Origin: Algibacter pacificus
GTDB taxonomy: Bacteria > Bacteroidota > Bacteroidia > Flavobacteriales > Flavobacteriaceae
Reading direction: 5' to 3'
DNA: 64,000 bases
NCBI RefSeq assembly: GCF_008033385.1
Contig: NZ_VOGY01000001.1
Location: forward strand, 496,001 to 560,000
Below, in pieces: positions 1 through 64,000 of the stretch (its first letter is position 1; the number at the start of each line of letters is the position of its first letter). The notes under the pieces are model-generated. The model saw nothing but the letters and a program-made list of their open reading frames with translations. It did not search any database and was not told the origin of the DNA. The position numbers and the translations under genes were made by a program.

Positions 1-1040
1 ATTTTTCCGAAGGTAACGAACAAACCGGTGTAGTAGTAGCAGACACCCCAGTTGGACCATGGAAAGACGTATTGAAAAAACCGTTGTTAACATCTGGATT
101 AACGCCAACTCACGAATACGATATGGCTGTTTTTCAAGATAACGGAGCCCATTATATTATTTTTGGAGTTTGGAATTATTATATAGCTAAACTCAATGAG
201 GATATGATAAGTTTGGCAGAGGAGCCACGAAAAATAGAGATTAATAATCCTAGAGGTCCTTATAATCCCGATGGTAAAAATAAAAACATGCCTACCGACG
301 ATAAACCCTTTATGCATAAATACAACGGTAAATATTATTTGTCTTGGGGTAGTTTTTACGCTATGTCTGATAATATATACGGGCCTTATAATTATAAAGA
401 TACAGTAATAAAAGAGCATAGTTTTGCCAAAGGTTATCAATCACCAACATGGCCTAACGGCTTTTTACAAGGGAGGCATGGGTCTTTTTTTGAGTGGCAT
501 AATCAATGGTATTATATTTACTGTGATATTAGCCAAACAGGAAATCGTTATTTTAGGGATAGCTTTATAAGTTATGTACATTATAAAGAGAATGGTGAAA
601 TGGCCACCGTTAGGGTAGATGGTGTTGGCGTCGGAAATTATAATGCTGATGCAAGTATAGAAGCCGAAGATTATTTTAAAGCAGATGGATTAAATAAAAT
701 AGAGCTTAGTAGAGGTGGCTTTGGAATTCAACCATTAGAGGAGTCTAGTTATGTTATTTTTCCTAACGTTAAAAACTTAAAAGATAAACCTATTTTAGAA
801 TTAGAGGTACTTGCCAAGGCATCAACAACTATAGAAATAAGGGAGGAAAATCCTACGGGAAATATATTGTTTATATGCGAAATTCCTAAAAACACTATTC
901 ACAGTTTTCAAAAAAGGGTTTTCAGTACTAAAAATTTAAAAGATAATCAATCTATTTGCTTTGTCTTTAAAGGTATTAAAAACAATTCTTTTATCTTAAA
1001 TAGATTTACATTCAAAAACCAAATTCATACAAATATTTAA
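1..1040 (+). CDS. GH43 family glycosidase with C-terminal CBM6-like domain (5' end missing)
   Basis: The reading frame is open from base 3, so the gene starts upstream of the window; the first in-window TTG/ATG codons are not its start. The visible part begins inside a five-bladed propeller: ADTPVGPW (about bases 39-62) is a typical GH43 blade motif, followed by HKYNGKYYLSWG and GRHGSFFEWHNQWYY. A beta-sandwich starting IEAEDYF (from about base 657) looks like a CBM6-type carbohydrate-binding module. GH43 enzymes are retaining or inverting-type exo-glycosidases, mostly beta-xylosidases or arabinofuranosidases; ulvan contains xylose, so xylosidase is the likeliest role (inference). Only 6 bases separate it from the GH3 gene. 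Where many GH43 proteins have Glu-Gly/Ala-Pro just before the HKYNGKYY strand, this one reads Asp-Lys-Pro (Asp at 300-302), so activity should not be assumed. Confidence 0.8.
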   Translation, partial: FSEGNEQTGVVVADTPVGPWKDVLKKPLLTSGLTPTHEYDMAVFQDNGAHYIIFGVWNYYIAKLNEDMISLAEEPRKIEINNPRGPYNPDGKNKNMPTDDKPFMHKYNGKYYLSWGSFYAMSDNIYGPYNYKDTVIKEHSFAKGYQSPTWPNGFLQGRHGSFFEWHNQWYYIYCDISQTGNRYFRDSFISYVHYKENGEMATVRVDGVGVGNYNADASIEAEDYFKADGLNKIELSRGGFGIQPLEESSYVIFPNVKNLKDKPILELEVLAKASTTIEIREENPTGNILFICEIPKNTIHSFQKRVFSTKNLKDNQSICFVFKGIKNNSFILNRFTFKNQIHTNI

Positions 1041-1046
1041 AAAGTA

Positions 1047-3308
1047 ATGCACAAAATCATTTTTTTATCGGTATTCTTAATTTTTACATTTTGCAATGCT
1101 CAGGAGTCGAACTCGAAAGATTATAAGGACGCCTCGTTATCTATAGACGAACGAGTTGAAGCCTTATTACCAAAATTATCACTAGAAGAAAAGGTAGCGC
1201 AAATGCGTATCTTTCATGCTAATATAGGAGTGAAACATGATGAAAAAGGAAGGTTAAAACTTTCCGAAAAGGTTATTAAAAAATTAAAACTTGGTATCGC
1301 TGGAATTAAAAACCCTGCCGAACATGTGGATGCAGTAACCGCTGCTAAATTAAATAACGAACTTCAAAAATACATTATAGAGCACAACCGTTGGGGAATT
1401 CCAGCGCTTTTTGTAACAGAGTCTTATAACGGTGTCGATGCAGAAGGGTGTACCAAATTTGGGAGACCTATAGCATCAGCAGCTTCATTTAACCCAGAAT
1501 TGGTTCAAAAACAATGGGATATTGTAGGTAGAGAAGCTCGATTAAGAGGGATGCATATGTGCCATTCGCCAGAGGCCGATTTGGTTCGCGATCCACGTTT
1601 CGGACGTATGTCTGAGGCTTTCGGTGAAGATACTTACCTTACCACTCAAATGGTAACCAGTGCTGTAAAAGGTGTTCAAGGTAATTACGAAGGTTTAGGA
1701 AACGGTACACATATTGGAGCCGTTGCCAAACACTTTGCAGGTTATGGTCAAGTACTAGGTGGTTCAAATTTTGCAGCTATCGAAATTTCTCCTAGAACAC
1801 TTATAGACGAGGTTTATCCTCCGTTTGAAGCCGCCGTAAAAGATGCTAAAACTTTAGGTATTATGGCTTCTCATGGCGATTTAAATGGTATTGCTAGTCA
1901 TGGTAATCCAGAATTATTAACTGGTGTATTAAGAGACCAATGGGGCTTTAATGGCTATGTTGTTTCAGATTCTAATGATATTGCACGTTTATTTTATTTT
2001 ATGAATGTTGCCGAATCTCCCGAAGCAGCAGCTCAAATGGGGTTAGAGGCTGGAATAGATATCGATTTATATGCCGAAGATTCTTATGCTTATCTTCCTG
2101 AAATGGTGAAGAAAAATCCTGAACTTGAAAAATTAATAGACCGTTCTGTAAGACGTGTATTAAGAACCAAATTCATTTTAGGTTTATTTGATAATCCTTA
2201 TATAGATATTAAAGAAACTAAAAAAGGTGTGCGTTCTAAATCGTCTTTAGAATTAGCTAAAACATCGGATTTAGAATCTATAATTCTTCTTAAAAACGAA
2301 AAGAACACTTTGCCGTTAAATAAAAATAAAGGCCTAAAAATTGCGCTGTTAGGGCCTTTAGTGAAAGATAATACAAAAGCATTGTTCGAGTCCGTTACAG
2401 GAAATGCTATAACGTATGTAGCAGAAAAAGGTTTTCATTTAACAGATGAAAAAGGTGGAGCTCCGAAATTATTAGAAAGAGACGAAAACGCAATTGATAA
2501 ATTGGTAAATACCGCCAAAAGTGCCGATATAAACATATTATTTTTAGGCGGTGATGAATTTACTTCTAAGGAAGCCTTTTTTACCCATGCTTTGGGAGAT
2601 AGAGCAACAATTGATCCGGTAGGCCCACAAGACGAACTAATTGAAAAAATTAAAGCTCTTGGTAAACCTGTAATAGTGGTTTTAAAACACCGTAGAACCT
2701 TATCTATAAATACAATAGCAGAACAAGCCGATGCTATTTTGGATACTTGGGATTTAAGTGAATTTGGCGACCAATCTACCGCTAAAATTATTTTTGGAGA
2801 AGTATCTCCTTCAGGAAAATTACCAGTTACCGTGCCAAGATCTATTGGGCAAATACCGTTTCATTACAGTATGAAAGAGATTAATTATAAAAAAGGATAC
2901 TTGTTCTTGGAAGATGGTCCAATTTATCCTTTTGGATATGGTTTAAGTTATGCTAATTTTGAGTACTCAGATATTAAAATATCCAATTCAGAAATTACAC
3001 CAAATTCGGAAATTGAAGTTAGTGTAAAAGTTACTAATACTGGTTCTGTAAAAGCTAAAGAAGTCGTTCAAATGTATATTAAGGATGAAATAGGTTCGGT
3101 AACCAGACCAGATAAAGAACTTAAAGGTTTTGAAAAGATAGAATTAAATCCAGGCGAAAGCAAAACAGTTACTTTTAAAATCACTCCAAAAATGCTTGAA
3201 TTTACAGGTCTTAAAATGAAAAAAGTATTAGAGCCAGGAGATTATACCGTGAAAGTAGGAACCTCTTCTCAAGAGTATTTAGAAACAACATTCAAACTAA
3301 AAAAATAG
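1047..3308 (+). CDS. GH3 family beta-glycosidase (probable beta-xylosidase/glucosidase type)
   Basis: 753 residues, normal for a three-domain GH3. A signal peptide ([18 protein letters not shown]) is followed by a TIM barrel with KHFAGYG and the nucleophile motif VVSDSND, where Asp308 is the predicted nucleophile. The alpha/beta sandwich domain carries [12 protein letters not shown], and a fibronectin III-like C-terminal domain spans about residues 670-753 ([13 protein letters not shown]). GH3 enzymes remove single beta-linked sugars from non-reducing ends by a retaining mechanism. In ulvan loci GH3 proteins have been linked to xylose release; that role here is inferred from the adjacent GH43, GH105 and lyases. 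It lies 4 bases before the GH105 gene, so co-transcription is very likely. Periplasmic location is inferred from the signal peptide without lipobox or sorting tail. Confidence 0.92.
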
Positions 3309-3312
3309 ACAA

Positions 3313-4440
3313 ATGAACAAATCCGTATTACACCTTTTAGTGCTTTTAACACTTTTTAGCTGTTCTGTTTCACAAAAAACAGTAGCTCAACAAGCTTTAG
3401 ATAATTCTAAAATTAAAGCTTCTATGATTAAAGCATTAGAATGGCAAGAAGCACACCCAATTTTTGCAATTGCCCCAACCGATTGGACTGAAGGTGCCTA
3501 TTATACAGGTGTCGCAAGAGCTCATAAGGCAACAAAAGATATGATGTATATGGCGGCCTTAAAAAATCAAGGATACTGGAATAATTGGCAAACTTTCGAC
3601 CGTTTGCATCATGCCGATGACGTGGCTATTTCATACAGTTATTTGTATATTGATATGGTTGGAGGACGAAAGAATTTTGTAGATCTAGAACCAACAAAAA
3701 AATTCTTAGATGCGCATTTGTATGAAGATGATAACTGGAAAGCAGGAACAGATAAAAGTAAATACGGTCGTACAATTTTATGGTGGTGGTGCGATGCCCT
3801 GTTTATGGCACCGCCTGTCCTTAATTTATATGCAAAACACACCAACCAACCAAAGTATTTAGATGAGATGCATAAATTTTATATGCAAACTTATAATCAA
3901 TTATACGATAAAGAAGAACGATTGTTTGCAAGAGATATGCGTTTTGTTTGGACCGGTTCCGATAAAGACGAAAAAGAACCAAATGGTAAAAAAATATTTT
4001 GGTCTCGTGGAAATGGTTGGGTCATTTCTGGTTTAGCATTAATTTTAGACGATATGCCACAAGACTATAAACACCGCCCATTTTATGAAAAGCTATTTAA
4101 AGATATGGCCGATAGAATTTTAGAACTTCAACCAGAAGACGGGCTATGGAGAACAAGTTTATTATGTCCAGAAACCTACAACTACGGAGAGGTTAGTGGC
4201 AGCGGGTTTTACACCTTTGCACTTGCTTGGGGAATTAATAATGGCTTAATCGACAAGAAACATACTCCAGCTGTAAAAAAAGCTTGGCATGCATTAGCTA
4301 AATGCCAGCATGATGATGGTCGCGTAGGTTGGGTGCAAAATATAGGAGCATTTCCAGAACCAGCTACAGCAGATAGTTGGCAAAATTTTGGTACCGGAGC
4401 CTTTTTAATGGCCGGTAGTGAGGTTTTAAAATTAAAATAA
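3313..4440 (+). CDS. GH105 unsaturated uronyl hydrolase, lipoprotein
   Basis: 375 residues, the usual GH105 length. The leader ends in a lipobox (LFSC, Cys17), so it is probably a membrane-anchored lipoprotein. The body is an (alpha/alpha)6 barrel: [10 protein letters not shown], then [12 protein letters not shown] with Asp161 at the position of the catalytic Asp in the family, then [13 protein letters not shown] and [18 protein letters not shown]105 enzymes hydrate the double bond of 4,5-unsaturated uronic acids left at the non-reducing ends by polysaccharide lyases, releasing a keto-acid. With a PL25 and a PL28 ulvan lyase in the same block, the natural substrate is probably unsaturated glucuronyl-rhamnose-3-sulfate oligosaccharides (inference). 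It ends the close-packed GH43-GH3-GH105 group; the next gap is 188 bases. Confidence 0.93.
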
Positions 4441-4628
4441 AAATATTATGGGCGTTACCCCGCTTTAGGGCGGGGTCGGGCTTTACGTTTCAAGTCCTCG
4501 CACTTCCTTCGTCAGGCTGTGGGCTTTCCTCTGCAATCCCTAACGCAGGCTAGTTTGCAACCTACTTTTACTATATAAACATATAGGTATATTTCAATTA
4601 AACTCGCAAACAAGTTAAAACCACAAAA
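4441..4628. other. Intergenic gap with GC-rich structured element and likely promoter
   Basis: This 188-base gap contains no ORF. Its left half holds the GC-rich element listed separately (4450-4546). The right half is AT-rich (TATATAAACATATAGGTATATTTC near 4575-4597 in part) and resembles a flavobacterial -7 region before the sulfatase start at 4629. The 17-base CAGGATA direct repeat found before other genes of the locus is absent here. Confidence 0.4.
4450..4546. repeat. GC-rich intergenic element with terminal inverted repeat
   Basis: A 97-base stretch that is about 60% G+C (58 of 97 by count) inside a locus near 35%. The ends form an inverted repeat, GCGTTA (4452-4457) against TAACGC (4541-4546). 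An internal perfect hairpin pairs ACCCCGC (4457-4463) with GCGGGGT (4470-4476) around a 6-base loop. From memory, very similar GGGCGTTACCCC...CCCTAACGC sequences occur in many copies between genes in Flavobacteriaceae; I cannot verify that here. It contains no ORF and is not a transposase gene. It could be a non-autonomous mobile repeat or a structured RNA/terminator. Confidence 0.6.
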
Positions 4629-6368
4629 ATGAAATTTTTTAAATTAATAGTACTACTTTGTTTAAGTATTACAAGTTGCCAAACAAAAAACAAGGAAACA
4701 AAAAAAAACGTAGCAATTAATTCTGAACTTCCCGAACGACCAAATATACTTTGGTTAGTAACCGAAGATATGGGAGCATACATCCCGCCATTTGGAGATT
4801 CTACCGTAGTAACTCCAAATTTAAGTAAATTAGCTAACGAAGGCGTAATCTATCCAAATTTATATTCCACATCTGGTGTTTGTTCACCAAGTCGAGCAGC
4901 TATTGCTACTGGTATGTACCCTTCGGGTATTGGTGCCAATCATATGCGTACCAATTCTTATAATGACGAAATAGGTGTGCCAAAATATGAAGCTGTACCA
5001 CCTACAGATGTTAAAATGATTAGTGAGTTGCTACGTAAGCAAGGTTACTATTGCTCTAATAATTATAAAGAAGATTATCAATTTAAAGCACCAAAAACAG
5101 CGTGGGATGAAAGTAGTCCTTACGCACATTGGAGAAATAGAGCGGCAAATCAGCCATTTTTTTCAGTATTTAATTTTACAGAAACCCATGAGTCGGGATT
5201 GTTTGAGCCTTACGGATTTAGAGAAATAGAAACAAGACATTACCACTCGGGAGACCGAAACTATAAATGGAAAAATTTTGGAGCTTCGCATGCCAAAAAT
5301 AGGATGGCAGAAGAAGATACGCCTGTGCACCTTTCAAAAGATACAGACTTTAATATTCCACCATATTTAGCAGATACTAAAGTAACACGTCGAGACATGT
5401 GGAAGGCTTATAACAATATAGCTGAAATGGATCACCAAATTGGAGCTGTTTTAAAACAATTGGAGGCAGACGGATTGCTTGAAAATACCATTATTTTCTT
5501 TTATGGCGACCATGGCGGACCACTACCAAGAGAAAAACGATTAATTTACGATTCTGGATTAAACACACCAATGATTATACGTTTTCCAAAAAAAATGCAC
5601 GCAGGAACAAAAGACAATCAACTCATAAGTTTTGTTGATTTTGCACCTACATTATTATCTTTAATAGATGAGGAGCCAAAACCCTATATGCAGGGGCAAG
5701 CATTTTTAGGAAAATATAAAGCTAAAGCACGACAATACATTCATGCGGCAGCAGATAGATTTGATGGATTTACCGATGCTATTCGTGCCGTAAGAGATAG
5801 TCAGTATAAGTACATTAGGAATTATAGACCTGAGCAGGGATATTATTTGCCAGTAGCATACCGAGAAAAAATTCCAGCTATGCAGGAGTTGTTAAGGCTT
5901 AAAGAAGAAGGGAAATTAAATGATATTCAAATGCAATGGTTTAGAGAGAAAAAACCAGTTGAAGAGTTATTTGATTGTAAGGCAGATCCTTTTGAATTAA
6001 ACAATTTAGCTAATAACCCTGAATATAAAACAAAACTTAATGAATTAAGTTCAGAAATGGATAGATGGTTGGCAGAGATTAAAGATACACCAAATCTTGA
6101 CGAAAGAAAACTAGTAGAACGTTTATGGAAAGGAAATGATAGTCAGCCTAAAACATCCGAACCTACGATCGCTGTAAACAATGGAAAGCTAAAAATAAGT
6201 TGTGAAACTACCGGAGCTTCAATTGGATATAAAGTAATTAAGGACGGTAAAACACCTCAATCATGGGCAATTTATCAAAACCCTATTGACTTACCTAAAG
6301 GTGCAAAACTAATGGTTCAAGCACATCGTATAGGGTTTAAGCCAAGTAAAACAGTAGAATTTAATTAA
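4629..6368 (+). CDS. S1 family formylglycine sulfatase, lipoprotein
   Basis: 579 residues with a lipobox leader (ITSC). The modification motif CSPSR (Cys85 is the residue converted to formylglycine) is followed by AAIATGMYPSGIGANHMR. Metal-binding and active-site segments include EDMG near residue 46 and YGDHGG in the middle. The overall pattern resembles the sulfamidase-like group (possibly SulfAtlas S1_8; not certain). The last 55-60 residues form a small beta domain of the Fn3-associated type (KISCETTGASIGYKV). It likely removes sulfate from rhamnose-3-sulfate or another unit of ulvan oligosaccharides at the cell surface or in the periplasm (inference from context). It is followed after 20 bases by the GH2 gene, so the two are probably one transcription unit. 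Confidence 0.93.
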   Translation: MKFFKLIVLLCLSITSCQTKNKETKKNVAINSELPERPNILWLVTEDMGAYIPPFGDSTVVTPNLSKLANEGVIYPNLYSTSGVCSPSRAAIATGMYPSGIGANHMRTNSYNDEIGVPKYEAVPPTDVKMISELLRKQGYYCSNNYKEDYQFKAPKTAWDESSPYAHWRNRAANQPFFSVFNFTETHESGLFEPYGFREIETRHYHSGDRNYKWKNFGASHAKNRMAEEDTPVHLSKDTDFNIPPYLADTKVTRRDMWKAYNNIAEMDHQIGAVLKQLEADGLLENTIIFFYGDHGGPLPREKRLIYDSGLNTPMIIRFPKKMHAGTKDNQLISFVDFAPTLLSLIDEEPKPYMQGQAFLGKYKAKARQYIHAAADRFDGFTDAIRAVRDSQYKYIRNYRPEQGYYLPVAYREKIPAMQELLRLKEEGKLNDIQMQWFREKKPVEELFDCKADPFELNNLANNPEYKTKLNELSSEMDRWLAEIKDTPNLDERKLVERLWKGNDSQPKTSEPTIAVNNGKLKISCETTGASIGYKVIKDGKTPQSWAIYQNPIDLPKGAKLMVQAHRIGFKPSKTVEFN

Positions 6369-6388
6369 TTTAAATCGCAAAAAATAAA

Positions 6389-8992
6389 ATGAAGAAATTA
6401 TTTTCATTTTTAATCACAGCTTTTACTTTTATAAGTGTTGTGTATGCACAACAGGTAAGACACATTGAAACTTATAATGATGCTTGGAGTTTCTATAAAG
6501 GAAGTTTAGACAATCCCTTTAATGAAGCGCTTGATATTAATTGGGAAAAAGTAACCCTCCCTCATTCTTGGAATACTAAAGATATTTTAGATGATGAAGA
6601 CGGTTATTATCGTGGAGATGGTTGGTATAAAAAAACGGCTATAATTCCTAAGATTTACCACAATCAGCAAGTGTTTTTGTTATTTGAGGCGGCCAATCAA
6701 GTAACGTCGTTATATGTAAATGGTAAGGCAGTAGGTGAAGATCATATTGGAGGCTATACTACATTTGCCAGAGATATTACCTCAGCATTAAAAGAAGGAA
6801 CTAATGAAATAGCGATTAAAGTAAACAATGCACATAATGACGAAATTATACCGCAAGCAGCCGATTTTTCATTTTATGGTGGTATTTACAGAGATGTACA
6901 TTTAATCATTACCAAACCTGTTCATTTTGAAGTGGCTAATTTAGGAGCAAATGCTATTTTTATTAGAACTCCAGAAGTTTCAGAATCTTCGGCTAAAATT
7001 TCAGTACAATCTAAAGTTGTAAGGCCTAAAAAAGGCACGTACTATGTAAAACAAACTTTATATGACGCCCAAAACAACTTAGTAAAAATAATGAAGTCGA
7101 AAGCGTCTTATGGAAACGAGGTGTTTAGTGATTTTTCTATCTCTAATCCAAATTTATGGTCTCCAGAAAGTCCATATTTATATAAATTGGTTTCAGAAAT
7201 AATAGATAAAAAAGGTAATGTATACGATAGAATTGAAAATCCTGTAGGATTTAGATGGTTTCGTTTCGATGCAAAAAAAGGCTTCTTTATCAATGGAAAA
7301 CAAACCAAACTTATTGGAACGTGCAGACATCAAGATTTTCTAGGAAAAGCCAATGCAGTTAGTGATGAAATTCATAGAAATGATATGAGGTTACTTAAAG
7401 AAATGGGGTCTAATTTTTTACGAATTGCCCATTATCCGCAAGACCCAGCTATTTTAGAAATGTGCAATAAATTAGGGCTAGTTGCTACTCTCGAAATTCC
7501 TTTTGTAGATAAAGCTGCAGCCAACGAAACCGGAAAGCAAAATAGCATAAAAATGCTCAAGGAAGCCATTCGTTTTAATTACAACAACCCTGCTATTGTG
7601 GCTTGGAATTTAGGGAACGAAACTACAATGAAAGCTCCTGATAAACTAGGCGAAGCGTACACCAAACACTTTGTAGAAACGCACAAAGTTTTAGGAAAAA
7701 CCATAAAAGATGAAGATGACACCCGGTACTCTTACTGTGTGTTTTTTAGAGAACCAGCATACCAAGATAAACTAGGAATAAGATTAACCGATTTGGTAGG
7801 ATACAATAAGTATTACGGTTGGTATGTTGAAGAACTAGAAGATATTGATAAAAACCTAAGAAGTTTAGTAGAACGTTCTTTGGCATTAAATCCCGATAAA
7901 CCTTTTATTTTAAGTGAGTATGGCGGTGGAGCAGACCCTAGAATACGTTCTTACAATCCCACTCGATTCGACTTTAGTGTAGAATATCAATTTGAACTTC
8001 ATAAGGCTTATATGAAAACCATTTTAGATATGCCAGAAATTGTGGGAGCAAATGTTTGGAACTATGCCGATTTTCAGGTAGAACACCGAAAAGATGCCGT
8101 ACCGCATATTAATAGTAAAGGTTTAGTTTCTGCCGATAGAAAGAAAAAAGACGCGTATTACTTATATCAAGCATTATTAAAGAAAACGCCATTTTTGGCA
8201 ATAGCTTCTAAGTCTTGGAAAAAAAGAGCTGGAATAGCAGATGCCGTAGGAGGCGACGTTGCTACACAACCAATAACAGTGGTTGGCAATGGAAAAGATG
8301 TGGAATTGTTTGTAAACGGAACTTCGCTAGGTAAAAAAGTATTTGATTTTTCTACAGCCACTTTCAATGTACCTTTAAAGCATGGAAATAACTTAATTGA
8401 AGTTGTTTCAGAAAAAGACGGAGAACTATTAAAAGATTTTGCAATTATAGAGTTTACACTTCAGCCTAAAAACTTAAAAAGTGAAACCAATCCGTTTAAG
8501 GAAATAGCCATAAATGTTGGTTCATACTGTTATTTTATTGAAACCGATAATATAGATTATTTATGGATGCCCGATAAAGCTTATGAAAAAGGCGGTTATG
8601 GTTATGTAGGCGGTGATTTTTTAAGATTTAAAAGTAAACGAAGAAATAATATTGGAACTAACGTAAGTGTTAAAGGAACAGAGAACGACCCTATTTACCA
8701 AACGCAGCGTATTGGTATTGAGGCCTATAAATTTGATGTTCCTAAAGGAACCTATGAATTGTCTTTACTTTTAGCAGAATTAAAAACCAAGGAAGATAAT
8801 ATCATGGATATTGTGGTAAATGGAAAGCCTGTTTGGAGCGATATAAACCTTAAAAAACAATATGGAAACGACCGTAGTGTAATGAAACGTTTTTTAATTA
8901 CGATTGAAAATGATAACGGAATAACCGTTGGGTTTAAATCGAAAAAAGGGCAAACAAGACTGAGCGGTATTAAGCTTAGAAGCGTCAATTAA
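6389..8992 (+). CDS. GH2 family beta-glycosidase with C-terminal malectin-like domain
   Basis: 867 residues with a cleavable signal peptide (ending VVYAQ). The N-terminal jelly-roll sugar-binding domain (WSFYKG, LPHSWN) leads into an immunoglobulin-like domain and then the TIM barrel. The acid/base motif NLGNE places Glu411, and LSEYGGG places the nucleophile at Glu510. After the barrel come an Ig-like segment (about 590-690) and a beta-sandwich from about residue 705 that resembles malectin/CBM57. GH2 enzymes are retaining exo-acting beta-galactosidases, beta-glucuronidases or beta-mannosidases; the exact sugar cannot be told from the sequence. In an ulvan locus, beta-glucuronidase- or beta-xylosidase-like roles are candidates. 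It follows the sulfatase by 20 bases. Confidence 0.92.
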   Translation: MKKLFSFLITAFTFISVVYAQQVRHIETYNDAWSFYKGSLDNPFNEALDINWEKVTLPHSWNTKDILDDEDGYYRGDGWYKKTAIIPKIYHNQQVFLLFEAANQVTSLYVNGKAVGEDHIGGYTTFARDITSALKEGTNEIAIKVNNAHNDEIIPQAADFSFYGGIYRDVHLIITKPVHFEVANLGANAIFIRTPEVSESSAKISVQSKVVRPKKGTYYVKQTLYDAQNNLVKIMKSKASYGNEVFSDFSISNPNLWSPESPYLYKLVSEIIDKKGNVYDRIENPVGFRWFRFDAKKGFFINGKQTKLIGTCRHQDFLGKANAVSDEIHRNDMRLLKEMGSNFLRIAHYPQDPAILEMCNKLGLVATLEIPFVDKAAANETGKQNSIKMLKEAIRFNYNNPAIVAWNLGNETTMKAPDKLGEAYTKHFVETHKVLGKTIKDEDDTRYSYCVFFREPAYQDKLGIRLTDLVGYNKYYGWYVEELEDIDKNLRSLVERSLALNPDKPFILSEYGGGADPRIRSYNPTRFDFSVEYQFELHKAYMKTILDMPEIVGANVWNYADFQVEHRKDAVPHINSKGLVSADRKKKDAYYLYQALLKKTPFLAIASKSWKKRAGIADAVGGDVATQPITVVGNGKDVELFVNGTSLGKKVFDFSTATFNVPLKHGNNLIEVVSEKDGELLKDFAIIEFTLQPKNLKSETNPFKEIAINVGSYCYFIETDNIDYLWMPDKAYEKGGYGYVGGDFLRFKSKRRNNIGTNVSVKGTENDPIYQTQRIGIEAYKFDVPKGTYELSLLLAELKTKEDNIMDIVVNGKPVWSDINLKKQYGNDRSVMKRFLITIENDNGITVGFKSKKGQTRLSGIKLRSVN

Positions 8993-9003
8993 TTTTTTTA
9001 TTA

Positions 9004-9064
9004 AGTCTAGAATGTCTTATTAAACAAGTTTTAAAAGCTTATATCTAAAATTTAATTCTAGACT
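9004..9064. repeat. 10-base inverted repeat in the GH2-GH106 gap
   Basis: AGTCTAGAAT (9004-9013) and ATTCTAGACT (9055-9064) are perfect inverted copies separated by 41 AT-rich bases. There is no T-run after the second arm, so it is a poor intrinsic terminator. It might be a regulator site or a weak mRNA 3' hairpin. The rest of the 233-base gap (8993-9225) is AT-rich, has no ORF and presumably holds the GH106 promoter, though I see no clear -33/-7 pair. Confidence 0.35.
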
Positions 9065-9225
9065 ATAAGAATGTATAAGTTTAATATTTATTCAACTTTG
9101 GTTTTTTTAAATTACAATTTGAATTCAGAAATTATTTATATTTTATGAAAATAAGGACTATAACTCTTCTCGTAAATAAACACGGGAGCAACTAAAGCTA
9201 TAATTAATAAAAAAGTAAAATTACA

Positions 9226-12200
9226 ATGAAATATTTAGCATCGTGTTTGTTTGTTTTAATAATGCAATTAACAATTGTTAGTTGTAATTTTTCTAAAACT
9301 CTAACCGCTCAAGAAGCAAAAAATGCTCCTGTTATAGGTGAATTACGAAATGGTTTTAAAACTTCAAAAAAGCAATATCGCCCTGAAACTTGGTTTCATC
9401 TAAATGGAAACAACATTAGTAAAGAAGGTTTAACATTAGATTTAGAAGCTATAAAAGAAGCAGGGTTACAAGGCGTACACCTATTTAATAAAGCAGGAAG
9501 GCCTTATCCAAACGTAAAACCTATAGAGATTTTATCTCCAGAATGGGAAGATATGATTCGGCATGCAGCCAATGAATGTAAACGATTGGGTTTAAAATTT
9601 ACCATGCAAAATTGTCCAGGCTGGTCTATGACAGGTGGTCCTTGGGTTCCCGAGGAAGAAGCTCAACGCGAAGTGGTTGAAACGGTTTATTACGTTTCTG
9701 GTAAACAAATTTTTAATGATATACTTGAGATAGATTCATTGTATCATACACCAGATTACAATTATCAAGACATTCAAGTATTAGCTTTTCCAACTCCAGA
9801 AGGGGATGATACGCCTCCTTTCAAACCTACGTTAATAGAAACTAATAACACAGCTGTACCATGGAAGGACATTTTTAATCCAGATGCTAAAATAATTGTA
9901 ACTCGAAAAACTACGCGTTTAGATCAACCCTTAAATACATACAGAAAACAAGGTATTTCAAAAGTAAATAATCAAGATTCTTGGGTTAGGACAACATTTG
10001 ATAGTCCTATTACATTACGTACTATACAGCTTCCGCAATTAAGACATATTATTATGGGTACCCAATATCCGCAAGTAGATGTCGCTATTAAAGTTGAAGC
10101 CCTTATCGATAATAAACTAAAAGAAATAACAACAGTAAATATCCCCGATGCTAACTGGAACGACAGGCGAAAACATTTAACTTTAGCTATTCCAGAAACC
10201 ACTTCAAACAAATTTGTGTTTACTTTTAAAGGCACACATACTATAGCACCAGAAGTTATCCGGCTAAGTGCAAAACCCAAACTTCATAACCATGAAGCTA
10301 AGGCCGCAAAAGTACTGCGCCGTCTTGAAAAGGATGTGCAGTATGCGTACAATGAAAAAACCTTTATAAATCCCAATAATATAGTGAATCTAACGGATAA
10401 AATGAATTCGGAAGGTAAACTAAATTGGGAAGTTCCCGAAGGTCGTTGGACGGTGGTTCGGTTCGGGCATATCAATATGCGATTAACCAATAAACCTGCC
10501 GTTCCTGAAGCCACAGGTTGGGAATCAAGTAAACTTGATAAAGTTGCTATAGAAAACCATTTACGAAAAGGGATGATTGGTAATTTAATCAAAGATGGTG
10601 GCCCTATTGGAGATGGTAAATTGCAAGGGCTATTAATTGATAGTTGGGAAAGTCACGTGCCTACATGGACCATGCATTCTGAAGATATGTTCAAAGAATT
10701 TGAAAACCGTAGAGGCTATAGTATGAAAAAATACTTGCCAGCCACTATGGGCTATATTATTGAAAGCCCAAAAGTAACCGCTAAATTTTTAAGAGATTTA
10801 CGACACACCATGGATGACCTATTTATAGATAATTTCTTTAAACATTTTGCAACCGTAGCTCACGATATGGGGGCTGAAGTTTATACCGAAGGCGCAGGAG
10901 GCGAAGTGTTGCCAATAGATCCTATGCGGTATTATGGCGTTAGCGACAACCCAATGACCGAGTTTTGGTACCCAAGTGCACCATCAGCACAAAATGAATA
11001 TGCTAAACCTATTTACAATGCAGCATCAGCAACACATTTATATAATAAACCAATACTTGCTGCAGAGGCTTGTACCCAAGTAGGAGTAAAATGGAACGAA
11101 CATCCATTTTCTGTAAAATATTTAATAGACTATAATTTTGCAAAAGGAGTAAACCATTTGGTGTTTCACACGTTTTCGCATACACCACAAACCAATGTGC
11201 AACCAGGGTCTAGTTTTGGTGGGAATATAGGGTTTCCGTTAGTACGCGAGCAAACTTGGTGGAAATACATGTCTAACTGGACCGATTATTTAACCAGAAA
11301 TCAATATGTATTGCAACAAGGTGAGTATGTGGCCGATGTGCTTAGGTATTATGGCGATCATTATGAGCGTCCACCATTCGATTTAGATTACTTTCCTAAA
11401 GGTTACAGGTTTGATTATTTAAACGCAGAAATTTTAAATGATAAAGTAAGTGTGAAAAGGGGAAAAATTCATGTGGAAAATGGCGGCGATTATAGAGTTA
11501 TTAGTCTAAGAGATTCAGAAAGCATGTTGTTATCTACAGCTAAAAAACTAAAAGAATTGGTGATAAACGGTGCCATTGTTTTAGGTAACAAACCTAAAGA
11601 TTCTCCTAGTTTAATGGATGATGAGAACGATTTAAAAGAATTGCAATCTATTGCTGATGATTTGTGGGATACTACCAAAAGCGGAGTAAAACTAGTAGGT
11701 AAAGGAAAAGTATATTGGGGGAAAACACTGGAAGAAGTTTTAGCAGCAGAAGAAATTTCTAAAGATGTTATCTTGCCTGAGGATGTAAACATTAATTGGA
11801 TTCATAGAGAAACGGAAGCTGCGCATATCTATTTTGTAGCTTCAAAAGAAGATAGCCCGATTGATATTTCCTTGAGTTTTAGAATTGATGGTTTATCTCC
11901 TCAGATTTGGGATGCCTTTACAGGGAATCAGCAAGATGCTAAAATTTGGAAAAACGAAAATGATAGAACAAATGTTGCAGTTTCTTTAGCTGAAAATGGA
12001 AGCGTAATTATTGTGTTTTCAAAAAGCGATATTAAACCAATAGCATCAAAAATTACGCGCAACGGAGAAACTATTTTAGAAACAAAAACAGGATGGTATC
12101 AAATTCATAAAACAAATGATTACCCCGTATTAACTTGGATTGGAAATGAGTTTCAGGCTTCAATGTCTGGGGATTATATTTTTCATCAAAACGGAAAAGA

Positions 12201-12696
12201 GGAAATTAAGTCTATTAATGTTATAAAAAAATCACTTCAAAATAACTGGAAACTAACTTTTGATAAAGGTTGGGATACCCCAGAACACATTCAAATTGAT
12301 GTGTTAAAATCGCTCACAACATTAGAAAATGATGCTATAAAACATTATTCAGGAACTACAAGATACGATAAAACCATTAAGTTAAAAGAAACAGGTAAAA
12401 CCACTGTTTTAGATTTGGGTGAAGTTGCAAATATTGCAGAAGTTTGGTGTAATGGCAAAAAAGTAGGCGTAAAATGGGCGCCACCTTTTGTGTTTGATAT
12501 TACAAAAGCAATTCAGAAGGGCGAAAATAAGTTAGAAATAAAGATTACTAATACATGGAGAAATCAACTAATTTTTGATAATAAAAGATCAAAAAATGCT
12601 AAGAAAACTTGGACAACAGCTCGCCCAAAAAATACTGAAACGGAGTTGGAAAAATCTGGTTTAATTGGGCCTGTGGTTTTAAAAATCATGAATTGA
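9226..12696 (+). CDS. GH106 family alpha-L-rhamnosidase, lipoprotein
   Basis: 1156 residues, the usual GH106 size. The leader ends in a lipobox (IVSC). The N-terminal barrel shows the GH106 signature: WFHLNGNNISKEGLTLDLEA and MQNCPGWSMTGGPWV. Acidic motifs likely to form the catalytic and calcium site are DSWES (Asp472, Glu475), TEGAGGE (Glu555) and AEACTQ (Glu614). The C-terminal half holds a jelly-roll domain ending LDLGEVANIAEVWCNGKKVG, as in GH2-type sugar-binding domains. GH106 enzymes are inverting, calcium-dependent exo-alpha-L-rhamnosidases. It may remove desulfated rhamnose from ulvan oligosaccharides. The gaps on both sides (233 and 144 bases) suggest its own promoter. Confidence 0.9.
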   Translation: MKYLASCLFVLIMQLTIVSCNFSKTLTAQEAKNAPVIGELRNGFKTSKKQYRPETWFHLNGNNISKEGLTLDLEAIKEAGLQGVHLFNKAGRPYPNVKPIEILSPEWEDMIRHAANECKRLGLKFTMQNCPGWSMTGGPWVPEEEAQREVVETVYYVSGKQIFNDILEIDSLYHTPDYNYQDIQVLAFPTPEGDDTPPFKPTLIETNNTAVPWKDIFNPDAKIIVTRKTTRLDQPLNTYRKQGISKVNNQDSWVRTTFDSPITLRTIQLPQLRHIIMGTQYPQVDVAIKVEALIDNKLKEITTVNIPDANWNDRRKHLTLAIPETTSNKFVFTFKGTHTIAPEVIRLSAKPKLHNHEAKAAKVLRRLEKDVQYAYNEKTFINPNNIVNLTDKMNSEGKLNWEVPEGRWTVVRFGHINMRLTNKPAVPEATGWESSKLDKVAIENHLRKGMIGNLIKDGGPIGDGKLQGLLIDSWESHVPTWTMHSEDMFKEFENRRGYSMKKYLPATMGYIIESPKVTAKFLRDLRHTMDDLFIDNFFKHFATVAHDMGAEVYTEGAGGEVLPIDPMRYYGVSDNPMTEFWYPSAPSAQNEYAKPIYNAASATHLYNKPILAAEACTQVGVKWNEHPFSVKYLIDYNFAKGVNHLVFHTFSHTPQTNVQPGSSFGGNIGFPLVREQTWWKYMSNWTDYLTRNQYVLQQGEYVADVLRYYGDHYERPPFDLDYFPKGYRFDYLNAEILNDKVSVKRGKIHVENGGDYRVISLRDSESMLLSTAKKLKELVINGAIVLGNKPKDSPSLMDDENDLKELQSIADDLWDTTKSGVKLVGKGKVYWGKTLEEVLAAEEISKDVILPEDVNINWIHRETEAAHIYFVASKEDSPIDISLSFRIDGLSPQIWDAFTGNQQDAKIWKNENDRTNVAVSLAENGSVIIVFSKSDIKPIASKITRNGETILETKTGWYQIHKTNDYPVLTWIGNEFQASMSGDYIFHQNGKEEIKSINVIKKSLQNNWKLTFDKGWDTPEHIQIDVLKSLTTLENDAIKHYSGTTRYDKTIKLKETGKTTVLDLGEVANIAEVWCNGKKVGVKWAPPFVFDITKAIQKGENKLEIKITNTWRNQLIFDNKRSKNAKKTWTTARPKNTETELEKSGLIGPVVLKIMN

Positions 12697-12763
12697 AAAC
12701 ATTTCCTAAAAACAAGTTAAGAGTTGTAGGTTAAGCATATTAAATTGTAATTTAGGTGTAAAA

Positions 12764-12780
12764 CAAGATACAGCAGGATG
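12764..12780 (+). promoter_or_regulatory. Candidate operator 1 (10-base-period direct repeat) upstream of PL25
   Basis: The 17 bases CAAGATACAGCAGGATG contain two half-sites starting at 12764 and 12774. A TAGATATTTA segment at 12799-12808 could serve as the -7 region, and the PL25 start is at 12841. It matches three other sites in the window (16283, 18008, 21050), each upstream of a gene start. Direct repeats with about one helical turn between halves are typical of AraC-family binding sites. Binding is inferred, not shown. Confidence 0.5.
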
Positions 12781-12840
12781 TAAAAGTTTAGTAATAATTA
12801 GATATTTAGATTCAAAAAACTAACTAAATATTTTGATATT

Positions 12841-15800
12841 ATGCGAACCGTTACACTTAAGCATTTACTTTTTTTAGCCATTACCTTGTTTTCAGGTTTA
12901 GCTAAAGCTCAAGTCACTTTTTTAGAAAACACAAAGATTACCGATCAGGCCTTTTATTTTTGGAAACCAGATGATGCAACACCATATCATTATGGTGCCA
13001 GTATAAACCCACACGGTAATTGTATGAAAGTATCCAATGGTTATGTTTTTTATACTTGGTACCGCGGTGGTTGGAGCGATCGTACCTTAATGGTCTCACG
13101 AAAGAAAATTGGAGAAGGGGCTTGGGTACACGTTGAACTGCCGGCTAAACTAAGTTTGGTTGGTGGTAAAGGCGATACCCATTTAACCACCAATATTGGC
13201 ATTTGTCCTATAGATGGAACCGTACATTTGATGTTTGATCATCATAATGAAGATTTAAATTATATCAGGTCAAATAAAAATATAGCTTTTGGTCCAGATG
13301 AAGATTTTACTGCCGAGAATTTTTTACCTCAACAAAACTATTTAATTCCAGGAAAGAAAGTAACTGGAGTTACGTACCCAGATTTATTCAATAACGACCT
13401 CGGCGAAATGTATTTTGAACGTCGATTAGGTGCTGCAGTTGGAGGCGATATAGTGATGACTTACTATAACGGAAATACTTGGTCTAGCGAAGTAACTATT
13501 ATAAAAGGTAGGGGGCAAGAAGTAACACAAGGAGAGCGACACTTTGCTTATGGAAGCGCATATTTTATTAATGGGAAATTTTATTATGCCTATTCGCCTA
13601 GGTGGGCAGAGTCTCCTACAAGGTTAAATGAAGGTGTTTATGTGATGGAGTTGGGGGCTAGGATGGATAATAAAGCAACCACCTTAGATGGTAAAAGTTA
13701 TGATTTGCCAATTATAGATCACGCACCTTTTTTTATAGCCGATCCGCGAAGTATTCCAGATAATGAAGGCTGGGCAGGAGGACCACAATTAGCAATTTCT
13801 CCAAAAAACGATATCTACACCTATATTAAACCTAAAGGTACCGAGCCTTATAACTATTTACAAAAATCTGGAGATGTTCAATTTGAGGAAGATAGAAATA
13901 AAGGAGCGCTAGGTATATTCTATGGAAACCGTATGTATAAGTTTAATGTATCTAGTGGTAATTTTGTTGTAACAAGTGCTTTGGCAGGCACCTATACTTG
14001 GCGAGAGGATTTTAGAAAACCTATAGGGCTTAACGTTAAAAAAAGCATAACAGTTATGAATGATGGTATTATTGCCATTGTATTTAGTGAGGTGAAAAAC
14101 AGCGCTACGGTACCAGTGCATTGTTTTGTTTTTAAGTTAGATAAGGAAGAGTATACCGCACAAACTATCAGTTTTGATGCCCTAACAGAAAAAACGGAAG
14201 GCGATTCTAATTTTGAATTAAATGCAACGGCAAGTTCAGGACTACCCGTTTCTTATTCATCATCGGATACTCATATTGCTCGTATCATTGATGGTAATAA
14301 AGTACAAATTATGGGAGTAGGTGCTTGCGAAATTATTGCTAGCCAAATAGGAGATAGTAATTATGAAAAGGCTCCAGATGTATCACAAACCTTGGTGATT
14401 AAGGCGAACACCTCTAAATTAAATCAAACCATCGATTTTACCTTAGCAGCAACCAATCATGTTTGGGGTAGCCCAGATCAAACCTTGAGTGGCATAGCAA
14501 GTTCTGGGTTACCCGTACAGTTTGAAAGTTCCAACACCGATGTAGCCGTAATTTTTGATGGAAACAAATTACAAGTAAAGCAAGCTGGTGAGACTACCAT
14601 AAATGCTTTGCAATATGGAGATGATACCTATAATGCTGCACCTATTCTGGGTTATAAACTTACGGTTCCTCTTCGTCAACAAGACATTGTGTTTGAAGAT
14701 ATTCCAGACGTAACTTCGGGAGATCCAGCGTTTAATCTAGTGGCAACTAGTAATAATTCAGAAGCTAATTTTAGATTCCTTTGTCCTAATAACCAAGTAG
14801 CAATAGTGTGGAGTAATCAAGTAAGGCATGTTTTAGGTGCAGGCAGCGCTACTATAACTGTTTCAGATAGTGGGAACAATTATTATTCATCGGCACAAGT
14901 TTCAAAAACAATTACGGTTAAACCTAAAACACATAAGCTTCCAACAGAAATAGAAGCAGAGCATTATACAACTAAAAATGGGGTAAATGTAACACGTTGG
15001 AGTAATTCAATATTTTATTTAAATGCATGGAACGTCAATGATTTTGCAGAATATACTATTGATGTGCCTGAAGATGGATTATATGATGTAGAAATTATTG
15101 CGGCTTCTCCTGGAGCAACAAAAAAGCTTAAAATTATTAAAGGAGACACAAAACTTAAATCTGTAGATTTAAAAACAACACCAAGTTTAACCAGATTTTT
15201 AGGAACAAAAACCACTATTTCACTTCAAAAAGGAGTGCAAAAAATTAAAATTGTAGCAGAAGTGGGGGGATTTAATTTTGACCGTATGAAAATTACTAAA
15301 GGACAGGATAATGATGATGTAGGGGGGGATGCAGATGGCGTTTATCAAATTGTTAATGTTTCAACAGGAAAGTATCTTGGTACTAATTCAAGAGGTGGTC
15401 AGCCTGTAATAATGCGTGATACCGGAGATGGATCGGATAGAAAATGGGAATTTGTTAAAACCAATGTAGGTGGTATAGATTACTATAACATAGATAGTAA
15501 AGATAATGGTATATTACGGGCTACAGGTAGCGGGTTTGCCCAAGGAGCCTTTCTAGTAGTAAGCACAGGAAAAGAATCTCCAGCTGGCGATACCGATAAA
15601 ATATGGACCGTACATTACAATAGAGAAGATGATACTTTTAGGTTTGAAGCTAAAAATAATGGTACATTTTTGTATCATGACGAGGATGGTAAATGCTATA
15701 ATAGAAATGTCAATGAAACTGATACCAGAAGTAAATGGCGAATAGTAGGAACAGGAGGACCGTTATTAAGTAATAAAAAACAAAACTTTAATAAGCCTTT

Positions 15801-16038
15801 TTTAAGCATTCATCCTAATCCTACTGTAGATAAATTTACTATACATTTTAATAATATAATAGGTAAAAAGAATATAGAAATTTATAATCTTTTAGGTAAA
15901 CAGGTGTATAAAAAAATGTCATTTAAAAATGTTTTAGAAATACAAAACCAGTATAGTTTTAAGGCGGGTATGTATCTTATTAAAGTGAGTTCTTATAATA
16001 GTACAACAACTTTCTATGCTAAGTTAATGGTAAAATAA
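12841..16038 (+). CDS. PL25-type ulvan lyase with Ig-like, CBM6, ricin-like and T9SS domains
   Basis: 1065 residues with a signal peptide (ending AKAQ). Residues about 25-430 form a BNR_4-type seven-bladed propeller. GDTHLTTNIGI and LMFDHHN place His114 and His134; with Tyr179 (VTYP) and Arg195 (ERR) they keep exactly the spacing I recall for the catalytic His/His/Tyr/Arg of the PL25 lyase PLSV_3936 (123, 143, 188, 204), so PL25 fits better than PL24. Three Ig-like repeats follow (about 440-700), then a CBM6-like module (EIEAEHYTTKNG, about 702-820), a ricin-like module (about 835-980) and a type IX sorting domain (SIHPNPTVDKFTIHF to the end). It should cleave rhamnose-3-sulfate-uronic acid bonds by beta-elimination outside the cell. 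Fragments would then go to the GH105. Confidence 0.88.
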   Translation: MRTVTLKHLLFLAITLFSGLAKAQVTFLENTKITDQAFYFWKPDDATPYHYGASINPHGNCMKVSNGYVFYTWYRGGWSDRTLMVSRKKIGEGAWVHVELPAKLSLVGGKGDTHLTTNIGICPIDGTVHLMFDHHNEDLNYIRSNKNIAFGPDEDFTAENFLPQQNYLIPGKKVTGVTYPDLFNNDLGEMYFERRLGAAVGGDIVMTYYNGNTWSSEVTIIKGRGQEVTQGERHFAYGSAYFINGKFYYAYSPRWAESPTRLNEGVYVMELGARMDNKATTLDGKSYDLPIIDHAPFFIADPRSIPDNEGWAGGPQLAISPKNDIYTYIKPKGTEPYNYLQKSGDVQFEEDRNKGALGIFYGNRMYKFNVSSGNFVVTSALAGTYTWREDFRKPIGLNVKKSITVMNDGIIAIVFSEVKNSATVPVHCFVFKLDKEEYTAQTISFDALTEKTEGDSNFELNATASSGLPVSYSSSDTHIARIIDGNKVQIMGVGACEIIASQIGDSNYEKAPDVSQTLVIKANTSKLNQTIDFTLAATNHVWGSPDQTLSGIASSGLPVQFESSNTDVAVIFDGNKLQVKQAGETTINALQYGDDTYNAAPILGYKLTVPLRQQDIVFEDIPDVTSGDPAFNLVATSNNSEANFRFLCPNNQVAIVWSNQVRHVLGAGSATITVSDSGNNYYSSAQVSKTITVKPKTHKLPTEIEAEHYTTKNGVNVTRWSNSIFYLNAWNVNDFAEYTIDVPEDGLYDVEIIAASPGATKKLKIIKGDTKLKSVDLKTTPSLTRFLGTKTTISLQKGVQKIKIVAEVGGFNFDRMKITKGQDNDDVGGDADGVYQIVNVSTGKYLGTNSRGGQPVIMRDTGDGSDRKWEFVKTNVGGIDYYNIDSKDNGILRATGSGFAQGAFLVVSTGKESPAGDTDKIWTVHYNREDDTFRFEAKNNGTFLYHDEDGKCYNRNVNETDTRSKWRIVGTGGPLLSNKKQNFNKPFLSIHPNPTVDKFTIHFNNIIGKKNIEIYNLLGKQVYKKMSFKNVLEIQNQYSFKAGMYLIKVSSYNSTTTFYAKLMVK

Positions 16039-16209
16039 GTAATAATAAACTAAGTTTAAAAACACTTTAAAGTATTATATTTGCTTTTTAAGAGCTATGT
16101 AGAAGTATTTTTTGTCAACTAAGAAGAGAATAGAGAATACTTGTTAAATAGGTGAGACTTATTCAACTTGTGGATGTAATTTTAGTTTTAGGACCAATTT
16201 TAAAAATTG

Positions 16210-16237
16210 AAACCTTTATTTCTGACGGAGGTTTTTT
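16210..16237 (+). terminator. Weak intrinsic terminator candidate
   Basis: A 6-base stem, AAACCT/AGGTTT, with a 13-base loop and a T-run continuing from the stem. It is only half G+C and lies about 170 bases after the PL25 stop, so it could end that transcript or a small RNA starting after the TATATTTG box at 16076. Confidence 0.35.
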
Positions 16238-16282
16238 ACAATTATATATTTTAACGAATAATAAGATTGTTTGTCCTAAAAT

Positions 16283-16299
16283 CAGGATATAGCAGGACA
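16283..16299 (+). promoter_or_regulatory. Candidate operator 2 upstream of PL28
   Basis: The 17 bases CAGGATATAGCAGGACA have halves starting at 16283 and 16293. TAGATTTA, a likely -7 box, begins 22 bases after the site end (16321), and the PL28 start codon is at 16373. The spacing puts the downstream half near the -33 region, as expected for a class II activator site. It is the same motif as operators 1, 3 and 4. Confidence 0.55.
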
Positions 16300-16372
16300 G
16301 GTAAAGAGAGGTTTTTTTTTTAGATTTATAAAATTGATTTATGTCAACTAAACAATAATAAAGAAGACAACT

Positions 16373-17914
16373 ATGAAAAAAATTACCTCAAAATCCTTAA
16401 TCTTATTTGCTTTTACACTCTTTTCTTTTGTATTATCGGGGCAAACAGTAGCGCCCGATGAGGATACTGGTACTTATACCACTTGTAATGATGATGGTGC
16501 AAATGCAACTAGAACATCAAATGATTTACCATCCGCTGCTAATGTAGGAACTATTGATGACCGAAGTTGCTATGCAAATTACAAAGAAAGTAATGTTTAT
16601 GGAAAAACTTGGGGGATTTATAATATTACTCATAATTCTAATAATCAAGATGCGGCAAACACTTTGCAGCCAAGGATAGAGCGTTCTTTATCTAGATCTC
16701 AAGCTACAGGAGTGGGGAGTTACGCTAGGTTTACAGGAACGGTTAGAATACTAGAGGTTGGTGTAACTAGTAGTGATGGTAGCGATGGAACCTATATCAT
16801 GCAGGCAAAAGGAAAACACACCGGTGAAGGTGGTTCTAACGACCCCGCTATTTGTTTGTTTCTAGCAAAAGCTGTATATGGCCAGGATACTAATGGTAAC
16901 CCTGTACAAGTATCTTTTAATATTTTTAGAGAACAAATTAACTATAGAGGTGGATCTGGAGCGGCAGGAAGAGATATTGTTTTCTTAACTAATATTGGAA
17001 AAAATGTTGAAACCGATATTGAGCTCGAGGTAGGTTTTAGGGAAGACCCTAGCGATGCAACAAAAAAAATACATTATGCTGATGCCGTTATTGGTAGTGA
17101 AACTTTTAATTTTACCATTCCAGAGCCCGAAAGAGGGGTTGAGTCTGGTATTAGATATGGTGCATACCGTGTTAAAGGTGGTAGAGCTCAAATAAGATGG
17201 GCTAATACAACATACACCAAGGAAGAAGTAGAGAATTCTGGAGATTTACCAGTAGGCATTTGTAGATTAAAAAATGTAGCAACTGGAAAATATTTAAGGT
17301 CTTCAGGGTCTAGTATTGTAGCTAGTGATTCAGGAGAAGGTTCAGATAAAGAGTGGCAATTTGTAAAAGCCGAAGTATCTGGTTTTAATTATTATAATAT
17401 TGATAGTGAAGTAAAAGGAATCATACGATTTAAAGGGGGGAGCTCTGCTCCCGAGTTAGTTAGTACATCTTTTGGTGCACCTAATCAGGCAGTAGATAAA
17501 ATATGGACTATTATTGATAATGGAGACGGAACTTATAGTTTTGAAACTAAAAACAATAAAAGATATTTATATCATGCCGAAGATAATACTATGATACACT
17601 CCTCTAATACTGATGATAGAAGTAAGTGGATTTTAGAATCTACAACATTAAGTATTAACGATAAAGATTTGGAAACTCCTACAGTAAAAATATATCCAAA
17701 TCCAGCAAAAGATAGTTTTACTTTGGCATTTGAAAATCAAAATACGGTTAAGGTTGAAATTTATGATATTACAGGGAAAATAGTTTATCAAAATTCAACC
17801 AATAAAGGTGTTTTAGAAGTTGAAGTAAGTCATAAATTTACTTCTGGTTTATATTTGGTTAAAACTTTGGCAGAGAATAATAAAGTATATCACACTAAAT
17901 TGGTTATAAAATAA
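16373..17914 (+). CDS. PL28 ulvan lyase with ricin-like/ulvan-binding module and T9SS sorting domain
   Basis: 513 residues with a signal peptide (ending VLSGQ). Residues about 25-285 match the PL28 ulvan lyase pattern as I know it from Nonlabens and Formosa ([10 protein letters not shown] near the mature N-terminus, then [20 protein letters not shown]). Residues about 295-430 form a module homologous to the ricin-like module of the upstream PL25 ([31 protein letters not shown]). In a Formosa PL28 enzyme a module in this place binds ulvan. The last 75 residues are a type IX sorting domain ([20 protein letters not shown]). The enzyme is expected to act endolytically on ulvan at the cell surface or outside. 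The family assignment rests on recall of the N-terminal sequence pattern, without a database search. Confidence 0.85.
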
Positions 17915-17940
17915 AGGTAAAAAGGTAGTACATAGTTAAC

Positions 17941-17976
17941 AAAAGCCAGGAAGATTTATTTCTTTTTGGCTTTTTT
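17941..17976 (+). terminator. Intrinsic terminator after PL28
   Basis: AAAAGCCA (17941-17948) pairs with TGGCTTTT (17967-17974), and the T-run extends to 17976. It lies 26 bases after the PL28 stop, closing that transcript before operator 3. Confidence 0.75.
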
Positions 17977-18007
17977 ATTTTATAATATTTAAGAAACGGG
18001 TTTCGTG

Positions 18008-18024
18008 CAGGATAAAACAGGATA
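18008..18024 (+). promoter_or_regulatory. Candidate operator 3 upstream of the Tat lipoprotein gene
   Basis: The 17 bases CAGGATAAAACAGGATA are the cleanest copy: two identical CAGGATA halves starting at 18008 and 18018. TAAATTTA (18045-18052), a likely -7 box, begins 21 bases after the site, and the start codon is at 18075. The terminator at 17941-17976 just upstream means the gene needs its own promoter, which strengthens the reading. Confidence 0.6.
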
Positions 18025-18074
18025 GTTTTTAAAAATGATGTCCATAAATTTATTTTTTCTAATAAAATTATTAA

Positions 18075-19991
18075 ATGAAAAGACGCAACTTTATTCAAAT
18101 TTCAGCTTTAGCGGGTGTTGGTTTATCATTACCCATGTCAGGAATATTAAATGCATGTACTAGTCATCCAGAACATTCTTTAGAATTTAAAAACCTTATA
18201 ACAGGGTTGTTAAAAGACTGGAGCGATGGTATGTTAAAAGTGCAAATTAATAATCCTTCAAACCTAGAAGAACATGGTGCTTTAGGCTGTCCGTCTTGCT
18301 CACATATTCACGGACGCTGTATGGATGCGGTATATCCGTTTTTATATATGGCAGACAAAACAGGAGATGATAAATACGTAGAAGGTGCTAAATTAGTCAT
18401 GACTTGGGCAGAAAATAACGTCTCTCAAGAAAATGGCGCTTGGACGGTAATTAAAAACCCAAAATCTTGGAAAGGAATAACGATTTTTGGAGCTATTGCA
18501 TTGGCGGAAGCCCTGCATTACCATGGTCATGTTTTAGACGAAATAACTCGCAAAGCTTGGACAAATCGTTTAGAGAAAGCGGGGCAATACATTTACGATA
18601 CATTCACAATAGATTTTACCAATATCAATTATCCAGGAACAGCAGTCTATGGATTGAATTTGATAGGAAATGTGTTAGGAAGAGAAGATTTTAAAGCCAA
18701 GAGTAAAAAATTAGCTTCAGAAGTGAAAGTATATTTTACAGAAAATGAAGGTTTGCTTTTTGGCGAATGTAAAAAGAGTTCAAGTAAGTTAAGTGAAAAA
18801 GGTTTGCATGGTGTAGATTTAGGGTATAATGTAGAAGAAACTCTGAATAGTTTGGTAATGTATTCCATTAAAGAAAAAGATGAAGAATTATTACAAATCT
18901 TAACCAAATCTTTAAATAGTCATTTAGAATTTATGCTACCAGACGGTGCTTGGGATAACAGTTGGGGAAACCGCATGTACAAATGGAGCTACTGGGGAAG
19001 TAGAACCTGCGATGGTAGTCAACCAGCATTTGGAATGATGGCGAATATCAATCCTGCTTTTGGAACAGCAGCAGTAAAAAACACAGAATTATTGCAAAGA
19101 TGTACAGCAGATGGCTTAATTCATGGAGGTCCTGGTTTTATAGAAGCAGGCATTCCGCCTTGTGTACATCATACCTTTACACATGCCAAACCACTAGCTG
19201 CATTGTTAGATCATTGGGAGCATTTACCAGAAATAAATGCCAATACCAGTTTACCAAGAACCACAGCAGATGGTGTAAAGCACTTTAAAGATTTAGATGT
19301 GTATCTTTTTGCACGAGGCGATTGGAGAGGCACAGTAAGTGCTTACGATGCAGAATATCATTATAAATACGATTTTCGTCAAGCTTCAGGAGGCGCTTTA
19401 GGCGTTTTATTTCACAATAAAGTAGGTTTATTGTGTGCTGCAAGTATGGCAGAATATCATTTAGTTGAAAAGAATAATCAACAGCCTCAACCAGGTAAAG
19501 ATATTTGTTTAACGCCACGTATTGAAACTTTTAAAGACGATGTTTGGTATACAAATTTATACGATTTACCAGCTACAGTAAAAAGCAAAGATGAAAATGA
19601 AACTATAGAGTTGTTGGCCGACGTAAAACTTAAAAATGTAGATAGAGAGGACGTTACAGAAACTGCGTCTGTATTTAATATAGCTTACATCTGTTCTACC
19701 AATAAAACTGAAATTAAAGTAGCCACAAAACAAGATGTTAAAGCTCAAACAGCTTTTGTATTACCCATTATTTCGCCTTCCAGTGAAGTGGTTGCAAATC
19801 TTAGTGAAAACGAAATTACCATCCAAAAACCTGAAGGGTTAGTTACTATAAAAGCTAGTGGGCCTATAAAGATTAAGGAGATTGAAGGAAAACGTACTTT
19901 TAATATGGTGCCAGGGGTTGAAGCCTTGCCTTTAGAAGTGTTTTTTGAAGAAGAGAGTAAAACGATAGAGTTATCTATAACAGTAAGTTAA
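18075..19991 (+). CDS. Tat-exported lipoprotein, alpha-toroid plus beta-sandwich (ulvan lyase or oligosaccharide dehydratase-like)
   Basis: 638 residues. The leader has a twin-arginine motif (KRRNFIQ) and a lipobox (LNAC), so it is probably folded before export and lipid-anchored. Residues about 40-420 are helical with toroid-like repeats; landmarks are GCPSCSHIHGRCMDA, GVDLGYNVEETLNSL and a tail HHTFTHAKPLAALLDHW. Residues about 430-638 are beta-rich. This (alpha/alpha)-toroid plus beta-sheet layout is shared by several lyase families and by the ulvan oligosaccharide dehydratase of Formosa agariphila (P29_PDnc), which is encoded beside a PL28. The neighbour here is also PL28, so a dehydratase or the PL40-type ulvan lyase are the two best guesses; I cannot decide between them. 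The gene has its own operator and terminator. Confidence 0.6.
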   Translation: MKRRNFIQISALAGVGLSLPMSGILNACTSHPEHSLEFKNLITGLLKDWSDGMLKVQINNPSNLEEHGALGCPSCSHIHGRCMDAVYPFLYMADKTGDDKYVEGAKLVMTWAENNVSQENGAWTVIKNPKSWKGITIFGAIALAEALHYHGHVLDEITRKAWTNRLEKAGQYIYDTFTIDFTNINYPGTAVYGLNLIGNVLGREDFKAKSKKLASEVKVYFTENEGLLFGECKKSSSKLSEKGLHGVDLGYNVEETLNSLVMYSIKEKDEELLQILTKSLNSHLEFMLPDGAWDNSWGNRMYKWSYWGSRTCDGSQPAFGMMANINPAFGTAAVKNTELLQRCTADGLIHGGPGFIEAGIPPCVHHTFTHAKPLAALLDHWEHLPEINANTSLPRTTADGVKHFKDLDVYLFARGDWRGTVSAYDAEYHYKYDFRQASGGALGVLFHNKVGLLCAASMAEYHLVEKNNQQPQPGKDICLTPRIETFKDDVWYTNLYDLPATVKSKDENETIELLADVKLKNVDREDVTETASVFNIAYICSTNKTEIKVATKQDVKAQTAFVLPIISPSSEVVANLSENEITIQKPEGLVTIKASGPIKIKEIEGKRTFNMVPGVEALPLEVFFEEESKTIELSITVS

Positions 19992-20000
19992 CAGCTTATC

Positions 20001-20040
20001 AAGGTAGGGGATTATTTTAAATGATTCCCTACTTTTTTTT
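20001..20040 (+). terminator. Intrinsic terminator between convergent genes
   Basis: AAGGTAGGG (20001-20009) pairs with CCCTACTTT (20028-20036, one G-T pair), followed by a T-run to 20040. It follows the Tat lipoprotein gene by 9 bases. On the other strand it is preceded, not followed, by T-rich sequence, so it serves the plus strand best. Confidence 0.75.
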
Positions 20041-20058
20041 AATTAGAATATCAATAAA

Positions 20059-20943
20059 TTACAAGAGGTCCTTACTTAAGTTCCTAAATTTACCGGGAGC
20101 CCATCCTGTTTTTATTTTAAACAATCTATTGAAATACACTTCAGACTCAAAACCCAATTCGAAGGCTATTTCTTTTTGAGATTTATTAGAGTTTAATAGT
20201 AACTCTTTAGATTTTTCAATTTTTAATAGTAAATGATATTGTAGAGGAGAAACTCCGGTTTGTTTCTTAAAATCTATTCGGAATTTAGAATAACTTACGC
20301 CCAAATCCGAAGCTATTTCAATAAGGTTAATAGAACTGTTTATGTTTTTATACATGATGCTTTTTGCACGAGATATCATGGAATTTAAATCGTCCAAGTT
20401 ACTACCACCGCTTTTAATATTATGCAATTCTGCCATGAGCTGAATACAAACTCCAGAAGCCACATGTTGATAGCCATAAGCAGCTTCATCAAATAATTTG
20501 AATAGTGTGTTAAAATGATGTAATACTGCAGGTGTATTGCATTTAGAAACAATAGGTTCATCAGCATTAAAAAAACCATTGGATAAAAATTGTTTGGCAA
20601 TGGCACCAGAAAACCCAACCCAACGTTCTGTCCAACCTGTACTTTTTTGGGGTTTGTAGCGATGCCAAACACCTGGAAATAATAAAAAGATATCACCATC
20701 AGATACTTTTATTTTTCCAGTAGCGTGGCTTTCAAAAACCCCCGTTCCCTTAGTTATAAAAACAATATGGAATTCATTTAAAATACGTCCTTTTTCCCAA
20801 GTAAAAATATACTGGTCAGGATGATCCATGGATGGGTATTTGGTATGTTTTTTAATAACATTTCGTCCTAAGTTATTTATGTAAAACCCCCATAGTTTAT
20901 CTTTTTTAGAGGTAATTAGGTGTTTACGGTATTTGTTTTTCAT
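20059..20943 (-). CDS. AraC-family transcriptional regulator with cupin sensor domain
   Basis: 294 residues, the only minus-strand gene. There is no signal peptide or membrane segment, so it is a cytoplasmic one-component regulator. The N-terminal half (about 35-165) is a cupin-like sugar-binding domain (VSDGDIFLLFPGVWHRYKP). The C-terminal about 100 residues hold two helix-turn-helix motifs (LIEIASDLGVSYSKFRIDFK and KEIAFELGFESEVYFNRLFK). AraC proteins with this layout usually bind tandem direct-repeat sites and respond to a monosaccharide. Rhamnose or a uronic acid derivative would fit the locus, but this is inference. It is divergent from the 18-gene GH78 operon across a 204-base gap containing operator 4, and it is the best candidate to bind all four operators. 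Confidence 0.9.
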   Translation of the reverse strand: MKNKYRKHLITSKKDKLWGFYINNLGRNVIKKHTKYPSMDHPDQYIFTWEKGRILNEFHIVFITKGTGVFESHATGKIKVSDGDIFLLFPGVWHRYKPQKSTGWTERWVGFSGAIAKQFLSNGFFNADEPIVSKCNTPAVLHHFNTLFKLFDEAAYGYQHVASGVCIQLMAELHNIKSGGSNLDDLNSMISRAKSIMYKNINSSINLIEIASDLGVSYSKFRIDFKKQTGVSPLQYHLLLKIEKSKELLLNSNKSQKEIAFELGFESEVYFNRLFKIKTGWAPGKFRNLSKDLL

Positions 20944-21049
20944 ATCATTTTGTGCTACTAATATATCAAAATGTCAATAGATAAAAGCATTATTAATCAC
21001 GAAATTTACCAAACTAAATTTTATACTAAAAATCTCACTTTACCCAATA

Positions 21050-21066
21050 CATGATATTACAGGATA
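21050..21066 (+). promoter_or_regulatory. Candidate operator 4 upstream of the GH78 operon, in the AraC divergent gap
   Basis: The 17 bases CATGATATTACAGGATA have halves starting at 21050 and 21060. TATCTTTA (21087-21094), a likely -7 box, begins 21 bases after the site, and the first GH78 start is at 21148. It lies 107 bases from the AraC start and could influence both directions. The rest of the 204-base gap (20944-21147) has no ORF. Confidence 0.55.
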
Positions 21067-21147
21067 ATAAATTTAGATCTTAGGAATATCTTTAAAACAA
21101 AAAACATGTGTTTTTTTGTTAGAATAAAAACAAATTTTTTATAAAAA

Positions 21148-24100
21148 ATGAAAACTCAACTAAACTACACCACATTACCAAAATGTCTTTTTGCTTTTTT
21201 TACAGTGGCACTATGCACTAGTTTTTTAGCCTGTAAATCAGTGACCACACTGGAATTGGCAGATTTAAAATTAGAGTACCGAACAAACCCGTTAGGAATA
21301 GATAACACTGCCCCAAGGTTTAGTTGGAATCTTGTTGATAAAAACCAAACCAGAAGCCAAAAACAAACGGCATATCAAATTTTAGTAGCCAGTACCTTAA
21401 AGCATTTAGATAATAATATTGGAGATGTCTGGGATTCTGGAAAAATAAGCTCTAATCAATCTGTTAATGTGAAATTTAATGGTAATCCTTTGGAGTCTGC
21501 AAAACAATATTTCTGGAAAGTAAAAGTATGGGATGTTTCAAATTATGTTTCTACTTGGAGCAAAGTGGCTCACTTTTCAATGGGTTTATTACATCAAGAT
21601 GATTGGAAAGCCGAGTGGATTTACAAAAAAGATCAAAATAAAAAAGATCATAATTGGTATAGAAAAAACTTTAAGCTAGAAGAAAATCCGCAATCAGCAT
21701 TTATTTATGTCGTATCTTTTGGGTATCACGAAGTATACGTCAATGGACAAAAAGTAAGTAACGCGGTTATGAATCCTGTGTATTCATTCGTAAAAAAGCG
21801 GTTGCCTTATTTAACCTATGATATTAAAAAACATCTTAAAAAAGGCGATAACGTTATTGGTATTTGGCATGCGGCTGGATGGTCGCGTTGGGGAAGAATT
21901 AAAGCCTATTACGATGCGCCCTTTGTGTTTAAAGCCCAAGCCGATATTAAACTTGGGAATAAAAATGTAGTATTTAATACAGATGCCTCTTGGAAATGTA
22001 AAAAGAGTTACAGTGCTTATGTTGGACGCTGGGATATTAAAGATTTTGGAGGCGAAATTATAGATGAACGTTTACGTGAAGACGATTGGAATACGGTTAG
22101 CTATAACGATTCTAATTGGCAAAACGCAGTAGTTTTTGATAATAATAAAGCTAAAGAAGTTGGTATTGCCAATATTAATTTAGGTCCTAAAGGAGCCATT
22201 GTGGTACCCAGTACAGATGAAAACCCACCAACAAGTAAAATTACGGCAACTTTAAGTGCTCAAATGGTTGAACCACAAGTAAAGTATAAAGAAGTAAAAC
22301 CCATTGGTGTTCAAAAAGATGAGGCAGGAAACTATGTGATTGATATGGGAGAAAACTACACGGGTTTTTTTGAAATGAATCTTTTTAATGGTAAAGCAGG
22401 CGATACCGTGACGTTTAAAATAGCAGATAGAAAAGTTGTAAAATCGTCTTGGGATCAACGGAGTAAATATGTTTTTGATAAAACAGGAACAGGACATTTT
22501 ACCAATCGTTTTAACTTGGCAGGAGGACGTTGGGTAACTATTGAAGGGATTAATTACAAACCAGATTTAAAAGATATTAAAGGTTATGTGATTACTAATA
22601 ACCGAAAGCAAATTAGTAAATTCAAAAGTTCAAGCGAACTACTAAATCAAATCTACCAAGTTAATTTAAATACGTACATCGCTAATACTATTGATGGTAT
22701 TTTGGTAGATTGTCCGCACCGTGAACGCCGTGGTTGGGGAGAAGTTACTGTAGCTGCCATGTATGGCGATGCTTTACCAAATTTTGAAAGTGGCGCTTAT
22801 ATGGCGCAATACGCCCAATTTATGCAAGACGCCCAAGCAGATGATGGTAAAATGCGAGCGGTGATTAACGGCGACGATTTTGAGTTTTTAATGTGGATGG
22901 CAAACAGCCCAATTACCATTTGGGAAACTTACCGAATGCTAGGTGATAAAAAACTGCTAGAAAACCATTATCCAACCCTACAAAAATGGATGCAATGGCT
23001 CTATGAACACTCTGATTACGATACAGGAGGAGGACTTAAAATTGGCACACGAGGTTCCTTAGAATTTCCAGGTTTAGGCGATTGGTGTACGCCAAGAGGA
23101 AATTTTTGGACCTCAAGTAATTCGCCAGAATCGGCACACTTTAACAATTGTGTGTATGCCTTTATGCTTGAAAATGCATTACACATAGCAGAAGCTTTAA
23201 ATAAACAAGAAGATGCAGAAATTTATAAAAAACGATTAGAGGTGCAACGTAAAGCAACCCATACAAATATCTATAATTCAGAAACCGGTAAGTATGGTCT
23301 CGGGCATCAGGTAAATCAAGCGTTTGCTTTACTTTCTGGCGTTACTCCAAATTCTGAAAAAGAAAAAGTGTATGATAATTTGATAGACCAAGTGCTGTAT
23401 AAGTTTCCGTATTACGATACAGGGAGTTCTGGACAAGCATTATACACGCGCTATTTTACAGAATACGGCGAACGTATGGATTTGATTTATGAATTGTTGA
23501 AAGACAAACGCCACCCAAGTTATGGATATTTTATAGAGCAAGGTAAAACGGTGTGGCCAGAGCGGTGGTCTGCCATTGGAAATAGCCAAATACATACTTG
23601 CTATACAGGTATTGGTGGCTATTTTATAAAAGGATTTGCAGGTATTCGTCCAGATGATGATAAACAAGGCATGCAACACTTTATAGTTAAACCAGCACCG
23701 GTTGGCGATTTAACTTTTGCAAATACAGAGTATAAATCTATGTATGGCAAAATTATTTCTAATTGGAAAAAAGCATCAGAAAGTGCTACATTTCATATAG
23801 AAGTTCCAGTGAACACATCAGCAAAAGTATATATTCCGGCAACTAAAAAAGAAGTCGTTTTTGAAGGTGAAAGTGCAGCAGAATCCTCTGAAGGCATTGC
23901 ATATATTGGAACTGAAAAAAGTGATGCTGTGGGTAATTATATAATCTATAAAGTGGGCTCTGGGGTTTATGATTTTAAAGTGTCAGCATTACCTAAAGTA
24001 AATTATCCAGAGCCAATAGTGGAATCCGATAATTTAGCAACTATAGGAAGAATGAATGCGTCTTCCATGACTATTCAATCTGAAAAATTACCAGTTTTTG

Positions 24101-24417
24101 AAGCTTTTCGTGCTAACGATGAAAATCAAGAAACACATTGGAAAGCAAGTTCTGCATCAAATGAATGGATAGAAATAGAGTGGTTTAAACCGCAAACCTT
24201 TAACAAAGTGATTGTTGATGAGGTTGGAAATCATATTACTAATTATACCATTCAATATTTAGAAAATGGTAACTGGAAAACTATTGCAACTGGCTCCGCT
24301 TGTGGAGCTAATAAGAGTCATGATTTTACAGCCATTACGACATCAAAATGTAGGGTATTGATATCAGAAGCAAAGAAAAAACCAATGATTTCTGAGTTTC
24401 AGATTTATAATAAATAA
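21148..24417 (+). CDS. GH78 family alpha-L-rhamnosidase, lipoprotein with C-terminal F5/8-type domain
   Basis: 1089 residues. The leader ends in a lipobox (FLAC). Domains in order: the Ig-like rhamnosidase N-domain (YRTNPLGIDNTAPRFSW, about 35-145), jelly-roll domains (about 155-500), an (alpha/alpha)6 catalytic barrel (about 510-850), a beta C-domain, and an F5/8-C (CBM32-like) module over the last 130 residues (WIEIEWFKPQTFNKVIVDE). The general-acid motif DCPHRERRGWGE gives Asp521 and Glu526. One residue is missing before the last acidic position, and the usual Gly-Asp of GWxGD reads Gly-Glu. The predicted base is Glu805 (WPERW). It is first in the long operon and clearly paralogous to the gene at 32077. 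Predicted role: exo-cleavage of alpha-L-rhamnose. Confidence 0.88.
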   Translation: MKTQLNYTTLPKCLFAFFTVALCTSFLACKSVTTLELADLKLEYRTNPLGIDNTAPRFSWNLVDKNQTRSQKQTAYQILVASTLKHLDNNIGDVWDSGKISSNQSVNVKFNGNPLESAKQYFWKVKVWDVSNYVSTWSKVAHFSMGLLHQDDWKAEWIYKKDQNKKDHNWYRKNFKLEENPQSAFIYVVSFGYHEVYVNGQKVSNAVMNPVYSFVKKRLPYLTYDIKKHLKKGDNVIGIWHAAGWSRWGRIKAYYDAPFVFKAQADIKLGNKNVVFNTDASWKCKKSYSAYVGRWDIKDFGGEIIDERLREDDWNTVSYNDSNWQNAVVFDNNKAKEVGIANINLGPKGAIVVPSTDENPPTSKITATLSAQMVEPQVKYKEVKPIGVQKDEAGNYVIDMGENYTGFFEMNLFNGKAGDTVTFKIADRKVVKSSWDQRSKYVFDKTGTGHFTNRFNLAGGRWVTIEGINYKPDLKDIKGYVITNNRKQISKFKSSSELLNQIYQVNLNTYIANTIDGILVDCPHRERRGWGEVTVAAMYGDALPNFESGAYMAQYAQFMQDAQADDGKMRAVINGDDFEFLMWMANSPITIWETYRMLGDKKLLENHYPTLQKWMQWLYEHSDYDTGGGLKIGTRGSLEFPGLGDWCTPRGNFWTSSNSPESAHFNNCVYAFMLENALHIAEALNKQEDAEIYKKRLEVQRKATHTNIYNSETGKYGLGHQVNQAFALLSGVTPNSEKEKVYDNLIDQVLYKFPYYDTGSSGQALYTRYFTEYGERMDLIYELLKDKRHPSYGYFIEQGKTVWPERWSAIGNSQIHTCYTGIGGYFIKGFAGIRPDDDKQGMQHFIVKPAPVGDLTFANTEYKSMYGKIISNWKKASESATFHIEVPVNTSAKVYIPATKKEVVFEGESAAESSEGIAYIGTEKSDAVGNYIIYKVGSGVYDFKVSALPKVNYPEPIVESDNLATIGRMNASSMTIQSEKLPVFEAFRANDENQETHWKASSASNEWIEIEWFKPQTFNKVIVDEVGNHITNYTIQYLENGNWKTIATGSACGANKSHDFTAITTSKCRVLISEAKKKPMISEFQIYNK

Positions 24418-24446
24418 ATTATTCATATTTAAAACAAAGCCATATA

Positions 24447-26915
24447 ATGAAACTTAAAATTCTTTTAATTCAAACATTTTTTTTAATTCAGATTTTAAGC
24501 GTTAAGGGGCAAACCCAAAATAACACTGTTAATTGGGACGACGCTAAGTGGATTGGCTATACCAAAGACAATCGTCCAGAAAAATGGGCGGCAAGAGATT
24601 TTGTTAGAAATCAACCTCCAATGGATATTAATACTTGGCAGCCAACGGAAGACGAACTAAAAGCGGTTCGACGTATAGCACATCCATCAGTTTTACTAAG
24701 AAAATCTTTTTCAGTAACAAAAGAAATAGAATCTGCAGAAATTGCTATTTGTGGTTTAGGGCTTTATGAATTATATCTTAATGAGAATAAAGTGGGAGAC
24801 CGAGTGCTTGATCCAGCTCAAACCTCTTATAATAAACATGCTTTTTTTGTACGTCATAATGTGACTAAGCTTCTTAAAGAAAATAATGGATTGGGAATTA
24901 TGTTGGGTAACGGATTTTATGGTCAAAATATAGCCTTTTGGCCAGGGCTTGCTTACGGAAAGCCACGCGCAATTATGGTACTAGATATTAGGTATAAAGA
25001 CGGCACATCAAAACAAATTACAACAGATGAAAGCTGGAAAGCTGAAAACAGTCCTATCCTTTTTGATAACCTATATCATGGAGAAACTTATGATGCTAGA
25101 AAAGAAGAAGAAGGTTGGTCTCGTTTTGCTTTTAATGATAATTCTTGGGGTGCAGTAGAATTGATGAAAGCGCCAACAACCAACTTAATAGAGCAAGAAT
25201 TAGAGCCTATGAAAAAGGTTAGAGAAATTACACCAGTGGCAATTCTTCCTGCTGAAAAAGGGTGGATCATTGATATGGGACAAAACATAACAGGTTGGTT
25301 GCAAATACAGGTTGAAGAAAAAGAAGGGACAGAAGTGAAAATGCGTTTTTCAGAGCATTTAATGCCAGATAAACAAAACATTGACCCAGCATCAACAGGT
25401 ATTCATGTTACAGGAAACACCCAAACAGATATCTATATTGCTAAAGGTGATGGCGTTGAAACTTGGGAGCCGCGTTTTACGTATCATGGTTTTCAATATG
25501 TGCAAATAGAAGGATTGAAAAATAAACCAACAATAGATCAATTTAAAGGTTGGTTAGTAAGAACTGATGTTGAACGCATAGGAACGTTTGAATGTTCAGA
25601 TGAACAAATAAATAAATTTTACGAGGTGTCTATGTTGACCATAGAAGATAATATTCAAGGCTTGTTAAGTGATTGTCCACACAGAGAACGTTGTGCATGG
25701 ATGGGCGATGCTTATGTTGTTGCCGAAGCGGCAAGTTATAATTTTGATTTACAGCGTTTATGGCAAAAAACAACGAGAGACATGCAAACCGTTCTTGGAG
25801 TTTCTAAAGCACATTTTAAAGATCCGTTTCCTTATGATAAAAGAGCACCAGCCAATGTTTCTGTTGGAAAGCGTTTAAACCTTCAGGCAAGACCAGATTG
25901 GGGTGCTGCTACAGTAATGATTCCCTACTTTTCTTATGTGTATTATGGAGATACAAGCATAGTAAAAAAATCTTGGGATATGATGCAAGGTTGGATGGCT
26001 TATTTAGATGAAAAAGTACAAGAAAAAGGTATTATAAATGGCGGCTATGGCGACTGGTGTCCTCCAGGAGGAAATCCAAATATGGATACACCACCAGCAT
26101 TAACCTCTACAGCACTGTACTATCAATCTTTGGTTGCCATGCAAAAAATGGCTGTTTTATTACATAAAGACAAAGCTGCTGTTAAATATGGAGAAAAAGC
26201 AACAGTTGTTAAAAAGGCATTTAACGAAAGGTTTTTTAGTGAGGAATCAAATTCTTATGGTTCTCAAACCGGAAATGCTTTTGCTTTACATCTTGATTTA
26301 GTTGATGAAAATAAAAAACAATTGGTTGCAGATAATTTGTCAAATCTAATAATGAAAGACAATCAAGGTCATTTTACCACCGGTATTTTTGGTCATCGTC
26401 CTTTGTATACCATACTTAATGATTTTGGACATCATAAAGTAACCAAACATTTATGGGACATTACAGATTACCCTAGTTTAGGGTTTGTTACCGAAGAGCA
26501 CAATTTATCAACTTGGCCAGAGCTAATTGCTAATTGGGATAAAAGTAAAAGGTATTACAGAAACTCCTTCAATCACCCAATGAATAGCGGGTTTGCTGCT
26601 AGTTTTCACGAAAGTTTAGGAGGGATAAGACCCGATGAAAATAACCCAGGATTTCAAAAATTTTACTTAAAGCCAACTTTTTTAGAAGGTTTAGAATGGT
26701 GCGAGGTGTCTTATAAATCGCCACAAGGAAAAATAGAAAGCAATTGGAAAAAGAACGAAGGTAAAATAACGTGGTCTGTTACAATTCCAGAAAATTCTTC
26801 TGCTTTTGTTGAATTGCCAATGTATGCATCAAAACAAATCAAAGTAAATAACAAAAGCGTTAAACATAATATGTTTGATTTGACCTCAGGTAAATATATA
26901 ATAACTATTAAATAA
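24447..26915 (+). CDS. GH78 family alpha-L-rhamnosidase (without N-terminal Ig domain)
   Basis: 822 residues with a signal peptide (ending SVKGQ). It starts directly with the jelly-roll domain (WDDAKWIGY) and lacks the Ig-like N-domain of its neighbours. The rhamnosidase N-domain (GLYELYLNENKVGDRVLDPA) leads to the barrel with DCPHRERCAWMGD: Asp409, Glu414 (general acid) and Asp421 match the D/E/D spacing of Bacillus RhaB. The predicted base is Glu692 in TWPEL, and a beta C-domain closes the protein. It lies 29 bases after the first GH78 and 8 bases before the GH59 gene. The differences in domain order and active-site motif from the other GH78 genes suggest a distinct linkage or position in the glycan. 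Confidence 0.9.
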   Translation: MKLKILLIQTFFLIQILSVKGQTQNNTVNWDDAKWIGYTKDNRPEKWAARDFVRNQPPMDINTWQPTEDELKAVRRIAHPSVLLRKSFSVTKEIESAEIAICGLGLYELYLNENKVGDRVLDPAQTSYNKHAFFVRHNVTKLLKENNGLGIMLGNGFYGQNIAFWPGLAYGKPRAIMVLDIRYKDGTSKQITTDESWKAENSPILFDNLYHGETYDARKEEEGWSRFAFNDNSWGAVELMKAPTTNLIEQELEPMKKVREITPVAILPAEKGWIIDMGQNITGWLQIQVEEKEGTEVKMRFSEHLMPDKQNIDPASTGIHVTGNTQTDIYIAKGDGVETWEPRFTYHGFQYVQIEGLKNKPTIDQFKGWLVRTDVERIGTFECSDEQINKFYEVSMLTIEDNIQGLLSDCPHRERCAWMGDAYVVAEAASYNFDLQRLWQKTTRDMQTVLGVSKAHFKDPFPYDKRAPANVSVGKRLNLQARPDWGAATVMIPYFSYVYYGDTSIVKKSWDMMQGWMAYLDEKVQEKGIINGGYGDWCPPGGNPNMDTPPALTSTALYYQSLVAMQKMAVLLHKDKAAVKYGEKATVVKKAFNERFFSEESNSYGSQTGNAFALHLDLVDENKKQLVADNLSNLIMKDNQGHFTTGIFGHRPLYTILNDFGHHKVTKHLWDITDYPSLGFVTEEHNLSTWPELIANWDKSKRYYRNSFNHPMNSGFAASFHESLGGIRPDENNPGFQKFYLKPTFLEGLEWCEVSYKSPQGKIESNWKKNEGKITWSVTIPENSSAFVELPMYASKQIKVNNKSVKHNMFDLTSGKYIITIK

Positions 26916-26923
26916 TTGAAAAT

Positions 26924-29254
26924 ATGACAAAGCCAACAAATTATTACCAGAATTCGATTTTATTTTGCCTTTTGTTTTTTTGTTCTCTAACATATGGTAT
27001 TGATGTTAAGGATTTAAAATGTAATGGCCAAGTAAATCCATCTGGTATAGTAGATACAAATCCCACTTTTAGTTGGGCATATATTGGAAATGAAAAGAGC
27101 CCTATACAAGGAGGGTATCGTATTATGATGGCTACATCAATTGAAAAACTTAAATACCCAGATATTTGGGATACAGGACCAACCAGTACTTCAGAAACTG
27201 GTCCATTTAAATATTGTGGAGCACCTCTCAAATCTGGTCAGAGAATTTACTGGAAGGTAATGGTTTGGGGTAATAATCGTGGAGTAGCTCATAGCGAACC
27301 TTCTTGGTTCGAGATGGGTGAAATTCAAAATCCAGAAAAACCATTCCAACCACATGTATTCACAAAGCTCAATGGGGTTGTACAAATCATCTTAGATAAA
27401 AATGACTCAGGTCGGGTTTTCGAAGGTATTGGAGGGGTAAGTGCAGGTGCTTCTTCTGATTTATTGTATGATTATGAAGATCCAGTTCGAGGTCAAATAC
27501 TCGACCTTTTGTTCAAACCTAAATTTGGTGCTGGTTTTCAGCATCTAAAAGTTGAAATGGGAGGAGGCGAAAACTCTACTTGCGGATCAGAACCTTCTCA
27601 TGCGATTACACGAGAGGAGTTAAAAAAACCAGTATCTCGCGGTTATGAATTTTGGTTGATGAAAGAGGCTAAAAATAGAAATTCGGAAGTAATTCTTGAA
27701 TATTTACCTTGGAGTTTTCCGGCATATTTAAAACCTAACATTTTTACTCAGGAATCAGCAGCATATTTTGTTAGCTTTCTAGATGTAGCTAAAAAACAAT
27801 GGGGTTTAGATATTGACTGGGTAGCTGCTGCAGAGAATGAGAATTATACAAATCGTGATTGGTTAGTGAATCAAGTGCGTCCATTATTGAACAGTAGGGG
27901 TTATCAGAATGTGAAAATTCAAGGACCTGATGACAATAGTGGCGACTGGAAAATATTCGACGAATTTGAAAATGATAAAGCTTTTGATACTATTGTTGAG
28001 GCTGTAGGCTACCACTATGTAACAGGAAGGGAGTTCACCGAAAATATGGTAGATGGTCGTGGTAGACCAACAACTGAAAAAGCAAAAAACACAGGTAAAC
28101 CATTATGGGCTAGTGAAGATTGGAGCTGGACAGGAAAAGACTGGGGAGGCGCTGGAGCGTTAAATTTAGCACGTGTTTATAATAAGTTTTACATCCGTGA
28201 CCGAATTACTAAAACATTAATTTGGGCACCAATAGGCTCAATATACAAATCTGTAACTTGGGATAAAGCAGGTGCCATGAAAGCCAATAGTCCGTGGAGT
28301 GGTTATTATGAAGTTTGGCCAACTATTTGGGCAACAGCGCATACAACGCAGTTTGCCGAACCTCTAAATTGGCAGTATCTAAATAGTGCATGTGGTCTTT
28401 TTAAAAGCAGTACTTACAAAGGAAGTTGTGTTACATTGAAGGAAAAGAATAGTACTAATTGGAGTATGATTATTTGTACTGAAAAGCAAGAAGACATTGA
28501 GGTTAAAATAGGAGAAGGATTCTCTTTAGATACGATTAGTGTTTGGAAGTCTAACGAAAATGAACAATTTGTAAAGCAAGAAAATATTGTTCCGAAAGAT
28601 GGAATGATAAAAGTTTCATTAGATGCGCAAAGTATTTACTCTTTAACCACGACTTCTGGTCAGCAAAAAGGGACTTATGAAATTCCTAAAGAAGAACCAT
28701 TTCCTTTTCCATATTATGAAGACTACGAAGATCGAAAATTAGGAGATTTACCTAAATACCATTCAGATCAAACAGGGAGTTTTGAAATTGCATTAAAAGA
28801 AGATGGTTCTCAATGTTTAAAGCAAATTGTACCTGAACAAGGTTACGATTGGATGCGAGTATATCGACGTTCTAATATAAAACCAAATACCTTAGTAGGT
28901 GATGTTAATTGGAAAAATTATACATGTAGCGTAGATGTGTTTATTGAAGGTGGTAATGTAGAATTAGGAGGTCGTGTACAGGGGAGTTATTTAAAAGGCT
29001 ATCGTTTTCAGGTAGCAAAGAATGGACATTGGAAACTGATTTTTGATAAGACTTTAATTAAGGAAGGTAGTATTGCCAGTTTTGATGGTAATCAATGGCA
29101 TAATCTTAAACTTAAATTTCAAAATGAAAATATAGAAGCCTTTGTTGATGGAGATTTGTTATTGACAGTATCACATAAGCAGGCTTCAGGTTATACGATG
29201 TTATCAAGTTCGTACGATGAAAACCTTTTTGATAATTTGAAGATTACGGACTAG
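26924..29254 (+). CDS. GH59 (galactocerebrosidase-like) glycosidase fused to a rhamnosidase-type N-terminal domain
   Basis: 776 residues with a signal peptide (ending SLTYG). Residues about 25-130 are the Ig-like domain normally found at the N-terminus of GH78 rhamnosidases (NPSGIVDTNPTFSW, SGQRIYWKVMVWG). From about residue 145 the sequence follows animal GALC closely: GRVFEGIGGVSAG, LDLLFKPKFGAGFQHLKVE, RGYEFWLMKEAKNRN, LPWSFPAYL, WASEDWSW, WSGYYEV and WATAHTTQF. The acid/base is Glu306 (ENEN, aligned with the Asn-Glu pair of GALC) and the nucleophile is Glu398 (SED). A beta-sandwich and a lectin-like C-domain (about 610-776) complete the GH59 layout. GH59 enzymes are retaining beta-galactosidases. 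A beta-galactose in the target glycan is therefore suggested, possibly next to rhamnose. Confidence 0.85.
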   Translation: MTKPTNYYQNSILFCLLFFCSLTYGIDVKDLKCNGQVNPSGIVDTNPTFSWAYIGNEKSPIQGGYRIMMATSIEKLKYPDIWDTGPTSTSETGPFKYCGAPLKSGQRIYWKVMVWGNNRGVAHSEPSWFEMGEIQNPEKPFQPHVFTKLNGVVQIILDKNDSGRVFEGIGGVSAGASSDLLYDYEDPVRGQILDLLFKPKFGAGFQHLKVEMGGGENSTCGSEPSHAITREELKKPVSRGYEFWLMKEAKNRNSEVILEYLPWSFPAYLKPNIFTQESAAYFVSFLDVAKKQWGLDIDWVAAAENENYTNRDWLVNQVRPLLNSRGYQNVKIQGPDDNSGDWKIFDEFENDKAFDTIVEAVGYHYVTGREFTENMVDGRGRPTTEKAKNTGKPLWASEDWSWTGKDWGGAGALNLARVYNKFYIRDRITKTLIWAPIGSIYKSVTWDKAGAMKANSPWSGYYEVWPTIWATAHTTQFAEPLNWQYLNSACGLFKSSTYKGSCVTLKEKNSTNWSMIICTEKQEDIEVKIGEGFSLDTISVWKSNENEQFVKQENIVPKDGMIKVSLDAQSIYSLTTTSGQQKGTYEIPKEEPFPFPYYEDYEDRKLGDLPKYHSDQTGSFEIALKEDGSQCLKQIVPEQGYDWMRVYRRSNIKPNTLVGDVNWKNYTCSVDVFIEGGNVELGGRVQGSYLKGYRFQVAKNGHWKLIFDKTLIKEGSIASFDGNQWHNLKLKFQNENIEAFVDGDLLLTVSHKQASGYTMLSSSYDENLFDNLKITD

Positions 29255-29288
29255 TTTTTATAGAAATACATTAAGAATAGTAAATTAA

Positions 29289-32051
29289 ATGAAAAAGCAT
29301 ATCAAAATTGTAGTTCTTACAATATTATTGAATATTAGTGTGCAAAACATATCTGCACAAATACAACCTTACGATTTAAAATTAGAATATCGCGAAAACC
29401 CAGAAGGTGTAGATATGACAAAACCACGTTTTTTCTGGAAATTAAAATCAGAAGAGATGGGGCAATTTCAAAAAGCCTATCAAATTATTGTCGCTTCATC
29501 TCAAGAAAACATAAAAAATAATATTGGCAACGTTTTTAATTCTAAAAAAGTAAGAAGTTCAGATAATATTCAAATAATTTACAAAGGACAATCTTTAAAA
29601 TCAGCATCAGAATATTATTGGAAAGTCAGAGTTTGGGACAAGAACAACAAGGTGTCTAATTGGAGTGAAATAGCTACTTTTTCAACAGGCTTGTTTGAAG
29701 AAAAAGATTGGAAAGGTGCACAGTGGATTGCTTGGCGGAATCAAGACGAATGGGCAAATGAGTGGTGGCGAAAAAAGGAAGTTGAATCTAAAGCCATCGA
29801 ATTTCAATTACCAAGTTATTTTGGAGCCCATTTAAATATGTTTGAACGATATCATTTCTTTGATGATAAAAAACATGATGCAGCACCACTTTTACGTAAA
29901 GGATTTGACCTACAAAAGAAGGTTAAAAGTGCCAAAGCATATATTAGTGGAATTGGGTATTATGAGTTATATATCAATGGTAAAAAAATTGGAAATTCTG
30001 TTTTAGATCCAGGTTGGACAGATTATCGAAAAACAATTTTATATGCTACACACGATATTACTAACGAAGTAAAAGACGGTGCAAACATGGCAGGTGTCAT
30101 GCTAGGTCGTGGTTTTTATGGAATGATGGCTTACGATCATTGGGGATTTCATAACAAAAATGGTTGGATTGGTCAGCCAAAATTAATATGTCGTATTAAA
30201 GTAACCTATGAAGACGGAACCACAAAAGATATTGTTAGCGATTTAAGCTGGAAAGTTAAAGGCGGCCCTGTAGTGTATGATGGACCACATATGGGCGAAA
30301 TTTATGACGCTACAAAAGAAATTAATGGTTGGAGTGAAGTAGGCTTAGATGATTCAAGTTGGAATACAGTAAACTCAGCACCACATCCAGGAGGAGAACT
30401 CGTTTCTCAAATGAACGAACCTATTCGTGTTACCAAAACATTTCATCCCATAGCTACAAAAAATTCTAGTAGAGGCCAATGGTTTGATGTAGGTACCAAT
30501 ATGTCTGGTTGGGTACGTTTACGTATCAAAAATGCTAAAAAGGGGCAGCGTATTACTATTTATTTTGGAGAAAATGAAGATCCAATTACGGTAAGTCAAC
30601 CAGGAGGACTTCAGCAAATGGCCTACGTTTGTAAAGGTGGTGGTGTAGAATATGCAGAGTGTCGCTTTTCATATAAAGCTTTTCGCTATATCAAAGTAAA
30701 AAGTTTTAGAAAACTAAAGTTTAACTTAGAGGATGTTGAGGTAAAATATGTGCATTCTGATGTACCAAGAGTGGGGTATTTTGAATCCTCTGACAAAACC
30801 GTAAACGCGGTACACGACATCTGTAGAAAATCCTTGATTTTTAATCTGCACAGTATCCCTACAGATTGTCCGCATCGTGAAAAAAATGGATGGTTAGGAG
30901 ATGCAGTTACAGGAATGGAATTTGGTATGGCGAATTACGATCTAGCTGCATTAATGACAAAGTTTACGAGAGATATTTTTGATGGTCAAGATAAATTTGG
31001 TGGAATTCCTGCCATAGTTCCTGCTAATAATTATGGTTCCGGAAAATCTAGTTTATGGTCATCTGCAGGAGTTCATATTCCTTGGTATATGTACCAATAT
31101 TATAACGATACACGTTTGTTTGATTTGTATTGGGATAAAATGATGCTTTTTATAAAACGCTCTTGGGAGTTCAATAATATTCCCGAAAAAGACGGTATGT
31201 TTAAAGAACGCTTTAATGATTGGGTTACGCCTTATGATGCCACATATAAAGGAGGTGGTAAGCCAGGAGGGAATGAAGTGATTGCGTCAATGAATTTTTA
31301 TCTAGTATTAAAACGTATGGCTTACATGGCTGATAAATTAGGAAAAAAGAAAGATAAAAAGCGCTTAGAACAACAGGTAGAACGTATTCACAAAGGAATT
31401 CAAAAATGGGCTTTTAATGAAGAAAAAGTAGAGTATGAAGGGCTAAAATCGTTTAATGAGTTTTTGCCAGTGGTAAATATTTTGGCATTAAATTACGGCA
31501 TTGTTCCAGAAAAATATAGAGAACAGTTAGAAAAAAAGGTAGTAAATAATATTGTAAAAGATAAAGACTATCATTTATGGGGAGGCATCTTTACTGTACA
31601 TTCCGCATACGAATACTTACCCAAAAATGGACATGCAGATATAATGCATAAAGTAGTTGTTAACGAAGAATGGCCATCTTTTGGGTGGATGATAAAAAAT
31701 GGTGCAACAACGTTACCAGAAGGCTATAAATTCACGTCTTCTAATATGCATCATTTTATGGGTGCTGTAGATAATTTCTTTTACAGACACATGGTGGGGA
31801 TTAATGTAGATGAATCCAATCCTGGATTTCAAAACATCATTTTAAAGCCAAACTTTATTAAAGCAATGAATTTTGCTAAAGCAAGCTATAATTCTATTCA
31901 CGGAGAAATAAAAGCGGAATGGAAAAAAGTTTCAAATAATGTTTACGAATATAAAATTGAAGTCCCTGTAAATTGTAGCGCACAAGTTATTTTACCCAAC
32001 GCAAAGTATTATGTTAAATCAGGAAAACACAGTTATCGCGTTGCGTTATAA
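29289..32051 (+). CDS. GH78 family alpha-L-rhamnosidase
   Basis: 920 residues with a signal peptide (ending NISAQ). The Ig-like N-domain (LEYRENPEGVDMTKPRFFW) is followed by a long insert in the jelly-roll region (about 140-200, rich in Trp and His: WANEWWRKKEVE, HLNMFERYHFF) that the neighbouring paralogues lack. The rhamnosidase N-domain motif GYYELYINGKKIGNSVLDPG is clear. In the barrel DCPHREKNGWLGD gives Asp526, Glu531 and Asp538, and LPEGY gives the predicted base Glu811. Gaps are 34 bases upstream and 25 downstream. The insert may form an extra wall of the active site for a branched or sulfated substrate (inference). Confidence 0.9.
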   Translation: MKKHIKIVVLTILLNISVQNISAQIQPYDLKLEYRENPEGVDMTKPRFFWKLKSEEMGQFQKAYQIIVASSQENIKNNIGNVFNSKKVRSSDNIQIIYKGQSLKSASEYYWKVRVWDKNNKVSNWSEIATFSTGLFEEKDWKGAQWIAWRNQDEWANEWWRKKEVESKAIEFQLPSYFGAHLNMFERYHFFDDKKHDAAPLLRKGFDLQKKVKSAKAYISGIGYYELYINGKKIGNSVLDPGWTDYRKTILYATHDITNEVKDGANMAGVMLGRGFYGMMAYDHWGFHNKNGWIGQPKLICRIKVTYEDGTTKDIVSDLSWKVKGGPVVYDGPHMGEIYDATKEINGWSEVGLDDSSWNTVNSAPHPGGELVSQMNEPIRVTKTFHPIATKNSSRGQWFDVGTNMSGWVRLRIKNAKKGQRITIYFGENEDPITVSQPGGLQQMAYVCKGGGVEYAECRFSYKAFRYIKVKSFRKLKFNLEDVEVKYVHSDVPRVGYFESSDKTVNAVHDICRKSLIFNLHSIPTDCPHREKNGWLGDAVTGMEFGMANYDLAALMTKFTRDIFDGQDKFGGIPAIVPANNYGSGKSSLWSSAGVHIPWYMYQYYNDTRLFDLYWDKMMLFIKRSWEFNNIPEKDGMFKERFNDWVTPYDATYKGGGKPGGNEVIASMNFYLVLKRMAYMADKLGKKKDKKRLEQQVERIHKGIQKWAFNEEKVEYEGLKSFNEFLPVVNILALNYGIVPEKYREQLEKKVVNNIVKDKDYHLWGGIFTVHSAYEYLPKNGHADIMHKVVVNEEWPSFGWMIKNGATTLPEGYKFTSSNMHHFMGAVDNFFYRHMVGINVDESNPGFQNIILKPNFIKAMNFAKASYNSIHGEIKAEWKKVSNNVYEYKIEVPVNCSAQVILPNAKYYVKSGKHSYRVAL

Positions 32052-32076
32052 GAGTCATTAAAGTCTATTTTTAAAA

Positions 32077-35000
32077 ATGAATAATATAATAATGGAAAAA
32101 AGTTTAAATTTTAAAATGTTTTGGTTTTATACTAAATTAAGTTTTTTAGTAGCCTTATTTATTTTACTAATGAATTGCCAAACAAAAAGTCCCCATATTA
32201 CTATTAAGGATTTACGGTGTGAATACCGTACTAATCCTCTTGGAATAGATAATACAAGTCCGCGATTAAGTTGGAAAATTATAGAAGAAAATCAAACAAG
32301 AGGACAGAAACAAACTGCGTATCAGGTGCTTGTAGCAAGTAGTATAGAAAATCTTAAAAACAACAATGGCGATGTTTGGGATTCAGGAAAAGTAGATTCA
32401 AATCAATCTGTAAATAACACTTATAAAGGTAAAACTTTAGAATCGTCAAAACAGTATTTCTGGAAAGTAAAAGTTTGGGATAAAGATGGAAACGCTTCTA
32501 ATTGGAGTGATTCTGGCAAATTCTCCATGGGATTACTAAAACAATCCGATTGGAAAGGGGATTGGATTTTAAAATCCGATCAAAAAAAGACAGATCATAA
32601 CTGGTATAGAAAAAATTTCGAATTAAAAGAAAATCCAGAATCAGCATTTGTATTTGTGGGGTCTTTTGGGTATCATGAATTATACGTAAACGGAGAAAAA
32701 GTGACGGAAAATGTTATGAATCCAGTGTCTTCTTATATGAAAAAACGGATTCCGTATTTAACCTATGATATTGCCAATAAATTAAAAAAAGGTGATAATG
32801 TTATCGCCATTTGGCATGCTGCAGGTTGGGCAAGATGGAAACGAATCAGAGAATATAGAATGGTGCCTTTTGTGTTTAAAGCACAAGCCGAAATTATATC
32901 AGGAGGAGAAAAAGTCACCCTAAAAACAGATACTAGTTGGAAAACCAAAAAAAGCTATACCGAATATTATGGCGATTGGGATATTTTGCGTTTTGGTGGC
33001 GAAACCATTGACGATAGAAAACGTGAAAATGATTGGAATACGGCAGAATACGATGATAGTAATTGGGCTAATGCTACAGTTTATAACCATGAGGTATTAA
33101 ATGCTAAAATCCCCGAAGGGAACAACATCAGTTTTGCGTTAAACAGTAATAAAGATAGAGAATTGAGAGCTTTATATGGCCCTATTACGGCGGAGTTAAG
33201 TGCTCAAATGGTAGAGCCTCAAGTAAAGTTTAAAGAAATAAATGCCATTGCAATTGATAAATTGGATAATGGAACCTACCGAGTTGATATGGGAGAAAAC
33301 TACACCGGATTTTTCGAAATGGAATTATTTAAGGGTAAAGCAGGCGATTCTATTTTATTTGAAATTAGCGATCAAAAAGGAGTCGTGATGAACTGGAAAC
33401 AGAAAAGCAAATACATTTTTGGTAAATCAGGAAAAGGAAAATTTCAAAACAGGTTTAATGTAGCAGGAGGTAGATGGATTACCGTTTATGGCTTGAATTA
33501 CGAACCTAAAATTGAAGATGCAAAAGGATATGTAGTAACGAATAATCGTAAACAAATTAGCAAATTTGAATCTTCGAGTGCGCAACTTAATCAAATTTAT
33601 CAAATTAATTTAAATACCTATTTAGCTAATACGATGGATGGTATTTTGGTAGATTGTCCACATCGTGAACGCCGTGGTTGGGGAGAAGTAACTGTAGCTG
33701 CTATGTATGGAGATGCATTACCAAATTTTGAGAGTGGAGCGTATATGGATCAATATCTTCAATATACAAGAGATGCACAACTCCAAGATGGTCAAACTAG
33801 AGCTGTATTAAACGAAGAAGATCGTCCGTTTTTAATGTGGAAAGCCAATAATCCTTTAACCGTTTGGGAAACGTACAGAATGTTAGGCGATAAAAAAGTA
33901 TTGGAAGACAATTATAAATCGATGCAAAAATGGATGACTTGGTTGTATGAACATTCGAATGCTGATACTAGTGGTGCTTTAAAAATAGGAGAACAAGGCA
34001 AAAGAGAAATGCCAGGTTTAGGGGATTGGTGTACACCACGTGGTAATTTTTGGACAAGTAGTAATTCGCCAGACGCGGCTCATTTTAATAATTGTTTGTA
34101 TGCTTTTATGTTAAATAATGCTATGCATATTGCTGAGGAATTGGACAAAACTGAAGATGCTAAAAGATATAAGGAAAGACTTAAAGTTCAGCAGGAAGCA
34201 ACTCATAAGTTGTCTTACAATTCAGAAACCGGTAAATATTTAAAAGGGTACCAAGTCGATCAAGCTTTTGCTTTACTATCGGGTGTAACACCAGCAACCG
34301 AAAAAGAAAAAGTAGAAGCACAACTAGAAAATAACATATTATATGACTTTCCGTATTATGATACAGGAAGTTCAGGGCAAGCTTTATATACGCGATATTT
34401 TATAGAGTCAGGAGAACGCATGGATTTAATTTATGAATTGTTGCAAGACAAGCATCATCCTAGTTATGGTTACTTCTTAGAACAAGGACACACGACATGG
34501 CCAGAACGTTGGTCTGCTATTGGAAACAGCCAGATACATACTTGTTATACAGGAATTGGAGGCTATTTTATCAAAGGATTTGGTGGTATTCGCCCAAATC
34601 CAGAGCAATTGGGTATGCAAAATATAATGATTAAACCAGCTCCTGTTGGTGATTTAATGTTTGCAAATACGCAGTACGAATCTATGTATGGAAATGTGGT
34701 TGTCAATTGGAAAAGAGAAGGGAAAGAAGCAACATTTCATATGGAAGTACCTATAAATACGACTGCAAAAGTATATGTGCCATCAACAAGTAAAGACGGT
34801 ATTACTGAAAGTGGTATTGTAGCTGAAAATGCCAAAGGAATCACTTTTGTAGGATCAGAAAAAAGTAAGGCAGTAGGTAATTATATCATCTATAACGTAA
34901 CATCTGGAGTTTACGATTTCAAAGTTGATGAATTGCCAAAAGCACAATTTCCAGAACCGTTAAATAACATACAGAACCTTGTAAAATTAGGAAGAATGAA

Positions 35001-35364
35001 TGCGAGTTCGATGTTTATAAAAACAGAAAAGTTACCCGTTTTTGAAGCTTTTAGAGTCAATGATGAAGATACTGAAACACGTTGGTTAGCTACCGAAACT
35101 AAAAATCAATATTTAGAGGTTGAATGGGTAAAATCACAAACATTCAATCAAATTGTAGTAGATGAATACGAGAATAACATCACATCTTACAAATTACAAT
35201 ATTGGGAAAATGGTACCTGGAAAGATATTATAAACGGAACAACTTGTGGATCAAATAAAACTCATCAATTTAAATCAATTCAAACTAGAAAATTTAGGTT
35301 GTTTATTGAAGATTCAAAAGAAACTCCATCAATCAAAGAAATTAAAATTTTTAATAATAATTAG
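32077..35364 (+). CDS. GH78 family alpha-L-rhamnosidase, lipoprotein, paralogue of the first operon gene
   Basis: 1095 residues from the first ATG; a second ATG at 32092 (MEKSLNF) would also leave an intact lipobox leader (LLMNC), so the start is uncertain by 5 codons. Architecture and sequence track the gene at 21148 from the N-domain (YRTNPLGIDNTSPRLSW) to the C-terminal F5/8-type module (YLEVEWVKSQTFNQIVVDE). It has the same altered motif DCPHRERRGWGE, with Asp526 and Glu531, and the same base motif WPERW, with Glu810. The pair must come from a duplication older than the many silent changes between them. Two close copies in one operon suggest slightly different rhamnose linkages or sulfation states. 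Confidence 0.88.
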   Translation: MNNIIMEKSLNFKMFWFYTKLSFLVALFILLMNCQTKSPHITIKDLRCEYRTNPLGIDNTSPRLSWKIIEENQTRGQKQTAYQVLVASSIENLKNNNGDVWDSGKVDSNQSVNNTYKGKTLESSKQYFWKVKVWDKDGNASNWSDSGKFSMGLLKQSDWKGDWILKSDQKKTDHNWYRKNFELKENPESAFVFVGSFGYHELYVNGEKVTENVMNPVSSYMKKRIPYLTYDIANKLKKGDNVIAIWHAAGWARWKRIREYRMVPFVFKAQAEIISGGEKVTLKTDTSWKTKKSYTEYYGDWDILRFGGETIDDRKRENDWNTAEYDDSNWANATVYNHEVLNAKIPEGNNISFALNSNKDRELRALYGPITAELSAQMVEPQVKFKEINAIAIDKLDNGTYRVDMGENYTGFFEMELFKGKAGDSILFEISDQKGVVMNWKQKSKYIFGKSGKGKFQNRFNVAGGRWITVYGLNYEPKIEDAKGYVVTNNRKQISKFESSSAQLNQIYQINLNTYLANTMDGILVDCPHRERRGWGEVTVAAMYGDALPNFESGAYMDQYLQYTRDAQLQDGQTRAVLNEEDRPFLMWKANNPLTVWETYRMLGDKKVLEDNYKSMQKWMTWLYEHSNADTSGALKIGEQGKREMPGLGDWCTPRGNFWTSSNSPDAAHFNNCLYAFMLNNAMHIAEELDKTEDAKRYKERLKVQQEATHKLSYNSETGKYLKGYQVDQAFALLSGVTPATEKEKVEAQLENNILYDFPYYDTGSSGQALYTRYFIESGERMDLIYELLQDKHHPSYGYFLEQGHTTWPERWSAIGNSQIHTCYTGIGGYFIKGFGGIRPNPEQLGMQNIMIKPAPVGDLMFANTQYESMYGNVVVNWKREGKEATFHMEVPINTTAKVYVPSTSKDGITESGIVAENAKGITFVGSEKSKAVGNYIIYNVTSGVYDFKVDELPKAQFPEPLNNIQNLVKLGRMNASSMFIKTEKLPVFEAFRVNDEDTETRWLATETKNQYLEVEWVKSQTFNQIVVDEYENNITSYKLQYWENGTWKDIINGTTCGSNKTHQFKSIQTRKFRLFIEDSKETPSIKEIKIFNNN

Positions 35365-35372
35365 TCAAAAAA

Positions 35373-37748
35373 ATGCGCATAAAAAACAGTGATAGAGGCA
35401 CCTTATTCTTATTTGTAATTCTTTTTACAACTTCAATATCTTTTGCAACGACTCCACCAAATTGGGAAGGTGCACAATGGATTTGGCAACAAGAAGATGG
35501 ACCATCGAACACATGGATGAGTTTTAGAAAAACAGTAACCTTAGAAGAAGTTCCCGAAGTGGTAGAAGCTTTTTTATCTGTAGATAGTAAATTTTGGTTA
35601 TGGATTAATGGAGACATGGTATTGTTTGAAGGTGGATTGTCAAGAGGACCAAGTCAAGCTGGAGATTGGAATCGAAAAGAAAAGATTACACCTACCAATT
35701 CATGGTACGAAACGGTTAATATTCAACCCTATTTAAAAAAGGGAAATAATACCATTGCTATATTGGTTTGGTATTGGGGACGTGAAACGCATAAAGGGAC
35801 CCATATTGATAGTGGAAAAGGTGGGTTGCTATTCTCTGCTCAAATTGGAAACCAAAAGCTTGTTTCTGATGGATCTTGGAAAGCCATTCAGCATCCAGGA
35901 TACGACAATACCATACCGCCAGCAAGTAAAGCCTTAGTGCAGTATCCCGTTCAATTTGATGCGCAAAAAGCCATGAAAGATTGGTCTGATAATGCTTGGT
36001 ATACGTCTAGTTTTGATGATAGTTCTTGGCCGGTAGCAACAGAAAAAGGAAAATTAGGAGTTAAACCTTGGTATAATGTAGAAAAAAATATAGTTCCACA
36101 TTTGGTTAATCACGGTTTACAAAATTATGAGAACCATAATGAATTGAAATTTCCATTTATAAGTCAAGGAAAAACCATAAAAGCGAAACTGCCTTTTAAC
36201 AAACAAATTACACCTTATTTGGAGATTGAAGCCAAAGCAGGAGATACCATTTTTGTAACCACAGATAATAGACTCAATAAAATTACAGCCACCTACATTA
36301 CCAAAGCAGGAACTCAAAAATTTGAGAGTTTCTCTTGGATGAACGGTAATGAAATACATTATACTATTCCAGAAGGTGTTAAAGTAAAAGCACTAAAATA
36401 CAGATGGATGAGCGTAGGTGAAATGGTGGGTACATTTGAAATTGACGATCCGTTTTATAACCGCTTATGGCAGATGGGTAACAACACGCTGTTTGTTTGT
36501 GCTCGTGATAATTTTATGGATTGCCCAGATAGAGAACGTGCTTTATGGATTGGAGATGTAGCAGACCAAGTTGGATATTTATTTTATTCTATGGATGATG
36601 CTGGACGTCAGTTACTAAAGAAGGCGATTTTACAAACGACGGCATTCAGTGAAAATGGTGTGATTGGAGCCTTAGGACCGCTAAGAGTTCGCGAATTGGT
36701 GGCACAAAGTTTACAATTTATTGCACAGGGTATTTGGCCTTATTATTTAAATACAGGCGATAAAAAAACTTTAGAAAAAGCCTATCCTTTTGTTTATGAT
36801 TATTTAGCGTTATTTCCAATGCAAGAATCTGGATTGCCAGAATATAGAAAAGGAAAAAGTCCAGACTCTTGGGATTGGGTAGATTGGGGTGTTAAAAACA
36901 CGACCGATAGTAAGCCTATCCAAGCGGCTTTTTACTACCTAGCATTAAAAGAGGCTAAAAAAATGGCAGAAGTTTTAGGAGAAGATACTCATGTAAAATG
37001 GTATGAAAAACGAATGCAAACCATGAAGCCAGCATTTGAAAAAGCGTATTGGAAAGATGGTTTTTATAGTAGTAATGCAGATAAATTAAAAGACGATAGA
37101 GCGAATGCGATTGCTATAGTGTCAGGAATTGCAAATCCTAAATTTTACAATGAAGTGGTAGATAATGTATTAATACCTAATCGTTATTCTAGTCCGCACT
37201 TCGAGTGGTTGGTAGAAGAAGCGATGTGTATTGCAGGACGATATAAAGCATCATTACATAGAATGAAGGAGCAATATCAAAGTCAAGTAGACAATAAAGC
37301 TAACACTACACTATACGAAATGTTTCCAAGAGGAGGAAGTTATAATCATGCCTGGAATGGATCTAATAAAATTTTATCTAAATATATCGCCGGAGTTGAA
37401 CCGACTAAAGTGGGGTGGAGTGAGTACCAAATTATGCCAACAATGATGCATTTTAAGCATATAAAGAAAACGATTCCTACAGTAGTGGGAGAAATAAATA
37501 TGGATATGAAAAAGACTGATAGTACCTATACATTAAAGTTGGACTCTCCAGATGTTTGGAATACTACAGTAGTTGTAGGAATACCAAAAGCAGGAAAAGA
37601 AATTAGTAAAGTGGAAATTAATGGTTTTGTATTTTGGGAAAATGGGAAAGAAACTAAAGGATTAGATACGACAATTTCTGAAGATGATAACTTTTTAAAG
37701 TTTAGACTAACATCGCAAAATTGGGTTATAAAAGCAACATATAAATAG
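35373..37748 (+). CDS. GH78-like alpha-L-rhamnosidase, copy A of a tandem pair
   Basis: 791 residues with a signal peptide (MRIKNSDRG...ISFAT). There is no Ig-like N-domain; it opens with a jelly-roll domain (WEGAQWIWQQEDGPSNTW, then FWLWINGDMVLFEGGL). The barrel motif DCPDRERALWIGD gives Asp383, Glu388 (general acid) and Asp395. TLYEMFP gives the predicted base Glu649, followed by SYNHAWNG, the family's SxNHxxxG equivalent. It belongs to a divergent GH78 branch that differs from the other copies in this operon. The next gene, 9 bases downstream, is a tandem duplicate with the same order of motifs. Exported, probably periplasmic. Confidence 0.85.
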   Translation: MRIKNSDRGTLFLFVILFTTSISFATTPPNWEGAQWIWQQEDGPSNTWMSFRKTVTLEEVPEVVEAFLSVDSKFWLWINGDMVLFEGGLSRGPSQAGDWNRKEKITPTNSWYETVNIQPYLKKGNNTIAILVWYWGRETHKGTHIDSGKGGLLFSAQIGNQKLVSDGSWKAIQHPGYDNTIPPASKALVQYPVQFDAQKAMKDWSDNAWYTSSFDDSSWPVATEKGKLGVKPWYNVEKNIVPHLVNHGLQNYENHNELKFPFISQGKTIKAKLPFNKQITPYLEIEAKAGDTIFVTTDNRLNKITATYITKAGTQKFESFSWMNGNEIHYTIPEGVKVKALKYRWMSVGEMVGTFEIDDPFYNRLWQMGNNTLFVCARDNFMDCPDRERALWIGDVADQVGYLFYSMDDAGRQLLKKAILQTTAFSENGVIGALGPLRVRELVAQSLQFIAQGIWPYYLNTGDKKTLEKAYPFVYDYLALFPMQESGLPEYRKGKSPDSWDWVDWGVKNTTDSKPIQAAFYYLALKEAKKMAEVLGEDTHVKWYEKRMQTMKPAFEKAYWKDGFYSSNADKLKDDRANAIAIVSGIANPKFYNEVVDNVLIPNRYSSPHFEWLVEEAMCIAGRYKASLHRMKEQYQSQVDNKANTTLYEMFPRGGSYNHAWNGSNKILSKYIAGVEPTKVGWSEYQIMPTMMHFKHIKKTIPTVVGEINMDMKKTDSTYTLKLDSPDVWNTTVVVGIPKAGKEISKVEINGFVFWENGKETKGLDTTISEDDNFLKFRLTSQNWVIKATYK

Positions 37749-37757
37749 TCTGTTACA

Positions 37758-40118
37758 ATGAGATTAAAAATAAAAACTCTAATTTTTCTATTTTGTATAA
37801 CAGCTTTTACCAATACAATATGGGGGACTACAACCCCAGATTGGGAAAATGCAAAATGGATTTGGCAACAAGAAGATGGGCCAGAAAACACCTGGGTTGC
37901 CTTTCGAAAATCATTCGACCTGAATGAAGCACCAAAAGAAGCACTAGCAAAAATTGCGGTTGACACGAAGTATTGGCTTTGGCTAAACGGAAACATGGTA
38001 TTATTTGAAGGTGGATTGGCCAGAGGTGCAGCACCCAATACTAATTATTACGATGAAGTTGATTTAAAACCTTATTTAAAAGAAGGGAAAAACACCATTG
38101 CCATTTTGGTTTGGTACTGGGGAAGAACCCGAAAAGTACACGATGATAGTGGGAAAGGTGGACTTTTATTTCACGCCGATTTAGGAGAAGAAGTTTTAGT
38201 TTCTAATGCAGATTGGAAATTAAAACTACACCCTGCCTACGACCCTAAAAGTGGTGGTGGCGGTAAAAGTGCAAACAGAGTGAATGCTTATAATGTAAAG
38301 TTCGATGCTCGAAAGGCTATGGGCGATTGGTCTAATACTGCTTGGTATTCTAATTCATTTGATGATAGCAACTGGGATAAACCTACAGAAAAAGGAATGG
38401 CAAATAGCAAACCTTGGGGCAATTTAGTTAAAAGAGCCATTCCGCAATGGAATGATAGAGGTTTAGCTAATTATGAATCGTTAACATTAGCATCTAACAC
38501 CATTGAACTGCCTTATAAAAATACAACAGTTTCTTCAGTTGTTATTCGAGCTAAACTTCCTTTTAATCAACAGATAACACCATATTTAAAGGTGAATAGC
38601 GATGCAGGGAAAACCATTATAGCCGATATGGATAATCCGTTTAATATGCTAAAAGGGACATACATTACTAAAGATGGTGTTCAGGCATTTGAAAGTTATT
38701 CGTGGATAAATGGTCATTTTGTAGAATACACCATACCTGCAGGAGTAGAAGTATTAGAACTAAAATATCGTTGGACAGGTGTAGGAGAAATGACAGGAAC
38801 TTTTGAAACTAGTGACCCTTATTTTACTCGCTTATGGTGGATGGCTCGAAACACTCTATACGTTTGTGCTAGAGATGGGTATATGGATTGTCCGGATCGA
38901 GAACGTGGGTTGTGGGTAGGCGATGTAGCAGATCAAACAGGAGCGGTTTTTTACACTTTAGATGAACCTGGACGTTTGCTGTTGAAAAAAGGAATTGATA
39001 ATACTATTGCGTATAGAAGTGGAGATACTATCCAAGGTTTGGCACCTGGATTTGGAGCGTATCGTGGAAAAAGTAGTGAATTGACTGGACAAAGTTTGCA
39101 ATATATAGATCAAGGAATTTGGCAATACTACTACAATACAGGAGACAAAGCTACACTTGAAAATGCATATCCTGCTGTTTTAAATTATTTAAAGCTATGG
39201 TCTATGCAACCTAATGGATTGCCAAAACATAGAAAAGGTTATGCCAATTGGGTAGATTGGGGTATAGATACAGACCCTACAGCCACAAATGTGGTGTTAT
39301 ATTATATGGCGCTTAACTCAGCGAAAAAAATGGCTATTGTTCTAGACGAAAAAAAAGATATTGCTTGGTATGATAAACGAATCAACAGTATTAAAAATAA
39401 TTTTGAAAAAGAATATTGGCAAGGAAATCGTTATGGTTCTAAAAATAAATTAATTGAAGAGCGTGTAAGTGCATTGGCTATTCTTAGTGGTTTAGCTAAA
39501 GAAGAACATCATACTATTTTAGTTGATAGCGTTCTAGTTCCTGTAAAAAAATCTAGTCCGCATATGGAGTGGTTGGCTGAAGAAGCGATTATGATTACTG
39601 GACAATATGATAAAGGACTGCAACGTATGAAAGACCGTTATCAAGAACAAGTGGATCGTAAATGGTTGACTACACTTTATGAAAAATACCAACCCAAATT
39701 ACGAGGTACTTATAACCACGCTTGGAATGCACCAAATTATGTGCTTTCAAAATACATAGCAGGTGTAAAGGCAACCGATATTGCTTGGTCAACTTATGAA
39801 GTAAAGCCGAATTTAGCACACATGACCTCAGTGAAACAAGTTGTACCTTCGATTAAAGGTGATATTACTGTTGAAGTCAATAAAACAGCAAATAACTATC
39901 AACTAAATTTAAGTTCTCCAAACAAAACCACAGCTACAGTTTACATTCCTAAAGAAGGGAAAGAAATTTTAAAAATTTTGGTAAATGCTAAAGAAGTTTT
40001 GAAAAAAGGAAAATTTAGAAAGAAATTAAAAGGTGTTAAATTTGTAAGTGAAGATGACAATTTTATTTGTTTTAAAGTTGAAGCAGGAAGCTGGAATTTT
40101 ATAACTACATATAAATAA
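37758..40118 (+). CDS. GH78-like alpha-L-rhamnosidase, copy B of a tandem pair
   Basis: 786 residues with a signal peptide (ending TIWGT). It parallels the preceding gene from WENAKWIWQQEDGPENTW through WLWLNGNMVLFEGGLARG to the C-terminus. The catalytic motif DCPDRERGLWVGD gives Asp377, Glu382 and Asp389, and LYEKY gives the predicted base Glu642, then TYNHAWNAP. All catalytic positions are kept in both copies, so both are probably active. The tandem order and 9-base spacing point to a local duplication followed by divergence. It is followed by the DUF1080 gene after 17 bases. Confidence 0.85.
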   Translation: MRLKIKTLIFLFCITAFTNTIWGTTTPDWENAKWIWQQEDGPENTWVAFRKSFDLNEAPKEALAKIAVDTKYWLWLNGNMVLFEGGLARGAAPNTNYYDEVDLKPYLKEGKNTIAILVWYWGRTRKVHDDSGKGGLLFHADLGEEVLVSNADWKLKLHPAYDPKSGGGGKSANRVNAYNVKFDARKAMGDWSNTAWYSNSFDDSNWDKPTEKGMANSKPWGNLVKRAIPQWNDRGLANYESLTLASNTIELPYKNTTVSSVVIRAKLPFNQQITPYLKVNSDAGKTIIADMDNPFNMLKGTYITKDGVQAFESYSWINGHFVEYTIPAGVEVLELKYRWTGVGEMTGTFETSDPYFTRLWWMARNTLYVCARDGYMDCPDRERGLWVGDVADQTGAVFYTLDEPGRLLLKKGIDNTIAYRSGDTIQGLAPGFGAYRGKSSELTGQSLQYIDQGIWQYYYNTGDKATLENAYPAVLNYLKLWSMQPNGLPKHRKGYANWVDWGIDTDPTATNVVLYYMALNSAKKMAIVLDEKKDIAWYDKRINSIKNNFEKEYWQGNRYGSKNKLIEERVSALAILSGLAKEEHHTILVDSVLVPVKKSSPHMEWLAEEAIMITGQYDKGLQRMKDRYQEQVDRKWLTTLYEKYQPKLRGTYNHAWNAPNYVLSKYIAGVKATDIAWSTYEVKPNLAHMTSVKQVVPSIKGDITVEVNKTANNYQLNLSSPNKTTATVYIPKEGKEILKILVNAKEVLKKGKFRKKLKGVKFVSEDDNFICFKVEAGSWNFITTYK

Positions 40119-40135
40119 TTGATAAAAATTTTTTA

Positions 40136-40840
40136 ATGAGAACAAAACAACAATTTTTCATTCTATGTAGTGCCATTTTAATTGGATTGAGCACTTTAGC
40201 ACAAAACAATCAAAAAAATAAAAAACAGCTCCTAAATACAGATAAAGAACCAAAACTAAAAAGTAAAAAATTCAAATCGTTGTTTGATGGTATAACCTTA
40301 AACGGTTGGTCAACCAAACAAGGTACTATGAATTTTGAGGTCATTAAAGGAGAAATTGTAGGTACTTGTAGTGCTGGACCAAGTACTTTTTTATGCACCG
40401 ATAAAGAATACACGGATTTTATTTTTACTTGTGAAATGAAATGGGAAGTTGATGGAAATACAGGAGTTCAAATTCGTTCAAGAATAAGAAAAGACCCCAA
40501 TAGAAATACTGTAATTGGTCCACAAGCCGAAATGGAAGATTTGGCTAAAAAAGGTCGTGGTTGGTCTGGAGGTGTTTATGGTCAAAATTGTGGTGGCTGG
40601 TTCTATCCTTTAAAAGCACCTGAGCATAAACCGTTAAAAGATGCTATTGATAGAAGTGGTTGGAATAGGCTTACCATTAAAGTGGAAGGGAATGTATTTA
40701 AAACATGGGTAAACGGAATTCCTGCTGCTCATTGGATTGATGAAGAAAACAAATTCCCAACAGGTTTTATCGGTCTACAAGTTCATGGAGGAAAACAAGG
40801 CATTATCCATTGGAGAAATTTAAAAATTAGAGAACTTTAA
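40136..40840 (+). CDS. DUF1080 (3-keto-disaccharide hydrolase-like) secreted protein
   Basis: 234 residues with a signal peptide (ending LSTLAQ). The rest is a single concanavalin-like beta-sandwich of the DUF1080 family (LFDGITLNGWS, FEVIKGEIVG, GNTGVQIRSRI, GWNRLTIKVEG, GFIGLQVHGGK). Members have been shown to hydrolyse 3-keto-glycosides made by sugar oxidoreductases, and others may bind glycans. No Gfo/Idh-type oxidoreductase is in the window, so the 3-keto route cannot be supported here; a binding or hydrolase role on the same glycan remains open. It sits in the middle of the operon, between rhamnosidases and a heparinase-type lyase. Confidence 0.85.
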   Translation: MRTKQQFFILCSAILIGLSTLAQNNQKNKKQLLNTDKEPKLKSKKFKSLFDGITLNGWSTKQGTMNFEVIKGEIVGTCSAGPSTFLCTDKEYTDFIFTCEMKWEVDGNTGVQIRSRIRKDPNRNTVIGPQAEMEDLAKKGRGWSGGVYGQNCGGWFYPLKAPEHKPLKDAIDRSGWNRLTIKVEGNVFKTWVNGIPAAHWIDEENKFPTGFIGLQVHGGKQGIIHWRNLKIREL

Positions 40841-40907
40841 GATGAATTTAAGTTGTTTTACAAGAAATAAACAAATGTTTTTAGGTGAAAACACTAAGGA
40901 TAAATCG

Positions 40908-42836
40908 ATGAATACATCATTGATTTTGTTGTTTTTAATTTTTTTTTCGATTCATTACTCTATATCTGCACAACGTAATTTCTTAACAACGTCTTATGCT
41001 CTTGAAGAGCTTAAAGAAATGCTTGTTATGAATCAAAAATGGGTCAATTATCCAGATTATAGCAATCGAAAAGCTTGGGATTCACTGTTTGGAAATCAAA
41101 AGCAAATCTTAATTGAAAACGGAGAAGCATATTTAGATTATAAATGGCAAGTGGTTAAAGCAACAGATTATCTCGATTATACAAGAACAGGTAATCGTGA
41201 AACCATGCAAGTCCCTTATTTTGAGAATCAAGATGCGATAGGCGCTTTAATTTTAGCCGAATTGGCAGAAGGTAAAGGACGGTTTTTAGACAAGATTATC
41301 GATGGTGTTTTCATGAATTGTGAAATGACCTCTTGGGTATTGTCCGCACATTTTAGACTCTCACCAAAAGAAGTTAAAAATCATTTTCCCGATCGAAATG
41401 AAAATCTGATTGGCTTGTATTCTTCGCAAACCGGAGCTATGTTATCATGGGCATATTATTTCCTGAATAAGGAGTTTGATAAAGTCAACCCACTTATATC
41501 AGAACGTATTCAATATGAAGTGAAAAAGCGTATTCTAGAACCTTATATGAATATGAATTATTGGTGGACAGCACTTCCGCCTTATGCCAAAAACAAACCA
41601 AAAGTAAACAACTGGAATCCTTGGTGTAATGCCAATGTGCTACAATGTTTTATGTTGATGGAAAATGATAAAGATAAATTAGCTCAAGCTGTGTATCGTT
41701 CCATGCAATCTATAGATATGTTTATAAATGAAGATAAAGACGGTGCTTGTGATGAAGGCCCTGGGTACTGGGGAGTTGCTGCAGGGAAAATGTTTGATTA
41801 TTTGGACTTGTTGGAAAAATTGACCTCAGTAAAGGTTTCCATTTTTGACAAGCCCGAAATAAAAGCCATGGCAGAATACGTTTATCGTGCTAATGTTGGC
41901 AAAGGTTGGGTCGTTAATTTTTCGGATGCATCAGCAAAAGCAAAAGGAAATCCTTATTTTATTTATGCTTTTGGAAAAGCGGTTGCAAGTCAAGATATGA
42001 TGAATTTTGCTGCCTATTTGAAAAACGAAAATCCTGAATCAATGATTGCTTATAAACGAGATATTAATCGAACATTAAAAAATGCAACAATATCTAAAGC
42101 ACTAGAAAATACAACACCTGTTTTTAAAACTCCTGAATATTCTTGGTATCCTAAGACAGAATATTGTTTTATGACGAATAAAGAAGGGCTTTTTTTAGCA
42201 GCTAAAGGTGGGTACAACCAAGAAAACCACAACCATAATGATGTTGGGGCGTTTATGTTTTATGCAAATGCAACCCCTATATTTATTGATACAGGAGTTG
42301 GTTCTTATACTGCCAAAACGTTTGGGCCAGAGCGTTATACCATTTGGACAATGCAAAGTAATTATCATAATGTGCCATTAATTAATGGAGTTGCACAACG
42401 TCCAGGAGCAAAATTCAAAGCAACGAATACTAGTTTCAATAAAAATAAAAAAACATTTACTGCTGATATTTCTAAAGCATATCCAGAAAATGCTGAGGTT
42501 ACGTCATGGATACGTACCTATCAGTTACAAAAAAATGGATTAAGCATAAAAGACCAATTTTCGCTATCAGAAACAAAAGCGCCTAATCAACTCAATTTTA
42601 TGACTTGGGGCGATGTTGATATCAATACTCCAGGGAAGGTTATGATTCAAGTTGATAAAGAAAAAGTAGAGCTATTTTACAATAAACAAGAATTCTCGGT
42701 CGCTTTAAAACCTATTGAACTGAACGAAAAAAAGTTAAGTAACGTTTGGGGCAAAACTATTTACAGGCTTTCGTTTACAGCAAAATCATTACAAAAAGAA
42801 GGCGAATATACATTTCAAATTAAAAAGAAAAAATGA
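40908..42836 (+). CDS. Heparinase II/III-type polysaccharide lyase
   Basis: I place the start at 40908: [22 protein letters not shown] is a complete signal peptide, whereas the in-frame ATG at 40842 would put a polar 22-residue tail in front of it. This gives 642 residues. The first about 370 form an alpha-toroid ([50 protein letters not shown]). The rest is the beta-sandwich heparinase II/III C-domain, with [13 protein letters not shown] containing His441 and His443, which usually coordinate metal or substrate. The closest families are the PL12/15/17/21-like lyases; I cannot name the family. It should cut a uronic acid-containing glycan, which implies that the operon's target carries uronic acid. 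Its stop overlaps the next start (ATGA). Confidence 0.82.
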
Positions 42837-44377
42837 AAAAAATAATAAGCGTTTTAGTATTAAGTTTAATGTTTGTTGTTGCAAAAGCTCAAAATACAGA
42901 CAACAAAAAAATGAATGTAGTGTTTATTTTGGCTGATGATTTGGGGTGGGCAGATGTAACACTCTATGGGAAAACAAGGTTATATGAAACACCAAATTTA
43001 GAACGATTGGCTGCTCGTGGAGTAACTTTTACTCGTGCTTACGCAGCAAGTCCATTATGTACACCAACAAGAGCTAGTATTTTAACAGGACAAACACCCG
43101 CAAGAACAGGAATTACTTCGCCTGCTGCACATCAACCTAAAGTGCAATTAAAAGCATCCGTCCCTCCAAAAGCGGCTCCAGGTTTTAAATCTGTTGCCTG
43201 CAAACCAGTAACAAGATTAGATACTATATTACCAACACTGGGAAAGTTATTAAAAGCAGATGGTTACAATACGGCGCATTTTGGGAAGTGGCATTTGGGA
43301 AGAGAGCCTTACACACCCATTCAACATGGATTCGATGTTGACATTCCACATTGGCCAGGACCAGGACCAGCAGGTAGTTTTGTGGCTCCTTGGAAATATC
43401 CAAAGTTTAAGGCGAATTACGAAAATGAACACATTGAAGATCGAATGGCAGATGAAGCCATAAATTGGTTACGCTCGCAAGACTTGAATAAACCGTTTTT
43501 TATGAATTACTGGCAATTTTCTGTTCATGCACCTTTTGACGCTAAAGAAAGTTTGATAAAATATTACCAGTCCAAAATCGATTTTACAGATTTGCAACAT
43601 TCTCCAACCTATGCAGCTATGGTTCATTCTTTAGACCAAGCCGTTGGTCGATTATTAGATGAGATAGATAGATTAGGAATTAGCGATCGAACGGCAATAG
43701 TGTTTTTTAGTGACAATGGAGGCAACATGTATAATGGTATTCGTGAAACAACGCAATCAGGAGAAGAATTCATTACAGAACCGACAAGTAATCACCCTTT
43801 ACGAGGAGGTAAGGCAACCATTTATGAAGGTGGTGTTAGAGTGCCATGTGTAATTGCATGGCCAAAATTAACAAAGCCTGGTTCTAGATCAGATGTTATG
43901 ATACAATCAACTGACTTTTATCCAACAATATTAAATCAGTTAGGAATTAAAATCCCTAAAAAACATAAGATTGATGGAGTAGATATTTCTGTTGCCTTGA
44001 AAGGCGAAGCACAAAATAGAGGGCCAATCGTTACCTATTTTCCTCATAATCCAAAAATACCAAATTGGCTGCCACCATCGGTTTCTGTTCATGAGGGATA
44101 TTGGAAACTAATACGCATATTTAATTACGGAAAAGATTTTACTCATCAATATTTGCTATACAATTTAAAACAAGATATAGGAGAAGTGCACAATCTTGCT
44201 GCAAAGTATCCAAAAAAAGTAAAAGAATTGGATGCTATTATTGAGGAACATTTAAAGGATACGAAAGCAGTTATTCCAATTGCAAACCCTGCATTTGATC
44301 CTCAAAAATATCACCCTGAAGAAATAGGCATTCAAAAAGGAGGATTGCGTGTGGCAAAAAGAATTAATCATAAATAA
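42833..44377 (+). CDS. S1 family formylglycine sulfatase
   Basis: 514 residues with a signal peptide (ending VVAKAQ). The formylglycine motif is CTPTR (Cys76) followed by [13 protein letters not shown], and the metal-binding DD pair is in [17 protein letters not shown] supplies the second pair of metal ligands, and GKWHLGREP is the usual substrate-side motif. The pattern resembles the S1_16-like group but is not assigned with confidence. It overlaps the preceding lyase stop by 4 bases, which suggests translational coupling of lyase and sulfatase. It probably removes sulfate from the lyase products or from rhamnose (inference). Confidence 0.93.
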
Positions 44378-44389
44378 AAAATAAAAAAA

Positions 44390-46156
44390 ATGCGTTTATT
44401 ATTTTGTATTGTTTGGGTTTTATTATCTTTTGTTCCTTCTTTTGGGCAAAATAAAACAGCTCGAATTGATGCTCATATTCATCTTTATGATACAAATCGT
44501 AAAGACAGTTATACGTTTCTTAATGAACATATACAAAACAACAATTCAGACTTATTAAACTCACATTTAGAAAAAGATTTTTTAAATGTTGCGAGTTCAT
44601 CAGGTTTTAATTACGCTTATTTAGTTGAAGCGAGTACAAGAAGAGAAGATAATTTTTGGTTATCTAAAATGGCTAACGAATCTAAGCATATACTAGGTTT
44701 TACAGCTAATCTTAACCCTTTGGATGTGAATTTTAAAAAGGATTTAGATTCTTTAAAAAAGAACTTAAAATTTAGAGGAGTTCGCCCAAGATTTAAGGGC
44801 TTGAATTTTTCTAATCCTGAAGTTCTAAGCCATCTAAAAGAGTTAGATAAACGAAATTTAGTACTTGAACTAAATGATTTAAAAGATGTAGCTACCATAG
44901 CAAATATATATCCCAATATGAATATTGTAGTGAATCATTTTGGGAATACTAGATTAAAAGATGGAGTTATACAAGATAAAGATAATTACAAACTATTACT
45001 TAAAGAAATAGCAGCTTATAAAAATGTATATGTAAAGATTTCTGCATTACATACAATTTCAGGCAAGAACACTGCACCCAAAAGATTAAAGTATTACAAA
45101 AAGTTGTTAGATATTACGCTTGAAATATTTGGTTCAGACCGTGTGCTATTTGGTAGTAATTGGCCTTTGTCAAGTTTACGAGGAGAATATAATAACGCCG
45201 TTCAAATTCTTGAGGCTTACTGTAAAACTCGTGAAAACTTAAGCGAAGAAAAACTCTTTTTTACAAATGTTAGGAAGGCTTATGGATTGATGAATCCTAC
45301 AGTTCCAAATTTTATTGAATTGAATAATGGTGAACTGCGTTTAAAATTAGACTTAAAAAGAGGAGGTGCTATTGCTTATATATCTAAATCAGATGTTGAT
45401 AGGAATATTGTAAATGTTCATGATGAAGGACGGTATATTCAACAATCTTATTATGGAGGAGCAATAGTCAATAGACAAAAAGAAGGACAAAAAAAAGCTT
45501 GGTCTCCTTGGTCTTGGAATCCAATCCAGGTTGGCGATTGCTACAATAACCGAGCAGAGATTTTAGAATATAAAAAAGAAGGAAATACATTATATGTAAA
45601 ATGTATTCCTATGCTTTGGGATATGAAAAACAAGTATGCAGAAGCAATCATGGAGCAATGGACAACATTAGAAGGAAGTGTAATTAAAGTTCAAAATAAA
45701 TTAACCTGCCAAAGAACGGATACTATTTATGGAGAAGGAAAAGCTCATAATCAAGAACTACCTGCTGTTTACCCAATATCAGCTTTAAACAACTTATACT
45801 CTTATTTTGGTGATAAACCTTTTACAGGAGAACCGTTAAATAAACCAAAAGTAGTAAATCTTACAAGTGGTTTTTGGGGGAAATATAAAAATAATATGGT
45901 AACCGAAAGCTGGATGGCATTTGTAAATGATGACAATTGGGGTATGGGGGTATATTCGCCAATAAGTACTAATTTTTTAGCTGGAATGTCAAGAGATCCT
46001 GGATATGAAGCTCACGACAGAGCAACATCATACATGGCTCCATTACACAAAGCAACCTTTAATAAAAACACAGTTTACGAATATGATTATTATTTAATAA
46101 TTGGTGATTTGAAAAACATAAGAGCGCGTGTTTATAATTTAAATAAATCAGAATAA
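44390..46156 (+). CDS. Secreted amidohydrolase (lactonase-like) fused to a beta-rich domain
   Basis: 588 residues with a signal peptide (ending PSFGQ). Residues about 23-300 are an amidohydrolase_2-type barrel, the family of sugar lactonases such as L-fucono- and L-rhamnono-lactonase: DAHIHLY with His29 and His31, GVRPRFKG, VNHFGNTR, and LFGSNWPLSS. The last motif normally ends in an Asp (GSDWP) and here has Asn257, a change at a metal/base position. Residues about 305-588 form a separate beta-rich domain (LDLKRGGAIAYISKSD, YIQQSYYGGAIV, NQELPAVYP, WMAFVNDDNWGMGVYSP) that resembles stand-alone proteins of unknown function and perhaps the mutarotase-like fold. Lactonases of this type are usually cytoplasmic, so export and the fusion are both unusual. 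Function unknown. Confidence 0.7.
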   Translation: MRLLFCIVWVLLSFVPSFGQNKTARIDAHIHLYDTNRKDSYTFLNEHIQNNNSDLLNSHLEKDFLNVASSSGFNYAYLVEASTRREDNFWLSKMANESKHILGFTANLNPLDVNFKKDLDSLKKNLKFRGVRPRFKGLNFSNPEVLSHLKELDKRNLVLELNDLKDVATIANIYPNMNIVVNHFGNTRLKDGVIQDKDNYKLLLKEIAAYKNVYVKISALHTISGKNTAPKRLKYYKKLLDITLEIFGSDRVLFGSNWPLSSLRGEYNNAVQILEAYCKTRENLSEEKLFFTNVRKAYGLMNPTVPNFIELNNGELRLKLDLKRGGAIAYISKSDVDRNIVNVHDEGRYIQQSYYGGAIVNRQKEGQKKAWSPWSWNPIQVGDCYNNRAEILEYKKEGNTLYVKCIPMLWDMKNKYAEAIMEQWTTLEGSVIKVQNKLTCQRTDTIYGEGKAHNQELPAVYPISALNNLYSYFGDKPFTGEPLNKPKVVNLTSGFWGKYKNNMVTESWMAFVNDDNWGMGVYSPISTNFLAGMSRDPGYEAHDRATSYMAPLHKATFNKNTVYEYDYYLIIGDLKNIRARVYNLNKSE

Positions 46157-46159
46157 AAA

Positions 46160-48907
46160 TTGAAAAAGAAGAGCTTATTATATTTGATTATTTTTGAATA
46201 CCTACTTATTAGTTGTGGTGTGGAAATGAATAAGGAACAAAAGGTTCCTAATACACTATCTGTTTCAGAAGGTTTTGTAAATCCAATAGGTTTTTATGAT
46301 AGCATTCCAACTTTTTCGTGGCAACTAGATACAATTATAAAAAACCAAACGGCTTACGAAATTTCGATAGCTTCAAAACTTGAATTGCTAGAAAATCCAG
46401 ATGTATGGAATTCAGGAAAAGTACTATCAGACCAATCAATTTTTGTAAAATATAAAGGTGCTCCTTTAAAATCAAGACAAAAAGTGTATTGGAAAGTACG
46501 CTATTGGGATGAAAACGACCTAGTTTCTCAATGGAGTGAAGTATCAACTATAGAAATGGGTTTACTCTCTAATAATGATTGGAAAGCCAAATGGATAAAA
46601 ATTCTAGACCCAAAACAATGGGATACTACACAGTATGGTACACGATTATTTAGACCTCAATATTTAAGAAATGATTTCAAATTAGATGAAACCGTAAAAA
46701 AAGCACGATTATATATCACCTCAAAAGGAATATTCCAAGCACATATAAATGGAAAAAAGATTGGGGGTGATGTGCTAACACCAGGTTGGACACCTTATCA
46801 TAAACGGATTGAAACTCTAACCTATGATGTTACTGAAAATTTGCAAAAGGATGAAAATACCATAGGTATTATTCTGGCAGAAGGCTGGCACTCAGGTCGA
46901 TTTGGTCCAAAAAGAAGATGGGATACTGTAATTGCACCACCACAAGTTATCTGTCAGTTAGAAATTGAAGATATAAAAGGAAATGTAAAGACCATTATTT
47001 CTGATGATAATTGGAAAGCCACAAGAAAAGGGCCTATACGAACTGCAGGATTGTATGATGGTGAAGTGTATGATGCGAATTTTGCAATACCAAATTGGAG
47101 TCAACCTCATTTTGATGACAGCACATGGAAAACTGTTGAAACGGAAGCCATAAATCCCAAAACTCAATTATTTCCAAAAAAACACGCTACCCTAAAAAAT
47201 AAAATGACATTACAACCTGTTGAAATTATGCAACAAGAGGATGATAAAGTTTTATTTGATTTTGGTCAGAATATGGTAGGAGTAGTGAAGTTGAATATGC
47301 GAGTAAAAAAAGGAGATACCATTAAGCTAAGGCATGGCGAAATGTTGGATGCTAATGGTGAATTGTTCACTAAAAATTTAGGCTCTGCAAAATCTATAGA
47401 TTATTATATAGCGAAAGAGGATACCACCATTTCTTGGCAGCCTTCATTTACATTTCACGGATTTCGTTATGTGGAGCTAAGTGGATTCAATTCAACTTTC
47501 AAACCAGAAAAATCTTGGGTAACGGGAGTAGTACAATACTCTGATTTTGAAATGGAAGGTAAATTCAAATCCTCTCATCCTAAACTCAACCAATTGCATA
47601 GTAATATTCAATGGGGGTTACGTGGCAATTTTTTTGATGTGCCTTTGGATTGCCCGCAAAGAAGCGAACGTTTAGGATGGACAGGTGATGCACAAGTGTT
47701 TATACCAACGTCATTGTATTTGTCAGATACACATGCCTTTTGGTCGGCTTGGTTAACTAGTATGCGCGAAGAGCAATTTGGTAATGGTGGTATTCCTGTA
47801 GTGGTTCCAAATTTTACTGGAAATTTTGCGCAAGCAGGTTGGTCCGATGCCTGTACCATTGTACCTTGGGAATTGTATTTTAGAACCGGCGATGTAACTG
47901 TCTTAGAAGATAATTATGAAATGATGAAACGCTGGTGCGATTATCATACTTCTGAATCTACAAATTACATCAGCCACATGTCTACAGTAGGCGACTGGTT
48001 ACAACCCTATTCTCAACAAAAAGACGATAGAAGAGGAGATACACCCAATACATTAATTTCTACAGCATTTTACGCACAGTCCGTTAAATTAACGATGAAA
48101 GCCGCTGAGCGTCTTGATTTAAATAAAGATAAAAAGTACTATGGCCAACTTTTGGATTCAATTTCAAAGGCTTTTGAAAAGGAGTTTTTCGATAACGAAG
48201 GACAAATTAAAGCCCCTTACACACCAACACAAACAGGGTATTTACTGGCTTTAGGGTTTGATATGCTACCAGAAGAAACTGCAGATAAGGCTGTTCATCA
48301 TTTGTTAAAGGAAATAGAGGTTACCAATAATCATTTAAGAACAGGATTTTTAGGCACACCTTTATTAGCACCCGTTTTAGATAAAACAGGTCATACCGAT
48401 AAATTATTTGAAATTTTATTCAAAGAAACCTATCCCTCATGGTTTTATAGCATCAATCAAGGGGCTACTACTATGTGGGAACGTTGGGATGGTTATACTC
48501 ACGATAAAGGTTTTGCAGATAGAGCCTTATCGTTTAATCATTACGCTTATGGAGCTATTGGTCAATGGATGTATGAGCGCATTGCTGGAATTGCACCCCT
48601 AGAAGTAGGTTATAAAAAAATACGATTTGCGCCTATGCCCCACATAAATTTAAATGAGGCTTCAGGTAGTTATGAATCGCAATATGGAACGATTGAGTCG
48701 TCATGGACATTTGTAGGTAGTGATTTTATTTACACTATTAGTTTTCCGCCCAATACGTCAGCAAAAGTTGTACTTCCATTTTTTAGCGATACAGCAAATT
48801 TGACTGTAAATGGTCAAACTCCTGTATTTACTAAAGAAAAAAATACTGTAGTTATAGATGATATCATTAGTGGAGATTATAAAATTATATATAAAAATGC
48901 GAGATAG
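46160..48907 (+). CDS. GH78 family alpha-L-rhamnosidase, lipoprotein (TTG start)
   Basis: 915 residues, starting with TTG at 46160, 3 bases after the previous stop. That start is required to give the full leader (KKKSLLYLIIFEYLLISC, lipobox LISC); the first ATG in frame (46226) lies beyond it. Domains: Ig-like N-domain (FVNPIGFYDSIPTFSW), jelly-roll domains (GIFQAHINGKKIGGDVLTPG), and a barrel with the classical DCPQRSERLGWTGD. Asp497, Glu503 and Asp510 have the spacing of Streptomyces Rha78A; the base Glu774 is in TTMWERWDG, followed by FNHYAYGAIG. It is the closest relative in the window of the gene at 56984. Three bases after its stop begins a GH106 gene. Confidence 0.93.
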   Translation: MKKKSLLYLIIFEYLLISCGVEMNKEQKVPNTLSVSEGFVNPIGFYDSIPTFSWQLDTIIKNQTAYEISIASKLELLENPDVWNSGKVLSDQSIFVKYKGAPLKSRQKVYWKVRYWDENDLVSQWSEVSTIEMGLLSNNDWKAKWIKILDPKQWDTTQYGTRLFRPQYLRNDFKLDETVKKARLYITSKGIFQAHINGKKIGGDVLTPGWTPYHKRIETLTYDVTENLQKDENTIGIILAEGWHSGRFGPKRRWDTVIAPPQVICQLEIEDIKGNVKTIISDDNWKATRKGPIRTAGLYDGEVYDANFAIPNWSQPHFDDSTWKTVETEAINPKTQLFPKKHATLKNKMTLQPVEIMQQEDDKVLFDFGQNMVGVVKLNMRVKKGDTIKLRHGEMLDANGELFTKNLGSAKSIDYYIAKEDTTISWQPSFTFHGFRYVELSGFNSTFKPEKSWVTGVVQYSDFEMEGKFKSSHPKLNQLHSNIQWGLRGNFFDVPLDCPQRSERLGWTGDAQVFIPTSLYLSDTHAFWSAWLTSMREEQFGNGGIPVVVPNFTGNFAQAGWSDACTIVPWELYFRTGDVTVLEDNYEMMKRWCDYHTSESTNYISHMSTVGDWLQPYSQQKDDRRGDTPNTLISTAFYAQSVKLTMKAAERLDLNKDKKYYGQLLDSISKAFEKEFFDNEGQIKAPYTPTQTGYLLALGFDMLPEETADKAVHHLLKEIEVTNNHLRTGFLGTPLLAPVLDKTGHTDKLFEILFKETYPSWFYSINQGATTMWERWDGYTHDKGFADRALSFNHYAYGAIGQWMYERIAGIAPLEVGYKKIRFAPMPHINLNEASGSYESQYGTIESSWTFVGSDFIYTISFPPNTSAKVVLPFFSDTANLTVNGQTPVFTKEKNTVVIDDIISGDYKIIYKNAR

Positions 48908-48909
48908 AT

Positions 48910-51900
48910 ATGAAATATAAACTGAATTTAGTTTTAATAATATATTGGTTTGTTTTTGGGATAGTAACATCCCATGCGCAAGAAAATGAGAATGCTTCTC
49001 TTGAACAAAACTTCAAAAACCCACCAGCTTCAGCCAAACCTCGAACTTGGATGCATGCCATAGATGGTAATATGAGTAAGGAGGGTATGACCAAAGATTT
49101 AGAAGCTATGCAACGCGTAGGTATTGGTGGTATTTTATTGTTCAATATCGACCAAAAAATTCCAGACGGAAAAATAAAATACGGCTCACCTGAGCACCAC
49201 GAGATGTTAACATATGCAGCAGCAGAATGTGAGCGTTTGGACTTAAGTTTTGGTGTGCACAATTGCGATGGTTGGTCCTCTAGTGGAGGCCCATGGATTA
49301 CACCAGAGCAAAGTATGAAAATGCTGGTTTGGAGTGAACTTCAAGTAAAAGGAGGTTCGTTAAATGTAAAATTACCACAAACCACAAAAAGGGAAGACTA
49401 CTATAAGGATGTTGCTGTTTTAGCGTATCCGTCTTTATCTTCAGAATTGAATGATGCTAGCAACAAACCCATCATTACTTCCTCCGTCTTAAATTTACAA
49501 ACAGATGGTTTAGTTGATAATTTACTCGATGGTAGGTTAGTTCTTCCTAAAAAGAAGGATGTACTTCCTTGGTTACAGTATGATTACCCTGAAGAGAAGA
49601 CGATACGGTCTATCTTGATTGTTTGTAACCAACGTGACCCAATTGCTACCTTACAAGTTTCTAATGATGGTATTAATTTTACAACGGTTAGAGAACTTTA
49701 TACAGTACGTACAGGAAAAAGGGAGTGGACTATTAATGATAGCTTTGAGGCTATAACTTCAAAGTATTTTAGGATAACGTTTAACCAAACAATGTCTTTA
49801 CAAGAAGCCCGTTTATCCAATACGCAAAGCATTCATAATGTTATGGGGCGCATAAGTATGGGGCGTACAGAAGACTCAAATTTGACACCCATTGGACAAC
49901 CTGAAAAGTCTATGATTATTGATAAAAGCAGTATCGTAAAATTAACTTCTTATCTTAAACCTGATGGTACATTACAAGCAAAATTACCAAAAGGTGACTG
50001 GACGATATTGCGTTTTGGATATACTTCAACAGGAGCGTTTAACAATCCTGCATCAGATGCGGGTAGAGGCTTAGAGTGCGATAAATTTAGTAAAGAAGCC
50101 TTTAAAACACATTACGATGCTTTTGTTAAAAAAGTGATTGAGAATACCAAAAAAATAGCACCAAATGCGATGCAATATGCAGAAATTGATAGTTATGAAA
50201 TGGGGGGACAAAATTGGACTGAGAACTATGAGCATTTGTTTAAAGAAAAATATGGATATAATCTGATAGATGTTTTACCACTTTATGCGGGGCGTTTTGT
50301 TGAAAATGAAGAGGTTTCTGATGCTGTGCTTTGGGATGTACGTCAGTTCAATTCTCATTTAATGGCAGAGAATTACTTTGGTTATTTTGCAGAATTGTGT
50401 AAGCAAGATGGTATCAAAAGTTATATAGAGCCTTATGGTTTTGGACCATTGAATGATTTAGATGTTGGTGCTAAAGCAGACATTAACATGGGCGAATTTT
50501 GGATGGGTCGTGAAATGACCATGGTGCAATCTGCTGTATCTGCATCGCATATTTATGGTAAAAATGTGACTTCGGCAGAATCCTTTACATCCAATCCACA
50601 GATTAATTGGAAGGGGCATCCTGCACTAGCAAAAATCTCTGGAGACTTAGCCTGGGTTCATGGTATTAATGAGTTCATGTTTCATCGTTTTACACATCAA
50701 GCCAACCCAAATGTTGCTCCTGGAATGACTATGGGTAGATGGGGGTTTCATTTTGATAGAGTTCAACCTTGGTGGGATAATGCAGGAAAAGCTTGGTTTA
50801 CCTACATGATGCGTGGCCAGTACTTGTTACGTCAAGGGGTTCCTGTATCCGACTTTTTAGTTTTTATTGGCGATGGTTCACCCAACTCGGTATATTTGCG
50901 TAAAGATTTTGAACCAGCAATTCCTGCAGGAACAAACTTTGATTGCACCAATGCCGATGTGCTTCTTAATCGTATAAAGATTAAAAACAAAACCTTAATG
51001 CTTCCCGAAGGCACAACTTATAAGACTTTAGTGCTTAAAAATTCTAAAAAACTAAGCCTATCAAGCTTAAAACGCATCTACCAAATTGCTAAATCAGGTG
51101 TTCCTGTAATTGGCGAATTACCTGAGCAATCCGCAGGTTATTTCAATACTACTGAAGAAAAAGCAGCGTTTTCAAAAATAGTAGAAGCAATAAAAGCATT
51201 GCCTAATGTATATGCTGGTTTTGAATGGGAAACAATAATGAATAAAGAAGATATTGTTAGTGATTTTACTATTGAAGGTCGAGATGATATACCATTTATT
51301 CACCGAAAAGATGAGAAGATGGATATGTATTTTTTCTTCAACCCAGATAAATCAAAGCAACTTTTTGAATGTAATTTTAATGTTGATGGAAAAATTCCAG
51401 AACTATGGAACCCCATGAATGGTAAAATAATAAAGACAGCTCAGTTCAAGCATCTAGATGGCAAAACAAAAGTTTGGATTCCTTTAGAGGCTGAAGAATC
51501 TGTTTTTGTGGTTTTTAAAGAAGCGTCAGAAAACTTACCTACTGTTACAGATGTTAAAAAAATGTCAAACGTATCTTACACGTTAACTTCCAAGAATAAA
51601 CTTCAGGAAGAGAAGTTGTTACAAACTTTCCCTATAGCCTTAGAGAACGATTGGAATGTGACATTTCCAAACTTAAATTCCGAAGAAAATAGTTTTAAAT
51701 TTCCAGAATTGATAGATTTATCGAAACATGATGCTGAAGACATAAAATATTATTCAGGAACGGCTATTTATGAGAATGAATTCAGAATAAGTAGAAAACA
51801 ACTAGCTAAAAACACCATGTATAGCTTAGATTTAGGTGAAGTAGGCATAGCAGCAAAAGTTACTGTAAATGGTACTGACCTTGGCGTAGTTTGGAAAGCC

Positions 51901-52197
51901 CCTTTTAAAATAGACATCACTTCAGTATTAAAAAAAGGTATTAATACCATAAAAGTAGAAGTGAGCAACCAATGGACAAATCGTCTTATTGGTGACGAAC
52001 AATACCCGAATGAAACTGGATTTGACCGAAAAGCTGAAGTGATGCCAGATTGGTTTTTAAACAACGAGCCAGCGCCTTTAGAAAAGCGTTCTACCTTTAC
52101 AATCACTAATTTTTACGGAAGAGATAAAACTTTGCTACCAGCAGGTTTAATCGGGCCAATTACGATAAAAACAACTAAGAAAACGACCATAAAATAA
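48910..52197 (+). CDS. GH106 family alpha-L-rhamnosidase
   Basis: 1095 residues with a signal peptide (ending TSHAQ). The family opening is clear: NPPASAKPRTWMHAIDGNMS and VHNCDGWSSSGGPWI. Likely catalytic/calcium acids are in IDSYEMGG (Asp427, Glu430), IEPYGFG (Glu507) and SAESFTS (Glu557). The C-terminal region carries a GH2-type sugar-binding jelly roll (LDLGEVGIAAKVTVNGTDLG). It begins 3 bases after the GH78 stop and precedes a second GH106 by 47 bases. The two neighbouring GH106 proteins share the motif order but differ enough to have different acceptor preferences. Role: calcium-dependent inverting removal of alpha-L-rhamnose (family knowledge). Confidence 0.9.
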   Translation: MKYKLNLVLIIYWFVFGIVTSHAQENENASLEQNFKNPPASAKPRTWMHAIDGNMSKEGMTKDLEAMQRVGIGGILLFNIDQKIPDGKIKYGSPEHHEMLTYAAAECERLDLSFGVHNCDGWSSSGGPWITPEQSMKMLVWSELQVKGGSLNVKLPQTTKREDYYKDVAVLAYPSLSSELNDASNKPIITSSVLNLQTDGLVDNLLDGRLVLPKKKDVLPWLQYDYPEEKTIRSILIVCNQRDPIATLQVSNDGINFTTVRELYTVRTGKREWTINDSFEAITSKYFRITFNQTMSLQEARLSNTQSIHNVMGRISMGRTEDSNLTPIGQPEKSMIIDKSSIVKLTSYLKPDGTLQAKLPKGDWTILRFGYTSTGAFNNPASDAGRGLECDKFSKEAFKTHYDAFVKKVIENTKKIAPNAMQYAEIDSYEMGGQNWTENYEHLFKEKYGYNLIDVLPLYAGRFVENEEVSDAVLWDVRQFNSHLMAENYFGYFAELCKQDGIKSYIEPYGFGPLNDLDVGAKADINMGEFWMGREMTMVQSAVSASHIYGKNVTSAESFTSNPQINWKGHPALAKISGDLAWVHGINEFMFHRFTHQANPNVAPGMTMGRWGFHFDRVQPWWDNAGKAWFTYMMRGQYLLRQGVPVSDFLVFIGDGSPNSVYLRKDFEPAIPAGTNFDCTNADVLLNRIKIKNKTLMLPEGTTYKTLVLKNSKKLSLSSLKRIYQIAKSGVPVIGELPEQSAGYFNTTEEKAAFSKIVEAIKALPNVYAGFEWETIMNKEDIVSDFTIEGRDDIPFIHRKDEKMDMYFFFNPDKSKQLFECNFNVDGKIPELWNPMNGKIIKTAQFKHLDGKTKVWIPLEAEESVFVVFKEASENLPTVTDVKKMSNVSYTLTSKNKLQEEKLLQTFPIALENDWNVTFPNLNSEENSFKFPELIDLSKHDAEDIKYYSGTAIYENEFRISRKQLAKNTMYSLDLGEVGIAAKVTVNGTDLGVVWKAPFKIDITSVLKKGINTIKVEVSNQWTNRLIGDEQYPNETGFDRKAEVMPDWFLNNEPAPLEKRSTFTITNFYGRDKTLLPAGLIGPITIKTTKKTTIK

Positions 52198-52244
52198 TTA
52201 CAATCAAACCTGCTCAAACAGTCAATATAAAATTAGCGTTACTC

Positions 52245-55200
52245 ATGAAAAAAACGTCATATTATCAACCAAAATTTTTGTTGCTTCTAGTATTGGTTCT
52301 ATTATACTCATGCAATGAATCAAAGAGTCAACACATTACTGAACAGAATTACGAAGTCATTAAATCTGGCTTTGTAAAACCAACCGATGATAACACCATT
52401 TGGTGTTATTGGTATTGGATTAATGATGATATATCTAAAGATGGTATTACCAAAGATTTAGAAGCTATGAAAAAAGCAGGTATTGGTGGTGCTTTAATAG
52501 GTAATATCAATCCAGCACATAAAGATGGAAAAGTACCCATGCTAAGCGAAGATTGGTGGTCGCACATGGTACACGCTGTGGAAGAAGGAAAGCGTATTGG
52601 TGTAAATATTGGTGTGTTTAACTGTCCAGGGTGGAGCCAAAGTGGAGGCCCTTGGGTAGATTATACAAAAGCCATGCGTTATCTAACCTATAGTGAAACG
52701 AATGTTATTGGAGGAAAACCACTTAGTGTAGCGTTGCCACAACCCAAAAAAGAATTTCAAGACACGCATACTTTTGCTTTTAAATCATCAGCGGAAGAAA
52801 TAAAAAGTACACAATATATTCCTACTAAGGTTACTGCCAATTGGAGTGATGTAGATGTTAGCATTTTAAACGATGGAAACAAAGAAGACGATACGAGCTT
52901 TGAACCCAAAAAAGGCGAAGCTTTAGAAATTAGTTTTCAACTTTCCGAACCCATAACAGCTCGTTCTATTACTATAATTCCTAGTAAAGCGTTTAAATGT
53001 AATATGACTTTGGTCGCTGTGGTAGATGGTAAAGAGAAAATCGTAAAAGAATTTGGTTTCGACCGTTTTCGCATAACCCCTAATGTGGCATCCATTGAAA
53101 CAGGAGATTTTGCAACTATTTTGCCAAGTGTAAAAGCCGATAAGTTTATATTAAAATGTACCAATTTTAGAGAAAAGAGAGGTGGATATGGCTTTGCTGA
53201 AATTAACATTTCGCAAGCCCCAGTATTGGATAAATACATTGAAAAACAATTAGGTAAGATGAATTCTACTCCTGGTATTAAATGGGATTCTTACATTTTT
53301 GGTCAGCAAGAAAAGCTTAAGGACAAGAGTTTAAGTATAAGCCCAGACCAAGTGATTGATTTAAGTAGTAAACTTGATGAAAACGGCATACTAAATTGGG
53401 ATGCCCCAGCAGGAAATTGGACTATTATGCGTATGGGCATGACGCCTACAGGTACTAAAAATGCTCCTGCTGCCCCACAAGGTGTGGGTTACGAAATCGA
53501 TAAAATGAATAGTGATTTGGCACAATATCACTTCGATAATTTTGTTGGAGAACTCTTAAAACGCATTCCAGAAGAAAGTAAATCGGCATTTAAATATGTT
53601 GTAGCGGATAGTTATGAACAAGGGGCTCAAAATTGGACGGATGGGTATGAAGAAAAATTCAAAGAAAAATACGGCTATGATCCTGTACCATTTTTACCAG
53701 TACTATCAGGAAGAATAGTGGGAAGTGTTGAATTATCCGAACGTTTCCTTTGGGATCTTCGTCGTTCCATTGCAGATGATGTCGCTTACGAATACGTTGG
53801 AGGATTACGAAAAGCCAGTAATGAGCACAACCTTAAGACTTGGCTTGAAAATTATGGACACTGGGGCTTCCCGGGCGAGTTTATGATGTATGGAGGGCAG
53901 TCAGATTTAATTTCTGGAGAATTTTGGAACGAAGGCACATTAGGAAATATTGAGTGTAAAGCGTCCTCTTCAACAGCACATACTTATGGGAAATCAGTAA
54001 CTTCGGCAGAAGCATTTACATCTTCTAGAAGGGCGTATTTAAGACATCCTGCTATGCTGAAAAAGAGAGGCGATTGGGCATTAACAGAGGGTATCAATCA
54101 CTTTGTATTGCATTTGTACATTCAGCAACCAGATGATAATCGAAAACCAGGAATGAATGCTTGGTTTGGTACAGAATTTAATCGTCATAATACCTGGTTT
54201 AGTCAGGCTGATACCTATTTCGACTACCTACGTCGTTGTCAACATCTTTTACAACAAGGTAAATATGTAGCCGATGTGTGTTATTATATAGGAGAGGATG
54301 CGCCAGTAATGACAGGTGTTCGTAACCCAGAAATTCCAAAAGGCTATTCTTATGATTATATCAATGCAGAAGTTATTTTAGATAGGTTGTCTGTAAAAGA
54401 CGGACGATTCGTGTTACCAGATGGCATGTCGTATAAAGTCATGGTATTGCCACCTTTTAAAACCATGCGCCCAGAATTATTAGCCAAAATTGAACAGTTG
54501 GTGCAAGAAGGTGGAACTATTTTAGGGCCAAAACCAGAACAATCACCAAGTTTAGAAAATTATCCAATGGCTGATAATCAAGTAAAGGAGTTAGTCGGTA
54601 AAATGTGGCATGGAGATTACGCTAATGGTAAAATGAATGTTGAATACGGTAAAGGTAAAATTTGGGATGGTTACGAACTCTCAGAAGTATTTGCAGATTT
54701 AAATTTAGACAAAGATGTTGCTGTTCCAGAAGATGCTCCGGTATTATGGATACACCGAAAAACTGAAGACATGGATATTTATTTCATCTCTAACCAAAGT
54801 GATGAAACACTAAAAATTTCACCCGTATTTAGAACAAACAAAAGTTTAAAACCACAATTGTGGAATGCCATTACAGGAGAAATAAGGGTTTTGCCAGAGC
54901 ACAAGGTTACAGAAACGGGGATAGAGGTACCATTAAAAATGCAGGCTGCACAAAGTTGGTTTGTTGTATTTACAAACGATGATAATAATGCCCCACAAAA
55001 GCCATTGTATTCAGAAAATTTCCCAGCATATAAAAAGGTTCAAGCTGTTAAAGGGCCTTTTATGGTCGATTTTATCAATAAAGATATTGCCCCACAAAAC
55101 CCAGTTGAATTTAAAGAATTAATAGATTGGAAAAATTCAACAGATGAGCAAATTAAGTTTTATTCCGGGAAGGCTGTTTACACAACAACATTTAAAATTG

Positions 55201-55520
55201 AACAAGTATCGGAACAACAGGAATTATTCCTTAACCTTGGTAAGGTCTCGGTAATGGCTAAAGTAAAATTAAATGGAAAAGATGTTGGCGGTGTTTGGAT
55301 GGAGCCTTATCGATTAAATATTTCAGAAGCCATTATAAAAGGTGAAAACACTTTAGAAATAGAAGTGGTAAACCTCTGGCGAAATCAATTAATTAGAGAT
55401 AAATCACGTGAAAAAGACGAAAAATATACATGGATAGTTATCGATAAAATCACGCCTGAATCTCCATTACAAAAGTCTGGTTTATTAGGACCTGTTGTAA
55501 TCGAAACTACTGAATATTAA
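52245..55520 (+). CDS. GH106 family alpha-L-rhamnosidase, lipoprotein
   Basis: 1091 residues with a lipobox leader (LYSC). Signature stretches are WCYWYWINDDISKDGITKDL and VFNCPGWSQSGGPWV. Active-site acids are in VADSYEQGAQ (Asp455, Glu458), WLENYGHWG and SAEAFTS. The middle contains a GH106 beta-sandwich insertion (about 180-330), and the end holds the GH2-type jelly roll (LNLGKVSVMAKVKLNGKDVG, PLQKSGLLGPV). It is the second of a GH106 tandem and is followed after 23 bases by a sulfatase. Anchoring by lipid, in contrast to the preceding copy, suggests a different cell location for otherwise related enzymes. Confidence 0.9.
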   Translation: MKKTSYYQPKFLLLLVLVLLYSCNESKSQHITEQNYEVIKSGFVKPTDDNTIWCYWYWINDDISKDGITKDLEAMKKAGIGGALIGNINPAHKDGKVPMLSEDWWSHMVHAVEEGKRIGVNIGVFNCPGWSQSGGPWVDYTKAMRYLTYSETNVIGGKPLSVALPQPKKEFQDTHTFAFKSSAEEIKSTQYIPTKVTANWSDVDVSILNDGNKEDDTSFEPKKGEALEISFQLSEPITARSITIIPSKAFKCNMTLVAVVDGKEKIVKEFGFDRFRITPNVASIETGDFATILPSVKADKFILKCTNFREKRGGYGFAEINISQAPVLDKYIEKQLGKMNSTPGIKWDSYIFGQQEKLKDKSLSISPDQVIDLSSKLDENGILNWDAPAGNWTIMRMGMTPTGTKNAPAAPQGVGYEIDKMNSDLAQYHFDNFVGELLKRIPEESKSAFKYVVADSYEQGAQNWTDGYEEKFKEKYGYDPVPFLPVLSGRIVGSVELSERFLWDLRRSIADDVAYEYVGGLRKASNEHNLKTWLENYGHWGFPGEFMMYGGQSDLISGEFWNEGTLGNIECKASSSTAHTYGKSVTSAEAFTSSRRAYLRHPAMLKKRGDWALTEGINHFVLHLYIQQPDDNRKPGMNAWFGTEFNRHNTWFSQADTYFDYLRRCQHLLQQGKYVADVCYYIGEDAPVMTGVRNPEIPKGYSYDYINAEVILDRLSVKDGRFVLPDGMSYKVMVLPPFKTMRPELLAKIEQLVQEGGTILGPKPEQSPSLENYPMADNQVKELVGKMWHGDYANGKMNVEYGKGKIWDGYELSEVFADLNLDKDVAVPEDAPVLWIHRKTEDMDIYFISNQSDETLKISPVFRTNKSLKPQLWNAITGEIRVLPEHKVTETGIEVPLKMQAAQSWFVVFTNDDNNAPQKPLYSENFPAYKKVQAVKGPFMVDFINKDIAPQNPVEFKELIDWKNSTDEQIKFYSGKAVYTTTFKIEQVSEQQELFLNLGKVSVMAKVKLNGKDVGGVWMEPYRLNISEAIIKGENTLEIEVVNLWRNQLIRDKSREKDEKYTWIVIDKITPESPLQKSGLLGPVVIETTEY

Positions 55521-55543
55521 TAAATTAAAAGTTAAAAAATAAA

Positions 55544-56983
55544 ATGAAACATCTCATCATACTAATGTGTGTACTACAAGTAATATCTTGTAAATCCAAG
55601 AAAGACATTAAAACACAAGAAAAGAAACAGCCCAATGTTGTTTTTATTTTAACCGATCAATGGAGAGCGCAGGACCTTGGTTTTGCCGGAAACGACCAAG
55701 TAATCACGTCTGCCATTGATAACTTGGCTAAAGAAGCAGTGGTATTTCCCAATGCCATTTCTAATATTCCTGTTTGTACACCAGCTCGTGCTTCGTTAAT
55801 GACAGGAAAATACCCACTTAGCCACGGACTTTTTTACAACGATAAGCCGCTTCCAACGGAAGAATATTGCATAGCCGAAGTGTATAAAGAGAATGGTTAC
55901 CAAACGGGTTATATTGGTAAATGGCATATCAATGGTCATCCTCAAGGAATGAAAAACCATAAAGGGAGACAACTGCCTATTACTGCCGATCGTCGTCAAG
56001 GATTCGATTATTGGAAAGTACACGAGTGCACACACAATTATAATAACTCTATATATTATGATGAAAATGATGTAAAACATACGTGGGAAGGTTATGACGC
56101 TATAGCCCAAACCAAAGATGCCATAAAATACATGCAGGACAATAAGGATAATCCTTTTATGTTGTTTGTCTCTTATGGTCCTCCGCATGCGCCTTATAAA
56201 ACGGCACCTGAAAAATACAGGGACATGTATAAAGATATGGATATTAAATTACGTCCAAACGTGCCAAAAGAAAAAACGGGTGTTGCGAAAGACCAAATCA
56301 GAGGTTATTACTCGCATATAACAGCACTTGATGATTGTATAGCAGAGTTACAAAAGGAAATTAAAAATTTGGGTATCGAAGAAAATACCATTTTTGTGTT
56401 AACATCAGACCATGGAGATATGTTATATTCTCATTCGCAAGTAAAGAAGCAAAAACCTTGGGAAGAGTCAATAAATGTACCTTTTGTTATAAAATATCCA
56501 GCCAAATTAAAAGGGGGTACAAAAATGACTAAAATGTTTTCTTTTCCTGATATTATGCCCACACTGTTGGGAATGTCTGATTTACCTATTCCTGAAACAG
56601 TACAGGGTGTTGATTATACCGGCCAGCTTTTGGGTACCGAAGAATTGAATATCGAAGCTGCTTTAATTACGTGCCCAGTTCCTTTTCATCAATGGAAATA
56701 TAAACTTGGCGGGCGTGAATACAGGGGCGTACGAACTGAAAAGTACACGTATGTGAAAGACCTTAATGGCCCATGGTTATTGTACGATAATATGAAAGAT
56801 CCATATCAATTGAATAATGTTGCAGGGAAAGATGCATACAAAAAAGTACAAGCCACTCTAGAAACGCAATTACAAGCAATACTAGATAAAAATGGCGACG
56901 AATTTTTACCAGCAGAAGCATATATGAAGGCTTGGGGGTATCAATGGGATGGAAATGATAAAGAGAAGATTGACATACATTAA
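55544..56983 (+). CDS. S1 family formylglycine sulfatase, lipoprotein
   Basis: 479 residues with a lipobox leader (VISC). The formylglycine motif is CTPAR (Cys78), followed by ASLMTGKYPLSHG. The metal ligands are in ILTDQWRAQD (here Asp-Gln rather than the usual Asp-Asp) and LTSDHGDM, and GKWHINGHP is the substrate-side motif. The protein ends soon after the core fold with no extra domain. Such Asp-Gln variants are common among arylsulfatase-like PUL enzymes and should be active. The stop codon directly abuts the next ATG (56984), so translation of the sulfatase and the GH78 is probably coupled. Substrate inferred as sulfated rhamnose. Confidence 0.92.
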   Translation: MKHLIILMCVLQVISCKSKKDIKTQEKKQPNVVFILTDQWRAQDLGFAGNDQVITSAIDNLAKEAVVFPNAISNIPVCTPARASLMTGKYPLSHGLFYNDKPLPTEEYCIAEVYKENGYQTGYIGKWHINGHPQGMKNHKGRQLPITADRRQGFDYWKVHECTHNYNNSIYYDENDVKHTWEGYDAIAQTKDAIKYMQDNKDNPFMLFVSYGPPHAPYKTAPEKYRDMYKDMDIKLRPNVPKEKTGVAKDQIRGYYSHITALDDCIAELQKEIKNLGIEENTIFVLTSDHGDMLYSHSQVKKQKPWEESINVPFVIKYPAKLKGGTKMTKMFSFPDIMPTLLGMSDLPIPETVQGVDYTGQLLGTEELNIEAALITCPVPFHQWKYKLGGREYRGVRTEKYTYVKDLNGPWLLYDNMKDPYQLNNVAGKDAYKKVQATLETQLQAILDKNGDEFLPAEAYMKAWGYQWDGNDKEKIDIH

Positions 56984-59782
56984 ATGTATAAGATAAGTAT
57001 GAAACTATATAAAAGAAATTATACAACAAAGTTCTCATTGATAGCATTATTTTTAGTGTTTTTGTTAAATTCATGCGCTGATGAACAAAATAACTTCAGT
57101 CCAAAAGCATTAACTGTAAGTGAACAGTTTAAAAATCCAATAGGCTTTTACGATGCTACGCCTTCTTTTTCGTGGAAATTACCAAAAGGCACTCAACTAC
57201 AAACGGCGTATAAAATTGTGGCTGCAAGTAGCCCAGATTTACTCCCAAATAAAGCGGATATTTGGAATTCTGGCAAGGTAGAATCCAATCAATCTTTATA
57301 TGTGAAGTATGATGGAGTAGCACTAACATCAAGACAAAAAATCTATTGGCAAGTGCAGTTCTGGGATGAGAATGGAAAGAAATCAAGTTGGAGTGACGTT
57401 GCTCATTTTGAGCTCGGACTTTTAAACAATGATGATTGGTCTGGAAAATGGATCAGTATTCCTCACGATCAGCTTACGGAGAAGGATTATAGAGGGTCAC
57501 TACTATTCCCTGCACAATACATGCGTAAGGAAATTGATATTGACAAAAGCATAAAAAATGCACGATTGTATATTACTGCCAAAGGAGTCTATGAAGCCTA
57601 TATTAATGGTAAAAAAGTAGGGGACGACATCATGCCTCCAGGTTGGGTACCTTATCGTAAATATATACCAACCCTTACTTATGACGTTACAGATATGCTA
57701 AAGGAAGGCAAAAACACCATTGCTTTTGCAGTTGCTGAAGGCTGGTATGCAGGTAAAGTTTATTTGAGAGGTAGAAAAAAGAAACATAACCTTACACCAT
57801 CTTTATTGTGTCAACTTGAAATAGAACATAAAGAAGGGAAAACGGAGGTTGTATCAGATGAAAGTTGGAAGGTAACAAAAGATGGCCCTATTCGCATTGC
57901 CAAAATATATGATGGTGAAACCTACGATGCTAATTATGAATTAGGCAATTGGCATACCAATGGCTTTGATGATAAGAAGTGGCACAAAGCACAAACACAC
58001 AACATCGAAAAATCAGTTTTGTTATTACCTAAACGTTTCGAAACTGTTGTAAATAGGGAAGCCCTAGAAGTTAAAAGCATGCATCAGCCCAATGAAAACG
58101 TAACAATTTTTAATATGGGACAAAATAATGTTGGCGTTCCTATTGTAAAAGTACCCATGCTAAAAGGCGATACCTTAAAAATACGTTTTGCTGAAATGCT
58201 AGACCGTGATAGCACGATGTATACAAAAAACTACCGATCTGCAAAATCTACAGATTATTATGTTGCAGCAGACGATGGTATGATAACATATAAACCAACA
58301 TTTACATTTCATGGTTACCAATATGTAGAGTTAAGTGGCTATAAAAAAGGTGCAATACCACAAAAAAACTGGGTGAAATCTCTGGTGCAGTATTCAAATT
58401 TTGAGGAGAACGGAACTTTCACTTCATCGCACCCAAAACTAAACCAATTACAAAGTAACATTAGTTGGGGAATGAAAGGGAATTTTTTTGATATCCCAAC
58501 GGATTGCCCACAGCGCGATGAACGTTTGGGCTGGACAGGTGATGCACAAATCATTTCGCCAACATCTATGTTTCATAACGATATGTATGCCTTTTGGGCA
58601 GGTTGGTTGCAAAGCGTGCGTTACGAGCAATTTGAAGATGGAGGTATCCCTTGGGTGGTACCAAATAATTTGGGTAAAAGACACTCGTCAGGATGGGCAG
58701 ATGCTATTGTAATCATTCCTTGGGAGTTATATTTTAGAACTGGAGATGTTGAGGTGTTAGAAGAAAATTATGCGGCCATGGTCAAATGGGTTAACTATTG
58801 CACTTCACAGGCCATTGATCATATTCCAGATATTAAATCCTTTGGTGATTGGCTACAACCATTAACAGAAAGTGGACGTGGTGCAGGCGATGTGTCAAAG
58901 GAACTCATTAAAATGGCCTATTATGCACACAGTGTTGATTTAGTAGCGAACAGTGCCCGTGTATTGGGGAAAACTCAAGAGGCTGAACACTTCTCTACAC
59001 TTCACGATTCCATAAAAACCGCTTTTGAACAACGTTGGTTTCATGTCGATGGACGTGCCAAGCATAAAGTTGAAACACAAACCCATTATTTAGTGGCCTT
59101 AGAGTTTGAACTTCTGTCAGATGAAATGGAAGTTAAGGCTATAAAGCACCTAAAACGTCTGATAGCTGAGTACGACAATCATTTGCGTACCGGTTTTTTA
59201 GGCACGCCTATTCTACCTTTGGTACTAGACAAAGCAGGCGAATACGATTTGATGTACGATATTCTCTTTAAGGAAACCTATCCTTCATGGTTCTATTCCA
59301 TCAACCAAGGGGCAACCACCATGTGGGAACGCTGGGACAGTTATACCAAAAAAGATGGATTCCATAAAGATGGCATGAACTCTTTTAATCATTATGCCTA
59401 CGGTGCTATCGGTCGTTGGATGTATGAGCGTATTGCAGGTATTAAACCCACAAAGGTGGCCTATAAAGAAATTGAAATAGCGCCCGTTCCGGGTGGATCA
59501 TTAACATCGGCTTCGGCTTCTTACAATAGTCCCTATGGTTTGATTAGCTCAAACTGGAAGCTGGATAATGATCAATTTTTACTGGAAGTCACTATTCCAT
59601 CGAATACTATGGCTACAGTCATCGTGCCTGGCGATACACAAAAAAACTTAACCGTAAACGGACAGAATATAAATGAAAGTGAAGCTATAAAGGTGATAGA
59701 AAAAACAGAGCAGTCATTTATCTTAAGTGTAGCTCCAGGTACCTATTCCTTCGTCTCTCATTTTTCTAGTGATAACAAATAA
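56984..59782 (+). CDS. GH78 family alpha-L-rhamnosidase, lipoprotein
   Basis: 932 residues from the ATG that touches the previous stop; a second ATG at 56999 would also give a complete lipoprotein leader (LLNSC). Domains as in the gene at 46160: Ig-like N-domain (FKNPIGFYDATPSFSW), jelly rolls (GVYEAYINGKKVGDDIMPPG), barrel with DCPQRDERLGWTGD (Asp507, Glu513, Asp520) and the base Glu782 in TTMWERWDS. Long runs such as LFKETYPSWFYSINQGATT are identical in the two paralogues. Each of the two is followed directly by a GH106-type gene and has a sulfatase upstream, which looks like a repeated gene module. Confidence 0.93.
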   Translation: MYKISMKLYKRNYTTKFSLIALFLVFLLNSCADEQNNFSPKALTVSEQFKNPIGFYDATPSFSWKLPKGTQLQTAYKIVAASSPDLLPNKADIWNSGKVESNQSLYVKYDGVALTSRQKIYWQVQFWDENGKKSSWSDVAHFELGLLNNDDWSGKWISIPHDQLTEKDYRGSLLFPAQYMRKEIDIDKSIKNARLYITAKGVYEAYINGKKVGDDIMPPGWVPYRKYIPTLTYDVTDMLKEGKNTIAFAVAEGWYAGKVYLRGRKKKHNLTPSLLCQLEIEHKEGKTEVVSDESWKVTKDGPIRIAKIYDGETYDANYELGNWHTNGFDDKKWHKAQTHNIEKSVLLLPKRFETVVNREALEVKSMHQPNENVTIFNMGQNNVGVPIVKVPMLKGDTLKIRFAEMLDRDSTMYTKNYRSAKSTDYYVAADDGMITYKPTFTFHGYQYVELSGYKKGAIPQKNWVKSLVQYSNFEENGTFTSSHPKLNQLQSNISWGMKGNFFDIPTDCPQRDERLGWTGDAQIISPTSMFHNDMYAFWAGWLQSVRYEQFEDGGIPWVVPNNLGKRHSSGWADAIVIIPWELYFRTGDVEVLEENYAAMVKWVNYCTSQAIDHIPDIKSFGDWLQPLTESGRGAGDVSKELIKMAYYAHSVDLVANSARVLGKTQEAEHFSTLHDSIKTAFEQRWFHVDGRAKHKVETQTHYLVALEFELLSDEMEVKAIKHLKRLIAEYDNHLRTGFLGTPILPLVLDKAGEYDLMYDILFKETYPSWFYSINQGATTMWERWDSYTKKDGFHKDGMNSFNHYAYGAIGRWMYERIAGIKPTKVAYKEIEIAPVPGGSLTSASASYNSPYGLISSNWKLDNDQFLLEVTIPSNTMATVIVPGDTQKNLTVNGQNINESEAIKVIEKTEQSFILSVAPGTYSFVSHFSSDNK

Positions 59783-59787
59783 ATAAT

Positions 59788-62649
59788 ATGAAACAGCTTA
59801 ATATGCAACGATTTACTAACATATCATTCTTTATAGGCATCATAACTTTACTTTGTATAAGTTGCACACCAAACCAAAAGACGACCAGAACTCAGGAGCT
59901 ATATCTCGGGTTTCAAAATCCACCTGCAGAGGCACGTCCTTTTGTGCGTTGGTGGTGGAACGGTAATAAGGTTAATGCCGATGAGTTGGACCGTGAGTTA
60001 GAGTTGCTGAAAGACGTTGGTTTTGGTGGTGTGGAAATAAATCCGATTGCGATGCCAAAGCATGCACCTGATAATGGCGACAAAGCATTGGTGTGGATGA
60101 GTGATGAATGGATTGAGATGCTGGTACACGCCTGTAAGAAAACCAAAGACTTGAATATGATTGCGGATTTGATTGTAGGAACGGGTTGGCCATTTGGAGG
60201 TGAGTTTCTGGACAAGGACGAAACCTGTCAGCGTATGCTCAATCATAGCCTCTTTTATACAGAGGGAGCCACGATCAATGTCGATGAACAAATGCTTATT
60301 TCAAGGCTCTATGAAGAGCAAAATATGCGTAATCCCAAAAGCACACATCACACACTGTCTTATCTCCAACTGGTACCGGAACAATGCAGTGGCGTTAATG
60401 AGAACATTGATTTACTCGACCAGCTCAAGCAAAAGGGTAAGCTCAGTTACAAGATTGATAACCCGGGGAGTTACCGTCTGTGCTATGGTGTGTTGGAGCA
60501 AAATTTTAAAAAGGTGTACCTGGGTGCTCCCGGTGGTGCTGGCCCGGTAATGGACCATTACAAAAAAGACGTAACCATTGCCTACTTGTCGCGATTGAAG
60601 AAAATAGCAGAGAAAACAGGCATTCCTTTAAGTGAGCTATTGCGGGCTTTGTTTTGTGATAGTATCGAAATTTCGGGGGCTAACTGGACCGATGATATGT
60701 CACAGTTGTTTTTCGACACCTATGGCTATTCTATAGATCAGTGGCTTCCTTTTATCTTTTATGGCCATAGAAAAGGCTATCTTGAGGAGCAACACGAGGA
60801 GCATTTTAAATCCGAATTTAAAGACCAATTAAAGCGTGTACGCTACGATTATAACAATTTATTGGTGAAAACCTTCTTGCAAAATTTCACACAAACCTTT
60901 CAAGATTTTTGTACAGAAGAAAACTTGCTGTGTAGGTATCAGGCTTACGGTACGCCGTTTTTAATGGGGATGTTGGATGGCTATATGATTCCCGATATTC
61001 CTGAAAGCAACAACTGGATTTATTCGGCTGAAATGAAGGACGATGAATGGCAGTGGAAACAAGGCCACGGTTATATGACTTGGAACATGTATGCAGCTGC
61101 CGGTGGTCATTTAGCAGGCAGAAAGATCATCTCCTGCGAATCCATGACCAATACGAAGGGTGTTTTCAGGACTACCTTGGAAGAAATAAAGCAGCACGAT
61201 GATATGAACTTTATCACGGGTATTAACCATACCATATTGCACGGCTTCAATTATTCGCCTCTGAATGTAGAATTTCCCGGATGGATAAGGTATGGTGCTT
61301 TTTTTAGTGAACGAAATACGTGGTGGCAGCACCTTCATCATTGGGTGGACTATAACGCTCGTTTGTCTTATGTGTTTCAAAATTCAAAACCGCAGAAAAG
61401 CATTGCCGTTATTGGGCCAACCGCTGATATTTGGGGAGATGAAGGTCTAATACGCAGTAGTTTTCATAATAAACCGGAATACCTTTATAAGTTATGGGAG
61501 CCGATAAGCCAATTGGGTTATTCTTGCGAATATATTAATCAGGGCATTCTAGAAAAGGCCAAGCTTGAAAATGGCACCATAGCCTATGGCGAAATGCAAT
61601 ACAAATTACTGGTGTTAGCCAGCATGACATCCATAAGTCCTGAAGCGGCCAAGGCGGTTAAAAAGTATGTTGAAAATGGAGGAAAAGTGATTGTCATTGA
61701 CCAATTACCTTCAAAATCATTGGGCTACAGTAACTATAAAGAGAATGATCAGCTTGTTAACGCTACGCTGAACGAAGCGGTTTCAAAATACCCGAAATCA
61801 TTTATTCAAACTGCTGCGCCAAAATCTATTCAACAATTAAGAGAATGGACTAATGCTTTTCTTAAAAAGTCAGGACTTGACCCCGATGTTCACATCAGTG
61901 AACCAAGCAGTAAAGTCTATCAAATACACCAAACAACGAAGGACAAAGACATTTATTTCTTTACCAATATTCACCGTTTTGAAAGTACCAGTTTTGACGC
62001 TGAGTTTTCTGTAAAAGGAAAATACCCCTATGTATGGAATCCTGAAACGGGCGAAAGAGAACCATTTTATTATGCTTCAAAAACAAATGAGTTAACGATC
62101 AACTTAGCACCGCTTCAGTCTTTGCTTCTTGTTTTCGAAGATGAGAAACCAGATGACCTGCATAAGCCCATAGTCACAACGATAGCCTACGCCGACACTT
62201 TAAATGGCGTATGGAAAATGGAGGGCAAACATATCAACGGTAAAACACTTAACTGGGAAATGGAAAAGCTAATTGACTTTAGTCAGTCAACAGATCAATC
62301 GCAAAAATCATTTGCCGGCGTCATTACGTATACAACAACAATGACCAATGCTGACAACTTCACGCATATCGATTTGGGTGATGTTAACGAGGGAATTACA
62401 GAATTGTACATTAATGGAAATAAAATAGGGAAAAGATGGTATGGAAAAGCGATTTACCCCATTGCCGATTTTCTCAAAAATGGAGAAAACGAAATAGAGG
62501 TGCGCTATACTACAGTATTGGCTAACTATTGTAAATCCCTCAATATTCCGCAAACAAATGTGTGGACCAAACATTACAAAGACTATGCGCCAACTGGTTT
62601 GCAAGGTCCGGTGCAATTATTAAGGTATGCCAACTCAAATGGGGAATAA
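59788..62649 (+). CDS. Short GH106-like glycosidase, lipoprotein
   Basis: 953 residues with a lipobox leader (CISC). It opens like GH106 (FQNPPAEARPFVRWWWNGNK, GFGGVEINPI, IVGTGWPFGGE), but the acidic motif CDSIEISGANW (Asp291, Glu294) lies about 140-180 residues earlier than in the three longer GH106 proteins here, so the N-terminal beta insertion is missing. A second acidic motif is CESMTNTKG (Glu451). The C-domain ends in the GH2-type jelly roll (DLGDVNEGITELYINGNKIG). It is probably an alpha-L-rhamnosidase or a related exo-glycosidase. Codon composition is visibly richer in G+C than its neighbours (sampled lines at 45-53% against about 35%), which hints at a later arrival. Confidence 0.78.
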   Translation: MKQLNMQRFTNISFFIGIITLLCISCTPNQKTTRTQELYLGFQNPPAEARPFVRWWWNGNKVNADELDRELELLKDVGFGGVEINPIAMPKHAPDNGDKALVWMSDEWIEMLVHACKKTKDLNMIADLIVGTGWPFGGEFLDKDETCQRMLNHSLFYTEGATINVDEQMLISRLYEEQNMRNPKSTHHTLSYLQLVPEQCSGVNENIDLLDQLKQKGKLSYKIDNPGSYRLCYGVLEQNFKKVYLGAPGGAGPVMDHYKKDVTIAYLSRLKKIAEKTGIPLSELLRALFCDSIEISGANWTDDMSQLFFDTYGYSIDQWLPFIFYGHRKGYLEEQHEEHFKSEFKDQLKRVRYDYNNLLVKTFLQNFTQTFQDFCTEENLLCRYQAYGTPFLMGMLDGYMIPDIPESNNWIYSAEMKDDEWQWKQGHGYMTWNMYAAAGGHLAGRKIISCESMTNTKGVFRTTLEEIKQHDDMNFITGINHTILHGFNYSPLNVEFPGWIRYGAFFSERNTWWQHLHHWVDYNARLSYVFQNSKPQKSIAVIGPTADIWGDEGLIRSSFHNKPEYLYKLWEPISQLGYSCEYINQGILEKAKLENGTIAYGEMQYKLLVLASMTSISPEAAKAVKKYVENGGKVIVIDQLPSKSLGYSNYKENDQLVNATLNEAVSKYPKSFIQTAAPKSIQQLREWTNAFLKKSGLDPDVHISEPSSKVYQIHQTTKDKDIYFFTNIHRFESTSFDAEFSVKGKYPYVWNPETGEREPFYYASKTNELTINLAPLQSLLLVFEDEKPDDLHKPIVTTIAYADTLNGVWKMEGKHINGKTLNWEMEKLIDFSQSTDQSQKSFAGVITYTTTMTNADNFTHIDLGDVNEGITELYINGNKIGKRWYGKAIYPIADFLKNGENEIEVRYTTVLANYCKSLNIPQTNVWTKHYKDYAPTGLQGPVQLLRYANSNGE

Positions 62650-62655
62650 ACTAAT

Positions 62656-64000
62656 ATGAAAATCATAGAAATGAGAATTAAAAAAACAATACTTTTTTTA
62701 GGTGTAGTATTGTCTTTTTTCATGTTGACTAATTGTCAAGAAGCACAAGTTGCTCAAAAACCGAATGTGCTACTGATCTGTGTAGATGATCTTCGCCCAG
62801 AACTGAAAAGTTTTGGAGCAGAATATATTAGCTCGCCAAACATCGATGCATTCGCCGCAAAGGGAGTAGCTTTTCATAATCATTTTGTAAATGCCCCAAG
62901 CTGTGGACCATCTCGCTATACTTTGCTCACGGGACAGTATGGCCCAGTAGGAAATAATGCTCTTTTTCTGCGGTCAGAAAAGATTGTAAAAGGTACAGAA
63001 GATATTGATAAAAGCATGCCGGAGTGGTTTAGAGCTAATGGCTATACCACCGTTTCGGTAGGCAAGGTATCGCACCATCCAGGTGGACGAGGTGGCAAAG
63101 TTTGGGCGGATAGCTCAAAAATTGAAATGCCTAATGCGTGGGATAAACACCTTATGCCAGTAGCAGAATGGGAACATCCCAAAGGAGCCATGCACGGACT
63201 CGCCAATGGAGAGATTCGTGAATCAAGAGCTACAATGGATATTTTTCAGACGGTAGAAGGTGATGATCACCTTTATCCGGATGGCGCCATTGCTGATGAA
63301 GCTTTAAAGCAATTGCGCGAACTGGCTAGTAATGAAGATAAACCATTCTTTCTTGCCGTGGGTATCATTAAGCCTCACTTGCCTTTTGGGGCTCCAAAAT
63401 CATACTATGACAGGTATGAGGGCGTTGACTTGCCTGCCATACAGCACCCAGAAAAGCCGAAAGGAAAAACCACATGGCACGGCTCTGGTGAGTTTATGGG
63501 ATACAACCGCTGGGGTAAAAACCCCAATAAGGATGCAGACTTTGCTGATGATGTGCGTCGTCATTATGCGGCTTGTGTGAGTTATGCTGATGCTCAAGTA
63601 GGAAAAGTGTTAGCTGAATTGAAAAGAACAGGAGCGGATAAGAACACGATTGTGGTGCTATGGGGCGACCACGGTTGGCACTTGGGAGAACATGCCATTT
63701 GGGGAAAACATAGTTTATTCGAAGAATCTTTGCATTCTCCTCTAATCATTCACTACCCTGGTATGAAAAAAACTGGTGCTAAGGCGGATGCGGTAGTAGA
63801 GACAGTGGATATTTTTCCAACCTTATGTGATTTAGCAGGAATTGAAATTCCGGTATATGCCTATGGTGAATCTATGAAAAAAATATTAGTAGACCCGAAT
63901 ACTGAAGGTCATACGGCCATAGCATATACAAGAAAAGCTTCCACAATCAGAACATCAACGCATAGGATGACACTTCATAAGGACGGATTTGTGGAATTAT
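62656..64000 (+). CDS. S1 family sulfatase, iduronate-2-sulfatase-like, lipoprotein (3' end missing)
   Basis: The frame is open from the ATG at 62656 to the window end (448 codons), so the stop lies outside. An internal ATG at 62671 is an alternative start. The leader ends in a lipobox (MLTNC). [10 protein letters not shown] carries the Asp-Asp metal pair, CGPSR (Cys83) is the formylglycine site followed by [12 protein letters not shown], and [11 protein letters not shown] completes the active site. [12 protein letters not shown] and [12 protein letters not shown] are typical of the iduronate-2-sulfatase-like group (S1_7). Ulvan contains iduronic acid, but most group members in PULs act on other sulfated sugars. 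It follows the short GH106-like gene by 6 bases and shares its raised G+C content. Confidence 0.92.

Follow-up and report, generated by a model that had tools for sequence, protein, structure and literature searches.

A galactocerebrosidase-like GH59 protein with a GH78-type N-terminal domain in an ulvan-degradation locus of Algibacter pacificus

Why is a relative of galactocerebrosidase (GALC), the human Krabbe-disease enzyme, encoded among the rhamnosidase genes of a flavobacterium, and why does it begin with a domain of the kind found in those rhamnosidases? The question is raised by a gene of Algibacter pacificus located in the 64,000-nucleotide stretch of contig NZ_VOGY01000001.1 that was analysed here (positions 496,001 to 560,000; referred to as the window). 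The initial annotation had described the product as a GH59 enzyme carrying the Ig-like domain of GH78 rhamnosidases, and had taken this domain to be borrowed from its rhamnosidase neighbours. We use the term fused GH59 for this protein and its orthologues with the same domain order. The coordinates are collected in Table 1.

Both the GH59 core and the Ig-like domain match their families far beyond chance. The N-terminal domain is assigned by Pfam to Ig_Rha78A_N (E=6e-23, 81.5 bits vs. a curated cut-off of 27.4), and a PDB sequence search matches residues 30-133 to the Rha78A-type rhamnosidases 3w5m and 6i60 (E 1e-10 to 1e-11), which bears out the GH78-type character proposed for it. The catalytic core is covered by the entire PF02057 profile (positions 1-294 of 294; E=4e-108, 361.6 bits vs. 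a cut-off of 27), and the PDB sequence search matches mouse GALC (4ccc/3zr5; residues 154-746, E about 1e-71). The proposed lectin-like C-domain was recovered as PF21708 (E=1e-14, 55 bits vs. a cut-off of 27). Because the six-hairpin catalytic domain of GH78 (PF17389) is absent according to Pfam, the protein is not a GH78. An assignment to GH30 is ruled out by the whole-profile GH59 match together with the lack of any GH30 match at E<0.1; two GH30 enzymes from the same genome do score as GH30 with the same profile library. Another GH59 match of this genome (C1:361098) proved to be a GH30 enzyme with a weak GH59 cross-match, and the same probably applies to most weak PF02057 matches among the 300 relatives from the family that were searched. 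Reading the N-terminus by eye revealed no clear lipobox, and the protein is predicted to be exported to the periplasm in soluble form.

Table 1. Features of the fused GH59 gene and of selected neighbours (positions in the window).
Feature	Position	Strand	Evidence or remark
Second probable ulvan lyase, BNR_4 + ulvan-lyase beta-trefoil	12841..16038	+	Pfam; PDB matches Uly1, short ulvan lyase
PL28 ulvan lyase	16373..17914	+	PF22826, E=3e-120
Upstream GH78, no Ig_Rha78A_N match	24447..26915	+	Pfam
Fused GH59 ORF, Ig_Rha78A_N-GH59-lectin	26924..29254	+	ATG start, 776 aa; Pfam, PDB sequence search, 29 orthologous loci
Predicted signal peptide, residues 1-25	26924..26998	+	read by eye from sequence
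N-terminal Ig-like domain, PF25788 Ig_Rha78A_N, residues 28-132	27005..27319	+	Pfam
GH59 TIM-barrel catalytic domain, residues 166-476	27419..28351	+	PF02057 Glyco_hydro_59
Asn305-Glu306, general acid/base motif (GALC N181-E182)	27836..27841	+	alignments
Glu398, catalytic nucleophile (GALC E258)	28115..28117	+	alignments
Beta-sandwich region, residues 479-590	28358..28693	+	partial PF17387 match, below cut-off
GALC-type C-terminal lectin domain, residues 615-775	28766..29248	+	PF21708 Glyco_hydro_59_C
Downstream GH78 with its own Ig_Rha78A_N	29289..32051	+	Pfam

An AlphaFold model computed from 31 close sequences reached a mean pLDDT of 68.8 and a pTM of 0.43, with parts of the barrel below 50. 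Because of this poor barrel prediction, the model was left out of all considerations of residue geometry and domain packing, and the active-site geometry was borrowed from GALC; a Foldseek search with the same model, poor barrel included, ranked GALC as the top structure. E258 of GALC serves as nucleophile and E182 as acid/base; W135, G48, T93, S261, and R380 bind the 3-OH, 4-OH, and 6-OH of the ligand, the group at C2 is bound by N181 and E258, and the pocket is shaped by W524 of the lectin domain (PMC4445328). In two separate alignments, Glu306 corresponds to E182 and Glu398 to E258, so that the catalytic residues had been named and numbered correctly; this clan GH-A pair is kept in all aligned fused GH59 sequences. 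Residues of the GALC -1 subsite are also kept (T93 as T219, W135 as W263, N181 as N305, S261 as S401), and so is W524, with its counterpart Trp643 lying in the lectin domain. The same holds for GALC W291, which we take to be a -1 subsite residue and which corresponds to W434.

The pocket is not kept throughout. R380 contacts bound ligands in GALC, and the mutation R380W inactivates the enzyme (PMC4445328, PMC5031207). It has no conserved equivalent in fused GH59 or in the other bacterial GH59 proteins that were aligned, its position in the Algibacter protein being occupied by Cys518 according to phmmer and by a gap according to MAFFT; R380 is a trait of GALC and does not define family GH59. 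Because this residue is needed for GALC activity and is not conserved, the specificity of fused GH59 may differ from that of GALC. The acid/base loop reads AENEN, against IWNE in GALC; it has one residue more and is devoid of Trp. A non-fused flavobacterial GH59 (L068) has a loop of the same length as fused GH59, with the motif NQNE, which supports the assignment of Glu306. GALC Tyr303 is replaced by Trp446, and the sequence between the two catalytic Glu residues contains a stretch specific to the clade (VTGREF..MVDGRGRPTT).

The gene is part of a long same-strand run: its start codon is found 9 bases past the stop of the upstream GH78 gene, and the next GH78 gene follows after 35 bases. In addition to the two lyases of Table 1, the locus encodes GH88/105-type, GH3, and GH2 enzymes, several GH78 and GH106 rhamnosidases, and sulfatases, in agreement with the ulvan setting that the initial annotation had assumed. 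Encoded in the flanks on the downstream side are RhaT, a TonB-dependent receptor, further GH2, GH106, and GH78 enzymes, and probable sulfatases. Three nearby GH78 genes (21148, 29289, 32077) code for an Ig_Rha78A_N domain, and a 1176-aa protein encoded upstream (C1:489253-492783, corresponding to L053:13253-16783) has this domain between a sulfatase and a GH78.

Three further genes of the region are worth recording. A 638-aa protein without Pfam or PDB match (18075-19991) is encoded in the vicinity of the lyases and fused GH59; in about 12 of 29 loci a relative with 48-88% identity is likewise encoded near fused GH59, and the protein is possibly an as yet unassigned ulvan enzyme. A 169-aa ORF (C1:562796-563305; L054:2796-3305) comprises barely more than a signal peptide and Ig_Rha78A_N and is either an independent domain protein or what is left of a GH78. 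Close to RhaT is a gene for a sugar isomerase related to L-arabinose isomerase in its C-domain (C1:582800-584230; L055:2800-4230), which is conserved (80-90%) near fused GH59 in several genomes.

When one genome per species was scanned, the fused gene was detected at 29 further loci (L019-L047), with identities of 69-83%. As the scan matches exact peptide words, more distant fused relatives may exist. These loci extend to Marinilabiliaceae (L027, L047), a Bacteroidales MAG (L033), and an Opitutae MAG (L046). Viral contigs yielded no relatives, and plasmids yielded a single non-fused GH59 and no fused one. Mean pairwise identity over 29 sequences is highest in the barrel (86%), followed by the N-domain (73%) and the sandwich and lectin parts (68-70%), the signal peptide being the least conserved stretch (24%). 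In a core tree, obtained by a quick search and with long outgroup branches, the fused proteins form one clade (support 100, stem 2.8 changes per site).

If, within the present lineage, the N-domain had come from an adjacent GH78 gene, as the presence of the same Pfam domain in three nearby GH78 genes might suggest, it should resemble theirs. It shares only about 31-37% identity with the GH78 N-domains of the window, it is present in all 29 orthologous loci, and in a tree computed from only 111 columns (near-duplicate L020 left out) the GH59 N-domains form one separate clade (100/99, stem about 1 change per site), with the N-domains of the neighbouring GH78 proteins falling outside. The tree leads us to reject such recent copying, which we regard as very improbable, and with it the borrowing from rhamnosidase neighbours. 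The adaptation to a galactose-rhamnose motif that the initial annotation had suggested is a conjecture. Because all orthologues have the N-domain and these domains are a clade of their own, the fusion appears to be old and single: most likely it arose once, long ago, and then moved between lineages. The domain is absent from GALC and from all five non-fused bacterial GH59 proteins with a complete N-terminus (L049 was left out, its contig ending at this point). As in GH78, it would serve as a structural or positioning module that is neither catalytic nor rhamnose-cutting. That it might instead be a carbohydrate-binding module which targets the enzyme to rhamnose-rich chains is in our opinion unlikely. 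This idea could draw on the 34 of 105 positions that are invariant in 29 sequences, several of them aromatic (W51, Y78, W82, W110, W115, W128, F129), and on the occurrence of the domain both in GH78 and in a sulfatase-GH78 hybrid, but the core of an Ig-like fold would have such aromatics anyway.

The initial annotation had also remarked that GH59 does not normally belong to the ulvan enzymes. With respect to the literature this stands: our search found no paper that links GH59 with ulvan or with a marine rhamnosidase and none on glycoside hydrolase family 59 with a bacterial galactosidase, GH59 is not mentioned in the characterised ulvan pathways of Formosa agariphila and Pseudoalteromonas (PMC8511951, PMC13050008), and the papers on GH59 and polysaccharide utilization, going by titles and abstracts, concern neither ulvan nor marine bacteria. 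With respect to genomes it does not. Among the 300 relatives, PL28 is present in 16 and fused GH59 in 9, all of which belong to the 16, so that more than half of the PL28-positive genomes carry it (hypergeometric 2e-13 for 9/9 vs. 16/300, with relatedness ignored). Likewise, PL28 occurs in 27 of the 29 genomes behind L019-L047 (a sample which overlaps with the 300 in some genomes), the exceptions being L031 and L033; the PL28 match in the L046 genome is partial and weaker. No PL28 was found in the genomes of the non-fused GH59 proteins L068 (G094, the sole genome with a strong non-fused GH59 among the 300), L048, and L049. Within 10 kb of fused GH59, GH78 and sulfatase genes are each found in 21 of 29 loci, and GH106 genes in 18. 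Judged from this distribution, the family repeatedly accompanies ulvan degradation and is confined almost entirely to bacteria predicted to degrade ulvan. Co-occurrence with PL28 is no proof of ulvan as the substrate, because such genomes carry other green-algal loci.

An intact copy in Seonamhaeicola aphaedonensis (L037:9944-12298) is positioned outside any polysaccharide locus, flanked by the cell division and housekeeping genes for peptide deformylase, FtsW/RodA, GldB, and DnaG; this genome has PL28.

Our preferred reading, which we hold with slightly better than even confidence, is that fused GH59 is a secreted, soluble, periplasmic retaining exo-beta-glycosidase of the ulvan degradation system, probably a beta-galactosidase. 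Glu398 would attack the anomeric carbon with Glu306 acting as acid/base, and the sugar released would be terminal, beta-linked, and of galacto configuration, most likely beta-D-galactose. The substrates would be oligosaccharides left by the lyases, from which minor residues of ulvan would be trimmed off, and removal of galactose would let the many GH78 and GH106 rhamnosidases proceed. This reading is supported by the GH59 and lectin domains, the kept catalytic pair, the single fusion origin, the gene content of the locus, and the strong linkage to ulvan lyase. Galactose is the default guess because of the family and the kept pocket. The literature searched contains no activity data for any bacterial GH59.

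What speaks against a beta-galactosidase is that galactose is only a minor constituent of ulvan, being present in small amounts in that of Ulva lactuca (PMC8955879). This scarcity is one of several reasons to consider a retaining exo-glycosidase acting on a sugar other than D-galactose, e.g. a pentose of galacto configuration (alpha-L-arabinopyranoside) or, specific to ulvan, a xylose, uronic acid, or sulfated residue. As R380 is absent and the acid/base loop, longer and Trp-free, differs from that of GALC, the -1 and +1 sites may hold another sugar; the exchange of Tyr303 for Trp446, the clade-specific stretch, and the long clade stem in the core tree point the same way. Such a change of specificity is possible but doubtful, given that the equivalents of T93, W135, S261, W291, and W524 in the galactose pocket are all kept. 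Moreover, R380 is missing from other bacterial GH59 proteins too, so that its loss need not imply a new substrate. That the fused clade would form a GH59 subfamily specific to ulvan, with a novel activity other than beta-galactosidase that fills a step of ulvan breakdown to which no enzyme is assigned, and with the Ig domain shaping its substrate site, we rate as rather unlikely. Little probability is also given to a different polymer, a co-occurring galactose-containing one such as arabinogalactan protein or a sulfated galactan from these same algae, with the gene travelling alongside ulvan genes. The isolated copy in S. aphaedonensis and the two genomes with fused GH59 that are devoid of PL28 would fit this explanation; the GH78, GH106, and sulfatase genes adjoining most loci, and PL28 in nearly all genomes, that of S. 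aphaedonensis included, do not.

What sets these proteins apart as a GH59 subfamily is the Ig_Rha78A_N fusion, together with an association with ulvan degradation at the level of genomes. That a GH59 is conserved in 9 of the 16 relatives with PL28 suggests that a step or a sugar is missing from the pathway as known. The fusion is a one-off, stable link between two unrelated glycosidase families, and its bearers allow residues of the Krabbe-disease enzyme, R380 for example, to be set against bacterial counterparts.

Compared to known systems, fused GH59 has the TIM barrel, the catalytic Glu pair, most of the galactose pocket, and the lectin domain in common with GALC (4ccc, 3zr5). It differs from GALC in being bacterial and encoded in an ulvan locus, in its additional N-terminal domain, in the lack of an R380 equivalent, and in the acid/base loop extended by one residue. 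Other bacterial GH59 proteins (L048 from Methylorubrum, L089, L090, L068, L097 from Kitasatospora, and L049 from a Verrucomicrobia MAG) likewise have GH59 and lectin domains but are only 28-42% identical, and the five with a complete N-terminus do not have the Ig domain; the one from Kitasatospora (L097:5872-8328) has gained a C-terminal ricin-type lectin and is thus another accessory-domain variant. With the GH78 rhamnosidases that carry Ig_Rha78A_N (3w5m, 6i60, and those of the window), fused GH59 shares the Pfam family of its N-domain, which is an isolated clade, but not the catalytic domain. P36 of Formosa agariphila, a hybrid of an S1_25 sulfatase and a GH78 (PMC8511951), is similarly a multi-domain enzyme of an ulvan locus, although its catalytic domains differ from those of fused GH59. 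The make-up of P36 recurs in the 1176-aa protein upstream of the window, where Ig_Rha78A_N is placed between sulfatase and GH78.
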